From Mesorhizobium opportunistum WSM2075 (GTDB taxonomy: Bacteria > Pseudomonadota > Alphaproteobacteria > Rhizobiales > Rhizobiaceae), in assembly GCF_000176035.2 (NCBI RefSeq), contig NC_015675.1, forward strand, positions 5,460,001-5,524,000: 64,000 nucleotides of DNA. Reading direction: 5' to 3'. Both the position numbers and the translations under genes were made by a program. Below the pieces are notes generated by a model. The model searched no databases. It was not told the DNA's origin and saw nothing but the letters and a program-made list of their open reading frames with translations. Position 1 is the first letter of the stretch, and every line of letters begins with the position of its first letter. Positions 1 to 64,000 of this stretch are shown piece after piece.

Positions 1-687
1 CAAATGCCTGCCTACCACCTGAAGAAGCCGAACCATGGCGGCATCACCATGGTCAATATCGGAGTTGGGCCTTCCAACGCCAAGACGATCACCGACCATA
101 TCGCGGTGCTGAGGCCGCATGCCTGGGTGATGCTTGGCCACTGCGCCGGGCTGCGCAACACGCAGGCGCTGGGCGACTATGTGCTGGCGCACGCCTATGT
201 GCGCGAGGACCACGTCCTCGACGACGATCTGCCGGTCTGGGTGCCGATCCCGCCGCTGGCCGAGATCCAGGTCGCGCTGCAGGAAGCGGTTGCCGAAGTC
301 ACGGGCCTGTCGGGCTACGATCTGAAGCGCATCATGCGCACCGGCACGGTCGCCACCATCGACAACCGCAACTGGGAACTGCGCGACCAGCGCGGACCGG
401 TGCAGCGCCTGTCGCAATCGCGCGCCATCGCACTCGACATGGAATCGGCGACGATCGCGGCCAATGGTTTCCGCTTCCGCGTGCCGTACGGCACGCTGCT
501 GTGCGTTTCCGACAAGCCGCTGCACGGCGAGTTGAAGCTACCCGGCATGGCGACCGAGTTCTACAAGCGCCAGGTGGCGCAGCACCTGACCATCGGCATC
601 AGGGCAATGGAAAAGCTGGCGGAAATGCCGATGGAGCGGCTGCATTCGCGCAAGCTCAGAAGCTTTTCGGAGACCGCGTTCCAGTAG
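1..687 (+). CDS. amn: AMP nucleosidase, C-terminal part (5' end outside window)
   Basis: The reading frame is open from base 1, so this is the last 228 residues of a longer gene. The product is the C-terminal nucleoside-phosphorylase-like domain of AMP nucleosidase, which hydrolyses AMP to adenine and ribose 5-phosphate in the cytosol. Visible family signatures are GHCAGLRN followed by GDYVLAHAYVRED, then DMESATIAANGFRFRVPYG and CVSDKPLHGE, which form the nucleoside and phosphate pocket in this fold. Amn proteins are usually close to 480-500 residues, so roughly half is missing here. The next gene begins about 110 bases downstream on the same strand. The family call is firm; the catalytic status of the missing half cannot be judged. 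Confidence 0.92.
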   Translation, partial: QMPAYHLKKPNHGGITMVNIGVGPSNAKTITDHIAVLRPHAWVMLGHCAGLRNTQALGDYVLAHAYVREDHVLDDDLPVWVPIPPLAEIQVALQEAVAEVTGLSGYDLKRIMRTGTVATIDNRNWELRDQRGPVQRLSQSRAIALDMESATIAANGFRFRVPYGTLLCVSDKPLHGELKLPGMATEFYKRQVAQHLTIGIRAMEKLAEMPMERLHSRKLRSFSETAFQ

Positions 688-795
688 GTGGTCTCGAAGT
701 CCCGGCGAGGCAATTCTTCGTCTTGCTCAGGCCGCAATTTGATCGATAAGCAGATCGAACGGATCGTCAGGCGACACTCGACAGACACGGCCTCA

Positions 796-1833
796 ATGAC
801 AACAGGCGGCGCGCGCTCGAATATGATAGCTGGGGTGGCATTCCTGGCGATGACGGCATTGTCGCTCGCCTTGTTGGCCGGATTCCTCGGCACGCTGCAT
901 CCGGCCTTCGATTCCTTCTCGCATTTTCGCCTTCACCTGTGCCTGCTGATCGCGCTTCTGGCGTTGCCGCTGCTTGCCAGCTCGTTTCGGCTGCAAGCGG
1001 CCGTGGCGCTGCTCTTTGCGATCGCCAGCGTCGCCACGACGATGAGTACGCTGCCGCGCCTTTGGCCTGTGCAAGCGGTCGCCAAGCCCGTCGATCAGAT
1101 CGTCTACCACCTGCTGCAGATGAATTTGCGCTACGACAATCCGACGCCGAAAAAGGTTCTTTCGCTGATTGGCCGAACCAACCCCGACGTGATCACGCTC
1201 GACGAGGTGTCGGCGATGTGGGAGACCGAGCTCGGTTACATCACCAGCGCCTACCCATACCGGATCCTCTGCCCCTACCCCAATGGCGTGTTCGGGGTGG
1301 CGTTGCTGTCGCGGCGGCCCTTTGCCGCCGACAGCGCGCCGCATTGCGAGCCGCGGGGCGCGATGGCGATCGCAACGGTCGATTTCGGCGGCACCGCCGT
1401 CAACGTCGCGGCCATCCACCTCAGTTGGCCATGGCCGCGCGAGCAGAACTGGCAGATCGGTGAGCTCTCGAATTCGATTTCCTCGCTCGGCGAAACCGCC
1501 ATCATGGCCGGCGATTGCAACGCCGTGCCGTGGAGTGCGGCGGTGCGGCGGGTCGCCTCCCTCGGCGGGCTGACCGTCATGCCGTCAGCGGGACCGACGT
1601 GGCTCTACATCAAGCTGCCGGACGTGCTGCGGCGCTTTGCGGGACTGCCGATCGACCAGGTGTTCAGCAAGGGCGGGGTGACCGTTCATTCCGCGACGCG
1701 GCTGGAAGACACCGGCTCGGACCATCTGCCCGTGCTGGTCGAGTTCTCGGTTCGCTCCGCTGAGAAGCAGCCTGAGGATAGGCACGCCACGGCGCTCGCG
1801 GCGAGCGCCTTGCCAGCCGAGCCGCAAGGCTGA
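796..1833 (+). CDS. Endonuclease/exonuclease/phosphatase family protein, membrane-anchored
   Basis: 345 residues from the ATG at 796. The frame is open further up to a GTG at 688, directly after the amn stop, and an ATG at 823 is also possible; no strong ribosome site decides. About three hydrophobic helices occupy the first 100 residues, followed by an EEP (DNase I-like) domain. The fold's metal and catalytic signatures are visible in order: QMNLRYDN, VITLDEVS (metal Glu), AIHLSWPW (His), MAGDCNAVPW (the GDxN motif) and GSDHLPVLVEF (SDH motif). This is the usual arrangement of membrane-tethered EEP hydrolases whose substrates (phospholipid, nucleic acid or inositol phosphate) are generally unknown. 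The catalytic domain probably faces the periplasm. Family assignment is solid; substrate is not inferable. Confidence 0.85.
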   Translation: MTTGGARSNMIAGVAFLAMTALSLALLAGFLGTLHPAFDSFSHFRLHLCLLIALLALPLLASSFRLQAAVALLFAIASVATTMSTLPRLWPVQAVAKPVDQIVYHLLQMNLRYDNPTPKKVLSLIGRTNPDVITLDEVSAMWETELGYITSAYPYRILCPYPNGVFGVALLSRRPFAADSAPHCEPRGAMAIATVDFGGTAVNVAAIHLSWPWPREQNWQIGELSNSISSLGETAIMAGDCNAVPWSAAVRRVASLGGLTVMPSAGPTWLYIKLPDVLRRFAGLPIDQVFSKGGVTVHSATRLEDTGSDHLPVLVEFSVRSAEKQPEDRHATALAASALPAEPQG

Positions 1834-1862
1834 CGCTTCAGCCGAGCCAAGCACTCGCTCGT

Positions 1863-2459
1863 TCATGGTTTTCGGATCAAGGCCGCGATCAGATGCTCGA
1901 CGTGGCCGCCGCGGCTATGCTCGCGCCGATCGAAGGCGTTTTGTCTGGCCTCATATTCGGCGTAGACCGCCTGGATGCGACGCCGGGCCTCGCGGCGCGT
2001 CTTGTAGCAAGATGGGTCGTTGGCGACCCGCAGGCCGGTGATCGACCTTTCGGTGGCGCGCATCATCTCCCTGGCGATGCGCCCATGCGTTTCCTCATGG
2101 CCGCGAACGCCGGCGAAAAACCGGCTCCAGTGCCGCTTCAGCGCCGGCGTCATGGGCGAGGCAATGCGAGGGAAGGTGTAGAACAGATTAAGCGTACCGT
2201 TGACCCGCCGCAGCCGGCAGAAGCCGTTCTCCTGACCTCCGCCGAGATCCCAGTCGACGGTATAGGCAGTCGTGGCGATGGCATGCGTCATGAAGCCGTG
2301 CCTGGGGCCTTTGCTGTCCATCGCGTCGATGAAGGCCGCGCCCGAGCTTCCGGTGACGTCGTAGGTCCGCGTCTGGATAACTGCCCTTGTGCCGGCAAAG
2401 GCTTCTGGAGCGCATAGCGTCCCGATAGCAACGAGGCATGTCAGAACGGTCCGGCGCAT
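1863..2459 (-). CDS. DUF922 family secreted putative Zn-dependent protease
   Basis: 198 residues. The N-terminus is a clear Sec signal peptide (MRRT, hydrophobic core, cleavage after AFA near residue 22), so the protein is periplasmic. The body matches the DUF922 family: an N-terminal half with TYDVTG and TVDWDLGGG, and a metzincin-like motif HEETH in RGHEETHGRIA, which looks like an HExxH zinc site. The C-terminal third is rich in Arg and Glu and helical. It is convergent with the EEP gene and downstream of the ETF-QO gene on the same strand, about 140 bases apart, with no functional link evident. Protease activity for this family is predicted only, so the function is tentative. Confidence 0.8.
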   Translation of the reverse strand: MRRTVLTCLVAIGTLCAPEAFAGTRAVIQTRTYDVTGSSGAAFIDAMDSKGPRHGFMTHAIATTAYTVDWDLGGGQENGFCRLRRVNGTLNLFYTFPRIASPMTPALKRHWSRFFAGVRGHEETHGRIAREMMRATERSITGLRVANDPSCYKTRREARRRIQAVYAEYEARQNAFDRREHSRGGHVEHLIAALIRKP

Positions 2460-2598
2460 CGGCCTTTCTCCTTATCCCTGGAGAAAGAACCATAGACCGG
2501 TGGCCGTTTCAACGTCCCTGCTGGCCTGGACCCCCTTGCGGCCAGCCGCGACCCACGTTTTTTGCTGCCGCCGCTCCAAGCGAGCGGGCGGCGCGAGG

Positions 2599-4278
2599 TC
2601 ACATACCCTGGTAAACAGGGCCTTCGCCGCCCTGGGGCGGTACCCAGTTGATGTTCTGGTTCGGGTCCTTGATATCGCAGGTCTTGCAGTGGACGCAGTT
2701 CTGCGCGTTGATGACGAAGCGCACATCCTTCGCCGATGGGTCGGCCGCGGCATTCCCGTCCTTGTCGACCCATTCGTAGACGCCCGCCGGACAGTAGCGT
2801 GTCGAGGGTCCGGCAAAGACATCATGCTCTGAGCGTTTCTGCAGGTCCATGTCTGCGACCAGCAGGTGGACCGGCTCGTTTTCCTCGTGATTGGTGTTGG
2901 ACAGGAACACGGAGGACAGTCGGTCGAAGGTCAGCACGCCATCGGGCTTCGGATAGGCGATCTTCTTGTGCTGGGCGGCAGGCTCTAGCGTCGCATAGTC
3001 GGCCTTGCCATGCTTCAGCGTGCCGAAGGGCGAGATGCCGAACAGCGTGTTCAACCACATATCGAGGCCGCCGAGGCTGACGCCGACGATGGTGCCGAAG
3101 CGCGACCAGAGCGGCTTGACGTTGCGCACCTTCTTCAAATCCTTGCCGATGTCGGTCGCGCGCCAGGCTTCCTCGTAGGAGGTGAGCTCGTCATTGGCGC
3201 GGCCAGCGGCAATTGCTTCGCTGACATGCTCGGCCGCCAGCATTCCCGACAGCACGGCATTGTGGGAGCCCTTGATGCGCGGCACGTTGACGAAGCCCGC
3301 GGCGCAGCCCATCAGCGCGCCGCCGGGGAAGGACAGTTTCGGCACCGACTGCCAGCCGCCCTCGGTGATGGCGCGCGCGCCATAGCCCAGCCGCTTGCCG
3401 CCTTCGAACGTAGCCGCGATCGCCGGATGGGTCTTGAAGCGCTGGAATTCCTCGAAAGGCGACAGATAGGGGTTCTTGTAGTTGAGGTGGAGAACGAAGC
3501 CGACCGCCACCTGGTTGTCCTCCAGATGGTAGAGGAACGAGCCGCCGCCGGTCTTCATGTCGAGCGGCCAGCCGAAGGAATGCTGGACGAGACCCGGCCG
3601 GTGGTTCTCCGGCTTGACCTGCCAGAGTTCCTTGAGGCCGATGCCATATTTGCCGGGCTCGCGGCCGTCGGAAAGCTTGTATCTGGCGATCAGTTGCTTG
3701 GCGAGCGAGCCGCGCGCGCCTTCGCCGATCAGCACATACTTGCCCATCAGCGCCATGCCCGGCGCGAAGCCCGGACCGTGCGTGCCGTCTTTCTCGACGC
3801 CCATGTCGCCGGTGACGACGCCGGTGACGGCGCCTTCGTCATTGTAGATGAGGCCGGTGGCGGCAAAGCCCGGATAGATCTCGACGCCAAGCGCCTCGGC
3901 CTTGCCGGCCAGCCAGCGGCAAACATTGCCGAGCGAGACGATGTAGTTGCCGTGATTGTTCATCAGCGGCGGCATCAGGATGTTGGGCAGGCGGAAGGAG
4001 CCGGCAGGCCCGAGCACCAGGAAATGGTCCGCCGTGACCGGCGTCTTGAAAGGATGGCCGTCCTCCTCGCGCCAGCCCGGCAGCAGCCGGTCGATGCCGA
4101 TCGGATCGACCACGGCGCCCGAAAGGATATGGGCGCCGACCTCGCCGCCCTTTTCCAGCACGACGACGGAAAGCTCGGGATTGACCTGCTTGAGACGGAT
4201 GGCAGCGGCAAGGCCGGCCGGTCCGGCACCGACGATGACCACGTCGAATTCCATGCTTTCGCGTTCGATATCGCTCAT
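2599..4278 (-). CDS. Electron transfer flavoprotein-ubiquinone oxidoreductase
   Basis: 559 residues from the ATG at 4278, chosen over an upstream in-frame ATG because GGAGGGG lies just in front of it and the protein then starts shortly before the FAD site. The enzyme passes electrons from ETF to ubiquinone at the inner membrane and links fatty-acid and amino-acid acyl-CoA dehydrogenases to respiration. Visible are the Rossmann dinucleotide motif VVIVGAGPAGLAAAIRLK at the N-terminus, the membrane and quinone region with GCAAGFVNVPRIKG, and the C-terminal [4Fe-4S] cysteines at about residues 496, 528, 531 and 534 (RYCPAG, then CVHCKTC). Length and C-terminal GPVYQGM fit the family exactly. The ETF subunit genes are not nearby. 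Confidence 0.96.
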   Translation of the reverse strand: MSDIERESMEFDVVIVGAGPAGLAAAIRLKQVNPELSVVVLEKGGEVGAHILSGAVVDPIGIDRLLPGWREEDGHPFKTPVTADHFLVLGPAGSFRLPNILMPPLMNNHGNYIVSLGNVCRWLAGKAEALGVEIYPGFAATGLIYNDEGAVTGVVTGDMGVEKDGTHGPGFAPGMALMGKYVLIGEGARGSLAKQLIARYKLSDGREPGKYGIGLKELWQVKPENHRPGLVQHSFGWPLDMKTGGGSFLYHLEDNQVAVGFVLHLNYKNPYLSPFEEFQRFKTHPAIAATFEGGKRLGYGARAITEGGWQSVPKLSFPGGALMGCAAGFVNVPRIKGSHNAVLSGMLAAEHVSEAIAAGRANDELTSYEEAWRATDIGKDLKKVRNVKPLWSRFGTIVGVSLGGLDMWLNTLFGISPFGTLKHGKADYATLEPAAQHKKIAYPKPDGVLTFDRLSSVFLSNTNHEENEPVHLLVADMDLQKRSEHDVFAGPSTRYCPAGVYEWVDKDGNAAADPSAKDVRFVINAQNCVHCKTCDIKDPNQNINWVPPQGGEGPVYQGM

Positions 4279-4518
4279 CAACCCCTCCGCACTGGCTTGC
4301 CGCTGTTGCCTATCTTGCTGGCTCTTGCGCTGCATAGCGCATCAATTGACGACAGGAAACCGGCGCATACGTGACAATGCGGTTTTGGGCGGATTTGGCG
4401 GATTTGGCCAAAAAGTCGCGCATCTTGCGGCCTGGCCGCCGTTGCTGTCCGATGAGATCCGCCGCGCCGGCGTTTTTTTGTTTGTTCGACGGCTTGCTTA
4501 TCGGCCATACTTCCCGGC

Positions 4519-5163
4519 ATGCGCATTCCTGGCCCAACCGGCTTTTCTTCAACGCGCTTTCTTTTCCCGCCCAGCCGGGCCTGCCGGGCGGTTCTTCTGG
4601 CACTTCTGATGTTGGCACCTGGTCACGCCGCCGCGGACGGGGTGAAGGTCTGGGCGACAGGCGCCTACTCCTTCTCCGACGAACTTGGCGGCTTCCGCAT
4701 CACCGGGGCCTCCGGCATCGGAACCAAGGACGATCCGCTGGTCATCACCGAAGAGCTGAATTCGGCGACACCGGTGACATTGACCATCCGCACCACGAAG
4801 CCGATCCAGACATTCGGCAAGGCGGGCGAGTTCGCCAATGGCATCATGTATATGCGCATCGACGTGCTCAACAACAGCGGCCAGGCCTGGATCGAATTCC
4901 AGTTCGAGCTTCAGGAGACGCTGAACCAGCCGAGCGTGTTCGGCGACGGGCTTTCGTTCGACCAACGCAACAAGACGCCTGACAATATCTCGTCGAGCAA
5001 TTTCGCCGATTTCGACCGCGACTTCGAACCCTATGACCGACTGCTGTTCAAGAACGGCAAGGTCGACCCGCTGAAGACCGCCAGTTTCGAATTCCTGGTG
5101 ACCGACTACACGCCGCGATGGACCTTCTACCTGGTGCAGGACCCGCGCATACCGACGGGATAG
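4519..5163 (+). CDS. Conserved secreted protein of unknown function
   Basis: 214 residues with a long Arg-containing N-region, a hydrophobic stretch (AVLLALLMLAPGHAAA) and a likely signal-peptidase site near residue 39, so it is probably periplasmic. The mature part is rich in beta-type sequence with many Asn, Asp and Thr, and lacks cysteines and transmembrane segments. I do not recognise the family; the text (TGAYSFSDELGGFRI, NNSGQAWIEFQFELQ) looks like a compact beta-sandwich. It ends about 50 bases before the uracil-DNA glycosylase gene on the same strand. Codon use matches the neighbours, which supports a real gene. No function is offered. Confidence 0.7.
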   Translation: MRIPGPTGFSSTRFLFPPSRACRAVLLALLMLAPGHAAADGVKVWATGAYSFSDELGGFRITGASGIGTKDDPLVITEELNSATPVTLTIRTTKPIQTFGKAGEFANGIMYMRIDVLNNSGQAWIEFQFELQETLNQPSVFGDGLSFDQRNKTPDNISSSNFADFDRDFEPYDRLLFKNGKVDPLKTASFEFLVTDYTPRWTFYLVQDPRIPTG

Positions 5164-5214
5164 GGCAAGCCGCCGGCCTTGCAAATTTCGGCCATGCGGA
5201 CGAATGTGCGCGCC

Positions 5215-6090
5215 ATGACCGCCGCCCCCAATAGCCCGACCGAAATCGCCGACATCCTGGCTTTTTATGCCAGCGCCGGCGTCGATGAGGCGCTGGAAGA
5301 CGCTCCGGTGAACCGCTTCGCCGAGGCGGCGCCGAGGCCTGTCGAGCGCGCGCCGGCGCCCTTGCCGTCGCCTCGCGAAGACAAGACGCCGGAGCGGCCA
5401 GCAGCATCGTCCGGGTTGGATGCAAGCAAGGTGCCGGATGCGCCGGTGCGCACCGTGTCCGCCACCGCCGCCGTCCCCGACGAGGCGCAAGCCGCCCTCG
5501 CCCGGCAAATGGCGACAAGCGCCTCCACACTCGAAGAGCTTCGCCAGCACATGGCTGCCTTCGAGGGCTGCAATCTCAAGGCCACCGCCAAGAACCTCGT
5601 CTTCGCCGATGGAAACCCTCAAGCCGCGGTCATGCTGGTCGGCGAGGCGCCCGGTCGCGACGAGGACATAGAGGGCCTGCCCTTCGTCGGCCGCTCCGGC
5701 CGGCTGCTCGACCGCATGCTGGCCGCGATCGGGCTTGACCGTTCTTCGGTCTACATCGCCAATGTCATTCCATGGCGGCCGCCAGGCAACCGCACGCCGA
5801 CGCCGCACGAGACCGAGATCTGCCGGCCGTTCATCGAGCGGCAGATCGAACTGCTCAATCCCAAGGTGCTGGTCAATCTCGGCGGGCCTTCCGCCAAGAC
5901 GTTGCTCAACACCTCGGAAGGCATCCTCAGACTGCGCGGCAACTGGCGTGCCCACACGACGGCGTCGGGCGTGACCATTCCAGCGATGCCGACGCTGCAT
6001 CCGGCCTATCTCTTGCGGACGCCGGCGCACAAAAAACTAGCATGGCGAGATTTTCTCGAGGTCAAGGCAAAACTGCGAGCGCTAGGATGA
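5215..6090 (+). CDS. Uracil-DNA glycosylase, family-4-like, iron-sulfur cysteines not conserved
   Basis: 291 residues from the ATG at 5215 (an ATG at 5194 is also possible). A Pro/Ala-rich linker covers residues 30-100, then a UDG fold. It would excise uracil from DNA to start base excision repair. The family signature is clear: VMLVGEAPGRDEDIEGLPFVG, then NVIPWRPPGNRTPTP and TLHPAYLLR, the last carrying the catalytic-loop His. In typical family 4 enzymes four cysteines bind a [4Fe-4S] cluster. Here only the Cys in EGCNLKA and the one in EICRP remain; the expected partner before NLKA is absent and the position in IPWRPPGN is Trp rather than Cys. The enzyme therefore probably lacks the cluster. 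Confidence 0.88.
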   Translation: MTAAPNSPTEIADILAFYASAGVDEALEDAPVNRFAEAAPRPVERAPAPLPSPREDKTPERPAASSGLDASKVPDAPVRTVSATAAVPDEAQAALARQMATSASTLEELRQHMAAFEGCNLKATAKNLVFADGNPQAAVMLVGEAPGRDEDIEGLPFVGRSGRLLDRMLAAIGLDRSSVYIANVIPWRPPGNRTPTPHETEICRPFIERQIELLNPKVLVNLGGPSAKTLLNTSEGILRLRGNWRAHTTASGVTIPAMPTLHPAYLLRTPAHKKLAWRDFLEVKAKLRALG

Positions 6091-6096
6091 TTAGCC

Positions 6097-6167
6097 GATC
6101 TCCCCCCTCGTGGGGGAGATGTCCGGCAGGACAGAGGGGGGCGCGAAGGATCGCAAGGGGGGAGATT
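6097..6167. repeat. Palindromic intergenic repeat (Mesorhizobium REP-like element)
   Basis: Directly after the glycosylase stop lies a 9-bp inverted pair, ATCTCCCCC at 6098-6106 and GGGGGAGAT at 6112-6120, then GTCC/GGAC and an AGAGGGGGG box followed by AAGGGGGGAGAT. This modular layout is typical of short palindromic elements scattered through Mesorhizobium genomes; that link is from memory of the genus. It could double as a transcription terminator for the upstream gene. Confidence 0.7.
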
Positions 6168-6213
6168 GCCGTCATCTCCGCTTTCGCCGATCTCGGAATA
6201 GATACTGTAGCGA

Positions 6214-6228
6214 TAACCTCCAAGGTAA
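6214..6228. promoter_or_regulatory. Possible operator of the MmyB-type regulator
   Basis: The inverted repeat ACCT-cca-AGGT (6216-6226) sits 37 bases before the start codon of the XRE regulator, in a locally AT-richer stretch that would hold its promoter. Auto-regulation through such a site is common for this class, but this is only positional inference. Confidence 0.35.
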
Positions 6229-6263
6229 TTGAAATCCCTCCCCCGCGGTCTTAGTCCTTCCTC

Positions 6264-7076
6264 ATGACGACAGCCCAAACCTCCGCCGGCAGCCTGATCC
6301 GCGAATGGCGCACGCGCCGCCGCATGAGCCAGCTCGACCTCGCCATGGAAGCCGAGATCTCGCAGCGCCATCTCTCCTTCGTCGAAAGCGGGCGTGCCGC
6401 GCCCTCGCGCGACATGGTGCTGCATCTGGCCGAGCAGCTTTCGATCCCGCTCAGGCAGCGCAACCAGCTGCTGCTGGCCGCGGGCTTTGCGCCGAGCTTC
6501 GGCGAAAGGCCGCTCACCGATGCCACGCTGGCGCCGGCGCTTGCCACCGTCGAGACCGTGCTCAAGGGGCATGAGCCGTTCCCGGCGCTGGCCGTCGACC
6601 GGCACTGGAACCTGGTTTCGGCGAACGCGGCGATTAGTCCGTTCCTCGCCGATGTCAGCGAGGCTTCCTTGCTGGCGGCGCCGGTCAACGTGCTTCGCCT
6701 CAGCCTGCACCCGGGCGGCATCGCGCCGCGCATCGTCAACCTCCAGGAATGGCGCACGCACCTGCTCGAGCGCCTCAAGCACCAGAATGACGCCACCGGC
6801 GACCCCGTGCTGATCGATCTGGAGCGCGAGCTGCGCGGCTATCCGTCCGGCTTGACGGGCAGCCGGCCCGCGCCTGTCGAGCCGAATGCGATCGTGCATC
6901 CGCTCAGGCTTGCGCATGGCGACCAGGTTCTGTCGTTCATCAGCACCATAACCGTATTCGGCACGCCGCTCGACGTGACGCTGTCGGAACTGGCGATCGA
7001 ATCGTTCTTCCCGGCGGATGAACAGACACGGGCGGTGCTGGTACGGCTGGCAAGGGAACGGGCCGAACGGTCCTGA
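6264..7076 (+). CDS. XRE-family transcriptional regulator with MmyB-like ligand-binding domain
   Basis: 270 residues. An N-terminal helix-turn-helix of the XRE type (LIREWRTRRRMSQLDLAMEAEIS, residues about 9-65) is followed by a PAS-like MmyB ligand-binding domain, shown by GHEPFPALAVDRHWNLVSAN, VNVLRLSLHPGGIAPRIVN and the terminal LDVTLSELAIESFFPAD segment. In actinomycetes MmyB-type domains are thought to bind fatty acids; rhizobial members are mostly uncharacterised and often regulate a divergent oxidoreductase, which is not present here. It ends next to the convergent DMT transporter gene (stop codons adjoin at 7076/7077). Family is firm, target genes unknown. Confidence 0.9.
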   Translation: MTTAQTSAGSLIREWRTRRRMSQLDLAMEAEISQRHLSFVESGRAAPSRDMVLHLAEQLSIPLRQRNQLLLAAGFAPSFGERPLTDATLAPALATVETVLKGHEPFPALAVDRHWNLVSANAAISPFLADVSEASLLAAPVNVLRLSLHPGGIAPRIVNLQEWRTHLLERLKHQNDATGDPVLIDLERELRGYPSGLTGSRPAPVEPNAIVHPLRLAHGDQVLSFISTITVFGTPLDVTLSELAIESFFPADEQTRAVLVRLARERAERS

Positions 7077-8042
7077 CTACCCTTGTGGCAGAGCAGCCTT
7101 GCGGGTGCGGGTGCGCTCCAGCCCCAGCTGCCGCTCGCGCCAGATGATGAAGATGCCGGCGGCTATCACGATCACACCGCCGACCAGCGTGCTCAGCGAC
7201 GTCACGTCGCCGAAGACAAAGTAGCCGACGACCACGCCGAGGATCATCGAGGTGTATTCGAACGGCGCCACCACCGAGGCTTCTGCATGGCGATAGGCCG
7301 AGGTCATCAGGATCTGGCCGAGGCCACCGCAAAAGCCGGCCATGATGAGCAGCGCGGCTTGCACCAGCGTCAGCGATTGCCAGCCGAAAGGCAGCGTCAG
7401 CAGCGAGAGCACACTCGCTGTCGACGAGAACCATAACACGATGGTCGCCGTCCTCTCCGTCTGCACGAGGTTGCGCACAAGCAGCATGGCGACGGCCGAG
7501 ATCGCCGCCGCCACCAGCGCCGCCATGACGCCGAGAACCTCCTGATCGTCGAGCGCTTCATCCGAATTGAGCAGAGTGAGCTCCGGCCAGGAAATAATGA
7601 GCACGCCGACCAGACCGACTGCCACCGCGCTCCAGCGGTAGACGCGGATCGTCTCGCCAAGGAAAACGGAGGAGAACACCACGACCAACAGCGGCTGTGC
7701 ATAGTTCAGGGTGATTGCCTCCGGCAGCGGCAGCCTGGTGAGCGCGAAGAAGCCAAGCCCCATGGCGCCGACGCCGACAATACCGCGCGCGACGTGGTTG
7801 AAGGGACGTTTGGTGACGAATGCCGTCGGCAACTGTCCCTTAAATGCCAGAAAGGCAATGATCGGGAAGATGGCAAAAAACGAGCGGAAGAAGACGATCT
7901 GCCCGGCCGGCACCTCGCCGGCCGCCTTGATGCAGGTTTGCATTCCGACAAAAACCGCGACGGACACGATCTTCAGGGCAATGCCCCTCAGCGTGTCGTG
8001 GCCGCCCGCCGTTTCTGGTGCCGCCCCCGCCCCTGATGTCAC
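7077..8042 (-). CDS. DMT-superfamily (EamA) transporter
   Basis: 321 residues from a GTG at 8042 that overlaps the stop of the upstream hydroxylase gene by four bases (GTGA), which strongly suggests translational coupling. The frame extends upstream without a stop, but that stretch is the antisense-free reading of the hydroxylase gene and is not coding. The protein has about ten hydrophobic helices in two EamA repeats, with family text such as MQTCIKAAGEVPAGQIVFFRSFFA, LPLPEAITLNYAQPLLVVVFSSVFLGE and ASVVAPFEYTSMILGV. Members export amino acids, purines or other metabolites across the inner membrane. Coupling to a molybdenum hydroxylase hints at export or import of its substrate or product. 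Confidence 0.9.
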   Translation of the reverse strand: MTSGAGAAPETAGGHDTLRGIALKIVSVAVFVGMQTCIKAAGEVPAGQIVFFRSFFAIFPIIAFLAFKGQLPTAFVTKRPFNHVARGIVGVGAMGLGFFALTRLPLPEAITLNYAQPLLVVVFSSVFLGETIRVYRWSAVAVGLVGVLIISWPELTLLNSDEALDDQEVLGVMAALVAAAISAVAMLLVRNLVQTERTATIVLWFSSTASVLSLLTLPFGWQSLTLVQAALLIMAGFCGGLGQILMTSAYRHAEASVVAPFEYTSMILGVVVGYFVFGDVTSLSTLVGGVIVIAAGIFIIWRERQLGLERTRTRKAALPQG

Positions 8043-10345
8043 CTTGGCGATGCTTCCTGGATGGTCGCCCAGATGCGCGCTGGTGTCGCCGGCATCTCGA
8101 TATGCCTGACACCATAGGCGCGCCACAGCGCATCGGTGACCGCGTTGAGTGCCGCCGGTGTCGAGCCGATCGTGCCGGCCTCGCCCGCGCCCTTGATGCC
8201 CAGCGCATTGGTGGTCGACGGCACGTTCCGGGTCTCGAAATGGAAGAACGGGAAATTGTCGGCGCGCGGCATGGCGTAGTCCATGAAGCTCGCCGTCAGC
8301 AATTGCCCATCCTCGCCATGGACGGTGTTTTCGGTCAGCGCCTGGCCGACGCCTTGCACGACGCCGCCATGAACCTGGCCGGCGAGCAGGATCGGGTTCA
8401 CCGTGACACCGAAATCGTCGACGATGGTGTAGCGGACGATCTCGGTCGTGCCGGTGTCGGGATCGATCTCGACCTCGCAGATGTGGGTGCCGTTCGGATA
8501 GGTGCATTCGTCCTGGACGAACTCGCCGAACCCCTTGAGGTCATCGGGGTTTTTCGCGGCCTTGGCGATGGTGGAAAAATCGATCGTGCGGTCAGTGCCG
8601 ACAATGCGGGCAACACCATCGGACAGCTCGATGTCGCCGGCGGAAGCCTCCAGCTCGTCGGCGGCGATGCGCTTGATCTTGTTGGCCAGATCCTCGCCCG
8701 CACGGGAAGCTGATACACCCCCGAGCGGAATGGAGCGCGAGCCGCCAGTGCCGCCGCCGGCCTTCAATTCGTCGGTATCGCCCTGGCGGATATAGATCTT
8801 GTCGATGTCGAGATTGAGCTTTTCCGCCAGGAACTGCGCATAGGCGGTGGCATGACCCTGTCCGTTGGTCTGGGTGCCGATCTTGAGCGTCACCGTGCCG
8901 TCGCCATTGAGCTCGACGAATGCCGGCTCGGAGCCCGGAAAGGCGCAGGCCTCGATGTAAGTCGCCATGCCGATGCCGCGGATCTTGCCGCCGGCTTTCG
9001 ACTGTTCGAGCCGCTGCGGAAACGCCTTCCACTCAGACCGTTGGATGGCGCGCTCCATGTGGCCCTCGAATTCGCCGTTGTCGTAGAGGCGGCCGGTCTG
9101 CGTGCGATAGGGAAACTGCTCCGGCCGGATGAAATTGCGGCGGCGGATCTCTTCGACGGGCAGGCCGAGATCATGGGCGCAGGCATCGACCAGCTTTTCC
9201 AGCAGGAATGCCGCTTCCGGCCGGCCGGCACCACGATAGGCATCGACGGGACAGGTGTTGGTGTAGAGGCCGGTCACCGTGACATCGAGCGCTCTTATGT
9301 CATAGACGCCGGTCGACATGGTGACGCCGATATAGGGAATGAACGGACCGTATTGCGAGACATAGGCGCCCATATTGGCCAGCAGATCGACCCGCATGCC
9401 GAGGAAGCGGCCGTCCTTGTCGAGGGCCATTTCAGCCGTCACGGCATTGTCGCGGCCTTGCGCGTCGGTGAGGAAATGTTCCGTGCGGTCGCCGGCCCAT
9501 TTCACCGGACGGCCAAGCCGCTTCGCTGCCTCCAGCACCAGCGGATATTCGCGGTAGACGAAGCTCTTCGGCCCGAAACCACCGCCGACATCCGGCGTGA
9601 TGACGCGCAGCTGGTTCTTCTTGATCTTGAACACGCTGGCCAGGATGTACTGCATGGAATGCACGCCTTGCGACCCGGTGGTCAGCACGAAACGGTTCTC
9701 GCCGGCGTTCCATTCGCCGATCGCAGAGCGCGGCTCCATGTAATTGCAGACCAGCCGGTTGTTGACGAACTCGATGCGGGTGACATGAGCCGCCCTGGCG
9801 AAAGCCGCCGCCGTCTTGGCCTTGTCGCCCATGTGGTAGGTGAAGGCGCGGTTGGAGCCGAGCTCGGGCCACACCAGCGGCGTGCCTTCGGCAAGCGCGG
9901 TCGCCGTGCCAGACGCGGCATCCTCGCTGTCATAATCGACATCGATCAGTTCGGCGGCATCCTGCGCCAGGGCACGGCTGTCGGCGACAACAAAGGCAAC
10001 GGCATCGCCGACATAATTGACGCGATCACGGCACAGGACCGGAATGTCGCGGGTCGGCGCCTTGGTGCCGTCGGGTTGTTCCTGCATGACGCCGGATTTG
10101 AGATCGCCGAGATGGGCAATATCCTTGGCCGTCAGCACCAGATGGACGCCGGGAGCCGTCTTCGCCGCATCGGTCGAGCCGACGGTGAAACTGGCCTTTG
10201 CCACCGGCGAGCGCAGGACATAGCCGTGCAGCACGCCGGACGGCTGGATGTCATCGGTATAGCGGCCCTGCCCCTGGATGAAAGCGGCATCCTCGCGCCG
10301 CAACACGGAAGCGCCCATCCCGAACTTCGGTGTGACGATGGTCAT
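8039..10345 (-). CDS. Molybdenum hydroxylase large subunit (xanthine dehydrogenase / CoxL form II family)
   Basis: 768 residues, the normal size of a molybdopterin-binding subunit. It begins [32 protein letters not shown], typical of the CO-dehydrogenase-like large subunits. The active-site loop reads AYRGAGR at about residues 368-374, the form II signature, not the AYxCSFR of true CO dehydrogenase, so CO oxidation is unlikely. The catalytic Glu near the end is visible in [12 protein letters not shown]. Cofactor contacts such as [13 protein letters not shown] and [13 protein letters not shown] are intact. Partner genes for the FAD-binding medium and the [2Fe-2S] small subunits normally sit adjacent, yet none is here: upstream is divergent pepN, downstream the DMT transporter. 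Substrate is probably an aldehyde or N-heterocycle. Confidence 0.93.
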
Positions 10346-10496
10346 GACTGCCTCGCGATGCTGGAAAGGAAGGCCTGAAATAGGCCCTGTCGCAGTTTTG
10401 TCGAGGGGCCGTTTCGTGTAAAGAGCGCGGACTTCAAATTTCTTGGATCAGCGGAAACAATCCGCCTCCAACGCAATCGACAGGAAAAAACCCGGA

Positions 10497-13142
10497 ATGC
10501 GCACCGACACAGGCCAAGTCTTCAAACTCGAAGACTACCGCCCCAGCGACTATCTCATTCCGGAAACGAACCTTGAATTCCGTCTCTCGCCACAGGCAAC
10601 GATCGTCACCGCAACAGTGACGATCGAGCGTCGCGACGGCGTTTCGGTGTCGGCTCCGCTGGTGCTCGATGGCGATGGGCTGGTTCTCAAGCGCATCGAG
10701 ATCGACGGCAAGAAAGTGAAACCCGCCGACCTGCTGGCCAGCCCCGACCAACTGACCATTCTCAAGCCGCCGGCAGCGAGCCGTTTCCAGTTGCGCATCG
10801 AAACCGAGCTGGCACCGGCGAACAATGAAGCCTTGATGGGCCTCTATCGCTCGAGCAATGTCTATTGCACGCAGTGCGAGGCCGAGGGGTTTCGCCGCAT
10901 CACCTATTTCCTCGACCGCCCCGATATCCTGTCCGTCTACACGGTGCGGATCGAGGCCTTGCGTGACGAGGCGCCGCTGCTTCTGTCCAACGGCAACCCG
11001 GTCGACAAGGGCGACCTCGGCGATGGCCGGCACTACGCCGTCTGGCACGATCCCTTCCCCAAGCCGTCCTATCTGTTCGCGCTTGTGGCCGGCAATCTCG
11101 GCCAGGTCGCCGACAGTTTCGTCACGATGTCGGGCCGCACGGTCGAGCTCGGCATCTATGTCGAACCCGGCAAGGAGAAGCTCGCCAGCTACGCCATGGA
11201 TGCGCTGAAGCGATCGATGCAATGGGACGAGGAGGCGTTCGGCCGGGAATACGACCTCGACGTCTTCAACATCGTCGCCGTGTCCGACTTCAACATGGGC
11301 GCTATGGAGAACAAAGGCCTCAACATCTTCAACGACAAATACGTGCTGGCCGACCAGGAGACCGCGACGGATGCCGATTTCGCCAATATCGAGGCGATCA
11401 TCGCGCATGAATATTTCCACAATTGGACAGGCAACAGAATCACTTGCCGCGACTGGTTCCAGCTTTGCCTGAAGGAAGGGCTGACGGTCTTCCGCGATCA
11501 CGAATTCTCCGCGGACCAGCGCTCGCGGGCGGTCAAGCGCATCGCCGAGGTGCGCACGCTGCGCGCGCACCAGTTTCCCGAAGATCAGGGTCCGCTGGCG
11601 CATCCGGTGCGGCCGCGCCGCTACCGCGAGATCAACAATTTCTACACGGCGACGGTCTACGAGAAGGGCTCCGAAGTGGTGCGCATGATCCGCACCATCC
11701 TCGGCCCGGATGCCTTTCGTGCCGGCATGGACCTCTATTTCGAGCGGCATGACGGTGAAGCGGCGACGATCGAGGATTTCATCAAGGTGTTCGAGGATGC
11801 GTCCGGCCGCGACCTGTCGCAGTTCGCGCTCTGGTATCATCAGGCCGGCACGCCCAATCTGACGGTCAGTTCGACGCACAATCCGGCTTTGCAGGAATTC
11901 ACGCTCGAGATCGAACAGTCGGTGCCGCCGACACCCTCCGAAAGCCGCAAGCGGCTGATGCACATCCCGCTCGCCTTCGGCCTGATCGGCGCCGGCGGCA
12001 AGCCGGTGTCGTACAGCGGCGTCGAGGGCGCCAGTGTCGACGATGGCGTCATCCATGTCCGCAAGCGCCGGCACATGGTGCGTTTCTCTGGCGTGGCGGA
12101 ACGCCCGGCGGTGTCGCTCAACCGCGGCTTCTCGGCACCGGTGACGCTGTCGGTCGAGCAGAAGGCTGACGACCAGTTCTTCCTTGCCCGCCATGACAGC
12201 GACGCCTTCTCGCGCTGGCAGGCATTCAACACGCTGCTCACCGATACGCTGATTTCAGCCTTCCGCGAGATCCTCGGCGGCAAGCAACCGGTCTTCGCGA
12301 AACGGCTGACCGAGCTCGCCGGCAGCATTGCCGCCGACGAGACGCTGGAGCCGGCCTACCGGGCGCTGGCACTGGCGCTGCCCGGTGATGCCGACATCGC
12401 CCGCGACATCGGCAGGAACATCGATCCCGACGCCATCCACACGGCCCGGCAGGCTCTTGCGCTCGCCATCGGCACCGCCAATGGCGCGGTATTTTCCGGC
12501 CTCTACGACAGCCTTGCAGACATGACCGCGTTCAGCCCCGACGCGGCGAGCGCTGGACGACGCGCCCTGCGCAACACTTTGCTGGATTATCTCTCGCTGC
12601 TGCCTGGCGGCGCGGCATCGGCCGCCGGGCATTTCCAGTCGGCGACCAACATGACCGACCGCGCGGCAGCCCTTGGCGTGCTTGCGCATCGACACCACGG
12701 TTCGCCGGAGGCAAAAAAGGCGCTGGCGGCATTCGAAACGAAGTATGCGTCCGACCCGCTGATCATGGACAAATGGTTCCAGATCCAGGCCAGCGTGCCG
12801 GGGCCGCAGGCGGTGGACACGGTCCGGGCGTTAATCGCTCATCCGGCCTTCTCGATGGGCAATCCAAACCGGGTGCGCTCGCTGATCGGCACATTCTCCA
12901 GCGCCAACCAGACCGGCTTCCATCGCCCCGACGGCGAAGGCTACCGGTTTTTCGCGCAGACGGTGCTCGAGGTCGAAAAGCGCAACCCGCAAGTGGCGGC
13001 AAGGCTGGCAACGGCGCTCAGGTCATGGCGTTCGCTCGAGCCGGGCCGCCAGGCCAAGGCCCGGGAGGCGCTGCTTTCGATCGCCAATGCCGAAAACCTG
13101 TCGGCGGACTTAAGGGACATTGTCGAGCGGACGCTTGCTTAG
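10497..13142 (+). CDS. pepN: Aminopeptidase N (M1 family zinc peptidase)
   Basis: 881 residues from the ATG at 10497; a TTG further up is not needed since MRTDTGQVFKLEDYRPSDYLIP is the usual N-terminus of bacterial PepN. It removes N-terminal residues from peptides in the cytosol. The M1 hallmarks are present: the exopeptidase motif GAMEN at residues 268-272, zinc ligands HEYFH at 304-308 with the third ligand in LKEGLTVFRDHEFS, and the DUF3458 domains at the C-terminus. Length equals the E. coli type. The gene stands alone, divergent from the molybdenum hydroxylase with a 150-base promoter region between, and is followed by a REP-like hairpin. Confidence 0.96.
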   Translation: MRTDTGQVFKLEDYRPSDYLIPETNLEFRLSPQATIVTATVTIERRDGVSVSAPLVLDGDGLVLKRIEIDGKKVKPADLLASPDQLTILKPPAASRFQLRIETELAPANNEALMGLYRSSNVYCTQCEAEGFRRITYFLDRPDILSVYTVRIEALRDEAPLLLSNGNPVDKGDLGDGRHYAVWHDPFPKPSYLFALVAGNLGQVADSFVTMSGRTVELGIYVEPGKEKLASYAMDALKRSMQWDEEAFGREYDLDVFNIVAVSDFNMGAMENKGLNIFNDKYVLADQETATDADFANIEAIIAHEYFHNWTGNRITCRDWFQLCLKEGLTVFRDHEFSADQRSRAVKRIAEVRTLRAHQFPEDQGPLAHPVRPRRYREINNFYTATVYEKGSEVVRMIRTILGPDAFRAGMDLYFERHDGEAATIEDFIKVFEDASGRDLSQFALWYHQAGTPNLTVSSTHNPALQEFTLEIEQSVPPTPSESRKRLMHIPLAFGLIGAGGKPVSYSGVEGASVDDGVIHVRKRRHMVRFSGVAERPAVSLNRGFSAPVTLSVEQKADDQFFLARHDSDAFSRWQAFNTLLTDTLISAFREILGGKQPVFAKRLTELAGSIAADETLEPAYRALALALPGDADIARDIGRNIDPDAIHTARQALALAIGTANGAVFSGLYDSLADMTAFSPDAASAGRRALRNTLLDYLSLLPGGAASAAGHFQSATNMTDRAAALGVLAHRHHGSPEAKKALAAFETKYASDPLIMDKWFQIQASVPGPQAVDTVRALIAHPAFSMGNPNRVRSLIGTFSSANQTGFHRPDGEGYRFFAQTVLEVEKRNPQVAARLATALRSWRSLEPGRQAKAREALLSIANAENLSADLRDIVERTLA

Positions 13143-13148
13143 GTGTCT

Positions 13149-13171
13149 GATCTCCCGCTCGTGGGGAGATC
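13149..13171. repeat. REP-like hairpin after pepN
   Basis: GATCTCCC (13149-13156) pairs perfectly with GGGAGATC (13164-13171) a few bases after the pepN stop. The sequence resembles the first arm of the element at 6097-6167 but lacks its later boxes, so it looks like a shortened copy. It may act as the pepN terminator. Confidence 0.6.
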
Positions 13172-13331
13172 GGCCGCTTCGGCATTATTTTAGTCGATTT
13201 TTAATCTTTTTTCGCCGGAGCACTGGACAAGGCGAATCACCTTTGATTCTTTAATGACGATTCGGAAGTGCGGCGTTGCCGGATCGTCAAGCCTGTAGAG
13301 TCGGGCATACTGAAATCGGGGAGTGCCATTT

Positions 13332-15653
13332 ATGGCGAAGGCGGACGCGTGGGGCGCGCCCGGAGGGATGGCTTTTGCGCGTCGTGAGACGCGAAGCGAC
13401 GGCCTTGCCGGGAATACGCGGCTCATCGCCGAACCAGCCTACAAGCGGCTTCTGGCTGCCGAACCCTTGCTGCGCCGGTCGATACCGGCCCTCATCGTCA
13501 TCTTCCTGATCGTCATCGCGGCGCTGCGCGTGCTGTCGCTGATGAACGAACGCGACGATGTCGAGCGCGACGCCAAGGCGATCCTGACCCTGGCGGCCGG
13601 CCAACTGGCCAGTTCGCTCGCCACCGTCACCGATACGCAGCCAGGCGCCATCCAGGACCTGCTGGAGACCACCAGCCGCCAGGGCGCGATGGGCCGCAGC
13701 CATGTGCTCGTCATCACCGACGGCGCCTTCAAGATCACCGCGGTATCGCCGCGCTCGACGCCATGGCAGGGCCACTCGCTCGACGGCCTCGTCGAGGGCG
13801 GCCAGCCGCTGTTCATGTTCGGCGACCGCGCCGGGGTCATGGAGGTCAGCATCGGCGGGCAAGACTGGTACGCGGCGGTAAGCGTGGCCAAGAACGGGAA
13901 AGGGGCCGCGGCGGCGTTGGTTCCGCAGGAAGCCGTCTTCGACACCTGGCGCAAGACAGTCTCGCTGAACGTCACCCTGTTCGTGCTGACCGCCGGCGTG
14001 CTGATCATCATCCTCTATGCCTATTTCGGGCAGGCGGCGCGCGCCCAGGCAGCCGACCGCATCTACCTCGAAGCGCATCAGCGCATCGACATGGCGCTGG
14101 TGCGCGGCCGCTGCGGCCTGTGGGACTGGGACATGGTGCGCGGCAAGATGTACTGGTCACGTTCGATGTACGACATGCTCGGCTACGAGCCTTGCGAGAC
14201 GATGCTGTCCTTCGGCGAGGTCGACGAGATCATCCATCCCGAGGACGGAGACCTGTTCGAGCTCGCCAACAGAATTGTCGCGCGTGAAATCGACCACATC
14301 GACCAGGTGTTCCGGATGCGGCATGCCGATGGCCAATGGGTGTGGATGCGCGCCCGCGCACAAGTCATGGATCCGGAAGCGCCGGAGATCCAGCTGATCG
14401 GCATCGCCGTCGACGTCACCGAGCAGCGCCATCTGGCGCTGCGTTCGGAGGCAGCCGATCTTCGCCTCAGGACCGCGATCGAGAACATCAACGAATCCTT
14501 CGTGCTGTGGGATTCGGCCCAGCGCCTGATCATGTGCAACTCCAAATACCAGCAGGACAATGGGCTCTCGGATCGCGACGTGATGCCCGGTGTGACGCGG
14601 GTGTCGCTGGAAGAGCGGATGCTGGCCTTTGCTTCAGAGCGCCGGCTCGCCAACACCAATGGTCCTCAAGGCGGCGCCACTTTCGAGCGGCAGCTGTCCG
14701 ACGGCCGCTGGCTGCAGGTCAACGAGCTGAAGACCAGGGATGGCGGCATCGTCTCTGTCGGCTCGGACATCACTCAGATCAAGTTGCACCAGGAGAAGCT
14801 GGTCGACAGCGAGCGCCGGCTGATGGCGACCATCCATGATTTGAGCCTTGCCCGCCGGGCCGAAGAGGAACGGTCGCGCGAACTGGTCGACCTCAACCGC
14901 AAGTACATGAAGGAAACCGAGCGCGCCGAAGCGGCGAACCGGGCCAAATCCGAGTTCCTGGCCAACATGTCGCACGAACTGCGCACACCGCTGAACGCCA
15001 TCATCGGCTTCTCCGAACTGATGGAACAAGGACTGTTCGGCCCGCTGGGTTCGTCGCGCTATGAGGAATATGCCACCGACATCAACAGCAGCGGCAAATA
15101 CCTGCTGGGCGTCATCAACGATATTCTCGACATGTCCAAGATCGAGGCCGGCCAGTTCTCGCTGGACCAGGAGCAGATCGACCTTGGCCCGCTGATCAGC
15201 GAGACGGTGCGCGTCGTCTCGCTGCAAGCCGCGCAAAAGGCGATAACCGTGGAAACGCGCATCGCCGACGCGCTGACACTGTTCGCCGATCGCCGGGCGA
15301 TCAAGCAGATCGTCATCAACCTCCTGTCCAACGCGGTGAAATTCACCGGCCAGGGCGGTCACATATCGGTCAGGGCCCGCAACACATCGGGCGCGCTGGT
15401 GCTGACGATCGAGGACAATGGCTGCGGCATCCCGAAGGAGGCGCTCGGCAAGCTCGGGCGGCCCTTCGAACAGGTGCAGAACCAGTTCTCCAAGAACCAT
15501 GCCGGATCCGGCCTCGGCCTCGCCATCTCGCGTTCGCTGGCCGAGCTCCAGGGCGGCGCACTGAAAATCCGTTCGACCGAAGGTGTCGGCACGATCGTGT
15601 CGGTGCGCATACCGGTGAAGAAGGCGACGCCGGCGGTCAAGGTCGCCGCTTGA
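13332..15653 (+). CDS. PAS-domain sensor histidine kinase (PleC/DivJ-type HisKA)
   Basis: 773 residues from the ATG at 13332, preceded by GGGGAG at a good distance; a GTG three codons upstream is less likely. Order of parts: cytoplasmic tail, helix at about 48-70, periplasmic sensor region, second helix near 212-235, a PAS domain (DMALVRGRCGLWDWDMVRGKMYWS), a PAS_7-type domain (NINESFVLWDSAQRLIMCNSKY), a coiled linker, HisKA with phospho-accepting His at about 548 in MSHELRTPLNAIIGFSELM, and HATPase_c (NLLSNAVKFT, GSGLGLAISRSL). The HELRTPLNAIIGFSE box is shared by kinases that act on the DivK/PleD cell-cycle network in alphaproteobacteria; that link is inference. No response regulator gene is adjacent. 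Confidence 0.9.
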   Translation: MAKADAWGAPGGMAFARRETRSDGLAGNTRLIAEPAYKRLLAAEPLLRRSIPALIVIFLIVIAALRVLSLMNERDDVERDAKAILTLAAGQLASSLATVTDTQPGAIQDLLETTSRQGAMGRSHVLVITDGAFKITAVSPRSTPWQGHSLDGLVEGGQPLFMFGDRAGVMEVSIGGQDWYAAVSVAKNGKGAAAALVPQEAVFDTWRKTVSLNVTLFVLTAGVLIIILYAYFGQAARAQAADRIYLEAHQRIDMALVRGRCGLWDWDMVRGKMYWSRSMYDMLGYEPCETMLSFGEVDEIIHPEDGDLFELANRIVAREIDHIDQVFRMRHADGQWVWMRARAQVMDPEAPEIQLIGIAVDVTEQRHLALRSEAADLRLRTAIENINESFVLWDSAQRLIMCNSKYQQDNGLSDRDVMPGVTRVSLEERMLAFASERRLANTNGPQGGATFERQLSDGRWLQVNELKTRDGGIVSVGSDITQIKLHQEKLVDSERRLMATIHDLSLARRAEEERSRELVDLNRKYMKETERAEAANRAKSEFLANMSHELRTPLNAIIGFSELMEQGLFGPLGSSRYEEYATDINSSGKYLLGVINDILDMSKIEAGQFSLDQEQIDLGPLISETVRVVSLQAAQKAITVETRIADALTLFADRRAIKQIVINLLSNAVKFTGQGGHISVRARNTSGALVLTIEDNGCGIPKEALGKLGRPFEQVQNQFSKNHAGSGLGLAISRSLAELQGGALKIRSTEGVGTIVSVRIPVKKATPAVKVAA

Positions 15654-15720
15654 AGATTTCGCTACCTCCCAAGCCGATCCCGGCCCTCGCCTCGATGCCC
15701 GCAGGCGAGAGCGGAAATCC

Positions 15721-15754
15721 TTGACAAATTATCTATTTTATCTACTTTAGATAA
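15721..15754 (+). promoter_or_regulatory. Promoter and palindromic operator of the Phd/PemK module
   Basis: A consensus -35 box TTGACA (15721-15726) is followed by AT-rich DNA holding a perfect palindrome TTATCTA-ctt-TAGATAA at 15738-15754, which would overlie the -10 region. A further half-site TTATCTA occurs at 15729-15735. Antitoxins of the Phd family repress their own operon by binding such repeats, so this is a good candidate auto-repression site. The start codon follows 18 bases later. Confidence 0.7.
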
Positions 15755-15771
15755 GAAATAGAGGATTTGTC

Positions 15772-16032
15772 GTGCGAGTGACTTCAACGGAATTCCAACA
15801 GAATGTCGGACGTTTCCAGGACGCCGCCCAGCGTGCGCCGGTCGCGATCACCAAGAATGGCCGCACCCACACGGTGCTTCTGTCGGCAGCGATGTTCGAG
15901 GTTCTGGTCAAGGGACGGGTCGCCCGTCCAATCGAGGAACTGGACGATGAGACGCTGAACGCCATCGCCGAAAGCGCCGTCCCGAACCAATATGCCGGGC
16001 TCGACGCAATGCTCAAAGACTGGACACCGTGA
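15772..16032 (+). CDS. Phd/YefM-family antitoxin
   Basis: 86 residues from a GTG. The N-terminal half is the Phd DNA-binding and dimerisation fold: VTSTEFQQNVGRFQDAAQRAPVAITKNGRTHTVLLSAAMFEVL, with the family's TKNGR turn and the S-x-x-x-F/Y segment. The C-terminal half (IEELDDETLNAIAESAVPNQYAGLDAMLKDWTP) is acidic and probably the flexible toxin-binding tail. Its stop overlaps the start of the toxin gene by four bases, the classic arrangement. It has its own promoter with a palindromic operator. The local sequence upstream is AT-rich compared with the surrounding genes, consistent with an acquired module. Confidence 0.85.
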   Translation: MRVTSTEFQQNVGRFQDAAQRAPVAITKNGRTHTVLLSAAMFEVLVKGRVARPIEELDDETLNAIAESAVPNQYAGLDAMLKDWTP

Positions 16033-16466
16033 GCCTGCCAAAGCCTATACCGGGTTTGGTGATTTGCTATTCATACCTTTGGGCAAAGGAACATGAAACG
16101 GGAGCCGAAGAAGGCCGCAAGGGCCGACCCTGCGCAATCGTCGCCGCCCGCCAGGTCGTGGAGGGGCGCGAGGTTGTAACGGTGGTTCCGATCACGCACT
16201 CGCCGCCATTTGATTCTGCCGATGCAGTAGAGATACCGGCGACGCTCAAAACTCATCTTGGACTTGATGATGCACCGTCATGGATCGTCGTGACCGAAAC
16301 CAATGATTTCCTCTGGCCCGGTCCCGATCTCAGGCCGATCCCGCGAAGCAAGCCATCCCGCTTCGACTACGGCATGCTGCCGCCACGTTTCTACGCCTAC
16401 TTGCGCGACCGGATTTTGGCGGCCCACAAGAGCCGCACCCTCAACCGGATACAGCGAACGGAGTAA
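16029..16466 (+). CDS. PemK/MazF-like toxin of a type II toxin-antitoxin pair
   Basis: 145 residues, GTG start inside the antitoxin stop (GTGA). The text GLVICYSYLWAKEHETGAEEGRKGRPCAIV followed by VVTVVPITHSPP resembles the PemK/MazF beta-barrel, in which an early Gly-Val-Tyr strand and a KxRP motif contribute to the RNase active site. The length is above that of MazF (about 110 residues), with an extra Arg-rich C-terminal helix (RDRILAAHKSRTLNRIQR). If active it would cleave mRNA and arrest growth unless bound by the upstream antitoxin. PemK family is the best call from sequence reading; a distant relative with altered activity cannot be excluded. Confidence 0.75.
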   Translation: MSLPKPIPGLVICYSYLWAKEHETGAEEGRKGRPCAIVAARQVVEGREVVTVVPITHSPPFDSADAVEIPATLKTHLGLDDAPSWIVVTETNDFLWPGPDLRPIPRSKPSRFDYGMLPPRFYAYLRDRILAAHKSRTLNRIQRTE

Positions 16467-16490
16467 ACTGCAGGCCGTTTTCGATTTCCG

Positions 16491-16522
16491 GTCTCTCTGG
16501 CGGGTTGCGCCGCCAGAGAGAC
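16491..16522. terminator. Strong stem-loop between toxin and EF-hand genes
   Basis: A perfect 13-bp inverted repeat (16491-16503 with 16510-16522) encloses a six-base loop in the gap between two convergent genes. No T-tract follows on either side, so it may block transcription or protect 3' ends in both directions instead of acting as a standard intrinsic terminator. Confidence 0.6.
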
Positions 16523-16561
16523 GCCACCACTCGCGCACATCACTACTGCATGCCACTGTCG

Positions 16562-16957
16562 TCATCCCACTGACGGTCGCGGCCAAAGTGACCCGAGCAT
16601 GGCGCAGACCTTCTTCTCACGGCTGGCGATATCGTCGGATGTTAGCGTGCCGTCGCCCTTGCTGTCGTAGCGGGCGATGATGCGCTTGGCCATCCGCTGG
16701 AAGCGCGCCTTCTCCAGCGCGTCGGCGAGCTGGGCGACGGTCAGCGTGCCGCCATTGTCGGCAACCAGCTTCTTCAGCCGCGCGTTCATGGCGTCGGAAA
16801 ACTGGTCGAAGGTGATAGCCCCGCCCGAATCGCCCATCGCCTTGTCGAGGCGCATCATCGTGTCCTCGCGCACTTTTGCGCTGGCGTTGTTTTCAGCGTA
16901 TGCGGTGGCGCCGGCGAGCGCTGCGAAGGCAAGGGCAAGCTTGGTTGACTTTCTCAT
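16562..16957 (-). CDS. Secreted EF-hand domain protein
   Basis: 131 residues with a signal peptide (MRKSTKLALAFAALAGATAYA, cleavage near residue 21). The mature part has two EF-hand-like units. The best loop is YDSKGDGTLTSDDI, which has the D-x-[K/D]-x-D-G-x-[L/I] calcium pattern; GDSGGAITFDQF and ADNGGTLTVAQL are degenerate loops. The protein is likely periplasmic and may bind calcium. It sits 45 bases upstream of no operon partner: glnE, on the same strand, ends before it in reading direction, so the EF-hand gene is transcribed away from the glnE end with its own promoter or as a read-through tail. Related proteins are common in rhizobia with unknown roles. Confidence 0.82.
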   Translation of the reverse strand: MRKSTKLALAFAALAGATAYAENNASAKVREDTMMRLDKAMGDSGGAITFDQFSDAMNARLKKLVADNGGTLTVAQLADALEKARFQRMAKRIIARYDSKGDGTLTSDDIASREKKVCAMLGSLWPRPSVG

Positions 16958-17002
16958 GGGTCTTCTCCTGTTGCATCGTCACCCCCGATGCGGCCGGCTA
17001 TT

Positions 17003-19963
17003 TCATGGTCGCCCGGCACGAAGCAAAAGGTCAAAGTCCCGCCTGACCTTCTGCGATGTCTCCTTGAGATGTGCCTCCAGCACACTGAAATCCGGCAGAT
17101 CGGTGACCGCCAGAAGCAGATCCGAAAGCCCCGGCGGAACGTCGTCGCGCTCAAACGCTCCGGTGAGGCACAGCCGCGTCATCTGGGTCAGCGCCAGATA
17201 GAGGCCGTAGGCTTCGCAAAGCTCCTGCCTCACCCCGGAATCGGCAAAGCGAGGGGCCAGGCGGGACAGTATCTCGGCCGTACCAGTCACACGCGGCCCG
17301 GTCTCGACCTGCCTCGTAATGACTGCCACCTGGGCGATGAATTCGAGATCGATCAGTCCTCCGGGAATAAGCTTGATGTCCCACAGGTCGCGCGGCGGCT
17401 TTTCCTTCTCGATCATGGCCCGCATGTCCGAGGCCTCGGCCTTCACCTTTGCCGCATCGCGCGGCTGGCCCAGCACCGCCGCGACTTCCGCCTCGACCTC
17501 GGCGCAGAGCCCGGCATCGCCGGCGATGGCACGGGCCCGCGCCAGTGCCATGTGCTCCCAGGTCCAGGCCTCCTGTCGCTGGTACTTCTTGAAGGCGTCG
17601 ATATGGGTGGCCACCGGTCCCTTGTTGCCGGACGGGCGCAAGCGCAGGTCGAGTTCGTAGAGCACGCCTTCCGCCGTCGGAGCCGATACGGCCGAAATCA
17701 GCCGCTGCGTCATGCGGGTGTAATAATGCGAAGGCGCCAGCGGCTTTTCCCCGTCGGAATCCTCGGCGTCCGCATCGTGGTCGTAGAGCAGGATGAGGTC
17801 GACATCCGACCCGGCCGTCAATTCGCGGCTGCCAAGCTTGCCCATGCCCAGCAGCGAAACCACGCCGCCGGCAATCATGCCGTGACGCCCTGCGAATTCG
17901 GCCATCACCGCCCGTAGCGCGGCCTCGATGGTGAGGTCGGCCAGGTCGGAAAACGCGCGGCCGGCGCGAGCCGGATCGATCGAGCCGGCGAGCAGGCGCA
18001 CGCCGATCAGGAATTTCTGCTCCGAGGCGAAGATGCGCAGGCGGTCGAGCACGTCCTCGTAGGCCCTGTCGCCTTCGATAAAGGCTGACAGCCGGCCTGA
18101 GAGATAGGCACGGTCCGGCAATTCGTTGAGAAGGGCTGGATCAAGCAGGCCGTCGAAGACATGGGGCCGGCGCGTGATGATAGCGGCCAGCCGGGGTGCG
18201 GCGCCCATGATCGTGGCCATCAGCTTGAGCAGCGCCGGGTTCGACTGCAACAGGGAGAACAGCTGGATGCCGGCCGGCAGTCCGGCAAGGAATTCATCGA
18301 AACGGATCAAGGCTTCGTCCGCCCGCCGTGTCTGGCCGAACGCCTTGAGCAGGGCCGGCGTCAACTCCGTCAGGCGCTCGCGCGCCTCCGCCGACTGGGT
18401 GACGCGATAGCGGCCGAAATGCCAGCCACGAATGACACGGCAAATGTCGCTCGGCCGCTGGAAGCCGAGACCATGCAAGGTCTGCAATGTGTCTGGGTCG
18501 TCGACGTCGCCGGTGAAGACCAGATTGCCGATGCCCGCCGAAAGCTCGGGTGCCGTTTCAAAGAGCGCCGCATAGTGGCGCTCGACCTGTTGCAGCGAGG
18601 CACGAAACGCCCCGGCGAAGATTGCCGCATCGGCAAAGCCCAGCATGCGGGCAATGCGCTCCAGCCCCTCATCGTCTTCCGGCAACGTGTGCGTCTGCTC
18701 GTCGGCCACCATCTGGATGGCGTGTTCGACACGGCGCAGGAACCAGTACTGGCGGGCAAGCGCGTCGCGCGCCTCGGTGGTGATCCAGCCGCGCGCCGCG
18801 AGCTGGCCGAGCATCGGCACGGTCTCGCGGCCGCGCAGTTCCGGGAAGCGGCCGCCGGCGATGAGCTGCTGTGTCTGGACGAAGAACTCGATCTCGCGGA
18901 TGCCGCCGCGGCCGAGCTTGACGTTGTGGCCCTTCACGGCGATCTCGCCATGTCCCTTATGGGCGTGGATCTGGCGCTTGATGGAATGGACATCGGCAAT
19001 CGCGGCGTAGTCCATGTATTTGCGCCAGATATAAGGCTGGAGCTCCTTGAGGAAGGCGGCGCCCGCGGCCAGATCGCCGGCCACCGGACGCGCCTTGATC
19101 ATGGCGGCACGCTCCCAGTTCTGGCCGCGCGCTTCGTAGTAGCGCAGCGCGGCTTCGACCGGGATCGCCAGCGGCGTCGAACCGGGATCGGGACGCAACC
19201 TCAGATCGGTTCGGAAGACATAACCGTGCTCGGTGCGGTCCTGCAAGATGCGCATCAGCCGGCGCGTCAGGCGCGAAAACAGCTCGGTGGCGTCGAGGGG
19301 ATCGACGACGGCAGGGACTTCCGGGTCGAAGAACACGACGAGATCGATGTCGGAAGAGAAATTCAGCTCGTGCGCGCCAAGCTTGCCCATGCCGAGCAGG
19401 ATCCAGCCCGACTGCCGCGACGGGTCGCCGAGGTCCGGCAGCCTGAGCTTGCCCTGGCCATGGGCGTCACGCAGCAGGAAGTCGACCGCCGCACGGGTGC
19501 AGGCATCGGCAAGGTCGCTCAGCCGCCGCACCGTCAGCGACGTTTCGGCCTCGCCGGCGAGATCGGCGAGCGCGATCAGGAAATGCGCCTCGGCCTTGCA
19601 CTGGCGCAACTCCATCATCAGGCCGGATTCCGAGACCGCCTCCGCCAGCGACGCCTTGTCTATCGCAGCGGTAATCGCTTTCAGACGAGCCTCCACCGGC
19701 TGGTCGAAAAGACTGTCCAGGATCCGGGGCCGGCGCCGCGCCGTATCGCGCAGGAATGGCGAGAGGTCGAAGACGGCGGCCAGGAAATCCTGACCCCTCC
19801 CCTTGCCGGCCAGGAACTTGGCCAGCCGTGTCAGGCCTTCCTCGCGTGCCGCTGCCGCGATCTCGGCCAATTCCTGCCGCGCCCGGCTTGCGTCAAGAGG
19901 AACAAGCGCGACCTCGGGCCTCAGCAGCCAGTCGGTCTTGCTGCGCTTGGCAACGGCCGCCAT
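17003..19963 (-). CDS. glnE: Bifunctional [glutamine synthetase] adenylyltransferase/deadenylylase
   Basis: 986 residues, the full length of GlnE. The enzyme attaches and removes AMP on glutamine synthetase in response to PII and glutamine, controlling nitrogen assimilation. Two nucleotidyltransferase domains are visible: the N-terminal one (GMGKLGAHELNFSSDIDLVVFFD, plus KLGRGGIREIEFFVQTQQL) and the C-terminal one (GMGKLGSRELTAGSDVDLILLYD, plus KLIPGGLIDLEFIAQ), each with the GSDxDL-type metal motif, and the linking helical domains typical of the family. The start codon shares one base with the stop of the upstream histidine kinase gene, so the two are translationally coupled at the end of the cyc-degP-regulator block. 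Confidence 0.96.
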   Translation of the reverse strand: MAAVAKRSKTDWLLRPEVALVPLDASRARQELAEIAAAAREEGLTRLAKFLAGKGRGQDFLAAVFDLSPFLRDTARRRPRILDSLFDQPVEARLKAITAAIDKASLAEAVSESGLMMELRQCKAEAHFLIALADLAGEAETSLTVRRLSDLADACTRAAVDFLLRDAHGQGKLRLPDLGDPSRQSGWILLGMGKLGAHELNFSSDIDLVVFFDPEVPAVVDPLDATELFSRLTRRLMRILQDRTEHGYVFRTDLRLRPDPGSTPLAIPVEAALRYYEARGQNWERAAMIKARPVAGDLAAGAAFLKELQPYIWRKYMDYAAIADVHSIKRQIHAHKGHGEIAVKGHNVKLGRGGIREIEFFVQTQQLIAGGRFPELRGRETVPMLGQLAARGWITTEARDALARQYWFLRRVEHAIQMVADEQTHTLPEDDEGLERIARMLGFADAAIFAGAFRASLQQVERHYAALFETAPELSAGIGNLVFTGDVDDPDTLQTLHGLGFQRPSDICRVIRGWHFGRYRVTQSAEARERLTELTPALLKAFGQTRRADEALIRFDEFLAGLPAGIQLFSLLQSNPALLKLMATIMGAAPRLAAIITRRPHVFDGLLDPALLNELPDRAYLSGRLSAFIEGDRAYEDVLDRLRIFASEQKFLIGVRLLAGSIDPARAGRAFSDLADLTIEAALRAVMAEFAGRHGMIAGGVVSLLGMGKLGSRELTAGSDVDLILLYDHDADAEDSDGEKPLAPSHYYTRMTQRLISAVSAPTAEGVLYELDLRLRPSGNKGPVATHIDAFKKYQRQEAWTWEHMALARARAIAGDAGLCAEVEAEVAAVLGQPRDAAKVKAEASDMRAMIEKEKPPRDLWDIKLIPGGLIDLEFIAQVAVITRQVETGPRVTGTAEILSRLAPRFADSGVRQELCEAYGLYLALTQMTRLCLTGAFERDDVPPGLSDLLLAVTDLPDFSVLEAHLKETSQKVRRDFDLLLRAGRP

Positions 19964-21441
19964 CAGTGATCCTCGCGTGTGGGGAAACTCATGACCACGG
20001 ATAGTCCCGGATTGCCGGGCAACAGGTCAAGCCGACCGTAGTGGAAAGTCATGACGGCCTTGGCGAGGCTGAGGCCAAGGCCGGAACCCGGTTGTGAACG
20101 GCTCTTCTCCAGCCGCACGAAACGTTCGGTCGCCCGGGCACGATCGGCATCGTCCGGGATGCCCTGGCCGTTGTCGGCGACGGTGAGCCTGATCTCGCCA
20201 TTCGTGCGCGCGAGCGTCACACGGACCGCCGGTTTGGACGTGGAATCCGTCGAATACTTGATCGCATTGTCGACGATGTTGGACAGCGCCTGACCGATCA
20301 GCTCGCGGTTGCCGTCGACGATAAAAGCGCCGTTGACCTCGGCTTCCAGCGAGACGCCAGCCTCTTCCGCCACCGGCTCGTAGAGTTCGACCACGTCGCG
20401 CACGGTTGCCGCCAGATCGACGCGAGCAGTATGCTCAGACGAATACCCGGCCTCCAGCCGCGAGATCATCAGTATGGCGTTGAAGGTCTTTATCAATTGG
20501 TCGGACTCGGCAATGGTGCCCTCGAGAGCCTGGCGGTAATCGGCGGGCTTGTGCTTGCCGGAAAGTATCGCCTCGGCCCGGTTGCGCAGTCGGGTCAGCG
20601 GCGTCTTCAAATCATGCGCGATGTTGTCGGAAACCTGCTTCAGGCCTTCGTTGAGCGTTGCGATCCTGGCCAGCATGGCGTTGAGGTTTTCCGAAAGCCG
20701 GTCGAACTCGTCTCCGGCGCCGGTCACCGGCAGCCGGCCGGAAAGATCACCGCCCATGATGCGACGGCTCGCTTCCGAAACGCCGTCGATGCGCTTCAGC
20801 GCCGCACGGCCGACAAAGAACCAGATCAGGATGCCGCCCAGGCCCATCATGCCGAGCGCCAGCGTCAGGGCACGGCGGATGACGGCGCGAAAGCGCTCCG
20901 GCTCGCCAAGATCGCGGCCGACCAGCATGATCATCTGGTTCGGCAGCCGCAGCACCAGCGCAATGGCGTTGTGACCCTTCTCGCCCTCGGCCGGCGCCGC
21001 GTTCTCGCCGGTTGAAGGAGATGTCGTCTGGTCGGACGTTCCGCTGCGCAGGCGATCAAGCTCGCCTTCGCCGAAGCGCTTGTAGGAGAACGGCTCGGTC
21101 GTCCAGCCCTCGGCCTCGATCACGCCCGGCTCCAGGCTCTGCACATTGCCAGTCAGGATCTGGCCGTTGGCATCGGCGATCAGGTAGAGATTGGCGCCAG
21201 GCTGGCGCGAGCGCGCCTCGACCACACGGACCAGCACCGGCAGACCACCACGCTGATAGGCACGGGCGAGACCGAGCACTTCGTCGTTGATGGTCTCCTG
21301 CGTCTGCGCGGTCAGCATGCGTGCCGACAGCGAGGTCATGTAGAAGACGAGCGACACGGCGCAGATCGCGAACAAAAGAAGATAGAGCGCCGAAAGCCGC
21401 GCTGCCGTCGTCTTCATGATGGCTGGCACGGATAAGGCCAT
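19963..21441 (-). CDS. Two-component sensor histidine kinase (OmpR-type partner)
   Basis: 492 residues. The ATG at 21441 has TAGGCGAC in front; an ATG at 21417 is an alternative. Two membrane helices (about 13-35 and 192-210) flank a periplasmic region of some 150 residues, followed by HAMP (GRAALKRIDGVSEASRRIMGGDLSGRLPVTG), HisKA with phospho-His near 276 (VSDNIAHDLKTPLTRLRNRAE) and HATPase_c (NIVDNAIKYS, GSGLGLSLAKAV). Its partner is the response regulator 130 bases upstream. The pair lies directly downstream of degP and next to cytochrome c maturation genes, so a role in envelope or redox stress is plausible but unproven. The gap to the regulator is filled with hairpins and a palindromic repeat. 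Confidence 0.92.
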   Translation of the reverse strand: MALSVPAIMKTTAARLSALYLLLFAICAVSLVFYMTSLSARMLTAQTQETINDEVLGLARAYQRGGLPVLVRVVEARSRQPGANLYLIADANGQILTGNVQSLEPGVIEAEGWTTEPFSYKRFGEGELDRLRSGTSDQTTSPSTGENAAPAEGEKGHNAIALVLRLPNQMIMLVGRDLGEPERFRAVIRRALTLALGMMGLGGILIWFFVGRAALKRIDGVSEASRRIMGGDLSGRLPVTGAGDEFDRLSENLNAMLARIATLNEGLKQVSDNIAHDLKTPLTRLRNRAEAILSGKHKPADYRQALEGTIAESDQLIKTFNAILMISRLEAGYSSEHTARVDLAATVRDVVELYEPVAEEAGVSLEAEVNGAFIVDGNRELIGQALSNIVDNAIKYSTDSTSKPAVRVTLARTNGEIRLTVADNGQGIPDDADRARATERFVRLEKSRSQPGSGLGLSLAKAVMTFHYGRLDLLPGNPGLSVVMSFPTREDH

Positions 21442-21452
21442 GCCGTCGCCTA

Positions 21453-21573
21453 GATCAGCATGATGTTTGGTAGAGCCGTCATGCTGATCCAGCTCTTTGT
21501 TGGAGCATGATCTCTAGACAAACGGAAACCGTTCGTCCGAGAAAACCGGTGCCCACTTTTCGGGATCATACTC
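21453..21573. repeat. Hairpin plus rhizobial palindromic element between regulator and kinase genes
   Basis: Two structures fill the 130-base gap. First, a perfect 11-bp inverted pair GATCAGCATGA (21453-21463) and TCATGCTGATC (21479-21489). Second, an element from 21503 to 21573 bounded by GAGCATGATC and GATCATACTC (one mismatch), with an inner hairpin AACGG-aaa-CCGTT at 21521-21533 and the text AAACCGGTGCCCACTTTTCGGGATCAT. The last is characteristic of the Rhizobium palindromic (RPE) family. Being inside a presumed operon it could lower kinase expression relative to regulator. Confidence 0.75.
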
Positions 21574-22247
21574 TAGCCGCTCTTCAGCATGTAGCCTGCG
21601 CCGCGAACCGTATGCAGGATGGGCTTGTCGAAGCCCTTCTCGATCTTGCCGCGCAGCCGCGAGACGTGGACGTCGATGACATTGGTCTGCGGATCGAAAT
21701 GATAATCCCAGACGTTTTCGAGCAGCATGGTGCGCGTCACCACCTGGCCGGCATGGCGCATCAGATATTCGAGCAGCCGGAATTCGCGCGGCTGCAGCGT
21801 GATCTCGCGCGCCGCGCGGCGCACCGAATGCGACAGCCTGTCGAGTTCGAGGTCGCCCACCCGGTAGACGGTTTCGGCCTCCTTGGCACTGGCCCGGCGA
21901 TTCAACACCTCGACGCGGGCCAGAAGTTCGGAGAAGGCATAAGGCTTGGTCAGATAATCGTCGCCGCCGGCGCGCAGACCGGTGACCCGGTCGTCGACCT
22001 CACCCAGCGCCGAGAGGATCAGCACCGGCGTGGTGTTGCCCCTCGAGCGAAGGCCGGCAATCACCGACAGGCCGTCACGGCGCGGCATCATCCGGTCGAT
22101 AACCATCACGTCGTAGTCGCCGGTATCGGCAAGCGCGAAGCCGGTCTCGCCGTCGCCGGCGACATGCGCGGTATGACCAGCCTCGTTGAAGGCTTTCTGC
22201 AGATAATCCGCGGCCTCGCGATCATCTTCTATGACGAGAATCTTCAT
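21573..22247 (-). CDS. OmpR-family response regulator
   Basis: 224 residues from the ATG at 22247, where the sequence starts MKILVIEDDREAADYLQKAF; a longer in-frame version would add a non-homologous 22-residue lead and is rejected. The receiver domain carries the acidic pair E7/D8/D9, phospho-Asp D51 (VMVIDRMMPRRDG) and the conserved Lys in YLTKPYAFSELLAR. The winged-helix domain has LQPREFRLLEYLMRHAGQVVTRTMLLENVW and ends HTVRGAGYMLKSG. It is the partner of the downstream kinase and lies downstream of degP on the same strand. Targets are unknown; the degP promoter region is a reasonable candidate. Confidence 0.93.
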   Translation of the reverse strand: MKILVIEDDREAADYLQKAFNEAGHTAHVAGDGETGFALADTGDYDVMVIDRMMPRRDGLSVIAGLRSRGNTTPVLILSALGEVDDRVTGLRAGGDDYLTKPYAFSELLARVEVLNRRASAKEAETVYRVGDLELDRLSHSVRRAAREITLQPREFRLLEYLMRHAGQVVTRTMLLENVWDYHFDPQTNVIDVHVSRLRGKIEKGFDKPILHTVRGAGYMLKSG

Positions 22248-22475
22248 AGGCCCGTTATACGCGATTTCGCTGGAAGGTTGAGTAGCAGGCATCTGCATTC
22301 TAGCCTTTGCCAAAGCGCATCGCGATCAAGATGATCCCGAGCGTGCGCGATAAAATCTTGTTCCCTGGTGTCTTCATCGTGGACATGCCTGTTTTAGCGC
22401 ATGTCGCTATACCGCGGTCACGGCATGTCCCCGCACCGGGCCGCAGGGAGCGCTTCTGGACAGCCTGTAAGATGT

Positions 22476-22507
22476 GCGGCAGCGGGCGATGGGAGGCCCG
22501 CTGCCGC
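22476..22507. repeat. Perfect 12-bp stem-loop
   Basis: GCGGCAGCGGGC (22476-22487) pairs fully with GCCCGCTGCCGC (22496-22507) across an eight-base loop. It lies downstream of degP on the transcript strand. No T-tract follows, so function as a terminator is uncertain; it could shield the degP mRNA 3' end. Confidence 0.55.
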
Positions 22508-22556
22508 TGGAGGAGAGCACGATGACTGACTAACGTACCCGGCTCCATGCTTCCCC

Positions 22557-22591
22557 ATGCGGCGGTTCGGGGGTGTTTGACACCGCCGCAT
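22557..22591 (-). terminator. Stem-loop just after degP
   Basis: ATGCGGCGGT (22557-22566) and ACCGCCGCAT (22582-22591) form a perfect 10-bp stem starting 14 bases beyond the degP stop codon on the minus strand. Position fits a degP terminator although no U-run is present. Confidence 0.55.
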
Positions 22592-22604
22592 CGGAAAAGT
22601 CGTT

Positions 22605-24155
22605 TCAGCCCTTGGCGACCGGCAAGGCGACGAAGCGGTTGTTGTCGTCACGCGTGATCTGCATCAGCACGGCCTTGCGTCCGGACTTCACCGCTTCGGT
22701 CATCGCCTTGGTGACGTCCTCGGTGCCGTTGACTTCGGTCGAGTTGACCGCGGTGATGACGTCGCCCGGCTGGATGCCGCGATCGGCGGCATCGCTGTCG
22801 GGATCGACGTCGGTCACCACGAGACCCTTGCCGTTTTCGGACTTGGTGACGGTGAGGCCGAGATCGGCCAGCGTGTCGGGCTTTGCCGGAGCCGCGGGCT
22901 GCTGTTGCTGGTCGTTCGAGGCCTGCTTGTCGCTGGCGGGCAGCTTGCCGAGATCGACCTTGACCGTCTGGCTCTTGCCATCGCGCCAGACGGTGACGTC
23001 GACCGGCTTGCCCGGCGAATAGGCGCCGATCAGGCGGGCGAGTTCCTTTGGCGACGCAACGTCCTTGCCGTCGACCTGGGTGATCACGTCGCCAGCGGTG
23101 ATGCCGGCCTTCTTGCCCGGGCCGTCGTCCTGGGCGCTGGACACCAAGGCCCCGTTGTTGGACTTCAGGCCGAGCGATTCGGCGATGTCCGAGGTGACCG
23201 GCTGAATTTCGACACCGAGCCAGCCGCGCTGCACGGCACCGTTCTTCATCAGGTCGCCAACAACCTGCCTGGCGGTCGAGGCCGGGATGTCGAAGGCGAT
23301 GCCGACGCTGCCGCCCGACGGCGAGAAGATCGCCGTGTTGATGCCGACCACTTGGCCGTTGAGATTGAAGGTCGGGCCACCCGAATTGCCGCGGTTGACC
23401 GAGGCATCGATCTGAAGGAAATCGTCATAGGGGCCAGCGCCGATGTCACGGCCGCGAGCCGACACGATGCCGGCGGTGACGGTGCCACCGAGACCGAACG
23501 GATTGCCGACGGCCACGACCCAGTCGCCGACACGAACCTTCGAATCATCGGCGAAATCGACATAGGTGAATTTGCCGCCACCGTCGACCTTGAGCACGGC
23601 GAGATCGGTGCGCGGATCGGTGCCGACCAGCTTGGCGTCGAGCTCCTTGCCGTCATTGGTCACAACCGTGAAGGCGGTGCCCTCTTCGACGACGTGATTG
23701 TTGGTGACGAGGTAGCCGTCTTCGGAAATGAAGAAGCCGGAACCCTGCGCCACTGGGCGCGGCTGGCCGTTGTTGCGGTCGCGGTGACCGAAGCGACGGT
23801 GACCTTCGTCGTTTTGACCGCCTTGGTCGCCAAAGCCTCGGAATTCCTTGAAGAAGCGGCGCAGCTGCGGATTGTTGGGAAGATTGTCGAGACCGTCCTG
23901 ATCGTCGGAGCCGTCATCGGCGGTCGGCTGGATCTTGGCCTTGACCTTGACGCTGACGACGGCTGGGGAAACGCGCTCCACGACATCGGCGAAGCTTGGA
24001 ACCTGCGGCGCTTCCACGCGCACCGCGTCGGCCAGGACGGGGCTGGTTCCGCTGGTCAGCGCGCCTACGCCGATCGCACCGGCAACCGCGACGGACGCGG
24101 CGGCAGCCAAGAGACGCTTGCGGGTGCGGGAGTATGAATTGGGGGCAATATTCAT
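22605..24155 (-). CDS. degP: DegP/HtrA-family periplasmic serine protease (Do)
   Basis: 516 residues. A long N-terminal signal or anchor (Arg-rich start, hydrophobic residues 15-33) sends it to the periplasm, where it degrades or refolds damaged envelope proteins. The trypsin-like catalytic triad is His154 (VTNNHVVEEG), Asp184 (DPRTDLAVLK) and Ser258 (NRGNSGGPTF). Two PDZ domains follow: the first from about residue 305 (RGWLGVEIQPVTSDIAESLGL), the second at the C-terminus (GLVVTDVDPDSDAADRGIQPGDVI). A linker before the catalytic domain is rich in Asp, Gly, Asn and Arg (about 80-135), longer than in E. coli. It lies 165 bases downstream of cycL and upstream of the two-component pair, the order also known in Sinorhizobium. 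Confidence 0.95.
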   Translation of the reverse strand: MNIAPNSYSRTRKRLLAAAASVAVAGAIGVGALTSGTSPVLADAVRVEAPQVPSFADVVERVSPAVVSVKVKAKIQPTADDGSDDQDGLDNLPNNPQLRRFFKEFRGFGDQGGQNDEGHRRFGHRDRNNGQPRPVAQGSGFFISEDGYLVTNNHVVEEGTAFTVVTNDGKELDAKLVGTDPRTDLAVLKVDGGGKFTYVDFADDSKVRVGDWVVAVGNPFGLGGTVTAGIVSARGRDIGAGPYDDFLQIDASVNRGNSGGPTFNLNGQVVGINTAIFSPSGGSVGIAFDIPASTARQVVGDLMKNGAVQRGWLGVEIQPVTSDIAESLGLKSNNGALVSSAQDDGPGKKAGITAGDVITQVDGKDVASPKELARLIGAYSPGKPVDVTVWRDGKSQTVKVDLGKLPASDKQASNDQQQQPAAPAKPDTLADLGLTVTKSENGKGLVVTDVDPDSDAADRGIQPGDVITAVNSTEVNGTEDVTKAMTEAVKSGRKAVLMQITRDDNNRFVALPVAKG

Positions 24156-24319
24156 GGATCTCTTATCCTCTTTTCAAAGGGACGCGCCTTGATCGCATCC
24201 TCAGGAAAGGAGAATTAGAACGGCGCACATTACAACGCCATTTCCGACGCATGAAACTTTGGTAATGTTGGCGGCCGACCTGTCTGTCGGAAGACCCCAC
24301 CCTTCACGCTATTTCGCAG

Positions 24320-24787
24320 TTAGTCCCGGCGCAGGATCGCGTCCAGCGCCGCCTGTTCATCGGCGGAGAGGGATTTTGTCGCCAGTTGCCGGCGCGAACG
24401 GGCGTTGAAGGCGATAAAGATGCCGCCTGCCAGAAGCAGAATGACGGGCGTGCCCCAAAGCAGCGCGTTGCGCAGGTCGAAGCGCGGCTTCAAAAGCACG
24501 AACTCGCCATAGCGCGAAACCACATAGTCCATCACCTGCTGGTCGGTATCGCCGGCGACGAGGCGCTGGCGCACCAGGATGCGCAGGTCGCGGGCCAGAT
24601 CGGCATCGGATTCGTCGATCGACTGGTTCTGGCAGACCATGCAGCGCAGGCCTTCCGACAGCGCCCGGGCTCGCGCCTCCAGCGCCGGATCGGCCAGCAT
24701 CTCGTCAGGCTTCACCGCTTGCGCCGCACCGGCGAAGAGCAGCGCCAGCAGCAGGACAATCGACGTCAGCGAGAACCTTGTCTTCAT
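24320..24787 (-). CDS. cycL: Cytochrome c maturation protein CcmH/CycL
   Basis: 155 residues from the ATG at 24787, overlapping the cycK stop by four bases. It has a signal peptide, the redox motif LRCMVCQNQSI with Cys49 and Cys52, the downstream SDADLARDLRILVRQRLVAGDTDQQVMDYVVSRYGEFVLLKP helix bundle, and a C-terminal membrane helix (LLWGTPVILLLAGGIFIAF). It reduces or presents apocytochrome c thiols for heme ligation in the periplasm. The frame extends upstream into cycK but that part is not homologous. Fourth gene of cycHJKL. Confidence 0.95.
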   Translation of the reverse strand: MKTRFSLTSIVLLLALLFAGAAQAVKPDEMLADPALEARARALSEGLRCMVCQNQSIDESDADLARDLRILVRQRLVAGDTDQQVMDYVVSRYGEFVLLKPRFDLRNALLWGTPVILLLAGGIFIAFNARSRRQLATKSLSADEQAALDAILRRD

Positions 24788-26769
24788 GGCAGGCCCGCTG
24801 GCGCCACCGCCGTCTTGCGGCGCCGCGAGGGTGCTCCGACCCGCAAGCGCCTGTCCATCAGCGACATGGCCGCGCCCGCCATCATCATCAGGCCGCCGCC
24901 CCAGATCAGCGTCACCAGCGGCTTCCACCACAAGCGCACCACGACGGAGCCATCCTTGCCTTCGTCACCGAGCGAAATGTAGAGCTGGGAAAGACCAAGG
25001 GTCTTGATGCCGGATTCCGTCGTCGTCGTCTGCCGCACCGGAAAGAAGCGCTTGGCCGAGCTGATTTCGCCGATGGGACTGCCGCTGACACCGATCAGCT
25101 CGAAGCGGCCGCGATCTTCGCTGTAGTTGGGGCCCTGGGCCGGATAGAGCCCGACGAAACGCAGCGTGTGGCCGGACAATTCCACCGTCTCGCCGGCATG
25201 CATCGACAGGATTTTCTCGGTACCGAAGCAAAGCGTGCCGACAATGCCCAGCGTGGTCAGGCCAAGGCCGAGATGGGCGAAAGCCGTGCCGAAGACCGAG
25301 CGCGGCAAGCCAAGCAGGCGCCGGACCATGTTCCCCGTCGTGACATTGCCGAACCCCGCCTTGACGGCGATGTCGGTGAGCGCACCAAGGATCAGCCAGA
25401 CGGCAAGTCCGACCCCAATGGCCGCCAATACCGAAGCGCCGTCGATGAACAGAGTGGTGACCAGTGCCGTCAGGAGGGCACCCGCGAATGCCACCATCAG
25501 GCGCTGCGCGACCGCGAAGACATCGCCGCGTTTCCAGGCTAGCAGCGGCCCAAAGGGAACCATCACCAGCAGGGGTACCATCAGTGGCGCGAAGGTCAGG
25601 TTGAAGAATGGTGCTCCGACCGAAATCTTGTCCGAGGAAAAGGCTTCGACCACCAGCGGATAGAGGGTGCCAACGAGCACGGTGGCGGTCGCCGTCGTCA
25701 GGAACAGATTGTTGAGGACGAGCGCGCCTTCGCGCGAAATCGGATGGAACAGGCCGCCGGCCGTCAGCTTCGAGGCGCGCAACGCAAACAGCGACAGCGA
25801 GCCGCCGATGAACAGCGTCAATATGCACAGGATGAAGATGCCGCGCGTCGGATCGGTGGCGAAGGCATGGACGGAGGTCAGGACGCCCGAGCGCACCAGG
25901 AAGGTGCCGAGCAGCGACAGCGAGAAGGTGAGGATGGCAAGCAGCAGCGTCCAGATCTTCAAGGCCGAACGCTTTTCCATGACGATGGCCGAATGGAGCA
26001 GCGCGGTGCCTGCCAGCCACGGCATGAAGGAGGCGTTCTCGACCGGATCCCAGAACCAGAAGCCGCCCCAGCCGAGTTCGTAGTAGGCCCAGTACGATCC
26101 CATGGCGATGCCGCCAGTCAGGAACATCCAGGCGACCAGCGTCCATGGCCGCACCCAGCGCGCCCAGGAGGCATCGATACGACCTTCGATGAGGGCCGCG
26201 ACCGAGAAGGAAAAGCAGATCGAGAAACCGACGTAACCGAGATAGAGCAGCGGCGGGTGAATGGCGAGGCCGAGATCCTGCAGGACCGGGTTGAGATCGC
26301 GGCCCTCGATCGGCGCCGGATTGAGCCGGATGAACGGATTGGACGTCGCCAGGATGAACAGGAAGAAGGTAGCGCCGATGGCGCCCTGCACGGCCAGGAC
26401 ATTGGCCCGCAGCGTTGCCGGCAGGTTGGAGCCGAAAGCGGCGACAAGCGCGCCGAAAAAGGTCAGGATCAGCACCCAGAGCAGCATCGAGCCTTCGTGG
26501 TTGCCCCAGGTTCCGGTGATCTTGTAGATCAGCGGCTGCAACGAATGCGAGTTTTCCCAGACGCTCGCCACCGAGAAGTCGGAATTCGCATAAGCGCTGG
26601 CCAGCGCGACGAAAGACAGTGCCGTCAACGCAAAACCGGTCACCGCGACCGGGCCACCGACAGCCATCAGGCGCTGGTTGTTCAGGCGCGCGCCAAACAG
26701 CGGCACGATCGTCTGCACCAGCGAAAGCGCGAATGCCAGGACCAGGGCGAAATGTCCGGTCTCAACCAT
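24784..26769 (-). CDS. cycK: Heme lyase CcmF/CycK
   Basis: 661 residues and about fifteen membrane helices. CcmF joins heme from CcmE to apocytochrome c thiols with CcmH. The tryptophan-rich heme-handling motif is visible as WGGFWFWDPVENASFMPWLAG near residue 232-252, and conserved His-containing loops appear in TWGNHEGSMLLW and HAFATDP. The C-terminal periplasmic beta domain (HAGETVELSGHTLRFVGL) is complete. It starts 38 bases after the cycJ stop; part of that gap is one copy of a small 27-base duplication. The gene overlaps cycL by ATGA. Confidence 0.96.
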   Translation of the reverse strand: MVETGHFALVLAFALSLVQTIVPLFGARLNNQRLMAVGGPVAVTGFALTALSFVALASAYANSDFSVASVWENSHSLQPLIYKITGTWGNHEGSMLLWVLILTFFGALVAAFGSNLPATLRANVLAVQGAIGATFFLFILATSNPFIRLNPAPIEGRDLNPVLQDLGLAIHPPLLYLGYVGFSICFSFSVAALIEGRIDASWARWVRPWTLVAWMFLTGGIAMGSYWAYYELGWGGFWFWDPVENASFMPWLAGTALLHSAIVMEKRSALKIWTLLLAILTFSLSLLGTFLVRSGVLTSVHAFATDPTRGIFILCILTLFIGGSLSLFALRASKLTAGGLFHPISREGALVLNNLFLTTATATVLVGTLYPLVVEAFSSDKISVGAPFFNLTFAPLMVPLLVMVPFGPLLAWKRGDVFAVAQRLMVAFAGALLTALVTTLFIDGASVLAAIGVGLAVWLILGALTDIAVKAGFGNVTTGNMVRRLLGLPRSVFGTAFAHLGLGLTTLGIVGTLCFGTEKILSMHAGETVELSGHTLRFVGLYPAQGPNYSEDRGRFELIGVSGSPIGEISSAKRFFPVRQTTTTESGIKTLGLSQLYISLGDEGKDGSVVVRLWWKPLVTLIWGGGLMMMAGAAMSLMDRRLRVGAPSRRRKTAVAPAGLP

Positions 26770-26783
26770 GACTGTACCTGTAA

Positions 26784-26833
26784 TTCACCGTTGCTCTCCT
26801 GCCAGAGCTATTCACTCTTGCTCTCCTGCCAGA
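26784..26833. repeat. Small tandem duplication across the cycJ stop codon
   Basis: Positions 26784-26806 and 26811-26833 match at 21 of 23 bases with period 27 (shared core TTGCTCTCCTGCCAGA). One copy encodes the last residues of CycJ (WQESK), the other lies in the untranslated gap, so the stop codon falls between them. It looks like a recent local duplication. Confidence 0.7.
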
Positions 26834-27251
26834 CGCCCTTGGCCTTCAGGCCGTCGGCCACTTCCTTGGGCATGTAGCGCTCGTCGTGCTTGGCCAGCAC
26901 GCTGTCGGCGACAAAGACGCCGTCCGGGCCGAAGGTGCCCTCGGTGATGACGCCCTGTTCTTCGCGGAAAAGGTCCGGCAGGATGCCGGTGTAAGTGACC
27001 TTGACCGATTTATGCGTGTCTGTGACCGAAAAGGCGACGGTCGCGCCCTGCCCGCGCTCGATGGTGCCCTTCTCGACCAGCCCTCCCAGCCTGATGCGCT
27101 GTCCGGGCTGGACGCTGGCTGTGGCCAGATCGGCCGGCATGTAGAAATAGGACGCCTTCTGACCGAGCGCGTAGAAGGTCAGTCCGGTGGCGGCGCCCAG
27201 GAAAGCCAGTCCGCCCACGATGACCGACAATCGTTTCTGCTTGCGCGTCAT
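26808..27251 (-). CDS. cycJ: Cytochrome c maturation heme chaperone CcmE/CycJ
   Basis: 147 residues: one N-terminal membrane anchor ([22 protein letters not shown]) and a periplasmic OB-fold. His122 in [10 protein letters not shown] is the residue that binds heme covalently, with the following Tyr126 also conserved. It carries heme from the CcmABC exporter to CcmF. The start lies three bases after the cycH stop, so the genes are co-translated. CcmABC genes are not in the window, as usual in rhizobia where they form a separate operon. Confidence 0.96.
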
Positions 27252-27254
27252 GCT

Positions 27255-28394
27255 CTACTCCGTCGCCGCCAGGCCGAGCGAGGCGGCAAAGGTGGTGAAT
27301 TTCTTCGCTTCGTCACTGTCGGCCCCAAAAACGGCAATGGCGCGATGAAGAGCATCGCGCGCCTCATCGGCCTTGCCCAGCACAACGTAGGAACGAACGA
27401 GCCGCATCCATCCTTCCGCGTCACGCGGATTTTGCCGCAGTTTGTCGTCGAGACCCGCGACCATGGTGTTGATCATGGCTTCGCGGTCCTGCAGCGACAT
27501 GGAGGACGCGGCGTCGACATCGGCGGCATCGGGCCCTTTCGCGGCCGCGCCGGAAGCGACTTCGGGGTTGCCGGATTTGGCCAATGCCTGCTCGATGGCG
27601 CCGCGCCACGGTGAACCCGGCGGCAGCGTGCCGAGCATCGCCTGCCAGGAGGCAACCGCTTCCTTGGTTCGCCCCTCCTGCGCCAACGCCACCGCCAGAT
27701 AGAAACTGGCCTTCGCATTGGCCGGATCGAGTTTCAGCGCCGCCTCGAAGGCATCCTGGGCATCGGCCGAAACAATGCCGCCTGCCGCACCGGCGATCGC
27801 CTCACCAAGGCCGGCCTGACGGACGGCACTGTTGCCGTCGAGACGAATGGCGTTGCGGTAGGCGGCGGCCGCGTCGGAGAAGCGCTGCATGCGTAGATAG
27901 ACCGGGGCCAGCACATCCCACCCCCGGCCGTCGGAAGGATTGGCGGCAAGGTGAGCTTCCGCCCGCGCGACCAACTCGTCGACCGAGCTGTCGGCCGGGT
28001 TCTTGGCCAACCGCTCGCTGAGCGGCTGTGACGGCAGGTCGGGCGAACCGAGCTGGCTGTAAAGCCCCCAGCTGACCAACGGCACCGCCAGCACCGCGAC
28101 GGTCGCGACAAGTCTTGACATGGCCGACGCCAGCCTGGCCGATGCCTTGCCGGCCGGATCCGCATTGTCGAGGCGCAGGATGCGGCGCGCGATCTCGGCG
28201 CGTGCCTCGGCCGCTTCCGCCGGCTGGATCAGGCCCCGCGCGGCGTCGCGGTCAAGCTCGGACAGTTGATCGCGATAGACTTCCAGATCGTGGTCGCCGC
28301 TCGATGCGGCACCTTTCGAGCCGGCAGCCAACGGCAACAGCACCGCCAGGCTCGCGCCCAGCGTCAGGATTGCGGCTATGACCCAGAACAGCAT
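27255..28394 (-). CDS. cycH: Cytochrome c maturation protein CcmI/CycH
   Basis: 379 residues from the ATG at 28394, chosen because GGAAG lies six bases ahead and the protein then begins MLFWVIAAILTLGASLAVLLPL, the usual CcmI N-terminus; ATGs at 28433 and 28439 would add an unrelated lead. Two membrane helices (residues about 2-22 and 88-108) enclose a cytoplasmic loop with a leucine-zipper-like YRDQLSELDRD region. The large periplasmic part contains TPR repeats (AAYRNAIRLDGNSAVRQAGLGEA, ALKLDPANAKASFYLAVALAQEG) that bind apocytochrome c. It heads the cycHJKL operon; the promoter lies in the 115-base gap before the lipoprotein gene. Confidence 0.94.
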   Translation of the reverse strand: MLFWVIAAILTLGASLAVLLPLAAGSKGAASSGDHDLEVYRDQLSELDRDAARGLIQPAEAAEARAEIARRILRLDNADPAGKASARLASAMSRLVATVAVLAVPLVSWGLYSQLGSPDLPSQPLSERLAKNPADSSVDELVARAEAHLAANPSDGRGWDVLAPVYLRMQRFSDAAAAYRNAIRLDGNSAVRQAGLGEAIAGAAGGIVSADAQDAFEAALKLDPANAKASFYLAVALAQEGRTKEAVASWQAMLGTLPPGSPWRGAIEQALAKSGNPEVASGAAAKGPDAADVDAASSMSLQDREAMINTMVAGLDDKLRQNPRDAEGWMRLVRSYVVLGKADEARDALHRAIAVFGADSDEAKKFTTFAASLGLAATE

Positions 28395-28512
28395 GGCTCT
28401 TCCAATAAAGGCAGAGACTTGCCCTGCCAACATGTCCATCCTGCGACGCTTTGACGGCGGACGCTCCTGACGTCCTTGATCGACGTCAAGCGACTAGCTC
28501 CCAACCGGGATA

Positions 28513-28950
28513 TCAGGTCAGCGGCGTCCAGCTGCCGTCGGTGTTGCGGCAAGCGGTTCCGCGGGCGGTGACGCCGGCTCCGCCGGTGAACACTGTCTGC
28601 GTGTACTGGCGGCAGTCCTGTGAACCGACGCGATAGGGCTGGGCCGGCACCACCTCGCCATAGCGCGAGGCCTGGTCGCCTTTCCACGTCACCTTCTGGC
28701 CGCTTGTCGTATATTCGAGCGCCTTGTATTCGGCCTCGAGCGCATTGCGCTTCTCCGTTGCGCTGAGACTGCTGCCGATCGAACCGCCAATCAGGCCACC
28801 GCCCATCGCGGATATGATCGAGGTGGTGACCTTGCCGCCCGAAGGAGGCGTCGAGGCCGGTGTCGGCGCGACGGTGGGGCCCTTGCCGCTCAAGGTAGTG
28901 CAGCCGGAGACGGCCAGCAATGCGGAAACAAGCGCGACGCGAATCTTCAT
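28513..28950 (-). CDS. Outer-membrane lipoprotein, 17 kDa surface antigen-like (glycine zipper)
   Basis: 145 residues from the ATG at 28950. The N-terminus has a lipobox ending VSGC, so the Cys near residue 17 would be lipidated. A glycine zipper (SAMGGGLIGGSIGSSL) follows, then a C-terminal region typical of rickettsial 17 kDa antigen-like proteins, with RNALEAEYKALEYTTSGQKVTWKG and a terminal Cys pair in DCRQYT and GTACRN. Such proteins insert in or span the outer membrane and are probably structural. The longer in-frame reading to 29112 lacks a signal and is rejected. It lies downstream of the FeuQ-like kinase on the same strand with a gap of almost 190 bases that shows no gene. Confidence 0.85.
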   Translation of the reverse strand: MKIRVALVSALLAVSGCTTLSGKGPTVAPTPASTPPSGGKVTTSIISAMGGGLIGGSIGSSLSATEKRNALEAEYKALEYTTSGQKVTWKGDQASRYGEVVPAQPYRVGSQDCRQYTQTVFTGGAGVTARGTACRNTDGSWTPLT

Positions 28951-29137
28951 GCCAACAACCGGTTTTCTTGAGTTGGAGCCTGCCATGGATGCGCCTGGGG
29001 CCGCGTCATCGGAGAAGTGGGCGTCGCCATAGTATTGATATTTGTCGGAAATTTGGCCATTGCCGGCCGCTCCGGGACCAATCGATATGCCGCCATAACA
29101 TGTGCCGTCCATCGGTGTCGATTGGCGCTGGGAAACG

Positions 29138-30565
29138 TCACTGAAGGCTCCGCAACCGCACCACCGCCTTCAATCCGCCCATGCCGGACCGTTCGAGCGC
29201 GAGAACGCCTCCATACTCGTTGACGAGGTCGGCGACAATGGCAAGCCCCAGACCTGTGCCCGGTTTCGTCTCGTCCAGGCGTCTTCCGCGCTTCAGCGCG
29301 TCGCGCGCTCTGTCCTCGGGAATGCCGGGGCCGTCATCGTCGATGCTGATCTCGAACAGATGATCATCCTTGCCGACCAAGGGTGCGACCGAGACCGACA
29401 CCGCGCTCCTTGCCCATTTCATCGCATTTTCAAGAAGATTGCCGAGCAGTTCCTCGAGATCCTCGCGCTCGCCGGCAAAAACGATCTCGGATGCCGGCAG
29501 CGTCAGCGACAGGCTTGTCTGCGGATTGAGCTTCTGCAAGACCCGCACCATGCGCTGGGCCAGCGGCGCCACCGGTGTACGGTAGACGACGCTGTCGCGC
29601 TGCGCCGCGACGCGAGCACGCTGCAGGTAGTGATCGACCTGCTTCTGCATGGAGGCAGCCTGTTCGGCGATCAACTGCCCCTTTGGGCCGCCGAGCGCGC
29701 GGCCCTCGTTGAGCAGCACCGCGAGCGGCGTTTTCAGCGAATGGGCGAGATTGCCGACCTGGGTTCGCGACCGCTCGACGATGCGTTTGTTGTTTTCGAT
29801 CAATGCGTTGGTTTCGTTGGCTAACGGTTCGATCTCGGCTGGAAAGCGGCCGTCGAGCCGCTGCGCGGTGCCCTCGCGCACCATGGCGAGCGCGTTCCTG
29901 ACCCGGCGCAGCGGCTGCAGGCCAAGCAGGATAGCGATAGCGTTGATGGCGATCATGCCGATGCCGAACAGGCCGAGATAGGTCAGCAGGCGGCGCTGGA
30001 AGGTTCCGATTTCCTGTTCGAGTTCGCTCTGGTTGCCCATGACGCGGAAACGCGCGGCACGGTTCTTGGCGTCGAGGACGAATTCGCTCTCGAACACTTC
30101 GAGTTGCTCGCCGTCGATACCCTCGGCCGAATAGCTGCGCTGGAAGCTGGCATTGAAAGGCACTTCAGCGACGCTTGGCGACGGGATGGTCCTGGTCATC
30201 GAAGAGGAGTGGAGGTCGCCATGCACGCCTTCCGAGGCCGGTTCCACCGACCAGTACCAGCCCGAATTGGGCTCGGAGAAGCGGAGGTCGCCGAGGTCGG
30301 GGGCGCCGGTGAGCGCTCCGGTATCGGAAATGCCGATGGAGCCGATCAGATTGAACAGATGCGCCGAAAGCAGGCTGTCGAAGCCGCGTTCGCTGGCCTG
30401 ACGGTACAGCGTGGTGATCAGGGTGAAGATGACGACCAGGGTCAGGATCGCCCAGACCGTGGAGAAGGCGATGACGCGGAACGTCAGCGAGCGCGGCCAC
30501 AAACGCAGCGCAAGCGGCGTCCTTGCGATTGGTTTGAGCGGTTCCGAGTTACGCCTCCGGCTCAC
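29138..30565 (-). CDS. feuQ: PhoQ-like sensor histidine kinase (FeuQ-like)
   Basis: 475 residues from a GTG at 30565 lying inside the end of the regulator gene (17-base overlap). Two membrane helices (about 30-53 and 194-216) flank a periplasmic domain of 140 residues. HAMP follows, then a HisKA region with the phospho-His near 275 in NLAHSLKTPLAVLLNEGRA, the form seen in PhoQ-type kinases, and HATPase_c (LLENAMKWARSAVSV, DDGPGIPEDRARDAL, GTGLGLAIVADLV). In rhizobia the FeuP/FeuQ pair senses osmotic or envelope conditions and controls genes such as the cyclic-glucan exporter. The FeuQ name rests on overall resemblance, gene order and the small secreted protein upstream. Confidence 0.8.
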   Translation of the reverse strand: MSRRRNSEPLKPIARTPLALRLWPRSLTFRVIAFSTVWAILTLVVIFTLITTLYRQASERGFDSLLSAHLFNLIGSIGISDTGALTGAPDLGDLRFSEPNSGWYWSVEPASEGVHGDLHSSSMTRTIPSPSVAEVPFNASFQRSYSAEGIDGEQLEVFESEFVLDAKNRAARFRVMGNQSELEQEIGTFQRRLLTYLGLFGIGMIAINAIAILLGLQPLRRVRNALAMVREGTAQRLDGRFPAEIEPLANETNALIENNKRIVERSRTQVGNLAHSLKTPLAVLLNEGRALGGPKGQLIAEQAASMQKQVDHYLQRARVAAQRDSVVYRTPVAPLAQRMVRVLQKLNPQTSLSLTLPASEIVFAGEREDLEELLGNLLENAMKWARSAVSVSVAPLVGKDDHLFEISIDDDGPGIPEDRARDALKRGRRLDETKPGTGLGLAIVADLVNEYGGVLALERSGMGGLKAVVRLRSLQ

Positions 30566-31214
30566 GCATGCGGTAGCCCATGCCGCGCACGGTTTCGATC
30601 ATGTCGATGCCCATCTTCTTGCGCAGCCGCCCGACAAAGACCTCGATGGTGTTGGAATCGCGGTCGAAATCCTGGTCGTAGAGATGCTCGACCAGTTCGG
30701 TTCGCGAGACCACATCGCCCATGTGGTGCATCAGGTAGGCGAGCAGGCGGAATTCGTGCGAGGTCAGCTTCAGTGGCACACCGTCGACATCGGCCTTCGA
30801 CGCCTTGGTGTCGAGACGCAGCGGCCCGCAGGTGAGTTCGGACGAAGCGTGGCCGGCGGCCCGGCGGATAAGCGCCCTGACCCTGGCAAGCACTTCCTCG
30901 ATATGGAACGGCTTGGTGACATAGTCGTCGGCGCCGGCATCGATGCCGGAAACCTTGTCGCTCCAGCGGTCGCGCGCCGTCAGGATCAGCACCGGCATCT
31001 TGCGGCCGCCGCGGCGCCAGCGCTCGACCACGCTGATGCCGTCCATCTGCGGCAGGCCGATGTCGAGCACGACGGCGTCGTAAGGCTCGGTGTCGCCGAG
31101 GAAATGGCCTTCCTCGCCGTCGAAGGCACGGTCGACGACATAGCCGGCATCGACCAGCGCGTCGGCTATCTGGCGGTTGAGATCCTTGTCATCCTCGACG
31201 ACGAGTACGCGCAT
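30549..31214 (-). CDS. feuP: PhoP-like response regulator (FeuP-like)
   Basis: 221 residues. The receiver domain starts MRVLVVEDDKDLNRQIADAL, has phospho-Asp D51 in VVLDIGLPQMDGI and Lys in YVTKPFHIEEVLAR. The DNA-binding winged helix is complete, with TSHEFRLLAYLMHHMGDVVSRTELVEHLYDQDFDRDSNTIEVFVGRLRKK. The phrase GYVVDRAFDGEEGHFLGDTEPYDA matches what I recall of rhizobial FeuP. It is transcribed with the kinase, and a small secreted protein gene lies 144 bases upstream on the same strand. Two direct repeats of GGTTGGGGTC (31273 and 31291) lie in that gap and might be a regulator binding site. Confidence 0.83.
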   Translation of the reverse strand: MRVLVVEDDKDLNRQIADALVDAGYVVDRAFDGEEGHFLGDTEPYDAVVLDIGLPQMDGISVVERWRRGGRKMPVLILTARDRWSDKVSGIDAGADDYVTKPFHIEEVLARVRALIRRAAGHASSELTCGPLRLDTKASKADVDGVPLKLTSHEFRLLAYLMHHMGDVVSRTELVEHLYDQDFDRDSNTIEVFVGRLRKKMGIDMIETVRGMGYRMREPEA

Positions 31215-31357
31215 GCGGAGATCGATACCTGTTGAAGAGCTTTTTTGGACTGAAGACTTGGTCAGATCGAAGGGTTGGGGTCGGATTAAAGGTTGGGGTC
31301 AGATATAGGCCGATTCCGGCGGCCTGGGAAACGAGGCCCGTAAGATGAAAGATCCGG

Positions 31358-31657
31358 TCAGTTCTGCGGCACGACGATCTCGGAACGGCGCGGACGCTGC
31401 CCGTCCTTGCCGGGCACCAGCACGACGATGACGCAGACCGGCTGGCCGCCGCGCGTCGACTGCGAGGCCTTGGCCAGCGTTCCGCCATTCTGCTGGGCAA
31501 CCTGTTGACCAATCGCATAGCAGTCGGACGCGGCCAGAACGATCGGGCTGGCCTGACCGGGGGCAATGACCGGCATCGCCACCGCCTGCGACGCAAACAG
31601 CCCGGCAGCACATAGCGCCAGTGTCGCGGTTCGGAAATGGGAGCGGAGCGTTTTCAT
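31358..31657 (-). CDS. Small periplasmic protein upstream of FeuPQ (FeuN candidate)
   Basis: 99 residues from the ATG at 31657. A signal peptide (MKTLRSHFRTATLALCAAGLFASQAVA) implies a periplasmic mature protein of about 70 residues. It has two cysteines (SDCYAIG and PVCVIVV) that could form a disulfide, and a beta-rich core resembling a PepSY-like half-domain. In Sinorhizobium the feuPQ operon begins with feuN, a small periplasmic protein that restrains FeuQ. Position, strand, size and export signal fit that role here, but I identify it by context and not by a remembered sequence. A 119-residue in-frame reading starting at 31714 is less likely since its lead is not a signal peptide. Confidence 0.65.
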   Translation of the reverse strand: MKTLRSHFRTATLALCAAGLFASQAVAMPVIAPGQASPIVLAASDCYAIGQQVAQQNGGTLAKASQSTRGGQPVCVIVVLVPGKDGQRPRRSEIVVPQN

Positions 31658-31830
31658 GACCAGCGTTGTAACGCATCGGTGCTGAACGTGAAATGAACGG
31701 TGATCGAAGCACAAAACATGTCCGCTACACCCCTGAAAACACAGATGACCAATCGTGATTTCGACGCCCCAACCCGACGAAATCCGGGAAATGGCAGTCT
31801 AGACTCCGTTTCGGTCATATTGAAAGCGCG

Positions 31831-32238
31831 TCAGGCATTTTCCTGCGTCAGGGCGCGAAACCGCAGCAGCCCGTGATGCACCAGGAGCTCCTCGTCGTAG
31901 CGGGCTTCGGTGAACTCGAGCGACAGCCGCGTCTGTCCGCGAGGACCGATGACCAGCACCGCGTCGTCAAGGCGTGCCTTGATGGCGTCCATGATGGCAA
32001 GCGTTTCGGCTTCGCCCTGGGCTTTCGACCAGACATGCAGCGTGATCAGCTGATCGTCATTGTTCTCGACGCCGGTATCCCAGTCGAAGGCACTGGTCTG
32101 ACCGCAGGTCACGTAGGGAAAAGCGGCATTGTCGGCCGCCCGTTCCAGCAGCCCGGCACCGCCCAGCAACGCCGACAGGGATGCGTCGCCCTTCAGTCTC
32201 AAAAAAAGTGCCTGCTGCAAATCGCCGGGCGCGGTCAT
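31831..32238 (-). CDS. DUF3168 phage/GTA tail-completion-like protein, orphan
   Basis: 135 residues from the ATG at 32238, with AAGGAC ahead. It matches the DUF3168 family by pattern: an N-terminal LQQALFLRLKGDASLSALLG, central FPYVTCGQTSAFDWDT and ITLHVWSKAQGEAETLAIMDAIKARLDDA, then LEFTEARYDEELLVHHGLLRFRAL. Family members are head-tail joining or tail-completion components of phages and gene transfer agents. In alphaproteobacterial gene-transfer-agent clusters this gene sits between capsid and tail genes, yet here no other virion gene is nearby. The reading frame is intact, suggesting selection or recent arrival. Confidence 0.8.
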   Translation of the reverse strand: MTAPGDLQQALFLRLKGDASLSALLGGAGLLERAADNAAFPYVTCGQTSAFDWDTGVENNDDQLITLHVWSKAQGEAETLAIMDAIKARLDDAVLVIGPRGQTRLSLEFTEARYDEELLVHHGLLRFRALTQENA

Positions 32239-32612
32239 CGTCCTTTTCCTCAAGCCTTGCGCCACCGACATCGGCTTTCGCAAGCCTGTCCGTCTGCATG
32301 TTCTGCCAGATATAAACGTTCGCGACGCGAAGACGATGGCGATTCGTCATCAGAATGATGAACGCCGATGATCTCGAAAATACGACCTGCCGATACCCCG
32401 TTCGGCCGATGTCGCGCAACCTAACGATGAAATAGCCAAGCGCAACCGCGATGGGATGACATGCCTGGCAGCGGAGCGTGAACGTGGACTCTCGATTCCC
32501 GGTCACCTATCCTTGCCCCGTATGGACGGCCCACGGGATGGAACGTCCTTGCTCGCTTTGATCCGTGAAGCGACGATGGCAGGGCATTTTCCCCTAATTT
32601 CCGGAGTTGATG
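32239..32612. other. Gene-free stretch
   Basis: Divergent promoter region between the DUF3168 gene and the hydratase gene. No recognisable phage gene remnant, repeat or RNA is seen. GGAG at 32603 serves as ribosome site for the hydratase. Confidence 0.5.
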
Positions 32613-33401
32613 ATGCTCGATCCAGAAAAGACCAGGGCCGCTTCCATGTTGTTGGTAGGTCATTGGGACCGGGGCACCCGTCTCGACGCCATACCACGGG
32701 AGTTACGGCCAGAAACGCGGATCGAAGGGTACGCCATCCAGTCGCATGTCATGGGTCGTTCGGCCGCTCCGCTTTTCGGCTGGAAGATCGCGGCAACCAG
32801 CCTGGCCGGACAAAGGCATATCAACGTCGACGGCCCGATGGCCGGCCGTCTCCTCGCCGAGAAGGCTGTCGAGGTTGGCGGGACCGTTTCCCTGGCGACG
32901 AGCAAGATGTGCGTGGCCGAGATCGAATTCGCTTTCCGCTTCGGCCGGCAATTGCCGCCGCGTCCGGCACCCTATGAAATCGCTGAGGTGGTGGATGCCG
33001 TGGCGGCCTTGCACCCGGCGATCGAAATACCGGACTCACGCTATGACGATTTCTGCGCCGTTGGAGCGCCGCAGCTCATAGCCGACAACGCCTGCGCCAA
33101 TCTGTTTGTCATCGGCGAGGCGGTGGAAGACGATTGGCGCGACGTGGATCTCGCGAAGCACCCGGTGGTCGGTTTCGTCTCCGGAAAGTCGCAGCACAAC
33201 GGATCGGGAGCAGCCGTGTTGGGCGACCCTCGCATTGCGCTGACATGGATCGTCAACGAACTGTCGGGCCTAGGCATAGCACTGGAGCCGGGACAGGTGG
33301 TGATCACCGGCACCTGCGTGACGCCGATCGGCGTCGAGGCCGGCGACGAGGTCACCGGCGACCTGGGCAGGTTCGGCCGCGTTTCCGTGCGGTTTGTCTA
33401 G
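32613..33401 (+). CDS. 2-keto-4-pentenoate hydratase family protein
   Basis: 262 residues; ATGs at 32610 and 32613 are adjacent and the second has GGAG six bases ahead. It belongs to the MhpD/fumarylacetoacetase-like fold: GYAIQSHVMGRSAAPLFGWKIAAT at the N-terminus, the metal-site region VAEIEFAFRFGRQLPP with two acidic ligands, and FVITGTCVTPIGVEAGDEV-like text at the C-terminus. These enzymes hydrate 2-hydroxypenta-2,4-dienoates or decarboxylate 4-oxalocrotonate in aromatic meta-cleavage pathways. No other meta-cleavage gene is nearby, so the physiological substrate is uncertain. The gene appears monocistronic. Confidence 0.85.
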   Translation: MLDPEKTRAASMLLVGHWDRGTRLDAIPRELRPETRIEGYAIQSHVMGRSAAPLFGWKIAATSLAGQRHINVDGPMAGRLLAEKAVEVGGTVSLATSKMCVAEIEFAFRFGRQLPPRPAPYEIAEVVDAVAALHPAIEIPDSRYDDFCAVGAPQLIADNACANLFVIGEAVEDDWRDVDLAKHPVVGFVSGKSQHNGSGAAVLGDPRIALTWIVNELSGLGIALEPGQVVITGTCVTPIGVEAGDEVTGDLGRFGRVSVRFV

Positions 33402-33753
33402 TCCGTCCGACGGCCACGCGTTCACATGCCAATTTTCAGACGGCGGGCTTGTTCCAGCCGCATTTGAAAGCCAGCATCGGCCGTGCCTTCAAGGCGTCCG
33501 CTTCGGTCCACTGCGATCGAACGCGACGCCATTTTCGTCGAGCTTGGTCTATGACCGGAGCGTCGATGCTTTGCGAGCCGGCCACACACTTGACCCAGTC
33601 GGCCACCGCGATCCTCGAAGGCGATAGCGGCTTTGCATGAAGTCGCAAAAGAGAGACGTGATCCGTCTCCCGACGGATCGGCGCGAGCTTGAAGAGGAGC
33701 CAGCCCACGGGCGGGTTTTGCCAAAATCAACCTAAGACGCGAGGTCGAATGCG
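33402..33753. other. Stretch with one doubtful minus-strand ORF
   Basis: No firm gene. A 90-codon minus-strand frame from a GTG at 33708 to 33436 reads MGWLLFKLAPIRRETDH and later QARRKWRRVRSQWTEADAL. It looks more protein-like than the alternative frames but has no ribosome site or known homologue I recognise. It is held at low confidence. The region also carries the promoter of the glycosyltransferase gene. Confidence 0.3.
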
Positions 33754-34821
33754 ATGCAGTCCACCGCCCACAAAATCCCGGTATCCATTATTATCCCGAA
33801 CTACAATTACGCGCATTTCCTTGAACGTAGCATCGACAGCGCCCTGGAGCAGGACCACGACGACGTCGAAGTCATCGTCGTCGACGATGCATCGCAGGAC
33901 AATTCCACGGCCATCATGGAATCCTACGGCGACAGGATCCTTGCTTGTCCGAGACGAAAGAATGGCGGGCATGCGGCTGCCTTCAATACCGGCTTTGCCG
34001 CCAGTTCGGGCAGAATCATCCTCTTCCTCGACGCCGATGATTATCTTTATCCGGGGGCCGTCTCCAGGATCGTCGACACCTGGGACGCGGCAACTGCCCA
34101 GGTGCAATCCAGACTGCACATTGTCGATGAGCGGCAACACATCAAGGACGTCTTTCCGCCGCCGGAACTGCCCTTCGACAGCGGTGATGTCGTGCCGAAA
34201 CTGCTGCACAAGGGGCGCTACCAGACGACCGTGACCAGCGGGCTGGCCTTCGACCGGACGACCCTGGAATCGATCATGCCGATTCCGGAACCGGATTTCC
34301 GTCAGGGCGCCGACGGCTATCTTGCGACGCTGGCGCCACTCCATGGCCACGTCCAGTCCATCGATGAATGTGTCGGGGCTTACCGTATCCACGGCGCCAA
34401 CCATTCGGTTTTCGGTGAAAAGCTCGCCGAGCGGGCGCGCTGGCGGGTGGAGCACGATTTCCACCGCATGGAGGCGCTGTCGGACCAGGCATCGCAGGTA
34501 GGCCTGACCGTCGTGCCGGCAGACGTTGTTCGCCATGATCCGGTCCATCTGGAAGAACGGCTGGCGTCGCTCTGCGCGGATAGGCACCGGCACCCCGTCG
34601 CCGATGATTCCCGGCTGGCGCTCGCGGCGGCGGGGGCTGTCGCCAGCCTCGAAATGTCGGCGTCCCTGCGGCGCCGCGCCGTGCTTGCCGGCTGGTTCCT
34701 GTCGGTCGGCATGCTGCCGCGGCAAATGGCCATGGCGGTGCTGTCGTGGAAGCTCGACGCATCGTCCCGGCCGAGATTCCTTACCAACCTGTCCAGCACG
34801 ATCCGCCGCGCGATGGGGTAG
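33754..34821 (+). CDS. Family 2 glycosyltransferase
   Basis: 355 residues. A GT-A fold occupies the first 220: VSIIIPNYNYAHFLERSIDSALEQ, VIVVDDASQDNS, NGGHAAAFNTGFAASSGRIILFLDADD (the D-x-D metal and nucleotide-sugar motif) and DFRQGADGYLATLA. The C-terminal 100 residues are helical and unassigned. It transfers a sugar from a nucleotide donor to an unknown acceptor, probably cell-surface or exopolysaccharide. No other glycan genes surround it, so the acceptor cannot be inferred. It converges on the ABC-transporter operon. Confidence 0.88.
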   Translation: MQSTAHKIPVSIIIPNYNYAHFLERSIDSALEQDHDDVEVIVVDDASQDNSTAIMESYGDRILACPRRKNGGHAAAFNTGFAASSGRIILFLDADDYLYPGAVSRIVDTWDAATAQVQSRLHIVDERQHIKDVFPPPELPFDSGDVVPKLLHKGRYQTTVTSGLAFDRTTLESIMPIPEPDFRQGADGYLATLAPLHGHVQSIDECVGAYRIHGANHSVFGEKLAERARWRVEHDFHRMEALSDQASQVGLTVVPADVVRHDPVHLEERLASLCADRHRHPVADDSRLALAAAGAVASLEMSASLRRRAVLAGWFLSVGMLPRQMAMAVLSWKLDASSRPRFLTNLSSTIRRAMG

Positions 34822-34854
34822 CCGAAGCGCTTGGAGGATGATCACCGACCGTGG

Positions 34855-35661
34855 TCAGGGCCTGCCGCGCAACCGGACCACGAAGCTGCGCACCGCCAGC
34901 ACCAGCACGGTGATGATGATCAGGATCACCGAGAGGGCGGCGATGGCTGGATCGATGTTGTCGCGCAGGCCCATCCACATCAGCCTTGGCAGGGTGATGG
35001 CGTTGACCGAGGTGATGAACAGCGTGACGCCGATCTCTTCCCAGGACAGCACGAAGGACAGCAGTGCCGCGGTGACGATGCCGAACTTGATGTTTGGCAT
35101 GATGACGCGGGTGGCGCGCTCCCACACCAAGGCGCCGAGGCCGCGCGCGGCAAGGTCGATGCGCCGGTCGAGCTGGCTGAGCGAGACCAGGATCAGCACC
35201 GTGGCGAAAGGCACCGTCATCACCGAATGCGCCATGGCGACGCCAAGCCAGGTATCGTATCCGAAGAAGGAGCTGACGCCGGAGATCGAGGTGAGCAGGA
35301 AATAGAGCGTCACCGCCGAGACCACCGGCGGCACCACCATCGGCAGCAGCACGAAGCCGACGAGGGCCGCGGTGAAACGCGGCTGGAACATCCACACGCC
35401 GAGGCTGAAGCAGAGCGCCAGCACCGTGGAAATCGCGCTGCTGACGATGCCGATCCTGATCGACAGCAGGATCGACTGAAGCCAGCGCGGATCCTCGATC
35501 AGCGAACGATAGTGGCGCAGCGACAGTTCGCCCGACGGCATCGCCAGCATGCGGCTCGGCGTCAGTGACACCGGGATGACGGCGAGCAGCGGCAAAAGCA
35601 GGAACAGCGCCACCAGCACGGCCAGGATCAGCGAGACGGGTCCGGGGCGATAGGTCGGCAT
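34855..35661 (-). CDS. ABC transporter permease, PotC-like
   Basis: 268 residues from the ATG at 35661, which shares one base with the stop of the upstream permease gene (TGATG). Six membrane helices; the binding-protein-dependent permease loop is seen in LAARGLGALVWERATRVIMPNIKFG. Together with the neighbouring permease, binding protein and ATPase it makes a complete polyamine/opine-type importer (order on the transcript: ATPase, binding protein, PotB-like, PotC-like). It is the last gene of the operon and converges with the glycosyltransferase gene. Confidence 0.92.
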   Translation of the reverse strand: MPTYRPGPVSLILAVLVALFLLLPLLAVIPVSLTPSRMLAMPSGELSLRHYRSLIEDPRWLQSILLSIRIGIVSSAISTVLALCFSLGVWMFQPRFTAALVGFVLLPMVVPPVVSAVTLYFLLTSISGVSSFFGYDTWLGVAMAHSVMTVPFATVLILVSLSQLDRRIDLAARGLGALVWERATRVIMPNIKFGIVTAALLSFVLSWEEIGVTLFITSVNAITLPRLMWMGLRDNIDPAIAALSVILIIITVLVLAVRSFVVRLRGRP

Positions 35662-36494
35662 CAGATCAGCTGCTTCGGTCTGACATAGCGGAACAGAAGC
35701 GCCATCAGCGCGCCGACGAACAGCACCAGCACGACGCTGATCGCCGCACCCAGCCCCCAATCCGGACTCTGGAAGATACGGAGATAGATCAGTTCGGCGA
35801 TCATCACGCTGCGGCCGCCACCGAGGATCGCCGGCGTGACGAAGAAGCCAAGCGAGAAGACGAACACGATCATCGCCGAGCCGATGATGCCGGAGCGGGT
35901 CATCGGCACGAACACAGTCCAGAAAGTGCGCATGCGGCTGGAGCCGAGCCCGCGTGCCGCCAGCAGCACCCGGTCGTCGAGGCTGCGCATGGCCGAGGCG
36001 AGCGGAAAGACGGCGAACGGAATGAGAAAATGCGTCATGCCGACGATGACGCCGAACTCGTTGCGCACCAGGGCCAGCGGTTCGGAGATGAAGCCGATCG
36101 CCTGCAGCCAGGTGTTGATCAGGCCGCGATTGGACAAAAGCGCCACCCAGCCGAAGGCGCGGGTCAGCACCGAGATCCAGAACGGCACCAGGATGCAGAA
36201 TTCGGCGACAAGGCGCTGCGCCGGCGTTCCGCGCACCCAGACGACGGTGATGGCGTAGGCGGCGGCAACCGAGACGACCGTGACGATGGCCGCGATGCGC
36301 AATGTGCGGATGAACACCGACTGCACCAGATCGTCGGTGAGCAGTGCCTTATACTGGCCGAGCCCCGGCGTCGGCAGCGTGAAGCTCCACTTGACGACAC
36401 CGAGGAACGGCCATGCATAGGCGAGGACAAGAAATAGGAGCAGCGGCGCCATCAACAGCGCCGCGCCCATCCTGTCGGAGAGATATGCTCTCAT
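35661..36494 (-). CDS. ABC transporter permease, PotB-like
   Basis: 277 residues with six predicted helices. The cytoplasmic EAA-type coupling loop is LAARGLGSSRMRTFWTVFVPMTRSGIIG. Helix-rich text such as LVAEFCILVPFWISVLTRAFGWVALLSNRG is characteristic of PotB permeases. It starts 25 bases after the binding-protein stop and overlaps the next permease by one base. Confidence 0.92.
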   Translation of the reverse strand: MRAYLSDRMGAALLMAPLLLFLVLAYAWPFLGVVKWSFTLPTPGLGQYKALLTDDLVQSVFIRTLRIAAIVTVVSVAAAYAITVVWVRGTPAQRLVAEFCILVPFWISVLTRAFGWVALLSNRGLINTWLQAIGFISEPLALVRNEFGVIVGMTHFLIPFAVFPLASAMRSLDDRVLLAARGLGSSRMRTFWTVFVPMTRSGIIGSAMIVFVFSLGFFVTPAILGGGRSVMIAELIYLRIFQSPDWGLGAAISVVLVLFVGALMALLFRYVRPKQLI

Positions 36495-36519
36495 CTGGAC
36501 CCGATGATCCCGGCCCTGG

Positions 36520-37635
36520 TCAAGCCGAGATGATCTTGGTGTATTCGTCGAGCGCCGGCCCGTAGTTCTTGGCGTACCAGTCCATGTCGAGCGGGATCTG
36601 CTTCTTCATGTTCTCGGGATCGACCGGGTTGATGCGCTTCTTGTCGGCGGGGATCAGTGCATCGGCGGCCGGATTGGCCGGGCCCTGCCCCAGCTTGTCG
36701 AACATGACGAGCTGCTTTTGCGGATCCTGCGCGCTGGCGATGAACTTCATCGCCGCGTCCTTGCCGCCGGGGTTGTTCTTGAGCACGGCAAGGGCACCGG
36801 GCGAGATCAGGCCCTGGTCCCAGATGAACTTGATCTTGCCGCCCGAGTCCTGCTCGATCAGCGAGGCGCGGGTCGACCAGACGATGGCCATCGAGGCCTC
36901 GCCATTAAGCAGCACGCTCTGGCTCTCGGCGCCGCCGCCCCAATAGGCGACGACGTTCTCCTTGAAGGCGGCGATCTTGTCATGCGCGCGCTTGAGGTCG
37001 AGCGGGTAGAGCGAGGCCGGCGCGATGCCGTCCGCCAGCAGTGCGGCTTCCCAGCTCGAAACGCCCCATTTGTAGAGCGAGCGCTTGCCGGGGAACTTCT
37101 TCACATCGAAGAAGTCGGCCATGCCGGTCGGTGCGTCCTTGCCGTATTTCTCGGAATCATAGGCGATGACGTAGGAGAAGAAATAGGTCGAGGCGGCATA
37201 CTCCCAGCCGAAGCCCGGCCGCATCTTCTTCTTGTCGACGACGTTGTAGTCGATCGGCTCCAGCGCGCCCTGGGCGCCGAGCGTGATGGCCGAGAACGGA
37301 TCGACGTCGACGAGGTCCCAGGTCGGGGCGCCGCTCTTGGCCTGCGCGGCGATCGCGCCTTCGGTCGGGCCGGAGCCGTCCATCTTGACGGTGATGCCGG
37401 TGTCCTTGGTGAAAGCCTGGCCGTAGGCGGCGTCGTAAGCCGTGATGGCGTCGCCACCCCAGTTCACCAGAACCAGTTCCTTGGCCTGTGCAAAGGCACC
37501 GGTCGAACGCAAAAGCATCGGCGTGCCGGCGAGCACGAGTGCTGCCAGCTGCGTGAACTGGCGGCGCGAAATCTCGCCGCGACCTGCCCTGGCGGACAGG
37601 GTCTCGATGGCTTGTTTCTTGGTATCGTTTGTCAT
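36520..37635 (-). CDS. ABC transporter substrate-binding protein, PotD/spermidine-putrescine type
   Basis: 371 residues from the ATG at 37635, preceded by GGGGAAC. The longer in-frame reading to 38016 runs into the ATPase gene and is rejected. A signal with SRRQFTQLAALVLAGTP suggests Tat or Sec export. The mature protein starts KELVLVNWGGDAITAYDAAYGQAF, the standard PotD opening, and later has SSWEAALLADG and NGEASMAIVWSTRASLI. It captures a small cationic or amide compound in the periplasm. The divergent M20 hydrolase and guanidino hydrolase suggest a substrate with a guanidino or acyl-amide group. Confidence 0.92.
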   Translation of the reverse strand: MTNDTKKQAIETLSARAGRGEISRRQFTQLAALVLAGTPMLLRSTGAFAQAKELVLVNWGGDAITAYDAAYGQAFTKDTGITVKMDGSGPTEGAIAAQAKSGAPTWDLVDVDPFSAITLGAQGALEPIDYNVVDKKKMRPGFGWEYAASTYFFSYVIAYDSEKYGKDAPTGMADFFDVKKFPGKRSLYKWGVSSWEAALLADGIAPASLYPLDLKRAHDKIAAFKENVVAYWGGGAESQSVLLNGEASMAIVWSTRASLIEQDSGGKIKFIWDQGLISPGALAVLKNNPGGKDAAMKFIASAQDPQKQLVMFDKLGQGPANPAADALIPADKKRINPVDPENMKKQIPLDMDWYAKNYGPALDEYTKIISA

Positions 37636-37703
37636 GTCAGTTCCCCTTTTTTGTCGTTGATCATTCCCGGAAGCCTGCGTGTCCCATCGGTCCACGCCGG
37701 CGG

Positions 37704-38798
37704 TCATTGTCCTCCTTCCGGAAGGAGGAAACCCTTTTCCGCAGGCCAGGTCAGCCAGACGGAATTGCCTTTGCTCAGCGCCGCGGCCGCGACCTCGTTG
37801 GGCACCGAGACGGTCACCCTGGCGCCCTGCCGCGTCGTGAGGTCGAGCTTGGTCGCCGCACCCAGATAGGTCGAGGCGGTGGCGGTCGCGGCAATGCCGT
37901 TCTCGCCGGCGGCGGCCTCGCCAGCGATCGACATATATTCGGGGCGGATTGCCAGGATTGCATCGCCACGGACTTTCTCGGCCTTGCAATGCATGCTGAC
38001 CGCGCGATCCTCGCAAACGCCCGTCGAGCCATTGCCGGCGGGCTTGACCCCTTTCAGCGGCAGCATGTTGATCTCCCCGAGGAACTCGGCGACGAAGCGG
38101 TTGTCCGGCCGGTCGTAGACCTCGTCCGGCGCGCCGACCTGCAGCAATTTGCCGTGGTTGAAGATGGCGACGCGCGACGACAGCGCCAGCGCCTCGCTCT
38201 GGTCGTGGGTGACGAAGACGAAAGTGGTGCCGGTTTCCAGATGCAGGCGCTTCATCTCGGCCTGCATCTGTCCGCGCAGGCTCTTGTCCAGCGCCGAGAA
38301 CGGCTCGTCGAGCAGGAGCACGCCTGGTTCGAACACCAGTGCGCGAGCCAGCGCCACGCGCTGCTGCTGGCCGCCGGAGAGCTGCGACGGCAGTTTCTTC
38401 TCGTGGCCAACCAGGCCGACACGTTCGATCATCTCGCCGACACGACGCTTGATCTCGGAGGCCGATTTCTTGCGGACCTTGAGCGGGAAAGCGATGTTGG
38501 CCTCGACGCTCATATGCGGGAACAACGCATAGCCCTGGAACACCATGCCGGCGGCGCGCTGCTCGGCCGGACGGTCGGTGATGTCGGTGCCATCGCTCAG
38601 GAGGCGGCCCTCGGTCGGCTGCACGAAGCCGGCGAGGATCATCAGGAAGGTGGTCTTGCCCGAACCGGAGGGGCCAAGCAGGGTCAGGAACTCGCCGCGG
38701 CCGATATTGAGCGTCAGATCGTCCAACGCACGGAACGAGCCGAAGCTCTTGCCGATCCCGATTGCCTTGATCTCTGCGGCCCGGCCGGGTTGCTGCAT
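37704..38798 (-). CDS. ABC transporter ATP-binding protein, PotA-like
   Basis: 364 residues from the ATG at 38798 with AAGGCAGG ahead. Walker A is LLGPSGSGKTTF, the signature LSGGQQQRVALARAL, Walker B VLLLDEPFSALD and the switch His in VFVTHDQSEAL. The C-terminal TOBE domain (from about residue 275) is typical of the polyamine and opine importer group. It powers uptake by the two downstream permeases. It lies 105 bases downstream of the LysR gene on the same strand and may share its transcript. Confidence 0.94.
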   Translation of the reverse strand: MQQPGRAAEIKAIGIGKSFGSFRALDDLTLNIGRGEFLTLLGPSGSGKTTFLMILAGFVQPTEGRLLSDGTDITDRPAEQRAAGMVFQGYALFPHMSVEANIAFPLKVRKKSASEIKRRVGEMIERVGLVGHEKKLPSQLSGGQQQRVALARALVFEPGVLLLDEPFSALDKSLRGQMQAEMKRLHLETGTTFVFVTHDQSEALALSSRVAIFNHGKLLQVGAPDEVYDRPDNRFVAEFLGEINMLPLKGVKPAGNGSTGVCEDRAVSMHCKAEKVRGDAILAIRPEYMSIAGEAAAGENGIAATATASTYLGAATKLDLTTRQGARVTVSVPNEVAAAALSKGNSVWLTWPAEKGFLLPEGGQ

Positions 38799-38903
38799 CC
38801 TGCCTTCTTCCTCAGTCCCAAGAGGAAATCGTAGGCAGGCCGGCGGCTCACCGCAACCGAATAGTTTTCGCCTGATCGGCAAATTTGATTCATCTATGGT
38901 CGG

Positions 38904-39800
38904 TCAATATGGCCTGACCGGGTTCTCCGAGAGCTTCGATCTCAGCCAGCCCCCGAACGCCTCCAGCACCGGATGGCTTGTTTTCGCGTGCTCGGAGACC
39001 AGGTAATAGGAACGCGGCGACTTGATCGCGATGTCGAACGGCCTGACCAGCCGGCCTTCGCTCAAGGCCCGCCGGCTGGTCAGTTCGTCACCCATCGCAA
39101 TGCCCTGGCCGGCGATCGCCGCCGAGAAGACGAGGTTCATGTCCGAAAAGAAGATGCCGCCCTCGGTGTCGGGATTTTCCACCTTGGACAGCGCCAGCCA
39201 GCGCGCCCAATCCTCGGTGTCGTCAAGGTGAAGCAGATTGGCGCGCAGCACGTCCGCGGGCCGAGAAAAGCCGCCGACCTTGTTGAGCAGCGTCGGACTG
39301 CAGAGTGGCGTGAACGAGATTTCACAGAGCGGCTCGACGGCTCGGTTCGGCCAGTTGCCGACACCGAAAGCGATGAAGGCATCGGCGTCGGCATTGCTGA
39401 CGTCGTCGAGCCGCCTGGGGGTCAGGATGCGCAGCGCCACGTCAGGGTACATCTGCCGGAACTCGCCGATATGGGTGCATAAAAACAACGAGGCGAAGCC
39501 CGGCGTGCAGGAGACGGCGAACGAGCCGCCGACGCCCGTGCCGGCATCGCGCGTCACCGCATCGCCAAGCACCGTCAGCGCCTTGCGCACGTCGCTGGCA
39601 TAGCGCTGGCCGCGAGGCGTCAGTGCCACGCCCTTGCCGATGCGCTCCAGCAGGTCGAAGCCGAGGTCGCGTTCGAGCAGGCGCAGTTGATGACTCACCG
39701 CGCTGCGGGTGAGGTGCAGTTCATCGGCAGCGCGCCAGACGCTGCCATGACGGGCGAAACTGTCGAGGGCGCGCAGCGCCTGTGTCGAGGGAATTCTCAA
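38904..39800 (-). CDS. LysR-family transcriptional regulator (GcvA-like)
   Basis: 298 residues. The N-terminal winged helix reads PSTQALRALDSFARHGSVWRAADELHLTRSAVSHQLRLLERDLG, followed by a LysR substrate-binding domain (SCTPGFASLFLCTHIGEF, SDMNLVFSAAIAGQGIAMGDE). It is divergent from the M20 hydrolase gene, with only 75 bases between starts, the usual place for a LysR operator. It probably controls both the hydrolase pair and, on its own strand, the Pot-type transporter. The inducer is likely the transported compound or a breakdown product. Confidence 0.93.
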   Translation of the reverse strand: MRIPSTQALRALDSFARHGSVWRAADELHLTRSAVSHQLRLLERDLGFDLLERIGKGVALTPRGQRYASDVRKALTVLGDAVTRDAGTGVGGSFAVSCTPGFASLFLCTHIGEFRQMYPDVALRILTPRRLDDVSNADADAFIAFGVGNWPNRAVEPLCEISFTPLCSPTLLNKVGGFSRPADVLRANLLHLDDTEDWARWLALSKVENPDTEGGIFFSDMNLVFSAAIAGQGIAMGDELTSRRALSEGRLVRPFDIAIKSPRSYYLVSEHAKTSHPVLEAFGGWLRSKLSENPVRPY

Positions 39801-39875
39801 GAGGTGAACCGAATTTGCACGAACCGGAAAAACATATCACTTTTTGGCGAGCCGCTTCACTGCTTTCTTTGACGC

Positions 39876-41477
39876 ATGGACAAACCGGTGACGACATCAG
39901 CGCAGGAGACCGCGCTTGCCTGCCTCGACGGCATCCAGCCGTCGCTGTCGCAGTGGACGCGCACCATCTTCGATTTCGGCGAGACCGCATGGCGCGAATA
40001 CCAGTCGGCCGCCTGGTATGTCGCGCGGCTGAAGCATGAGTGCTTTTCCGTCGAGGAAGGCTCGGGCGGCATGCCGACCGCGTTCTGCGCCCACTGGACG
40101 AATGGCGCCGGGCCGACGATCGGCCTTTATGCCGAATATGACGCGGTGCCCGGCAATTGCCAGGACGCGGTGACGGTGAAGCAGTCGCGGCCCGGCCTTG
40201 GCTTCGAGGCCGCGGGCCACACCGATCCGCATTCAGGGCTCGGCATGGCGAGCCTCGGCGGCCTGCTTGCGGTCAAGGCTGCCATGCAGCGGCACGGCAT
40301 TGCCGGCACGTTGCGCTTCACCGGCGAACCCGCGGAGAAGGTGCGCGGCTCGAAGCCGATCCACGCGGCCAAGGGCTATTATGACGGCCTTGCCGGCATG
40401 ATTTCCTTCCATCCCTTCTACATGCTGCCGCTCTGCAACACGGCGCGCTGGGACACGCATTGCGGTGCGGCCTATTCGATGATCTACCGCTTCGTCTGCG
40501 ACGAACCCGAAAATTGGGTTCGCGCAGGCGATGGTGCACCGATCCCGCAGGCGCATTCGGCGGTGCGGGCGCCCGGCGCCAACGACGCGCTGATGACGAT
40601 GTACATGACATCCAAGGCGCTGCGCGATTCCATGCTGCCGCACCAGGGCGGTTGGTCGATCAGCGAGGCGATCCTGACCGCCGGCCAGGCGACCGCCGAC
40701 AATCTGCCGGCGGGCCTGGCCGAGATCCAATACATGATCCGCGTGCCGACCATTGCCATGGCCGAACAGGTCACTGCCGTGCTCGATCGCAATGCCACGG
40801 CCGCCGCCGCGATCAGCGGCTGTCGATTCGAGCGTCACTGGGTATCGAAATCGCGGCCGGGGCTTGCCAACCACGCCATGGCCGAGATCGCCTATGCCGC
40901 GCTGTCGACGATCGGGCCGCCGCACTGGGACGAGGCCGCCAGAGCGGTCGCGCGCGAAATCCAGGTCAATGCCGGGGGTACCGCGACCGAGAACCCGTTC
41001 ATCGACGAGCTGGAACGACTGATCGACCCCAGGCAGGCCGAGGAAATCCTGCGCCGTGACCTGCCGCCGTCGCAGCTGAATTCGACCTCCGACGACTACA
41101 CCGACATGAGCTGGCATGCGCCGACGGCGAGGTTCTATGTCGCCCGTCCGGCGTTGCGTTCGGCAAGCGGCCAGCCCTACCCGGGCTGGGTGATGAACGC
41201 GCTTGGCGGCATTACCGCGACGATCGATCCGATGGTCATCTGTGCGGCCAAGACGGTCGCGCTGGCGGCGCTGCGCTTGCTGGAGGACAAAACCGCCCGC
41301 GATGCGGCGATGGACGAGTTCGTCACCCGCACCGGCGGCGGCATCGGCGGTGCGAACTGGATCGCGCCGCTCTGCGACTACGACCCGCCGATCCATTTCC
41401 GCTGGCCCGAATATGTCACCACCGCGCGCGGCCGCGACTGGTGGATACCGAGCGGTCAACCCAACCAAACCGCATGA
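39876..41477 (+). CDS. M20-family amidohydrolase, AbgB-like
   Basis: 533 residues. The metallopeptidase M20 fold is visible in IGLYAEYDAVPG (Asp ligand region), AAGHTDPHSGLGMASLGGLLAVKAAM, LRFTGEPAEKVRGSKPIHAAKGYYDG (Glu region) and NSTSDDYTDMSWHAPTARFY. The closest known type is the p-aminobenzoyl-glutamate hydrolase subunit B, which cleaves aromatic amide bonds, but sequence reading cannot fix the substrate. It starts the divergent two-gene operon with the DDAH-like gene, 21 bases apart, and probably cleaves the amide of a compound brought in by the Pot-type importer. Confidence 0.88.
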   Translation: MDKPVTTSAQETALACLDGIQPSLSQWTRTIFDFGETAWREYQSAAWYVARLKHECFSVEEGSGGMPTAFCAHWTNGAGPTIGLYAEYDAVPGNCQDAVTVKQSRPGLGFEAAGHTDPHSGLGMASLGGLLAVKAAMQRHGIAGTLRFTGEPAEKVRGSKPIHAAKGYYDGLAGMISFHPFYMLPLCNTARWDTHCGAAYSMIYRFVCDEPENWVRAGDGAPIPQAHSAVRAPGANDALMTMYMTSKALRDSMLPHQGGWSISEAILTAGQATADNLPAGLAEIQYMIRVPTIAMAEQVTAVLDRNATAAAAISGCRFERHWVSKSRPGLANHAMAEIAYAALSTIGPPHWDEAARAVAREIQVNAGGTATENPFIDELERLIDPRQAEEILRRDLPPSQLNSTSDDYTDMSWHAPTARFYVARPALRSASGQPYPGWVMNALGGITATIDPMVICAAKTVALAALRLLEDKTARDAAMDEFVTRTGGGIGGANWIAPLCDYDPPIHFRWPEYVTTARGRDWWIPSGQPNQTA

Positions 41478-41498
41478 TCAAAGCACGAGGAGAACCCC

Positions 41499-42431
41499 AT
41501 GACCGTCCATGATCGCATCGTCGCCGAACCGTTCTCGCTGCAGCGCCGCAACCCGGCCGGCGGCACCAAGCCGCTGACCGTCTGGGGCTTCGCCAACGAA
41601 ACCGACGTCTTGACCGACGTCCTGCTTGGCTCGCCGAATTTCCTGCGCCATCTGTCGACCAGTTCGCTGTCGCGCAAGCATCTGCGCGAGGCGCCCTGCA
41701 ACGTCCAGATCGCGCAGGCGCAGCACAAGGACCTGGTCGCCGCCTATGAGCATTTCGGCGTCAGCATCCATTGGCACGAGCCGACGCCGGAACTGCCGAT
41801 GCAGGTCTACTCGCGCGATTCCAGCGTGATGACGCCCTATGGCGCCATTATCACCGCCATGGCCAACTGGTGGCGGCGCGGCGAAAACTACGCCGCCATC
41901 CGCACCTACGAGAAACTCGGCATCCCGATCTACGATATGGTCACGGCGGGCACGTTCGAGGGTGGCGACTTCAACGTCATCGAGGACGGCGTGGTGCTGA
42001 TCGGCTGCGGTGGCGCCCGCACGCAGGAGGAAGGCGCGCGCCAGGTGCAGGCCTGGTTCGAAAAGGAAGGCTGGGAGACACGCATCGCCTTCATCGACGA
42101 GTATTATGTCCATATCGACCTGATGGTGGTGCCGATCGCCGAGAAGCTCACTGCCGTCTGCCTCGCCTGCACCGAGCCCGGCATCGTCGACTGGCTGAAA
42201 GGCAAGGGCCACGAGATCATCGACGTGCCGTTCCAGGACACGATGGCACTCGGCTGCAACTTCATGTCGCTCGGCAAGGACCGGGTCATCGCGCCGACCT
42301 CCAGCCAAACGCTGATCGGCCAGCTCAAGGCGCGCGGCTTCGAGGTCGCGGCAGTCGACATGAGCGAGATCTCCAAGACCGGCGGCGGCATCCACTGCAT
42401 GGCGCAGGCGCTGAAACGCGAAGCGGCCTGA
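41499..42431 (+). CDS. Dimethylarginine dimethylaminohydrolase / amidinotransferase-family enzyme
   Basis: 310 residues of the pentein fold, with a ribosome site GAGGAG ahead. The catalytic triad of guanidino-modifying enzymes is present: Glu154 in GTFEGGDF, His205 in YVHIDLM and the nucleophile Cys300 in TGGGIHC. The N-terminus (TVWGFANETDVLTDVLLGSPNFLRHL) matches the DDAH and arginine-deiminase-related group. It would hydrolyse a guanidino or N-substituted arginine group to a ureido product. Adjacent to the M20 hydrolase and a polyamine-type importer, it likely works on the same compound. Exact substrate unknown. Confidence 0.88.
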   Translation: MTVHDRIVAEPFSLQRRNPAGGTKPLTVWGFANETDVLTDVLLGSPNFLRHLSTSSLSRKHLREAPCNVQIAQAQHKDLVAAYEHFGVSIHWHEPTPELPMQVYSRDSSVMTPYGAIITAMANWWRRGENYAAIRTYEKLGIPIYDMVTAGTFEGGDFNVIEDGVVLIGCGGARTQEEGARQVQAWFEKEGWETRIAFIDEYYVHIDLMVVPIAEKLTAVCLACTEPGIVDWLKGKGHEIIDVPFQDTMALGCNFMSLGKDRVIAPTSSQTLIGQLKARGFEVAAVDMSEISKTGGGIHCMAQALKREAA

Positions 42432-42504
42432 GACCGCGCGCTCGCCAGTATCGGGAAGGCGGGCGCTTCGTTTGCCCTGGACGGGTCCATGATGCCGATC
42501 CGAC

Positions 42505-42535
42505 GCGTTGTCCATGATCACAGGATGGACAACGC
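42505..42535. terminator. Stem-loop between the guanidino operon and the XRE-cupin gene
   Basis: GCGTTGTCCA (42505-42514) pairs perfectly with TGGACAACGC (42526-42535) around an 11-base loop, 75 bases after the DDAH-like stop; AGTTTTA follows shortly after. It is a plausible terminator that separates the two catabolic loci. Confidence 0.5.
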
Positions 42536-42588
42536 TTCGGATCAGTTTTACGAGTCGGCCCAACCAGCGGAGATGTTCGCCTCCCCCA

Positions 42589-43206
42589 ATGAACAAGATC
42601 GATACCCACAACAGCAAGGGCAGTGACGAGCGCTCGACAGCCACCAGCCTCTCACGGCTTGGCACGAGGCTGAAGCTCTCCCGGCAGACACGGGGCCTGA
42701 CCCTGAAGGCGCTCGCCACCTCCGCCAACTGCTCCGAGAGCCTGCTTTCCAAGGTCGAGAACGGCAAGGTCTCGCCCTCGCTTCCCATGCTCCACCGGCT
42801 TGTCGAGGTGCTCGGCACGAACATTGGCTGGATGTTCGAGGAGTCCGATGGCGAGGAAGGCATCGTCTTTCGAGCTGGAGCGCGGCCGTTGATCGCGCTC
42901 GATCCGCTCCGGCGCGGCGAAGGCATTTCGCTCGAGCGAGTCATCCCCTATTCGCCGGGCCATCTCCTGCAGTGCAATATCCATCATATCGAGGCGGGCG
43001 GTGAAAGCGCCGGCCCGATCCAGCATGCCGGCGAGGAAGTCGGCTATCTCCTGGAAGGCGCCATCGAACTGATGGTCGGTGAGAAGACGTTTCGCCTGTC
43101 CGCCGGAGATTCCTTCGTCTTCAATTCGGAACTCCCCCATTGGTACCGCAATGTCGGCGACGAACGCGCCAGCATTTTCTGGGTGAACACGCCCGCGACA
43201 TTCTGA
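42589..43206 (+). CDS. XRE-family regulator with C-terminal cupin domain
   Basis: 205 residues from the ATG at 42589; no strong ribosome site exists, but upstream in-frame starts would add an unrelated lead. The helix-turn-helix covers about 16-75 (LGTRLKLSRQTRGLTLKALATSANCSESLLSKVENGKVSPSLPMLHRL). The C-terminal cupin (HIEAGGESAGPIQHAGEEVGYLLEGAIELMVGEKTFRLSAGDSFVFNSELPHWYRN) would bind a small ligand, with metal-like His and Glu at QHAGEE and ELPHW. It sits directly before the sugar-transporter operon, whose promoter carries two palindromes that are likely its operators. Confidence 0.9.
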   Translation: MNKIDTHNSKGSDERSTATSLSRLGTRLKLSRQTRGLTLKALATSANCSESLLSKVENGKVSPSLPMLHRLVEVLGTNIGWMFEESDGEEGIVFRAGARPLIALDPLRRGEGISLERVIPYSPGHLLQCNIHHIEAGGESAGPIQHAGEEVGYLLEGAIELMVGEKTFRLSAGDSFVFNSELPHWYRNVGDERASIFWVNTPATF

Positions 43207-43234
43207 CAGGCGGTCTCCCTTTGCCGACGCTAAT

Positions 43235-43267
43235 TCAAGTCACTTGACAAGAAATCAAGTATCTTGA
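43235..43267 (+). promoter_or_regulatory. Twin palindromic operators over the transporter-operon promoter
   Basis: Two copies of TCAAG-nnn-CTTGA: TCAAGTCACTTGA at 43235-43247 and TCAAGTATCTTGA at 43255-43267, centre to centre 20 bp, about two helical turns. A TTGACA -35 box (43244-43249) starts in the first copy, and AATTAT (43267-43272) lies 17 bp later as a -10. Outer arms extend to TAATTCAAG / CTTGAATTA. A repressor dimer pair bound here would cover the whole promoter. The neighbouring XRE-cupin protein is the obvious candidate. Confidence 0.75.
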
Positions 43268-43339
43268 ATTATGCCCATGCGCTCAGGCGCCATGTGAGCC
43301 CGATCAAGGGCCTTTTTCGCAAAACCAAGGGGAACCGGA

Positions 43340-44281
43340 ATGCGTCTTACAAAGATCCTTTCAGGCTGCGCCGCGGCCATCGCCATGACCTTCGCGCTTG
43401 GTTCTGGCTCCGCCATGGCCGAGACCTATGCACTCGTCACCATCAACCAGCAGGCTCTTTTCTTCAACCAGATCAATGACGGTGCGACAGCCGCGGCGAA
43501 GGCCGCCGGCGTCGATCTCGTCATCTTCAACGCCAACAACGTGCCGAGCGCGCAGAACGACGCGATCGAGAACTACATCACCCAGAAGGTCGACGGCATC
43601 ATTCTCGTCGCCATCGATGTCAACGGTGTGAAACCGGCGATCACCGCGGCCAAGGCCGCCGGCATTCCGGTCATTGCCATCGACGCGCAGATCCCGAATG
43701 GCGACAATGTCGCCTTCGTTGGTGTCGACAACACCAAGGCGGGCGAGGATATCGGCAAATTCTACGCCGACTACGTCAAGACCAAGATGAATGGAACCGC
43801 CAAGATCGGCGTTGTCGGCGCGCTCAATTCCTTCATCCAGAACCAGCGCCTCGACGGTTTCAAGAAGGCCGTCGCCGACAGCGGCCAGAAGGTCACCTTC
43901 CTCGATACGGTCGACGGTCAGAACGTGCAGGACGTCGCCCTTTCCGCCTCTGAAAACCTGATGACCGCCAATGCAGACATGACGACGCTTTATGCGACCG
44001 GCGAGCCGGCGCTGCTCGGTGCGGTTTCCGCCGTCACCAGCCAGGGCCGCACCGGCGACGTCAAGGTGTTCGGATGGGACCTGACCAAATCGGCGGTGCA
44101 AGGTCTCGAGGAAGGCTGGGTGGTCGCCGTCGTCCAGCAGGATCCGGCTGGCGAAGGCAAGGCCGCCATCGAGGCCTTCGGCAAGCTCAAGAAGGGCGAG
44201 AAGATCGATCCGATCATCAATGTTCCGATCACCATCGTGACCAAGGAAAATGTCGGCCAGTTCAAGGACATGTTCAAGTAG
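43340..44281 (+). CDS. Sugar-type ABC transporter substrate-binding protein (RbsB-like)
   Basis: 313 residues with GGGGAACC upstream and a clear signal peptide (MRLTKILSGCAAAIAMTFALGSGSAMA). The mature part is a two-lobe periplasmic binding protein of the ribose/autoinducer-2 class: INQQALFFNQINDGATAAAKAAGVDLVIFNA, then VDGIILVAIDVNGVKPAITAAKAAGIPVIAID and ATGEPALLGAVSAV. Such proteins bind pentoses, hexoses, nucleosides or sugar alcohols. It is the first gene of an operon ending with a hydrolase at 51109. A strong stem-loop follows its stop. Confidence 0.94.
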   Translation: MRLTKILSGCAAAIAMTFALGSGSAMAETYALVTINQQALFFNQINDGATAAAKAAGVDLVIFNANNVPSAQNDAIENYITQKVDGIILVAIDVNGVKPAITAAKAAGIPVIAIDAQIPNGDNVAFVGVDNTKAGEDIGKFYADYVKTKMNGTAKIGVVGALNSFIQNQRLDGFKKAVADSGQKVTFLDTVDGQNVQDVALSASENLMTANADMTTLYATGEPALLGAVSAVTSQGRTGDVKVFGWDLTKSAVQGLEEGWVVAVVQQDPAGEGKAAIEAFGKLKKGEKIDPIINVPITIVTKENVGQFKDMFK

Positions 44282-44297
44282 TATCCTCCCCGGACCA

Positions 44298-44338
44298 CCG
44301 GGCCGCGCATCGACCTGATGGTTGCCCGCGCGGCCCGG
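44298..44338 (+). promoter_or_regulatory. Intra-operon stem-loop after the binding-protein gene
   Basis: CCGGGCCGCGC (44298-44308) and GCGCGGCCCGG (44328-44338) form a perfect 11-bp GC stem in the 95-base gap between binding protein and ATPase. Such structures usually stabilise the upstream mRNA segment and lower downstream expression, giving more binding protein than membrane components. Confidence 0.6.
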
Positions 44339-44376
44339 CGACCGATTGAACGTGTCGTCCTTCGAGAACTGGAACC

Positions 44377-45177
44377 ATGATGAGCGATGGCGAGACCTAC
44401 CGCGTCAGGATGACCGGTATTTCCAAACGATACGGCCCCATCCAGACGCTGGATGATGTTTCACTAACCTTGAAGCCCGGCGAGGTGCTCGGCCTGGTCG
44501 GCGACAACGGCGCCGGCAAATCCACGCTGAGCAAGGTCTTGTCCGGCGCGGTCATTCCCGATTCCGGCAGCATCGAGATCGACGGCAACGCCGTGTCCTT
44601 TTCCTCGCCGGCCGATGCCCGCGCCGCTCGGGTGGAGATGGTCTACCAGGACCTTTCGCTCTGCGACACGGTGGATGTGGCGGGCAATCTCTTTCTCGGC
44701 CGCGAACCGCGCCGCCACGTTCTTGGCGTCCCCTTTCTCGACAACAGGCGCATGCATGGCGAGACGCGCGAGATGCTCGACCGGCTCGGCATCGTCATCG
44801 CCGATACCAGGCTCAAGGTCGAAAACCTCTCCGGCGGCCAGCGGCAGTCGATCGCCATCGGCCGTGCCGCCTCCTTCGACCCGTCGGTGCTGATCATGGA
44901 CGAACCGACTGCGGCCCTCGCGGTGGCGGAAGTCGAGGCGGTCCTGGAACTCATCCGCGCCGTCAGCGCCCGTGGCGTCAGCGTCATCCTCATCACCCAT
45001 CGGCTGCAGGATCTGTTCCTGGTCTGCGACCGCATCCAGGTCATGTACGAGGGCCGCAATGTCGCCGAACGCAAGATCGGCGACACCAGCATCGAGGAGG
45101 TCGTCAACCTGATCGTCGGCCGGAAATTCAGTGCGCGGTCGGCGCGTGCCAGCCGCGATGAGGGGGTACAGCCATGA
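44377..45177 (+). CDS. Sugar ABC transporter ATP-binding protein (single-domain)
   Basis: 266 residues. Walker A is LVGDNGAGKSTLSKVLSG, signature LSGGQRQSIAIGRAASFDP, Walker B VLIMDEPTAALAVAE and switch region ITHRLQDLFLVCD. Only one ABC cassette is present, as in the FrcA/fructose type, in contrast to the double-cassette RbsA. Two adjacent ATGs can start it. The stop overlaps the permease start by four bases. Confidence 0.93.
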   Translation: MMSDGETYRVRMTGISKRYGPIQTLDDVSLTLKPGEVLGLVGDNGAGKSTLSKVLSGAVIPDSGSIEIDGNAVSFSSPADARAARVEMVYQDLSLCDTVDVAGNLFLGREPRRHVLGVPFLDNRRMHGETREMLDRLGIVIADTRLKVENLSGGQRQSIAIGRAASFDPSVLIMDEPTAALAVAEVEAVLELIRAVSARGVSVILITHRLQDLFLVCDRIQVMYEGRNVAERKIGDTSIEEVVNLIVGRKFSARSARASRDEGVQP

Positions 45178-46193
45178 ACGCCACCTCGCCGTCCGCCGAG
45201 ATTGGCGTTTCGCCGCCCAAGCGCGCCCACAAGGGAACGTGGAAGGATGTGGCGATAGCCAATGGCAGCGTCGTCTCCATCGCGCTGTTCTTCATCGTCG
45301 TCTGCGTGATCTTCTCGCTGGTCACCGGTTCCTTCCTGACGACGCCCAATCTGCTCAACATCGTGCGCCAGTCGGCGCCGCTGCTGATCGTCGCGGCGGC
45401 GATGACCTTCGTCATAACCACCGGTGGCATCGATCTCTCGGTCGGTTCGGTGCTGGCGCTGACGGCAACGCTCTCGGCCGTTGCCCTCCAAGCTGGCCTG
45501 CCGTGGCCGCTGGTCGTCGTCGCCATGCTGGCGCTTGGAGCGGCGATCGGCGCCCTGCAGGGCTTCTTCATAGCCTATGAGCGCATACCGGCCTTCATCG
45601 TCACGCTTGCCGGCCTTTCCGTCATCCGCGGCGTGGCGCTGCTGATCACCGGCGGCTACTCGATCCCGGTCGAACCGAGCAGTTTCTTCGTCAACATCGG
45701 CAGGGCCTGGTTTCTCGGCGTGCCGGTGCCGGCGCTGCTCGCCCTTCTCGTCCTGATCGTCGCCTATCTCGCCTTCAACCAGACGCCGTTCGGCCGCTAT
45801 GTCACCGGCATCGGGGCCAATGCCGAAGCCGTGCGCCGCGCCGGTGTCGACACGCGCTTCATGATCCTCTTCGTCTACATTCTGTCAGGCATGGCGGCGG
45901 CGGTCGCCGGTGTCATTCTGGCGGCCCGGCTCGGATCCGGCTCATCGAATTCCGGCCAGGGTTTCGAGCTCGATGTCATCGCCGCCGTGGTGCTTGGCGG
46001 CACCAGCCTGTTCGGCGGGCGCGGCACGATCATCGGCACCATACTCGGCGCGCTGACCGTCGCGGTCATCGGCAACGGCCTGATCCTGGCACATATGTCG
46101 CCGTTCCTGACACCGATCGTTACCGGCACAATCATTCTCGTTGCCATCTGGCTGAATTTCCGGCTGTTCAAGGGCGCAACGCGGAGCCGCTGA
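45174..46193 (+). CDS. Sugar ABC transporter permease (RbsC-like)
   Basis: 339 residues, about ten membrane helices, of the BPD_transp_2 type. Characteristic text: TTGGIDLSVGSVLALTATLSAVALQ and FGRYVTGIGANAEAVRRAGVDTR, then AAVVLGGTSLFGGRGTIIGTILGALTVAVIGNGL. It starts inside the ATPase stop (ATGA) and is followed after one base by the phosphotriesterase-like gene, showing that transporter and enzymes are one transcript. Confidence 0.93.
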   Translation: MNATSPSAEIGVSPPKRAHKGTWKDVAIANGSVVSIALFFIVVCVIFSLVTGSFLTTPNLLNIVRQSAPLLIVAAAMTFVITTGGIDLSVGSVLALTATLSAVALQAGLPWPLVVVAMLALGAAIGALQGFFIAYERIPAFIVTLAGLSVIRGVALLITGGYSIPVEPSSFFVNIGRAWFLGVPVPALLALLVLIVAYLAFNQTPFGRYVTGIGANAEAVRRAGVDTRFMILFVYILSGMAAAVAGVILAARLGSGSSNSGQGFELDVIAAVVLGGTSLFGGRGTIIGTILGALTVAVIGNGLILAHMSPFLTPIVTGTIILVAIWLNFRLFKGATRSR

Positions 46194-46194
46194 C

Positions 46195-47283
46195 ATGGAT
46201 CATCTGTTCGACGACACGCCAAGGCAAAGGGCGCCGATCGGTGTTCGCTCCGGCACCGTGATGACCGTTACCGGCCCGGTCGCGATCGCCGACATGGGTG
46301 TGACGCTGATGCATGAGCATATCCTGCTCGATGGCTCGACATCCTGGAAATGCCCTTGTCATCCCGACGAGAAGAAGATCGCCGAGCAGCCGGTCAGCAT
46401 GGAGATCATCGGCGAGCTGCGGATGAACCCCTACATGAACCGCGACAATGTCTCGCTCGACGACAGCGACCTGGCGCTTTCGGAACTGGCCAAGTACAGG
46501 GCGCTCGGCGGCCATACCGTCGTCGATGCGACCAATATCGGCATCGGCCGCGATCCGGTGAAGCTGGCGCGCATCGCCCGCAGTTCCGGATTGCGGATCG
46601 TCATGGGCACGGGCTTCTACCTGCAGCACACCCACCCCGACTGGCTGAAGGCGATGGACGTCGACGATGTCACCGAATTCCTCGTCAACGATGTCGGCGG
46701 CGGGGCGGTGCAGCCCGAGATCATGGCCGGCATCATCGGCGAGGTCGGCGTCAGCAAGGATTTCACCGACGAAGAACGCAAGTCGCTGCGGGCCTCGGCG
46801 CGCGCCTCCAGGATAACCGGCGTGCCGCTGACTATCCACCTGCCCGGCTGGGAACGGCTGGCGCATGACGTGCTCGACGTCGTCGAGGCGGAAGGCGCCG
46901 ATCTCAGGCACACGGTGCTCTGCCATATGAACCCCAGCCACAACGATCTCGCCTACCAGAGAAGCCTCGCCGCGCGCGGCGCCTTCCTGGAATACGACAT
47001 GATCGGCATGGACTTCTATTATGCGGACCAGGATGCGCAGTCGCCTTCGGATGAGCAGAATGCGCAGGCAATCCGCTCGCTGATCGACATGGGCCTGGTC
47101 GATCGGCTTCTTCTGTCGCAGGACGTGTTTTTGAAGATCATGCTGACACGCTTTGGCGGCTTCGGCTACGGCTTCCTCCTCAAGCATTTCGTGCCGAGAC
47201 TGAAACGCCATGGCGTCGACCAGTCGGCCATCGACCGCATGCTCATCGACAATCCAAAGACCGTGTTCGCCGAAGGCCCCTGA
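46195..47283 (+). CDS. Phosphotriesterase-related metal-dependent hydrolase
   Basis: 362 residues, an amidohydrolase-superfamily TIM barrel. Binuclear metal ligands can be followed: H40 and H42 in LMHEHILLDG, a bridging acidic residue E183 in GIIGEVGVSK where true phosphotriesterases carry a carboxylated Lys, H215 (TIHLPG), H244 (LCHMNP) and D310 (LSQDVF). A Glu at the bridge is also seen in E. coli PHP. Members hydrolyse lactones or phosphoesters. Here an additional segment WKCPCHPDEKK (52-61) with two Cys is unusual. In this operon it may open a lactone or cyclic ester of the imported sugar derivative. Confidence 0.88.
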   Translation: MDHLFDDTPRQRAPIGVRSGTVMTVTGPVAIADMGVTLMHEHILLDGSTSWKCPCHPDEKKIAEQPVSMEIIGELRMNPYMNRDNVSLDDSDLALSELAKYRALGGHTVVDATNIGIGRDPVKLARIARSSGLRIVMGTGFYLQHTHPDWLKAMDVDDVTEFLVNDVGGGAVQPEIMAGIIGEVGVSKDFTDEERKSLRASARASRITGVPLTIHLPGWERLAHDVLDVVEAEGADLRHTVLCHMNPSHNDLAYQRSLAARGAFLEYDMIGMDFYYADQDAQSPSDEQNAQAIRSLIDMGLVDRLLLSQDVFLKIMLTRFGGFGYGFLLKHFVPRLKRHGVDQSAIDRMLIDNPKTVFAEGP

Positions 47284-47315
47284 GCCCGCGGATCAACACA
47301 ATCAAGGGAGTATAC

Positions 47316-48086
47316 ATGTCCAGGAAGAAAGTTCTTCTCGCAGGCGAGTCCTGGGTCTCGACCGCGACTCATATCAAGGGCTTCGACCAGTTTCCGACCG
47401 TGACCTATCACACCGGCGCCGATGAACTACTGGCCGCACTGAAGGACGGTCCGTTCGACGTCACCTTCATGCCGGCGCATGAGGCGCAGCGGAATTTCCC
47501 GCAAACCATGGACGCGCTTTCGGCCTATGACGCGGTCGTGCTTTCCGATCTCGGCGCCAACACGCTGTTGCTTCACCCCGACACCTGGATCCATTCCAAG
47601 CCGACGCCGAACCGGCTGCGCCTGCTGCGCGAGTATGTCGGCAATGGCGGCGGCCTGCTGATGTTCGGCGGCTATTACAGCTTCCAGGGCATCAACGGCG
47701 GCGCGCGCTATCACAAGACGCCGGTCGAGGACGTCCTGCCGGTCACGTGCCTGCCCATCGACGACCGTGTCGAGGTTCCGGAGGGCTATGCGCCGGCCGT
47801 CGTCGGCCCGCAGGACCATCCAATTCTCAAGGGCTTGGGCAAGGATTGGCCGATCCTGCTCGGCTTCAATGAGGTCACGGTCAAGGACGGTGCGGAGGTT
47901 CTGGCCACCGTATCTTCCGACTACCGTTCGCTGCCGCTGCTGGTAACCGGCAAATATGGCAAGGGCCGGACCGTCGCCTGGACCTCGGACGTCGGCCCGC
48001 ACTGGCTGCCTCCGGGCTTCATCGCCTGGGGCGGCTACAAGACCCTGTTCGAACAGATGCTGGGCTGGGCAACGGCCAAGGACTAG
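47316..48086 (+). CDS. GATase1-like / ThuA-like protein of unknown function
   Basis: 256 residues with AAGGGAG ahead. It resembles the GATase1_like (DUF1355) group: KKVLLAGESWVSTATHIKGFDQF, YDAVVLSDLGANTLLLHP, LRLLREYVGNGGGLLMFGGYYSFQGI, and C-terminal PLLVTGKYGKGRTVAWTSDVGPHW. Real class I amidotransferases have a nucleophile Cys in the G-x-C-x-G elbow; here the equivalent spot reads MFGGYYSFQG (about 116-125) and the only Cys nearby is C145. So amidotransferase activity is unlikely. A ligand-binding or hydrolytic role in the operon is more plausible; function unknown. Confidence 0.82.
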   Translation: MSRKKVLLAGESWVSTATHIKGFDQFPTVTYHTGADELLAALKDGPFDVTFMPAHEAQRNFPQTMDALSAYDAVVLSDLGANTLLLHPDTWIHSKPTPNRLRLLREYVGNGGGLLMFGGYYSFQGINGGARYHKTPVEDVLPVTCLPIDDRVEVPEGYAPAVVGPQDHPILKGLGKDWPILLGFNEVTVKDGAEVLATVSSDYRSLPLLVTGKYGKGRTVAWTSDVGPHWLPPGFIAWGGYKTLFEQMLGWATAKD

Positions 48087-48099
48087 CAAGGGATTAGCC

Positions 48100-49011
48100 A
48101 TGCGCGTCCATGTCGTCGGCAATGTCTGCGTCGATACGACGTTTCGACTGGACCGGTTCCCGCGGCCGGGCGAGACGCTGAACGCATCGGAACACGCCGA
48201 CGGACTTGGCGGCAAGGGCGCGAACCAGGCGGTAGCCGCCGCGCGCACCGGAGCCGACGTCCGGTTCTGGACGGCGATCGGCAATGATGCCGCCGGGGCT
48301 TGGATAAGGGAACAATTGCGCCGCGACCTCGACACCAGCCATCTGACGATGCTGCCCAAGGAGAGCGACCGTTCGACGATCATAGTCGATGCGCGGGGCG
48401 AGAACCTCATCGTCACCGGTGCCAGTTGCGCCACTGCCTTCGATCCCCTGGCAGAGAGTGGATTCGCGGCCTCGATCGAACGCGGCGACATCGTCGTGAT
48501 GCAGGGCAATCTCCATCCGGATGCAACGACAGCCTGCCTGCGGACGGCGCATGAAGCGGGCGCCGTGACCATCTTCAATCCAAGCCCGCTTGCAACTGGT
48601 GCGACGCCGCATTTGAGCGATATCAGCCTCGCCATCGCCAATGCGGGCGAAGCGGCGCAACTGACCGGAAAAGGCGATCCTGACGCGGCAGCCCGCGAGC
48701 TGATCCGTCGAGGCGCAGGCACCGCTATCGTGACGCTTGGCGCGCTTGGCTGCCTCGTCGCCGATGGTGAAGGACGGATCGAGCGGATCATGGCGCCCAA
48801 GGTGGCTGTGACGGACACCAGCGGCGCGGGTGACGTGTTTTGCGGTTGCCTCGCCGGCTGCCTTGCCGCCGGCATGGATCTCGCTGCAGCGGCCAGGATT
48901 GCGGTTCGCGCTGCGGCCATCTCGGTCGGACGCGCCGGAACGCTCGGCTCCTGCCCCGACAGGCAGGAGATGAAAACGCTCATGGAAACGACGGAAGCGG
49001 AAACCGCATGA
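48100..49011 (+). CDS. PfkB-family carbohydrate/nucleoside kinase
   Basis: 303 residues from the ATG at 48100, 13 bases after the previous stop. Ribokinase fold: VHVVGNVCVDTTFRLDRFPRPGETLNA, the substrate motif GGKGANQAVAAARTG and the C-terminal signature DTSGAGDVFCGCLAG with catalytic Asp in GAGD. It phosphorylates a sugar or nucleoside with ATP in the cytosol. With a ribose-type importer upstream, the likely acceptor is a pentose or ribosyl compound. It overlaps the BtpA-family gene by ATGA. An upstream extension of the frame covers the previous gene and is not coding. Confidence 0.92.
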   Translation: MRVHVVGNVCVDTTFRLDRFPRPGETLNASEHADGLGGKGANQAVAAARTGADVRFWTAIGNDAAGAWIREQLRRDLDTSHLTMLPKESDRSTIIVDARGENLIVTGASCATAFDPLAESGFAASIERGDIVVMQGNLHPDATTACLRTAHEAGAVTIFNPSPLATGATPHLSDISLAIANAGEAAQLTGKGDPDAAARELIRRGAGTAIVTLGALGCLVADGEGRIERIMAPKVAVTDTSGAGDVFCGCLAGCLAAGMDLAAAARIAVRAAAISVGRAGTLGSCPDRQEMKTLMETTEAETA

Positions 49012-49856
49012 CAAAATCCCCTAAATCCATCGGCTCCAAGCAGGGCGAGAACGACGCGCTGCGATCGATCTTCGGCAGAAGCAAGGTGGTGATCGGCGTC
49101 GTTCATCTCGCACCCCTGCCGGGCGCGCCGCGCTATGATGGCGAGGCGGTCGAGGCCATCTATCAACGCGGCCTCGACGATGCCAAAGCCTATCTCGATG
49201 GCGGTTGCGACGGCGTGATCGTCGAGAACCACGGCGACGTGCCATTCGCCAAGCCAGATGACATCGGCCCCGAAACCTCCGCCTACATGTCCGTCGTCGC
49301 CGACCGTATCCGCCGCGAGCTTGGCCGGCCGGTCGGCATCAACGTGCTCGCCAATGCCGCCATTCCCGCGCTGTCGATCGCCAGTGCCTCCGGTTCTTCC
49401 TTCGTGCGCGTCAATCAATGGGCCAACGCCTATGTCGCCAATGAGGGCTTTATCGAAGGCGAAGCGGCGCGCGCCATGCGCTTCCGTGCCAGGCTTCGGG
49501 CCAACGGCATCCGCATCTTCGCCGACGCGCATGTCAAGCATGGCGCCCATGCGATCGTCGGCGACCGGCCGGTCGAGGAACAGGTCAAGGACCTGGTGTT
49601 CTTCGACGCCGATGCGGTCATCGCCACTGGACAGCGCACCGGTCATGCCGCCGACCTCGGCTACATCAGGATGATCAAGGACGCGGCCGGATTGCCGACC
49701 CTTGTCGGCAGCGGGGTGACGCCCGACAATGCCAACGACATCCTCGACATCGTCGACGGCGTCATTGTCGCGAGTTCCCTGAAGCATGACGGGGTCTGGT
49801 GGAACCAGGTCGACCCGCAACGGGTGATCGCCTTCATCCGTGGCCTCAAGCGATGA
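49008..49856 (+). CDS. BtpA/SgcQ-family TIM-barrel protein
   Basis: 282 residues. It matches the BtpA family (PF03437): VVIGVVHLAPLPGAPRYDGE, GCDGVIVENHGDVPF, PVGINVLANAAIPALSIA, FVRVNQWANAYVANEGFIEGEA, ADAHVKHG and LVGSGVTPDNANDIL. BtpA was named in cyanobacteria for photosystem I assembly, but members in non-photosynthetic bacteria sit in sugar operons (SgcQ in E. coli) and are predicted aldolases or nucleosidases. The GVTPDN phosphate-binding-like turn suits a phosphorylated substrate made by the upstream kinase. Both ends overlap neighbours by four bases, so it is an integral step. Confidence 0.9.
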   Translation: MTKSPKSIGSKQGENDALRSIFGRSKVVIGVVHLAPLPGAPRYDGEAVEAIYQRGLDDAKAYLDGGCDGVIVENHGDVPFAKPDDIGPETSAYMSVVADRIRRELGRPVGINVLANAAIPALSIASASGSSFVRVNQWANAYVANEGFIEGEAARAMRFRARLRANGIRIFADAHVKHGAHAIVGDRPVEEQVKDLVFFDADAVIATGQRTGHAADLGYIRMIKDAAGLPTLVGSGVTPDNANDILDIVDGVIVASSLKHDGVWWNQVDPQRVIAFIRGLKR

Positions 49857-51109
49857 GGCTTGCGCCGCAGATCGACGGCGAAAGACTGCTGCGACGGCTC
49901 GACGCGTTTGCCCGGATCGGCGCGACGCCGGCCGGGGGCGTCAACCGGCAGGCGTTCAGCGTCGAGGATCGAGGCGCCCGGCGCCTGCTGGCTGAACTGG
50001 CGCTGGAGCGCGGATTCACCGTTTTCCAGGACGGGATCGCGAACCTCTTCATCCGTCGCGAGGGCGCGGACGCAGCACTGCCGCCGCTCCTGATCGGCAG
50101 CCATCTCGACAGCCAGCCAACGGGCGGCCGCTTCGATGGGGCGCTCGGGACGCTTTCCGCCTTCGAGGTTCTCGAAGCCCTTGAGGACGTGAAGGCTGAG
50201 AGCCGTATGCCGATCGAGGTCGTCGCCTGGGCCAATGAAGAGGGCAGCCGCTTCGCCCCGGGCGTGATGGGCTCCATGGCGTTCACCGGCGCCGACGCCG
50301 CCGCATGGAAATCGATCGTCGGCAGCGACGGTGCCTCCCTCGCAAAGGAGCTCGACGCGACGATCGCAGCCTTGCCGGAGGCTGCCCTGCGTCCGATCGG
50401 CATGCCGCTATCAGGTTACATCGAGCTGCATATCGAACAGGGGCCTTCCCTGGAAAAGGAGCAGTTGCCTATCGGTGTCGTGACAGCCGTCCAGGGCACG
50501 CGCTGGCTGGAGGTTTCCATCGAGGGCACCGCCGGTCACGCCGGCACCACGGGCCTTGCCTACCGCAGGGATCCGATGGTCGCCGCGATTGCCGCCATAC
50601 ACAGGCTGCAGACGACAATCATGCCGCTCGACAGCAGCGCGCGGCTGACCGTAGGCCGGATCGCCGCGCAACCAGGATCGATCAACGCCATACCGCAGTC
50701 GGTGACCTTCACCGTCGACCTCAGGCATCCGCGGCCTGAGCGGCTTGATGCCATCGAGGCCGAGGCGCGCCAGGCCTGCACGGCCGAGGCGGAGGCACAG
50801 GGCTGCATGGCAACGATCAAACGATCCTTCGACATGCCCGGCGCTGCTTTCTCCGCCGATATGATCAAGATCGTCGAAGACGCCGTTAGGTCGCTTGGGC
50901 TGTCGCACAAGCAGATGATATCGGGCGCCTTCCATGACGCACTGTTCATCGCCCGCGTGGCGCCTGCCGCGATGATCTTCGTGCCGTGCCGCGACGGGCT
51001 CAGCCACAATGAGGCGGAATATGTGGAGCCCGCGGACGCGATCACTGGAACGCGGGTCCTGTTGCAAGCCGCCATCGCCGCGGCTTCGTCGCTTGAATTA
51101 CGGCGATAA
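49853..51109 (+). CDS. M20-family N-carbamoyl-L-amino-acid hydrolase / allantoate amidohydrolase-like
   Basis: 418 residues from the ATG at 49853 inside the previous stop. Metal-binding text of the HyuC/AllC group is complete: LIGSHLDSQPTGGRFDGALG (His, Asp), VVAWANEEGSRFAPGVMGS (Glu-Glu), YIELHIEQGPSLEKEQ (His), and a C-terminal LSHNEAEYVEPADA (His). Dimerisation domain signatures TRWLEVSIEGTAGHAG are present. These enzymes split off ammonia and CO2 from ureido or carbamoyl groups. Its place at the end of a sugar-kinase operon is odd and suggests that the transported molecule joins a sugar to a ureido or carbamoyl moiety. Confidence 0.9.
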   Translation: MRLAPQIDGERLLRRLDAFARIGATPAGGVNRQAFSVEDRGARRLLAELALERGFTVFQDGIANLFIRREGADAALPPLLIGSHLDSQPTGGRFDGALGTLSAFEVLEALEDVKAESRMPIEVVAWANEEGSRFAPGVMGSMAFTGADAAAWKSIVGSDGASLAKELDATIAALPEAALRPIGMPLSGYIELHIEQGPSLEKEQLPIGVVTAVQGTRWLEVSIEGTAGHAGTTGLAYRRDPMVAAIAAIHRLQTTIMPLDSSARLTVGRIAAQPGSINAIPQSVTFTVDLRHPRPERLDAIEAEARQACTAEAEAQGCMATIKRSFDMPGAAFSADMIKIVEDAVRSLGLSHKQMISGAFHDALFIARVAPAAMIFVPCRDGLSHNEAEYVEPADAITGTRVLLQAAIAAASSLELRR

Positions 51110-51251
51110 TCATTTCCAACAAACCTTGCGGCTGTGTCCTCCCCGCCCTTGTGAGCGCCGGCAAAATGGATGAATAGTCAGGACAGGCTGCGGCCCTGAA
51201 ATTGCCTGCTTGCGGTTTTCAGGTCGCGTCACAGCCGAGCCGGGTTTTTGA

Positions 51252-53405
51252 ATGGTCGATCCTGAGCCACGCAAGAGAAGAGGTCCGCTCGCCGCCCGGC
51301 TGCTGGCGCTGGACGCCTGGCTCGATTCCTCGCTCTACGAGATCGGCTTCAAGGCGCGCCAGTTCTGGGAAGCCGCGACGATCTTCTCGCGGCGTTTTCG
51401 GCTCAAGGGCTGGCGCCGCGGCATCGTCGAACTCTTGAGCGAAGGCTTTACGCTCGGTGCCGGGGGCATCGTCGTCATGCTGGCGCTGGCCATTCCGGCC
51501 TTCCAGGACACCTCGGGCGACTGGCGGGCGCAGGGCGACTTCGCCGTCACCTTCCTCGACCGTTACGGCAACGAGATCGGCCAGCGCGGCATCATCCAGC
51601 GCGATTCCGTGCCGGTCGACGAGATGCCCGATCATGTCATCAAGGCGGTGCTCGCCACGGAGGATCGCCGCTTTTTCGACCATTACGGCATCGACGTGCT
51701 CGGCCTTTCCAGGGCCATCTTCGAGAATGTGCGGGCGAATTCGGTCGTCCAGGGCGGCTCCAGCATCACCCAGCAGCTGGCCAAGAACCTGTTCCTGACC
51801 AATGAGCGGACCTTCGAGCGCAAGATCAAGGAAGCCTTCCTGTCGCTGTGGCTCGAGGCCAACCTGTCGAAGAAGGAAATCCTGCAGCTCTATCTCGACC
51901 GCGCCTATATGGGCGGCGGCACGTTCGGCATCGAGGCGGCGGCGGATTTCTATTTCGGCAAGAGCGTCAAGGACCTGAACCTTGCCGAAGCCGCCATGCT
52001 GGCCGGCCTGTTCAAGGCGCCGACCAAATATGCGCCGCACATCAACCTGCCGGCGGCGCGTGCGCGCGCCAATGTGGTGCTGTCCAACCTCGTCGATTCC
52101 GGCTTCATGACCGAGGGCCAGGTGCTGCAGGCCAGGCTGCATCCCGCCGACGTCGTCGATCGCGGCGAACAGAAGAGCCCGGATTACTACCTCGACTGGG
52201 CCTTCGACGAGGTCAAGAAGATCGCCAAGCCTGGCCAGCATTCGCTGGTTGCCCACACCACCTTCGACGCCAACATCCAGAAGGCGGCGGAGGAGTCCGT
52301 CGAGTTCCACCTGCGCCAGTTCGGCAAGGAGTACAACGTCACCGAGGGTGCCGTGGTGGTCATCGAGACCAACGGCGCGGTGCGGGCGATCGTCGGCGGC
52401 CGCGACTACGGCGCCAGCCAGTTCAACCGCGCCACCAAGGCGCTGCGCCAAACCGGCTCGTCGTTCAAGCCCTATGTCTACGCCACGGCGATGGAACACG
52501 GTTTTACGCCGAACTCGATCATCTCGGGCGGGCCGATCAGCTGGGGCAACTGGTCGCCGCACAATTACAGCGGCGAGTCGGCTGGCAACATCACGTTGCT
52601 GATGGCGATGGCGAAGTCGATCAACACGGTGCCGGTTCGACTGGCCAAGGACCATCTCGGCATCGCTCCCATCAAGGCGATGGCGGAAGCGTTTGGCGTG
52701 GAATCGCCGCTCGAGGGACACAAGACGATGGTGCTCGGCACCTCGGGCATGACCGTGATGGACCAGGCGACCGGCTACAGCGTGTTTGCCCAGAACGGCT
52801 TCGTCGGCTCCAGGCATGGCATCACGCAGCTCGTCACCCGTACTGGCGACGTGGTGTATGACTGGACCAAGGACGCGCCGCCGCCGCACCGGGTGCTCTC
52901 CGAGCAGGCGTTGAAATCCATGAACACCATGCTGACGGCCGTACCGGTGATAGGCACGGCGCGGCGCGCACAGATCCCCAACATCGTCGTCGCCGGCAAG
53001 ACCGGCACGACGCAATCCTACCGCGACGCCTGGTTTGTCGGCTTCACCGGCAACTACACGGCGGCCGTGTGGCTGGGCAACGATGACTTCACCCCCACCA
53101 AGAATATGACCGGCGGCTCGCTGCCGGCGATGGTTTGGCAGCGGCTGATGGTTTACGCGCACCAGAACATCGACTTGAAGCCGATCCCCGGCATCGACAA
53201 GCCGTTCGTCGACGAGGAGATCGCGGCCAAGGCCGCGGAAGCGCAGAAGAAGAGCGAGGATCAGGCGGCAGCCGAAGCAGCCGCCGAACGCCCGCCGGTG
53301 CTGTCCAGCCGAACCACGCAGACGCTGAGGGACATGACCCAACTGTTCCAGACGGCCCCCAGGCTCGACGCCTCCACCACGCCCGAAACGCTTTCGGCAT
53401 TGTGA
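51252..53405 (+). CDS. Class A penicillin-binding protein (bifunctional transglycosylase/transpeptidase)
   Basis: 717 residues. A cytoplasmic lead and one membrane helix (about 66-84) precede the GT51 domain with catalytic Glu137 in LATEDRRFFDHYG and QGGSSITQQLAKN. The transpeptidase domain has the three motifs S-x-x-K at Ser403 (TGSSFKPY), SxN in KSINT and KTGTT near residue 583. It polymerises and cross-links peptidoglycan in the periplasm. The tail is rich in Ala, Glu and Lys (KAAEAQKKSEDQAAAEAAAE) and unstructured. It stands alone, 140 bases after the catabolic operon, with its own promoter. Confidence 0.94.
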   Translation: MVDPEPRKRRGPLAARLLALDAWLDSSLYEIGFKARQFWEAATIFSRRFRLKGWRRGIVELLSEGFTLGAGGIVVMLALAIPAFQDTSGDWRAQGDFAVTFLDRYGNEIGQRGIIQRDSVPVDEMPDHVIKAVLATEDRRFFDHYGIDVLGLSRAIFENVRANSVVQGGSSITQQLAKNLFLTNERTFERKIKEAFLSLWLEANLSKKEILQLYLDRAYMGGGTFGIEAAADFYFGKSVKDLNLAEAAMLAGLFKAPTKYAPHINLPAARARANVVLSNLVDSGFMTEGQVLQARLHPADVVDRGEQKSPDYYLDWAFDEVKKIAKPGQHSLVAHTTFDANIQKAAEESVEFHLRQFGKEYNVTEGAVVVIETNGAVRAIVGGRDYGASQFNRATKALRQTGSSFKPYVYATAMEHGFTPNSIISGGPISWGNWSPHNYSGESAGNITLLMAMAKSINTVPVRLAKDHLGIAPIKAMAEAFGVESPLEGHKTMVLGTSGMTVMDQATGYSVFAQNGFVGSRHGITQLVTRTGDVVYDWTKDAPPPHRVLSEQALKSMNTMLTAVPVIGTARRAQIPNIVVAGKTGTTQSYRDAWFVGFTGNYTAAVWLGNDDFTPTKNMTGGSLPAMVWQRLMVYAHQNIDLKPIPGIDKPFVDEEIAAKAAEAQKKSEDQAAAEAAAERPPVLSSRTTQTLRDMTQLFQTAPRLDASTTPETLSAL

Positions 53406-53514
53406 CACCGTCCGGCGCGAACCGGGCCTACAGGCAAATCCATCTCGCCGGCTTGCCACAAGGCCCCGCGCCGCGATATCCCCGAGCGGCAATCCTCTGT
53501 GAACCCGGCCCTTC

Positions 53515-54099
53515 ATGCTCAAAAATGCCTTCCTGATGCTGCTTTCGCTTGCCATAGCCATTGGCGGCGGCGGCGCCAGCGTCTGGTATGCGCTGAAGAT
53601 CCAGGACGGTGTCGGCGCGATCAGGATCGGCCAATGGACCGCTTTTCCCGACATCGGCACGCCGGCCGCGGACCCCTATTCCAAGGCGCGCGTGGCACGC
53701 GAGGGTGTGCTAGCGCTCGGCCGCGCGGAAGGCTTGTCCTTCGTCGCGGAAAATGATGCTGCCGGCGACCAGCTCAAGCGGCAATGCACCTACACGATAG
53801 AGGGAGGGTTCCCGACCGCCCGCTTCTGGACGCTTTATGCCGCCGATCAATCGCTCGGCGTCGTCGAAACCGGCAAACCGCGACTTGCGGCACTTCAGTC
53901 CTACGAGGTGGTTCGCCAGCCCGACAATTCGGTGATCATTTCCGCCGGCCATCACCCAATGCCCGGCAACTGGCTTCTGACCGACGGTTCTGGGCGGATG
54001 TATTTCGTCCTCACTTTCTACGACACGCCGATCGCCAGCAGTACCGGCCTGTCCGACGTCTCGCTGCCCAGGATCGTGAAGGTGGGCTGCGATGCGTAG
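53515..54099 (+). CDS. DUF1214-domain membrane-anchored protein
   Basis: 194 residues. One N-terminal hydrophobic helix (LKNAFLMLLSLAIAIGGGGASVWYAL) anchors a periplasmic DUF1214 domain, recognised from ARFWTLYAADQSLGVVETGKPRLAAL, YEVVRQPDNSVIISAGHHPMPGNWL and the final YFVLTFYDTP. The next gene, a DUF1254 protein, overlaps it by eight bases. In many bacteria the two domains form one polypeptide; here they are separate genes expected to work together. The biochemical role is unknown. Confidence 0.85.
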   Translation: MLKNAFLMLLSLAIAIGGGGASVWYALKIQDGVGAIRIGQWTAFPDIGTPAADPYSKARVAREGVLALGRAEGLSFVAENDAAGDQLKRQCTYTIEGGFPTARFWTLYAADQSLGVVETGKPRLAALQSYEVVRQPDNSVIISAGHHPMPGNWLLTDGSGRMYFVLTFYDTPIASSTGLSDVSLPRIVKVGCDA

Positions 54100-54661
54100 C
54101 GTTTATGCCGCGATGCGCAGGCTCTTTTACGCTGTCCTGCTCGGCCTCGTCGGCGCCGGCATCGTGCACATCGTCGTCTTGCTTCTGGTGCCGGAATTCT
54201 CGGAACGTGACGCCTGGTCGCGTCTTTCCATGGCCTCGGATCTCTACAGGATGAACCGGCTCGATGCCGAGGCCGGCGGCGCGCCGGTGGTGAAATCGGT
54301 CGACCCGCTGTTTTATGCCACGGCCTGCCGTTTCGACCTTGACGAGGGAATTGTCCGGATCAGGGCGCCGGGAAACGTGCCCTTCTGGTCGGTGTCGGTC
54401 TATGACCGCAGCGGCCACAACATCTATTCCTTCAACGATCATACCGCGACAGGCGGCAAACTGGATGCCGTGGTGCTGACGCCGGCGCAAATGATCGACG
54501 TGCGCAAGGACCTTCCCGAGGATATGCAGGGAGCGATCTTCGTCGAGGCGCCGATCAACGAGGGCATTTTCGTCATCCGCAGCTTCGTGCCGGACGACAG
54601 CTGGAAGCCCATCGTGTCGCGCTTTCTCGATCAGAGTTCCTGTGAGCTGCAGGACTTCTAG
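54092..54661 (+). CDS. DUF1254-domain membrane-anchored protein
   Basis: 189 residues, starting within the last codons of the DUF1214 gene. An N-terminal helix (LFYAVLLGLVGAGIVHIVVLLLV) is followed by a DUF1254-type domain: DPLFYATACRFDLDEGIVRIRAPGNVPFWSVSVYDRSGHNIYSFND and VEAPINEGIFVIRSFVPDDSW. The protein is probably periplasmic and tethered. It is short compared with full DUF1254 proteins, consistent with the split arrangement. Confidence 0.84.
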   Translation: MRSVYAAMRRLFYAVLLGLVGAGIVHIVVLLLVPEFSERDAWSRLSMASDLYRMNRLDAEAGGAPVVKSVDPLFYATACRFDLDEGIVRIRAPGNVPFWSVSVYDRSGHNIYSFNDHTATGGKLDAVVLTPAQMIDVRKDLPEDMQGAIFVEAPINEGIFVIRSFVPDDSWKPIVSRFLDQSSCELQDF

Positions 54662-54691
54662 CGCCGCCTAGATCCGTTTAAGCACCGCGCT

Positions 54692-54880
54692 TCAATGGTG
54701 CGGAACAGGCTTCGTCCGCGATGATCCCGGCGTGTCCGGATCTACAGGCCGCACCTCGCCGGCCTGGGGCCGCTCGTAGCGGATGCCGGGAAAGATGATC
54801 ACCGCCGCCGGTATTTCGGTGGTTTGCTTTACTCGATTGGTCGGTGCCGTTCGCGGCACGAAAGACAGTACCATGCCCAT
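54692..54880 (-). CDS. Small conserved hypothetical protein
   Basis: 62 residues from the ATG at 54880 (a second ATG at 54874). It starts MGMVLSFVPRTAP and contains the motif AAVIIFPGIRYERP, which I recall from short uncharacterised proteins of other Rhizobiales. There is no signal peptide or membrane helix; the tail is Pro and Asp rich. It lies between the DUF1254 gene and the DUF2336 gene, on the opposite strand. The gene is supported mostly by the conserved-looking motif. Confidence 0.6.
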   Translation of the reverse strand: MGMVLSFVPRTAPTNRVKQTTEIPAAVIIFPGIRYERPQAGEVRPVDPDTPGSSRTKPVPHH

Positions 54881-55061
54881 GATTCGCGCATTCCTCTCGG
54901 TTTCCCCGGAGCACAACGCAACGCCTCCAAATGTTATTAAGGCCGGCAGAGGGTTAACGGAGCGCTAACGGATCATCACTAACTTGATCTTTGTTCCGAG
55001 GTCAGCACGTTCTGACCGAGGCAATCGCGAAACCGGCACAGCCTGGTGAGCGCGGCAAAGT

Positions 55062-56135
55062 GTGTATCGAGTATCGGGCGTATCCTTCGTGTCATCTTCG
55101 GACTTCAGGCAAATCGCTGTTCGAACGGAATCGGGAAGGGCCGAAAGGCTGTTCCGCGCCGCGGTGTCGGCATTCTGCTCGCTGACCCGCCCTTCACGCC
55201 GCGAGATCGGCCAGCTCGAGGACCTGACGCTGCCGCTGTTCGACGATGTGTCCCTTGAATCGCGACGCTACGTGGCAGCCGCCCTTTCCGAATGCGAATA
55301 TGCGCCCGCCGCGCTGGTGCGCCGCCTGTGCGAGGAACCGGTCGACGTCGCCGCGCCGCTGCTCATCCGCTCGCGCGCGGTCAGTGACATCGACCTCATC
55401 GCGCTGATCGGCCGGCATGGGCTGCCGCACGCACGCGCCATCGCGCGGCGCAAGGATCTGAACCCGACCATCGCCGACCTGATCAGGGCGCTTGAAAGAC
55501 CCACCCTGGTGCGCGTGCGCGATCCAGAGGCGCAAGCTCCAACGGCGCCGACGGCGCCGATCGCGGCCGCCGTCACCGCGGACGTGGCGCAAGACAGTGC
55601 GGCAGGACAACGGGCCTCCGGCATTGCCGCCGAGAATGCACGGCGCAGGCTGCGCTCCATGATGGGCACCGGCGACGAGGCCCTGGCGGCACAGGTCGAT
55701 GCGTTCCCTGGCTCGGATACCTATGTCAAACTGCGCGAGACGGCGCTGACGGGAAACGCCGCGTTCTTCCAGACCGCGCTTGCGGATGCCCTCGACATCG
55801 ATTTTTCGACCGCGCGATCGCTGACCGCCAACCAGAATTACGCGCCGCTGCTTGCGGCACTGCGCTCGCTCGATTTCAGCGAGGACCGGGCATTCCTGAT
55901 CACGGTCGCCGTCTATCCCGGCCTGTTCCCGCATCCGCAGGCGATCCGCACCTACCTCGACCGCTACCGGCTGCTGCATCGCGACGTGGCGCTGGAGAGG
56001 GTGCGGGGCTGGAAGGCCGAAACGCTGCATAAAGCGGTTCGCGAGGCCGCGCCTGCAAACGGCGACAGCCGCACGGCATCGAACAGCGACAATGCCGTAA
56101 CGCCCTCCGGCCTCAGGGCATCTTCACGGAAATAA
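55062..56135 (+). CDS. DUF2336 family protein
   Basis: 357 residues from a GTG at 55062; another GTG at 55089 (followed by SSSDFRQIA) is equally credible, as neither has a good ribosome site. The DUF2336 region contains ERLFRAAVSAFCSLTRPSRREIGQLEDLTLPLFDDVSLESRRYVAAALSE and HEAT-like helical repeats (APLLIRSRAVSDIDLIALIGRHG). A linker of Ala, Pro and Thr (TAPTAPIAAAVTA) splits the two halves. The protein is cytosolic and has no known function. Its 3' end overlaps the convergent DUF1491 gene by 23 bases. Confidence 0.82.
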   Translation: MYRVSGVSFVSSSDFRQIAVRTESGRAERLFRAAVSAFCSLTRPSRREIGQLEDLTLPLFDDVSLESRRYVAAALSECEYAPAALVRRLCEEPVDVAAPLLIRSRAVSDIDLIALIGRHGLPHARAIARRKDLNPTIADLIRALERPTLVRVRDPEAQAPTAPTAPIAAAVTADVAQDSAAGQRASGIAAENARRRLRSMMGTGDEALAAQVDAFPGSDTYVKLRETALTGNAAFFQTALADALDIDFSTARSLTANQNYAPLLAALRSLDFSEDRAFLITVAVYPGLFPHPQAIRTYLDRYRLLHRDVALERVRGWKAETLHKAVREAAPANGDSRTASNSDNAVTPSGLRASSRK

Positions 56136-56460
56136 GCTCCTCGACGGAGATGGCGCCGGCCTCGATTTCGACCACCCAAATGTCGGGATCGAACTTCTTT
56201 TCCCTTTCGAGGCGCGCGTCGAGCACGGCGGCATCGTCGCCGGCGGCAAGCAGGGTGAAGAAGCGGTCGTCGGGTCTGGCCGAATCGTAGCTGGTCTGCG
56301 GCGCCGGTCCATAGAGGGCCATTTCACCCATCCTGTCCCGCGCCAGCACGAAAACGGCACCTGCCTCGGTCGCGCCGCGCTTGATCACGGCGGCAAATCC
56401 ACCGGCGCTGAAAATCCGGCGCAATAGGGCCGAAACCCAGAGATCCGATGTGACGCGCAT
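56113..56460 (-). CDS. DUF1491 family protein
   Basis: 115 residues. It fits the alphaproteobacterial DUF1491 family: MRVTSDLWVSALLRRIFSAGGFAAVIKRGATEAGAVFVLARDR, then LYGPAPQTS and EREKKFDPDIWVVEIEAG. The family is cytosolic and uncharacterised. It is convergent with, and overlaps, the DUF2336 gene and lies downstream of the peptidoglycan-binding-protein gene on the same strand. Confidence 0.88.
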   Translation of the reverse strand: MRVTSDLWVSALLRRIFSAGGFAAVIKRGATEAGAVFVLARDRMGEMALYGPAPQTSYDSARPDDRFFTLLAAGDDAAVLDARLEREKKFDPDIWVVEIEAGAISVEELISVKMP

Positions 56461-56528
56461 GAAAACTCCGCAAAGCGTGCGGGCTATGTATCGCTGTTTC
56501 CGCGGCTCGGCGAGCCGTCATTCTGCCA

Positions 56529-57365
56529 TTAGTTGGTCAGGCCGATCTCGCGCATCTTGACGTAGACGATCTCATCGGGTTCGCCGGTCTGAGGCAGCCC
56601 GAACAGCGACTGGAATTCCTTGATCGCCGCCTTGGTACGGGCGCCTACGACCCCATCCAGTTGCATGTCGTCATTGCCGAACGCCTTCAGTCCGGCCTGG
56701 ATCTTGACGATGCGAGGATCAGGCCCCTGCAACGCTGCATTCGTCTCCACGTCATTCTGTCCGGAATCTGCCTGCCCAGAACTTGTCTGCCCAGAACCTG
56801 TCTGCCCAGAACCTGTCTGCAAAGACACCGGAACGGCGGCCGGCGTGTCCGGACGCGGCTGCGGTTTCGGCACGGCGGCGGTCTTCGGCGTCGCGCCCAG
56901 TTGATCCAGCAGCATCGCGTCGATCTCGCCGGAGGCATTGAGCCCGACCTTCTGCTGGTAGGCTTCTATGGCCTTGCGCGTATTGGGGCCGGAAATGCCG
57001 TCGACCGTGCCGGAATAGAAGTCGAGGTCCTTCAATATGCCCTGCACCTGCTCGACCACCGGATCGCCCTTGATCGGGGCGGGCGCCGCGTTCGGCCGCA
57101 CGATGTTGATCGTGGTCTCGGGCTCGTCGGTGGCCGTATGTGGAAATCCCTGGAAGCTGCGGGTGGCGAAAAACGCCCCGGCATGCGGGAAAGGCTGATA
57201 CCACAGCGCATTCGCCGAGACATAGAACAGCGTCACCAGGAATGCCGTCGATCCGCCCACCAGGACAGGATTGCGCGAAATCATGCCGCCGACAGCAATG
57301 GCGCCGTCCTGAAAGGCATTGCTGCGGCGTTTGACCGCCTTAGGCTGTCTTGCGGAGCGAGCCAT
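56529..57365 (-). CDS. Peptidoglycan-binding-domain protein with GSGQT repeats
   Basis: 278 residues with a Lys/Arg-rich cytoplasmic start, one membrane helix (ISRNPVLVGGSTAFLVTLFYVSA) and a periplasmic part holding two PG_binding_1 domains: VVEQVQGILKDLDFYSGTVDGISGPNTRKAIEAYQQKVGL and VKIQAGLKAFGNDDMQLDGVVGARTKAAIKEFQSLFGL. They are joined by a Pro-rich linker and a SGQTG-type pentapeptide repeated about four times (roughly residues 183-203), encoded by a 15-bp tandem repeat. It probably tethers the membrane to the cell wall. Its first codons overlap the end of the upstream kinase gene by 26 bases, so they may be co-translated. Confidence 0.88.
   Translation of the reverse strand: MARSARQPKAVKRRSNAFQDGAIAVGGMISRNPVLVGGSTAFLVTLFYVSANALWYQPFPHAGAFFATRSFQGFPHTATDEPETTINIVRPNAAPAPIKGDPVVEQVQGILKDLDFYSGTVDGISGPNTRKAIEAYQQKVGLNASGEIDAMLLDQLGATPKTAAVPKPQPRPDTPAAVPVSLQTGSGQTGSGQTSSGQADSGQNDVETNAALQGPDPRIVKIQAGLKAFGNDDMQLDGVVGARTKAAIKEFQSLFGLPQTGEPDEIVYVKMREIGLTN
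56756..56820. repeat. 15-bp in-frame tandem repeat
   Basis: Four units of a 15-mer, consensus TCTGCCCAGAACCTG, at 56756, 56771, 56786 and 56801, the first degenerate and the last two identical. Each unit encodes five residues (S-G-Q-T-G type) in the linker of the peptidoglycan-binding protein, so copy-number changes would alter linker length without a frameshift. Confidence 0.85.
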
Positions 57366-59148
57366 CCCTGTCCCCTTTCGCCCTCATCACCGGCATCGTC
57401 AGCACTCCGGTCTGATTGACTGGGCGCCCCTTCGGCCCGTTGACCGGCAGGCTGATGGTCACCGTGGTGCCCTCGCCCGGCATGCTTTCGATCGACATCG
57501 TGCCTTCGTGCAGCGCCACCAGGCCCTTCACCAGGGAAAGGCCAAGACCGGTGCCCTCGAAACGGCGGGTGTAGTCGTTCTGGATCTGCATGAAGGGCTT
57601 GCCGAGATTGGCGAAATCCTCCTCGGCGATGCCGATGCCGGTGTCCCTGACCCAGAAATGGAGACGCGAGCCGATCCGCTTGGCGCCGACGACGACATCG
57701 CCACCATCAGGCGTGAACTTGACCGCATTGGAAACGAGGTTGATGAGGATCTGCTGCACGGCCCGGCGATCGGCGTTGATGTCGCCGGCGTCCGGCGCGA
57801 TCTGCGTCTGCAGGTCGATGTTCTTGGCTTGCGCCTGCAGCCGCATCATCGACTGGCACATTTCCACGGCTTCCATGAACCGGAACGGCTCCGGTTCCGT
57901 TGCGTAGGCGCCCGATTCGATCCTCGATACGTCGAGTATGGATGTCACGACGGCCAGCAGATGTTGGCCGGAATCGCGCACCAGGCCGACATATTCCTTC
58001 TGGCGCGGGTCCTTGAAGGCGCCGAACATCTCGTGCAGCAGCATGTCCGAGAAGCCGATGATGGCATTCAACGGCGTGCGCAGTTCATGGCTCACCACCG
58101 CCAGGAACCGGCCCTTGGCCACTTCGGCGGCGGCCGCCGCCTCATTGGCCTGCGCCAGTTCTTCGCGCAGCCGGGCGGTCTCGTCATTCTCGCGCAGGAC
58201 AAGCGTGAAGACATCGCCCTGCTCCTCACCGCGCACCAGTTCGAGCGCGAACGGCCGATAATTGTCAGCCATCAGGCGATTGTCACCTTGGCCATTCCCG
58301 TTCTGCGGCAGCCTGATGCGCAGTTCGAGGCGGCGCGACAGGGCGCCATCGCGCATGTCGGCCAAGGCGCTGAGATAGGCGACACGGTCGGACAGATGGA
58401 CGCGATCGAAGAAACCGGTCCCCGAAAGCAGCTCCGGCGGCAATTTCAAAAGCGTGCGTGCCCTGGCCGAGGCGTCCAGGACTTCGCCATGGCGAGCGAC
58501 ACGCAGGACCACCGCATCGATGATGTCTTCCAGCCGATCCCCGGTATCGACTCTATCGGCCGCACCGGCGGTATCGCGAAACGCCGCTACGCGCGGCACG
58601 ACCGTGAGTGCCCAGGCCAGCGGCACCAGCCAATGCCAGGCGGCGATCTGCGCGCCCGCGAATGGAAGGAAGGCCGCGGACAGCGGCTGAAGGGCAATGG
58701 CGACGACGGCCGAGGCAGCCCCCCAAAGTGCAGCACGCCGCGAGGCGCCGATCCACCAGGCTTCAAACGGCAGCGCCACGACAAGCATGGCGACAGGAGA
58801 ACTCAAGCCGCCGGCGGCACTGATAAGGCCACCAAGCGCAACAGCCGCCATCGCCAGTGCGATCCGTGCCGCCACGGCCATCTTGCCTGTCGCCGCCGCC
58901 AGCAGGGCGATGAACCAGCACAGACCGAAGGCCGCGAAGATGGCGGCCATGGTCACCGCGGCGCCCATGCCTGACGTCACGAGCGTGACCGCGGCACCGG
59001 CGGCAAAGAATGGCGCCGCCAGCATGACGCCGATGAAGCGGCGCTGGCGCTCGCGGTCGCCCTGACCGAGAATGGAGGGATGGACCATACGTTCGCAACC
59101 GGCGGCAATCGCGCCAGGCAATTCAGCGTATCTGGCCTTGATCGGCAT
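57340..59148 (-). CDS. Membrane sensor histidine kinase, DivJ/PleC type
   Basis: 602 residues from the ATG at 59148. The frame is open to 59223, but codon use in that lead is unlike a gene; an ATG at 59088 is also possible. Five or six membrane helices fill the first 180 residues (AAPFFAAGAAVTLVTSG, AIFAAFGLCWFIALLAAA, LPFEAWWIGASRRAAL). A PAS-like region follows, then HisKA with phospho-His near 354 in VVSHELRTPLNAIIGFSDMLLHEMFG and HATPase_c (NLVSNAVKFTPDGG, GTGLGLSLVKGLV). The membrane-helix sensor and the HELRTPLNAIIGFSD box are those of DivJ, the kinase for DivK. The DivJ name is plausible but unproven. Confidence 0.88.
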   Translation of the reverse strand: MPIKARYAELPGAIAAGCERMVHPSILGQGDRERQRRFIGVMLAAPFFAAGAAVTLVTSGMGAAVTMAAIFAAFGLCWFIALLAAATGKMAVAARIALAMAAVALGGLISAAGGLSSPVAMLVVALPFEAWWIGASRRAALWGAASAVVAIALQPLSAAFLPFAGAQIAAWHWLVPLAWALTVVPRVAAFRDTAGAADRVDTGDRLEDIIDAVVLRVARHGEVLDASARARTLLKLPPELLSGTGFFDRVHLSDRVAYLSALADMRDGALSRRLELRIRLPQNGNGQGDNRLMADNYRPFALELVRGEEQGDVFTLVLRENDETARLREELAQANEAAAAAEVAKGRFLAVVSHELRTPLNAIIGFSDMLLHEMFGAFKDPRQKEYVGLVRDSGQHLLAVVTSILDVSRIESGAYATEPEPFRFMEAVEMCQSMMRLQAQAKNIDLQTQIAPDAGDINADRRAVQQILINLVSNAVKFTPDGGDVVVGAKRIGSRLHFWVRDTGIGIAEEDFANLGKPFMQIQNDYTRRFEGTGLGLSLVKGLVALHEGTMSIESMPGEGTTVTISLPVNGPKGRPVNQTGVLTMPVMRAKGDRDGSLRKTA

Positions 59149-59621
59149 CAACTCAACGCACTCGCACTCGTCGTGAACAGCTCTGCTTCCGCAGATTGTT
59201 TTGATTGGCTCTGAAACTCTCATCCAGCGTTTAAGGAATGGATAAGGGCAGGCCCGACCAAAGCCCGGCCTGTGTCAAATATCGGGATGCTTGCCCTCGA
59301 AAACCCGGGCAAATGCCGCCATAGTAAATGGAGGGTTATCCGGGAACGCCCGCCCACAGTGGACCAGTGGTGGGCACGAAAACGCTCGAGTTCTAGAAAA
59401 GCGCAATGGAAACAGCCAGATAAATGGTTATTGGTCGGTAACGAAAATCGTCCCGATATGAGACAAATCCATCGCAAAACGCTTCGTTTCGAATTTGTCT
59501 AAAATTTGAGGAAAATTGTCGGCTGACCCGCAAGCCGTCCTTCGTGCCTGTGTGCCAACATCCTGCCATAAAAGAGGTCATGCCATGTGATGCATGATCC
59601 GGTCACGACGAGAGGCAAGGC
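59149..59621. other. Divergent intergenic region
   Basis: About 470 bases between the kinase gene and the DUF5330 gene, AT-richer than its surroundings, especially from 59400 to 59520. I see no ORF with coding character, no repeat family and no tRNA. It probably holds the two promoters. Confidence 0.5.
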
Positions 59622-59972
59622 ATGTTCTTCCTGATAAGAATGGCTTTCTGGTTTTCACTGGTGCTGCTGGCGCTGCCCCTGACTGCCGGTTCCGACGAAC
59701 CCGGGCAGGAAAGCGTCGGGCCGGTCCAGGCCTTGTTCGCGGCGCGCGACGCAGTCGGTGACATTGCCGGCATTTGCGAGCGCAAGCCCGATGTCTGCGA
59801 AACCGGCAAGTCCGCCATGCACACCATCACGGCACGCGCCAAGGAGACCGCCAAGATCGCGGCGGCGATGCTGGACGACAAGTCCGCTGGCCCCGACACT
59901 TCGACAATGACCGGCAGCGTGGCCGAGAACGTCGTGCTGCCCGAGACAGTCAACCTGCCGGTAAAGAATTAA
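59622..59972 (+). CDS. DUF5330 family secreted protein
   Basis: 116 residues. The N-terminus is a signal peptide or anchor (MFFLIRMAFWFSLVLLALPLTA). The mature part contains VQALFAARDAVGDIAGICERKPDVCETGKSAMHTI, the typical DUF5330 core with two Cys, and a short helical AKETAKIAAAMLDD tail. The family is restricted to Rhizobiales and uncharacterised. The gene is followed by a strong intrinsic terminator. Confidence 0.85.
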   Translation: MFFLIRMAFWFSLVLLALPLTAGSDEPGQESVGPVQALFAARDAVGDIAGICERKPDVCETGKSAMHTITARAKETAKIAAAMLDDKSAGPDTSTMTGSVAENVVLPETVNLPVKN

Positions 59973-59987
59973 GCCGTCTCGACGGCG

Positions 59988-60035
59988 CACCGCGGGCCTT
60001 CTGCCCTCTCGACGCCCGCGGTGTCCTTGTTTTTT
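59988..60035 (+). terminator. Intrinsic terminator of the DUF5330 gene
   Basis: CACCGCGGGC (59988-59997) and GCCCGCGGTG (60014-60023) form a perfect 10-bp stem, followed by TCCTTG and a run of six T at 60030-60035. The T-run is also the first base group of the tandem repeat array. Confidence 0.8.
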
Positions 60036-60141
60036 CCGTGACGCGACGCCGCTGGGGTTTTTTCCGTGACGCTGCGCCGCTGGGGTTTTTTCCGTGACGC
60101 GGCGCCGCTGGGGTTTTTTCCGTGACGCGGCGCCGCCGGGT
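60030..60141. repeat. 28-bp tandem repeat array (four units)
   Basis: Units start at 60030, 60058, 60086 and 60114, each TTTTTTCCGTGACG followed by a GC-rich half such as CGGCGCCGCTGGGG. Units differ at a few bases and the array ends 15 bases before the sufE start. The core GCGGCGCCGC is self-complementary and each unit ends in a T-run, so every copy looks like a weak terminator hairpin. Confidence 0.9.
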
Positions 60142-60156
60142 CACTATATCCGGGTC

Positions 60157-60585
60157 ATGACGGCCTCGATCCAGACGATCCGCGACGACTTCTCCTTCCT
60201 TGACGAATGGGAGGACCGCTATCGCTATGTCATCGAACTCGGCGAAGCATTGCCTCCATTTCCTGATGAGGAACGCAACGCCGCCAACAAGGTGCCCGGC
60301 TGCGTCAGCCAGGTTTGGCTGACCACCGAACGGGGACCGGGCCCCGATCCGGTCATTGCGTTCAGGGGCGATTCCGATGCCCATATCGTGCGCGGACTGG
60401 TCGCGATCGTGCTGGCGCTGTTTTCGGGACGGACCGCCAGTGAAATCCAGAAAACCGATGCCGAAGCGACGCTGAAGGCGCTCGGCCTGGACGAACACCT
60501 GTCGCCCCAGCGCGCCAATGGCCTCCGCTCGATGGTCAAGCGCATCAAGCGCGATGCCGAGATGGCGCTCGAACAGACCGCCTAA
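60157..60585 (+). CDS. sufE: SufE-family cysteine desulfuration protein
   Basis: 142 residues from the ATG at 60157; the frame also reads into the repeat array upstream, which is not coding. SufE accepts sulfane sulfur from the desulfurase SufS and hands it to the SufBCD scaffold for iron-sulfur cluster assembly. The acceptor Cys49 is in NKVPGCVSQVWL, and IQTIRDDFSFLDEWEDRYRYVIELGEALPPFP and LRSMVKRIKRDA are the family ends. No other suf gene is near. Its promoter must lie within or before the 28-bp array, so the array may affect expression. Confidence 0.94.
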   Translation: MTASIQTIRDDFSFLDEWEDRYRYVIELGEALPPFPDEERNAANKVPGCVSQVWLTTERGPGPDPVIAFRGDSDAHIVRGLVAIVLALFSGRTASEIQKTDAEATLKALGLDEHLSPQRANGLRSMVKRIKRDAEMALEQTA

Positions 60586-60634
60586 GTCCCCTGTCCGTCT
60601 AGATCACCTGCCCGTCTATCAAGCCGCAAAATCA

Positions 60635-60656
60635 AACGGCGCCCGAAAGCGCCGTT
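60635..60656. terminator. Bidirectional terminator between sufE and mucR
   Basis: AACGGCGC (60635-60642) pairs with GCGCCGTT (60649-60656) around six bases in the gap between convergent genes. On the minus strand it is followed by the T-rich TTGATTTTGC, so it fits best as the mucR terminator. Confidence 0.65.
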
Positions 60657-60684
60657 GATGTCGGTTAAGCCTGACGAGGAGCGA

Positions 60685-61110
60685 CTACCGCGCCTTGCGC
60701 TTGCGGCCGAGGCCCATCTTCTTGGCGAGCTGTGAACGAGCCGCCGCGTAGTTCGGGGCAACCATCGGATAGCTCGGGTCGAGGTTCCACTTTTCGCGAT
60801 ACTGCTCCGGCGTCAGATCATAGTGGGTCATCAGGTGACGCTTGAGCGACTTGAACTTCTTGCCGTCCTCGAGACAGACGATGTAGTCGTCATGGACGGA
60901 GCGCTTCGGGTTTACAGCCGGCTTCTGCTTGTCGGCAGGGGGCTGCTCGGCGGTTCCGCCCACACGCCCGAGGGCAGCGTGGACATCGGATATCAGGTTC
61001 GGCAGTTCGCCAACCGGCACCGGATTGTTGCTGACATAGGCAGCCACCACATCGGCGGTGAGCTCGATCAGCGCTTCATTGTTTCGGGAAGGTGATTCGA
61101 CAATATCCAT
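60685..61110 (-). CDS. mucR: MucR/Ros-family transcriptional regulator
   Basis: 141 residues from the ATG at 61110. MucR controls exopolysaccharide, motility and symbiosis genes in rhizobia and binds AT-rich DNA, including its own promoter. The N-terminus ([28 protein letters not shown]) is the oligomerisation part. The zinc-finger-like domain is [33 protein letters not shown]. In Ros the ligands are C79, C82, H92 and H97; here the alignment gives C79, D82, H92 and Y97, with H96 intact, so zinc binding is doubtful. The tail [22 protein letters not shown] is conserved. Confidence 0.95.
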
Positions 61111-61621
61111 GGTCTTCAGGCCCCAACAAGAGTGACGTCGATTGTGCCCATTTTTGCAGGCAGGGCATTGCACGAATTTTGTGCAGGTAGAGCTTCTGCG
61201 ATTCGTGTCGCGGGCACATCAATGCGGCCATGGATCAAGTAAGTCAATTCACTCACTGCATTATATCTACGAATGTTGATCAACTATTCGTCGTTCAGCT
61301 TCAATCTTTCGTGCATCATGTAATTTTTCGATATTTTTTCGGCCAAACGGGCAAAGGCTGACGCCGCGTCAGCTCGCCATTACATTCGCGATAACTCACG
61401 AAACGGGTTTGAATGCTCGGCTTTGCTTGGTTATCGCGTTTGCAAGCTTGGTTGTTCACATCTGTCCACGAAACCACAGGTTGCTGATCGTCTTTTTCGC
61501 GTAGGGCAACCAGGCGAGATGTCCGCCGGCCGGCCGCCTCGATTGGCCACTTGCCAAGCCGTGAATATGGTCGCATGAGACTGGCCGGCAAAGACCAGAG
61601 ACACGGGCAGAGCGAGACGCA
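61111..61621. other. Long AT-rich intergenic region upstream of mucR
   Basis: About 510 bases between the divergent mucR and oligopeptidase genes, with no convincing ORF. Between 61240 and 61340 the sequence is AT-rich with several TTGATCAA- and AATTTTTCGATATTTTTT-like blocks, the kind of DNA bound by MucR-type proteins. A palindrome at 61269-61291 is listed separately. Confidence 0.5.
61269..61291. promoter_or_regulatory. Palindrome in the mucR upstream region
   Basis: ACGAAT (61269-61274) and ATTCGT (61286-61291) flank the perfect inner palindrome TTGATCAA (61276-61283). It sits about 160 bases before the mucR start in AT-rich DNA. Symmetry suggests a dimeric regulator site; which protein is unknown. 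Confidence 0.4.
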
Positions 61622-63730
61622 ATGACCAAGACTTCCGCATTTCCATCCGTCAGTCCGCCGGCGCCCGAGAAGCGGCCGTTTACCGACACGCATCACGGCA
61701 TCACGCGAACGGATGAGTATGCCTGGCTTCGAGCCGACAATTGGCAGGAGATGTTCCGGGATCCTTCCCTGCTCGATGCGGGGATACGCGCCGAACTCGA
61801 AGCCGAGAACGCCTACCAGTCGAAGCTGATGGCCGATACGACAGGCCTTAGGAAGCAGCTCTTCAAGGAGATGAAGGGCCGCATCAAGGAGGATGATTCT
61901 TCCGTCCCCATGAAGGACGGGCCTTATGCCTATGGTTCTTCCTTCAAGCTTGGCGGCGAGCAGCCGCGTTACTTCCGCATGCCGCGCGACGGCGGCACCG
62001 AGCGGATCCTGCTCGACGGCGACGCGGAGGCGGAGGGCAAGGCCTATTTCCGGCTCGGCGGCGTCGATCATTCAGCCGACCACGCCAAGCTGCTGTGGGC
62101 CTTCGACGACAAGGGCTCCGAATTCTACACGCTGCGCGTGCGCGACCTTGCCGATGGCAAGGACCTGGCGGACCAGATACAAGCCACAGGCGGATCTGGT
62201 GTGTGGGATGCCGGCAATGACGGGTTCTTCTACACCCGTCTCGATCCCAACCACCGGCCGTCGAAGGTGCTGTTCCATGCATTGGGACAGAACCCTGAAG
62301 ACGACCGCCTGATCTATGAGGAGACCGACCCCGGTTTCTTCATGAATGTCGACGGCACCCGCAACAACGAATGGATCATGATCGGCATCAACGATCACGA
62401 GACCTCGGAATACCGGCTGTTGAGCGCAAGCGATCCTTTTGCCGAACCCAAGCTTGTTTCGGCGCGCGAGACCGGCCTTCAATATGAGCTGGAGGAAGGC
62501 GGCGACATTTTCTTCATCCTGACCAATGCGGACGGGGCGAAGGACTTCAAGATCATGACGGCGCCGGCAAGCGATCCGGTGCGCGCCAACTGGCAGGAGC
62601 TGGTGCCGCACGAGCCGGGCCGGCTGATCCTGTCGGTGATCGGCTTCAAAGACCATATGGTCCGGCTCGAGCGCAAGGAGGGCCTGCCGCGCATCGTCGT
62701 GCGCGATCGCGCAAATGGCGAGGAGCACCTGATTTCTTTTGATGAAGAAGCCTTTTCGCTCGGCCTTTCAGGGTCGTACGAATACGACACCGAGACCATG
62801 CGCTTTTCCTATTCGTCGATGACGACGCCGTCGCAGGTGTTCGACTACAACATGCGCACGCGCGAGCGGGTGCTGCTCAAGACCCAGGAAGTGCCTTCCG
62901 GCCACGACCCGGACCACTATGTCACGAGGCGCTTGATGGCGCCCGCCGCCGATGGCGAACTGGTGCCGATCTCGCTTCTGCACCACCGCGACACACCGCT
63001 GGATGGATCCGCACCTTGCCTGCTGTATGGCTATGGTTCCTACGGCATCGCCGTGCCGGCCGCCTTCAACACCAACTGGTTCTCGCTGGTCGATCGCGGC
63101 ATTGTCTTTGCCATCGCTCATGTCCGTGGCGGCAAGGACAAGGGCTACGGCTGGTACGATGACGGCAAGCGCGAGCACAAGATGAACACGTTCACCGACT
63201 TCATCGCCTGTGCGCGCCACCTCGTTGCCGAGCGCTATACGGCGCATGACCGCATCGTCGCGCAAGGCGGCTCGGCCGGCGGCATGCTGATGGGCGCCAT
63301 AGCCAACATGGCGCCGGACTGTTTCGGCGGCATCGTCGCAGAGGTTCCGTTCGTCGACGTGCTCACCACCATGCTCGACGCGACCCTGCCGCTGACCCCG
63401 CCTGAATGGCCGGAATGGGGCAATCCGATCGCGTCAGCCGACGACTACCGGACGATCGCCGCCTATTCGCCCTACGACAATGTCGCGGCGCTCGACTACC
63501 CGCCGATCCTGGCGCTCGCCGGCCTCACCGATCCGCGCGTCACCTACTGGGAGCCGGCAAAATGGGTGGCGCGGCTGCGCGACCGCAAGAGCGGCGACAA
63601 TCCAGTGCTGTTCAAGATCAACATGGATTCCGGCCACGCCGGTGCTTCGGGCCGGTTTTCACGCCTGGAGGAGATAGCCTATACCTATGCCTTCACGCTG
63701 AAGGTGACGGGCAAGGCCCAGCTTGCCTAG
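61622..63730 (+). CDS. ptrB: Oligopeptidase B (S9 prolyl oligopeptidase family)
   Basis: 702 residues. The N-terminal beta-propeller domain opens RTDEYAWLRADNWQEMFRDPSLLD and has KEDDSSVPMKDGPYAYG, as in protease II. The alpha/beta-hydrolase domain carries the triad Ser551 (GGSAGGMLMG), Asp637 (AGLTDPRVTYWEPAKW) and His672 (DSGHAGASGRF). The enzyme cleaves short peptides after basic residues in the cytosol. Length and motif order are normal. It is followed after 11 bases by a LysE-type exporter gene on the same strand. Confidence 0.94.
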   Translation: MTKTSAFPSVSPPAPEKRPFTDTHHGITRTDEYAWLRADNWQEMFRDPSLLDAGIRAELEAENAYQSKLMADTTGLRKQLFKEMKGRIKEDDSSVPMKDGPYAYGSSFKLGGEQPRYFRMPRDGGTERILLDGDAEAEGKAYFRLGGVDHSADHAKLLWAFDDKGSEFYTLRVRDLADGKDLADQIQATGGSGVWDAGNDGFFYTRLDPNHRPSKVLFHALGQNPEDDRLIYEETDPGFFMNVDGTRNNEWIMIGINDHETSEYRLLSASDPFAEPKLVSARETGLQYELEEGGDIFFILTNADGAKDFKIMTAPASDPVRANWQELVPHEPGRLILSVIGFKDHMVRLERKEGLPRIVVRDRANGEEHLISFDEEAFSLGLSGSYEYDTETMRFSYSSMTTPSQVFDYNMRTRERVLLKTQEVPSGHDPDHYVTRRLMAPAADGELVPISLLHHRDTPLDGSAPCLLYGYGSYGIAVPAAFNTNWFSLVDRGIVFAIAHVRGGKDKGYGWYDDGKREHKMNTFTDFIACARHLVAERYTAHDRIVAQGGSAGGMLMGAIANMAPDCFGGIVAEVPFVDVLTTMLDATLPLTPPEWPEWGNPIASADDYRTIAAYSPYDNVAALDYPPILALAGLTDPRVTYWEPAKWVARLRDRKSGDNPVLFKINMDSGHAGASGRFSRLEEIAYTYAFTLKVTGKAQLA

Positions 63731-63741
63731 GAGACCCGCCG

Positions 63742-64000
63742 ATGATCGATCTGTCCACATTGATCGCCTATGTCGCCGTTGTGTTCGGCTTTGTCTTTAT
63801 TCCGGGCCCGGCCACCCTGCTGACGATTGCCCGGGCAACGAGTTCGGGCACGAAGGTCGGGATCGCAACGGGTGCCGGGATCGCGGCCGGCGACATGTTT
63901 CACACAGCCATGGCGATGGTCGGCATCTCGGCCGTCATCGCCACCTCCGCGACGCTGTTCAGCGTCGTGAAGTATATCGGCGCGGCCTACCTCGTTTATC
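63742..64000 (+). CDS. LysE-family exporter, N-terminal part (3' end outside window)
   Basis: The first 86 residues, from the ATG at 63742, 11 bases after the oligopeptidase stop, run to the window edge. They read MIDLSTLIAYVAVVFGFVFIPGPATLLTIARATSSGTKVG, with the FxPGP motif of LysE/RhtB amino-acid exporters, followed by GIAAGDMFHTAMAMVGISAVI and further hydrophobic helices. Full members have about 205 residues and six helices. It may export amino acids released by peptide breakdown, fitting the upstream peptidase. Confidence 0.9.
   Translation, partial: MIDLSTLIAYVAVVFGFVFIPGPATLLTIARATSSGTKVGIATGAGIAAGDMFHTAMAMVGISAVIATSATLFSVVKYIGAAYLVY

Follow-up and report, generated by a model that had tools for sequence, protein, structure and literature searches.

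A conserved operon in rhizobia that joins a ribose-type importer to a PTER-branch hydrolase, a PfkB kinase, and a BtpA/SgcQ-family barrel

Eight co-directional genes at positions 43340 to 51109 of the window (the whole 64,000-nucleotide stretch of Mesorhizobium opportunistum WSM2075 analyzed here) raise the question of what a ribose-type importer might deliver to a phosphotriesterase (PTE)-family hydrolase, a sugar kinase, a BtpA/SgcQ-family barrel, and an M20 hydrolase. A preliminary description had regarded these genes as tightly bound, and their junctions confirm this, with three 4-bp overlaps, one 1-bp gap, and no gap larger than 95 bp. From the binding protein gene to the M20 gene, the junctions are a gap of 95 bp, an overlap of 4, gaps of 1, 32, and 13, and two overlaps of 4. 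The families named in that description were also right, except that its title omitted the GATase1-like gene (47316 to 48086). For the regulator, PfkB, BtpA, and M20 genes, internal ATGs were used as starts in place of the longer mechanical ORF starts. The features are as follows.

42589 to 43206, + strand: XRE-family HTH and cupin regulator gene (PF13560/PF01381, PF07883), 5′ of the eight-gene set
43235 to 43247, no strand: palindrome 1, TCAAGTCACTTGA, presumed operator, conserved in upstream regions
43244 to 43272, + strand: sigma-70-type promoter match at 10 of 12 consensus positions (TTGACA-17-AATTAT), overlapping the two palindromes
43255 to 43267, no strand: palindrome 2, TCAAGTATCTTGA, presumed operator, 20 bp from palindrome 1, conserved in upstream regions
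43340 to 44281, + strand: CUT2 (ribose-type) substrate-binding protein, PDB 5hsg family (PF13407)
44377 to 45177, + strand: single-domain ABC ATPase, 266 aa (PF00005)
45174 to 46193, + strand: ABC permease (PF02653)
46195 to 47283, + strand: PTE-family metal hydrolase (PF02126, 224.5 bits)
47316 to 48086, + strand: GATase1_like protein (PF07090, 380 bits)
48100 to 49011, + strand: PfkB ribokinase-like sugar kinase (PF00294)
49008 to 49856, + strand: BtpA/SgcQ-family barrel (PF03437, 248.5 bits; TIGR00259, 233 bits)
49853 to 51109, + strand: M20 hydrolase, hydantoinase/carbamoylase type (TIGR01879, 391.5 bits)

Two genes farther 5′ (39876 to 41477 and 41499 to 42431) accompany 13 of 80 related loci and therefore were not counted in the operon. 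These BtpA-anchored loci are the best 80 of 352 matches, so the sample is biased toward close relatives. The order from the regulator to BtpA, eight genes on a single strand, is kept in 72 of the 80. The exceptions are three short contigs (L037, L074, and L096), a locus with neither importer nor regulator adjoining (L067), one with the GATase1-like gene at another place (L107), one without the regulator (L084), one at which no PfkB match was found (L091), and one where the regulator and PfkB are shorter matches only (L068). With loci anchored on PTE, importer genes adjoined the PTE gene in 35 of 35 testable cases, 22 of them in genomes new to the analysis; this sample partly overlaps the BtpA-anchored loci, as 13 of 19 XRE-type relatives share DNA with them. 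The shared gene order that the preliminary description proposed to look for is borne out, and regulator, importer, and enzymes form one real conserved unit. The gene set is common to rhizobia and some other bacteria, and its component families are already familiar. Within the window's family, PTE (E up to 1e-60) was retrieved from 40 of 297 genomes, 37 of which carry the whole operon or its visible part. The distribution of the pathway is patchy.

Departures from the full set were also observed. Genome G615 has the importer, PTE, GATase1-like, and M20 genes with no BtpA match at E 0.001, and in genome G515 the set is divided between two clusters, each with an importer; a single linear pathway is therefore not compulsory. 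The GATase1-like gene was not found in L184, L185, and L187 in the tblastn display of loci. The enzymes had been expected to accompany the importer, and separation does occur, rarely among the loci examined, as in a PfkB-BtpA pair without an importer (L228).

The region between the regulator and the binding protein gene carries the presumed control elements. The double palindrome was recovered from 77 of 77 upstream regions with ≤4 mismatches of 20, compared with 0 of 1,540 shuffles, and no second exact pair was found in the 6.88-Mb genome. Only the pair is unusual, as the single palindrome was not enriched (6 genome matches, against 5 for a reversed control pattern). Sigma-70-type matches of the quality seen here number 4 in the 9-kb region, with 1.1 expected. 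The XRE-cupin regulator gene lies on the same strand in 74 of 80 relatives, and we infer that its product binds the palindromes.

A LacI-controlled version of the operon occurs in other Alphaproteobacteria and in Enterobacterales. A TenA-like gene belongs to this version (16 of 17 LacI-type operons) and is lacking from the operon in the window. In 10 of the 17, M20 and TenA-like genes occur together, so they are not mere substitutes for each other. In all 11 enterobacterial loci, the importer has kept PTE and M20 genes as neighbors, the M20 being of the ArgE/DapE type (TIGR01910 cut-off, 217.6 bits; three members score 218-223) in place of the carbamoyl type. Among the 80 BtpA-anchored loci, the M20 gene adjoins BtpA on its 3′ side in 62, is undecidable in 3, and is absent from 15 (15 of 77 decidable). 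Because the M20 and TenA-like genes vary between loci, their products probably act on the non-sugar part of the substrate.

Relatives of three of the encoded proteins have crystal structures. The binding protein scores 337 bits against 5hsg and about 90 bits against the E. coli ribose-binding protein. 5HSG is named in one paper, where it serves as a Klebsiella pneumoniae target for docking (PMC12459267). By similarity, the orphan structures 5hsg (binding protein), 3k2g (PTE), and 3i3y/3ikh (kinase) belong to this system. The ABC ATPase covers only the first half of the ~500-aa sugar ATPase models.

The PTE-family assignment is supported by PF02126 and by metal-site motif residues H40, H42, E183, H215, H244, and D310. 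Its nearest structure is 3k2g (432 bits), followed by PTER (9efa, 227 bits); scores fall to about 98-117 bits for parathion hydrolases and phosphotriesterases. According to the accessible part of its report, mammalian PTER hydrolyzes N-acetyltaurine, uses H26, H28, and E169 as metal ligands, and finds its best PDB match in 3K2G (PMC11374699). The window PTE resembles PTER in belonging to the PTE branch nearest 3K2G and differs in its bacterial operon context. The roles of its remaining ligand residues are our assumption. An amidase activity would follow by kinship only, because lactonases and phosphoesterases are also among the relatives of PTE. The M20 protein falls within the hydantoinase/carbamoylase family (TIGR01879 cut-off, 204 bits) and well below the allantoate deiminase (AllC) equivalog TIGR03176 (219 bits; cut-off, 597.75). 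Cyclic ureides are broken down by a hydantoinase or dihydropyrimidinase and then a carbamoylase. The window likewise pairs an amidohydrolase-kind metal hydrolase with a TIGR01879-family M20; however, its first enzyme is of the PTE family rather than a dihydropyrimidinase, the operon also encodes a sugar kinase and BtpA, and the M20 is sometimes missing or replaced. As for the GATase1-like protein, Cys is lacking from all 13 aligned members at the alignment place that we take to be the nucleophile position. Judged from sequence, it is not a cysteine-dependent glutaminase, and the database name glutamine amidotransferase is probably wrong.

The kinase (predicted model pLDDT, 95) has 3i3y/3ikh as its closest solved relative, which is 57-86% identical to eight enterobacterial-version kinases, the best eight among the matches listed. 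PDB titles describe 3i3y as a ribokinase with D-ribose and 3ikh as the enzyme with ATP and glycerol. D-ribose in this related Klebsiella kinase fits the pentose part envisaged in the preliminary description, and it may be a soaked common sugar. All 31 XRE-type kinases compared carry N137 at the position occupied in E. coli RbsK by a Glu that presumably touches ribose. Median identity among relatives is 55% for the kinase versus 81% for PTE, 85% for the GATase1-like protein, and 84% for BtpA; this much faster divergence was counted against the main reading given below.

BtpA is a BtpA/SgcQ-family member (cut-offs, 153.4 bits for TIGR00259 and 30 for PF03437) that scores 206 bits against the photosystem I biogenesis equivalog NF045918, whose cut-off is 400. 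A fold search with the predicted model (pLDDT, 81) matched TrpF, HisF, RPE, thiamin phosphate synthase, and TrpA, as well as aldolases and epimerases; many barrel families tie, and the search singled out no one reaction. The model suggests a phosphate-binding-type barrel. PfkB and BtpA genes are neighbors outside the operon too (L228, L229, L117, and L115), and the two tend to travel as a pair. In E. coli, SgcQ is encoded in a sugar-type uptake cluster, sgc, which is PTS-based and is not known to contain PTE, GATase1-like, or PfkB genes. Other BtpA genes lie in sugar-type operons next to FGGY kinase and dehydrogenase genes (L118 and L119), contexts that point to ordinary sugars. Two neighborhoods are instead weak hints of a nucleoside or phosphoribosyl-amine: one gene (L122; 37% identity, K-H pair kept) lies beside purC-, purH-, and TrpF-like genes, and another (L121; 26% identity, without the K-H pair) has queuosine-type and phosphoribosyltransferase genes at a distance of no more than about 7 kb. 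We also weighed the halophile pentose bisphosphate pathway as a PfkB-BtpA model and rejected it; the accessible text names a PfkB ribose-1-phosphate kinase and contains neither BtpA nor SgcQ (PMC9700705). No BtpA was found in a Haloferax annotation review (PMC8305020).

We give even weight, for and against, to the view that the locus is an inducible operon for the uptake and breakdown of a nitrogen-bearing, ribose-like sugar conjugate, nucleoside-like or ribosylamine-like. Control would be exerted by the XRE-cupin protein, or by LacI in the other version, bound to the palindromes or to an operator of its own and released by the compound or a product. The importer would carry the compound into the cell, where amide-type bonds of the non-sugar part would be cut by the M20 hydrolase and the metal hydrolase of PTER type, and a further C-N bond of that part by a TenA-like protein where present. 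The sugar would be phosphorylated by the ribokinase-like kinase, and BtpA would rearrange or cleave the phosphosugar to pass a pentose phosphate into central metabolism. The coherent pathway proposed earlier is partly supported, by a ribokinase-like kinase with an altered residue, a PTE nearest the PTER (amidase) branch, a phosphate-type BtpA barrel, and the kinase-BtpA pairing; the carbamoyl-type M20, in contrast, is not universal. A narrower version is tentative and, to our minds, rather unlikely: the substrate would be a modified or ring-opened nucleoside (ribosylamine), the kinase would form a 5-phosphate, BtpA would open or isomerize the phosphoribosyl-amine like a catabolic TrpF/HisA relative, and the hydrolases and TenA-like protein would trim the base remnant.

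A base-free sugar derivative, such as an N-acyl amino sugar, sugar acid, or lactone, is a possible if doubtful substrate, slightly ahead of that narrower version. PTE would open the lactone or remove an acyl group, the M20 would remove another, and PfkB and BtpA would act as kinase and as aldolase or epimerase. The PTE family does include lactonases, the enterobacterial ArgE/DapE-type M20 belongs to a deacylase subfamily (TIGR01910), BtpA occurs elsewhere with FGGY kinase and dehydrogenase genes, and aldolases and epimerases are among its fold matches. However, the lactonase model NF045706 matched at 89 of 630 bits, the organophosphatase model was also far under its cut-off, and the TenA-like genes of LacI-type operons are hard to fit. 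Simple uptake of ribose, or of some other common pentose, with the remaining enzymes as passengers, is improbable. The window shares with the rbs operon a CUT2-type binding protein and permease and a PfkB ribokinase-like kinase, and the D-ribose in the title of 3i3y agrees with such a role. It differs in its single-domain ATPase, its XRE-cupin regulator, and the addition of PTE, GATase1-like, BtpA, and M20 genes. The kinase and the binding protein also fall under ribose equivalog cut-offs: the kinase reaches 222 of 299.65 bits for TIGR02152, and the binding protein reaches 117 of 337 for RbsB (NF007936). In an alignment with the sugar-binding protein 2ioy, three positions that we take to be ribose-contacting are Ala, Ala, and Gly in the window protein where 2ioy has Asn, Arg, and Asn, and the retention of PTE and an M20 gene by the importer in every enterobacterial locus also argues against passengers.

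Still less probable is a thiamin-like pyrimidine salvage, with the M20 as deformylase and TenA as aminopyrimidine hydrolase. The enterobacterial pairing of TenA-like and ArgE/DapE-type M20 genes does resemble the TenA/YlmB pair. Against this, two TenA-like members score 44 and 59 bits where thiaminase II (TIGR04306) demands 130, the kinase matches the HMP-P kinase model at 23 bits and the ribokinase model at 222, a ribokinase-like kinase and BtpA are present, and the window's own version has no TenA. That PTE scavenges phosphorus from organophosphates, as its family name and intact metal-site motifs might suggest, is the hardest reading to credit and very unlikely: PTE reaches 96.7 of 500 bits with the organophosphate hydrolase model NF041153, is closer to PTER, and has no phosphatase among the eight genes by profile matches.

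A nitrogen-bearing, ribose-like conjugate remains our preferred substrate. The earlier view that no characterized pathway has this gene set holds for the literature searched, in which we found no paper on this set or on combinations of BtpA, PfkB, phosphotriesterase, TenA, and ribokinase. Joining three proteins whose crystal-structure relatives were filed separately provides material for ligand screens. Such work could reveal what BtpA/SgcQ, GATase1_like PF07090, and bacterial hydrolases of the PTER branch do and would correct the misleading names glutamine amidotransferase and phosphotriesterase. If the phosphoribosyl-amine reading is true, the BtpA/SgcQ family would, as far as we know, gain its first biochemical role.

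Open reading frame calls combined with Pfam and profile searches of the window located eight same-strand genes at 43340-51109, with junctions as given in the preliminary description, and a regulator gene ahead of them:

42589-43206, ahead of the eight-gene set: XRE-cupin regulator gene
43340-51109, one strand, in this order: binding protein, single-domain ABC ATPase, permease, PTE-family metal hydrolase (PTE, PF02126), GATase1-like protein (PF07090), PfkB kinase, BtpA/SgcQ barrel (BtpA), M20 hydrolase

The eight genes and the regulator look like a single regulated unit. Immediately upstream on the same strand, amidohydrolase-like and dimethylargininase-like genes (39876-42431) are found in only 13 of 80 relatives.

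A BtpA similarity search gave 352 hits, and conservation was assessed in the best 80 loci. Among named organisms, Mesorhizobium strains are the nearest relatives at this locus. The regulator through BtpA occurred in order and on one strand in 72 of these, and the gene set that the preliminary description regarded as bound together is a real, conserved unit. It also knew of no characterized pathway with this set, and our literature searches found no published description. The specific proposal of carbamoyl-group cleavage depends on one optional gene, the carbamoylase-type M20 gene, which lies immediately behind BtpA in 62 of the best 80 loci, is absent in 15, and is undecidable in 3. Median identity to the window in the BtpA-anchored loci was 87% for the ATPase, 85% for the GATase1-like protein, 84% for BtpA, 81% for both the binding protein and PTE, 80% for the permease, 63% for M20, and 55% for PfkB. 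The kinase gene (48100-49011) thus diverges far faster than the importer, PTE, GATase1-like, and BtpA genes (80-87%).

Upstream of the binding-protein gene, two TCAAGNNNCTTGA palindromes (43235 and 43255) both overlap a promoter match, TTGACA-17-AATTAT. With one mismatch or fewer allowed, the window contains four matches (strands counted) versus 0.45 expected, a count reached by no shuffle. Exact TCAAGTNNCTTGA occurs at three further single places in the 6.88-Mb single-contig genome, with no second exact pair, and single sites are not enriched genome-wide (6 hits versus 5 for a reversed control). We compared upstream regions of the window and of the 76 of 80 fetched loci having a plus-strand binding-protein match (L037, L067, L074, and L096 had none). 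The pair, at 20-bp spacing, was present with 0-4 mismatches of 20 in 77/77, a count inflated by kinship among the loci, and was perfect in 43; single-base shuffles gave 5 mismatches at best in 1,540 tries. An Azospirillaceae MAG (L081) retains the pair with 4 mismatches.

A PTE search of 297 genomes from the window's family (E up to 1e-60) retrieved 40: the window, 19 XRE-type relatives, 17 genomes with a LacI-type version (PTE 55-57% identical to that of the window), and 3 with distant PTEs (37-38%), which lack the other operon enzymes, two lying near distantly related ABC genes. Thirteen of the XRE-type loci have DNA in common with the BtpA-anchored set; the other 6 and all 17 LacI-type loci do not, and 22/22 testable cases among these additional loci have importer genes next to PTE. 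Overall, importer genes neighbor PTE in 18/18 XRE-type loci of sufficient length (L131 is too short) and 17/17 LacI-type loci. The XRE type has GATase1-like behind PTE in 16/18 testable loci, PfkB and BtpA in 17/18, and M20 in 16/17. The LacI type has GATase1-like, PfkB, and BtpA in 17/17, a TenA-like gene in 16/17, AllC-type M20 in 11/17, and M20 and TenA-like together in 10/17. At L203 (same genome as L107) and L197, a GATase1-like gene lies not behind PTE but upstream on the opposite strand, accompanied at L203 by LacI and ABC genes. The window's genome encodes a second GATase1_like gene outside the window (G000:C1:4132118-4132870, L153), within a LacI/ABC importer cluster that encodes an ATPase, a binding protein, and two permeases and shows no PTE, PfkB, or BtpA match in 20 kb.

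Beyond this family, LacI-type sets occur in Pantoea (L116), Paracoccus (L120), Pannonibacter (L006), Neorhizobium (L113), and Rhizobium johnstonii pRL9 (L007). A PTE search of 149 genomes from the family of genome G631, taken for Enterobacteriaceae because of likeness to Klebsiella structures, retrieved 12 (E up to 1e-40). One locus is distant (L186, 36%); the other 11 contain ArgE/DapE-type M20 (11/11), PfkB and BtpA (10), TenA-like (9), and GATase1-like (8) genes, and in genome G673 the set is apparently divided between two contigs (L187, L230).

The GATase1-like protein is similar to 2gk3 and 3soz, two structure entries for cytoplasmic proteins with no stated function, and Cys is missing at the usual nucleophile place in 13/13 aligned members. 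The best solved match of the window kinase is Klebsiella 3i3y/3ikh (141 bits; Escherichia coli ribokinase RbsK, 133), which shares 57-86% identity with the eight kinases of the enterobacterial version that match it best; 3i3y is titled as ribokinase in complex with D-ribose. Kinases of the operon retain GGKG-NQ and GAGD and have Asn in Q-G-N, versus Q-L-E in RbsK (10/10 non-RbsK alignment rows; 31/31 in a larger XRE-type set). The closest solved relative of the binding protein is 5hsg (337 bits), assigned to Klebsiella pneumoniae in PMC12459267 and 82-93% identical to the eight best-matching enterobacterial binding proteins. For PTE it is 3k2g, assigned to Rhodobacter sphaeroides in PMC11374699, 54% identical to the window PTE and 84% to the Paracoccus operon PTE. 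By sequence, these three orphan structures (3i3y/3ikh, 5hsg, 3k2g) appear to belong to one system. Compared with solved structures, the window PTE is nearer to mammalian PTER, described as hydrolyzing N-acetyltaurine (PMC11374699), than to organophosphatases.

An AlphaFold2 model of BtpA, built from 72 rhizobial-type and haloarchaeal sequences, is a predicted barrel (pLDDT 81, pTM 0.83) whose matches to TrpF, HisF, RPE, thiamin phosphate synthase, TrpA, and other proteins are of roughly equal strength. Invariant residues in this set include H33, E73, N74, N112, N116, R134, D173, K177, H178, and G234-S235-G236. Across a wider set of 40 sequences, many distant members lack the K-H pair, including L118 and L119, whose genes are located with FGGY kinases; the family therefore probably comprises two or more functional branches. 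On a Streptosporangium plasmid (L121, 850-8798), a BtpA gene of only distant kinship (26% identity) has FolE, QueE, 6-carboxytetrahydropterin synthase, and phosphoribosyltransferase genes within ~7 kb on the opposite strand, hinting at a deazapurine cluster. On an Aminobacter plasmid (L122, 233-8783), purC-like, purH, phosphoribosylanthranilate isomerase, and amidohydrolase genes lie near BtpA.

Several loci carry parts of the set. The L198 operon is without PfkB and BtpA, which form a pair elsewhere in its genome (L228). Genome G515 has two clusters, each with an importer: importer-PTE-GATase1-like (L154) and LacI-importer-TenA-BtpA-PfkB (L229). G615 encodes LacI-importer-PTE-GATase1-like-M20, and G759 a shortened cluster missing the binding protein and regulator; a BtpA search of both genomes gave no match. 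A PfkB-type kinase also adjoins BtpA in Haloferax (L115) and Roseomonas (L117). On a Sagittula plasmid (L114, 6145-10496), a carbohydrate kinase gene is followed consecutively by two BtpA genes, two genes that match no Pfam family, and TenA, near AllE and M20 genes. We read the split loci as two linked half-pathways, usually merged: one would hydrolyze the non-sugar part of the compound, and in the other the sugar would be phosphorylated and then acted on by BtpA. The parts of the operon are best fitted by a nitrogen-bearing ribose conjugate as the putative substrate.
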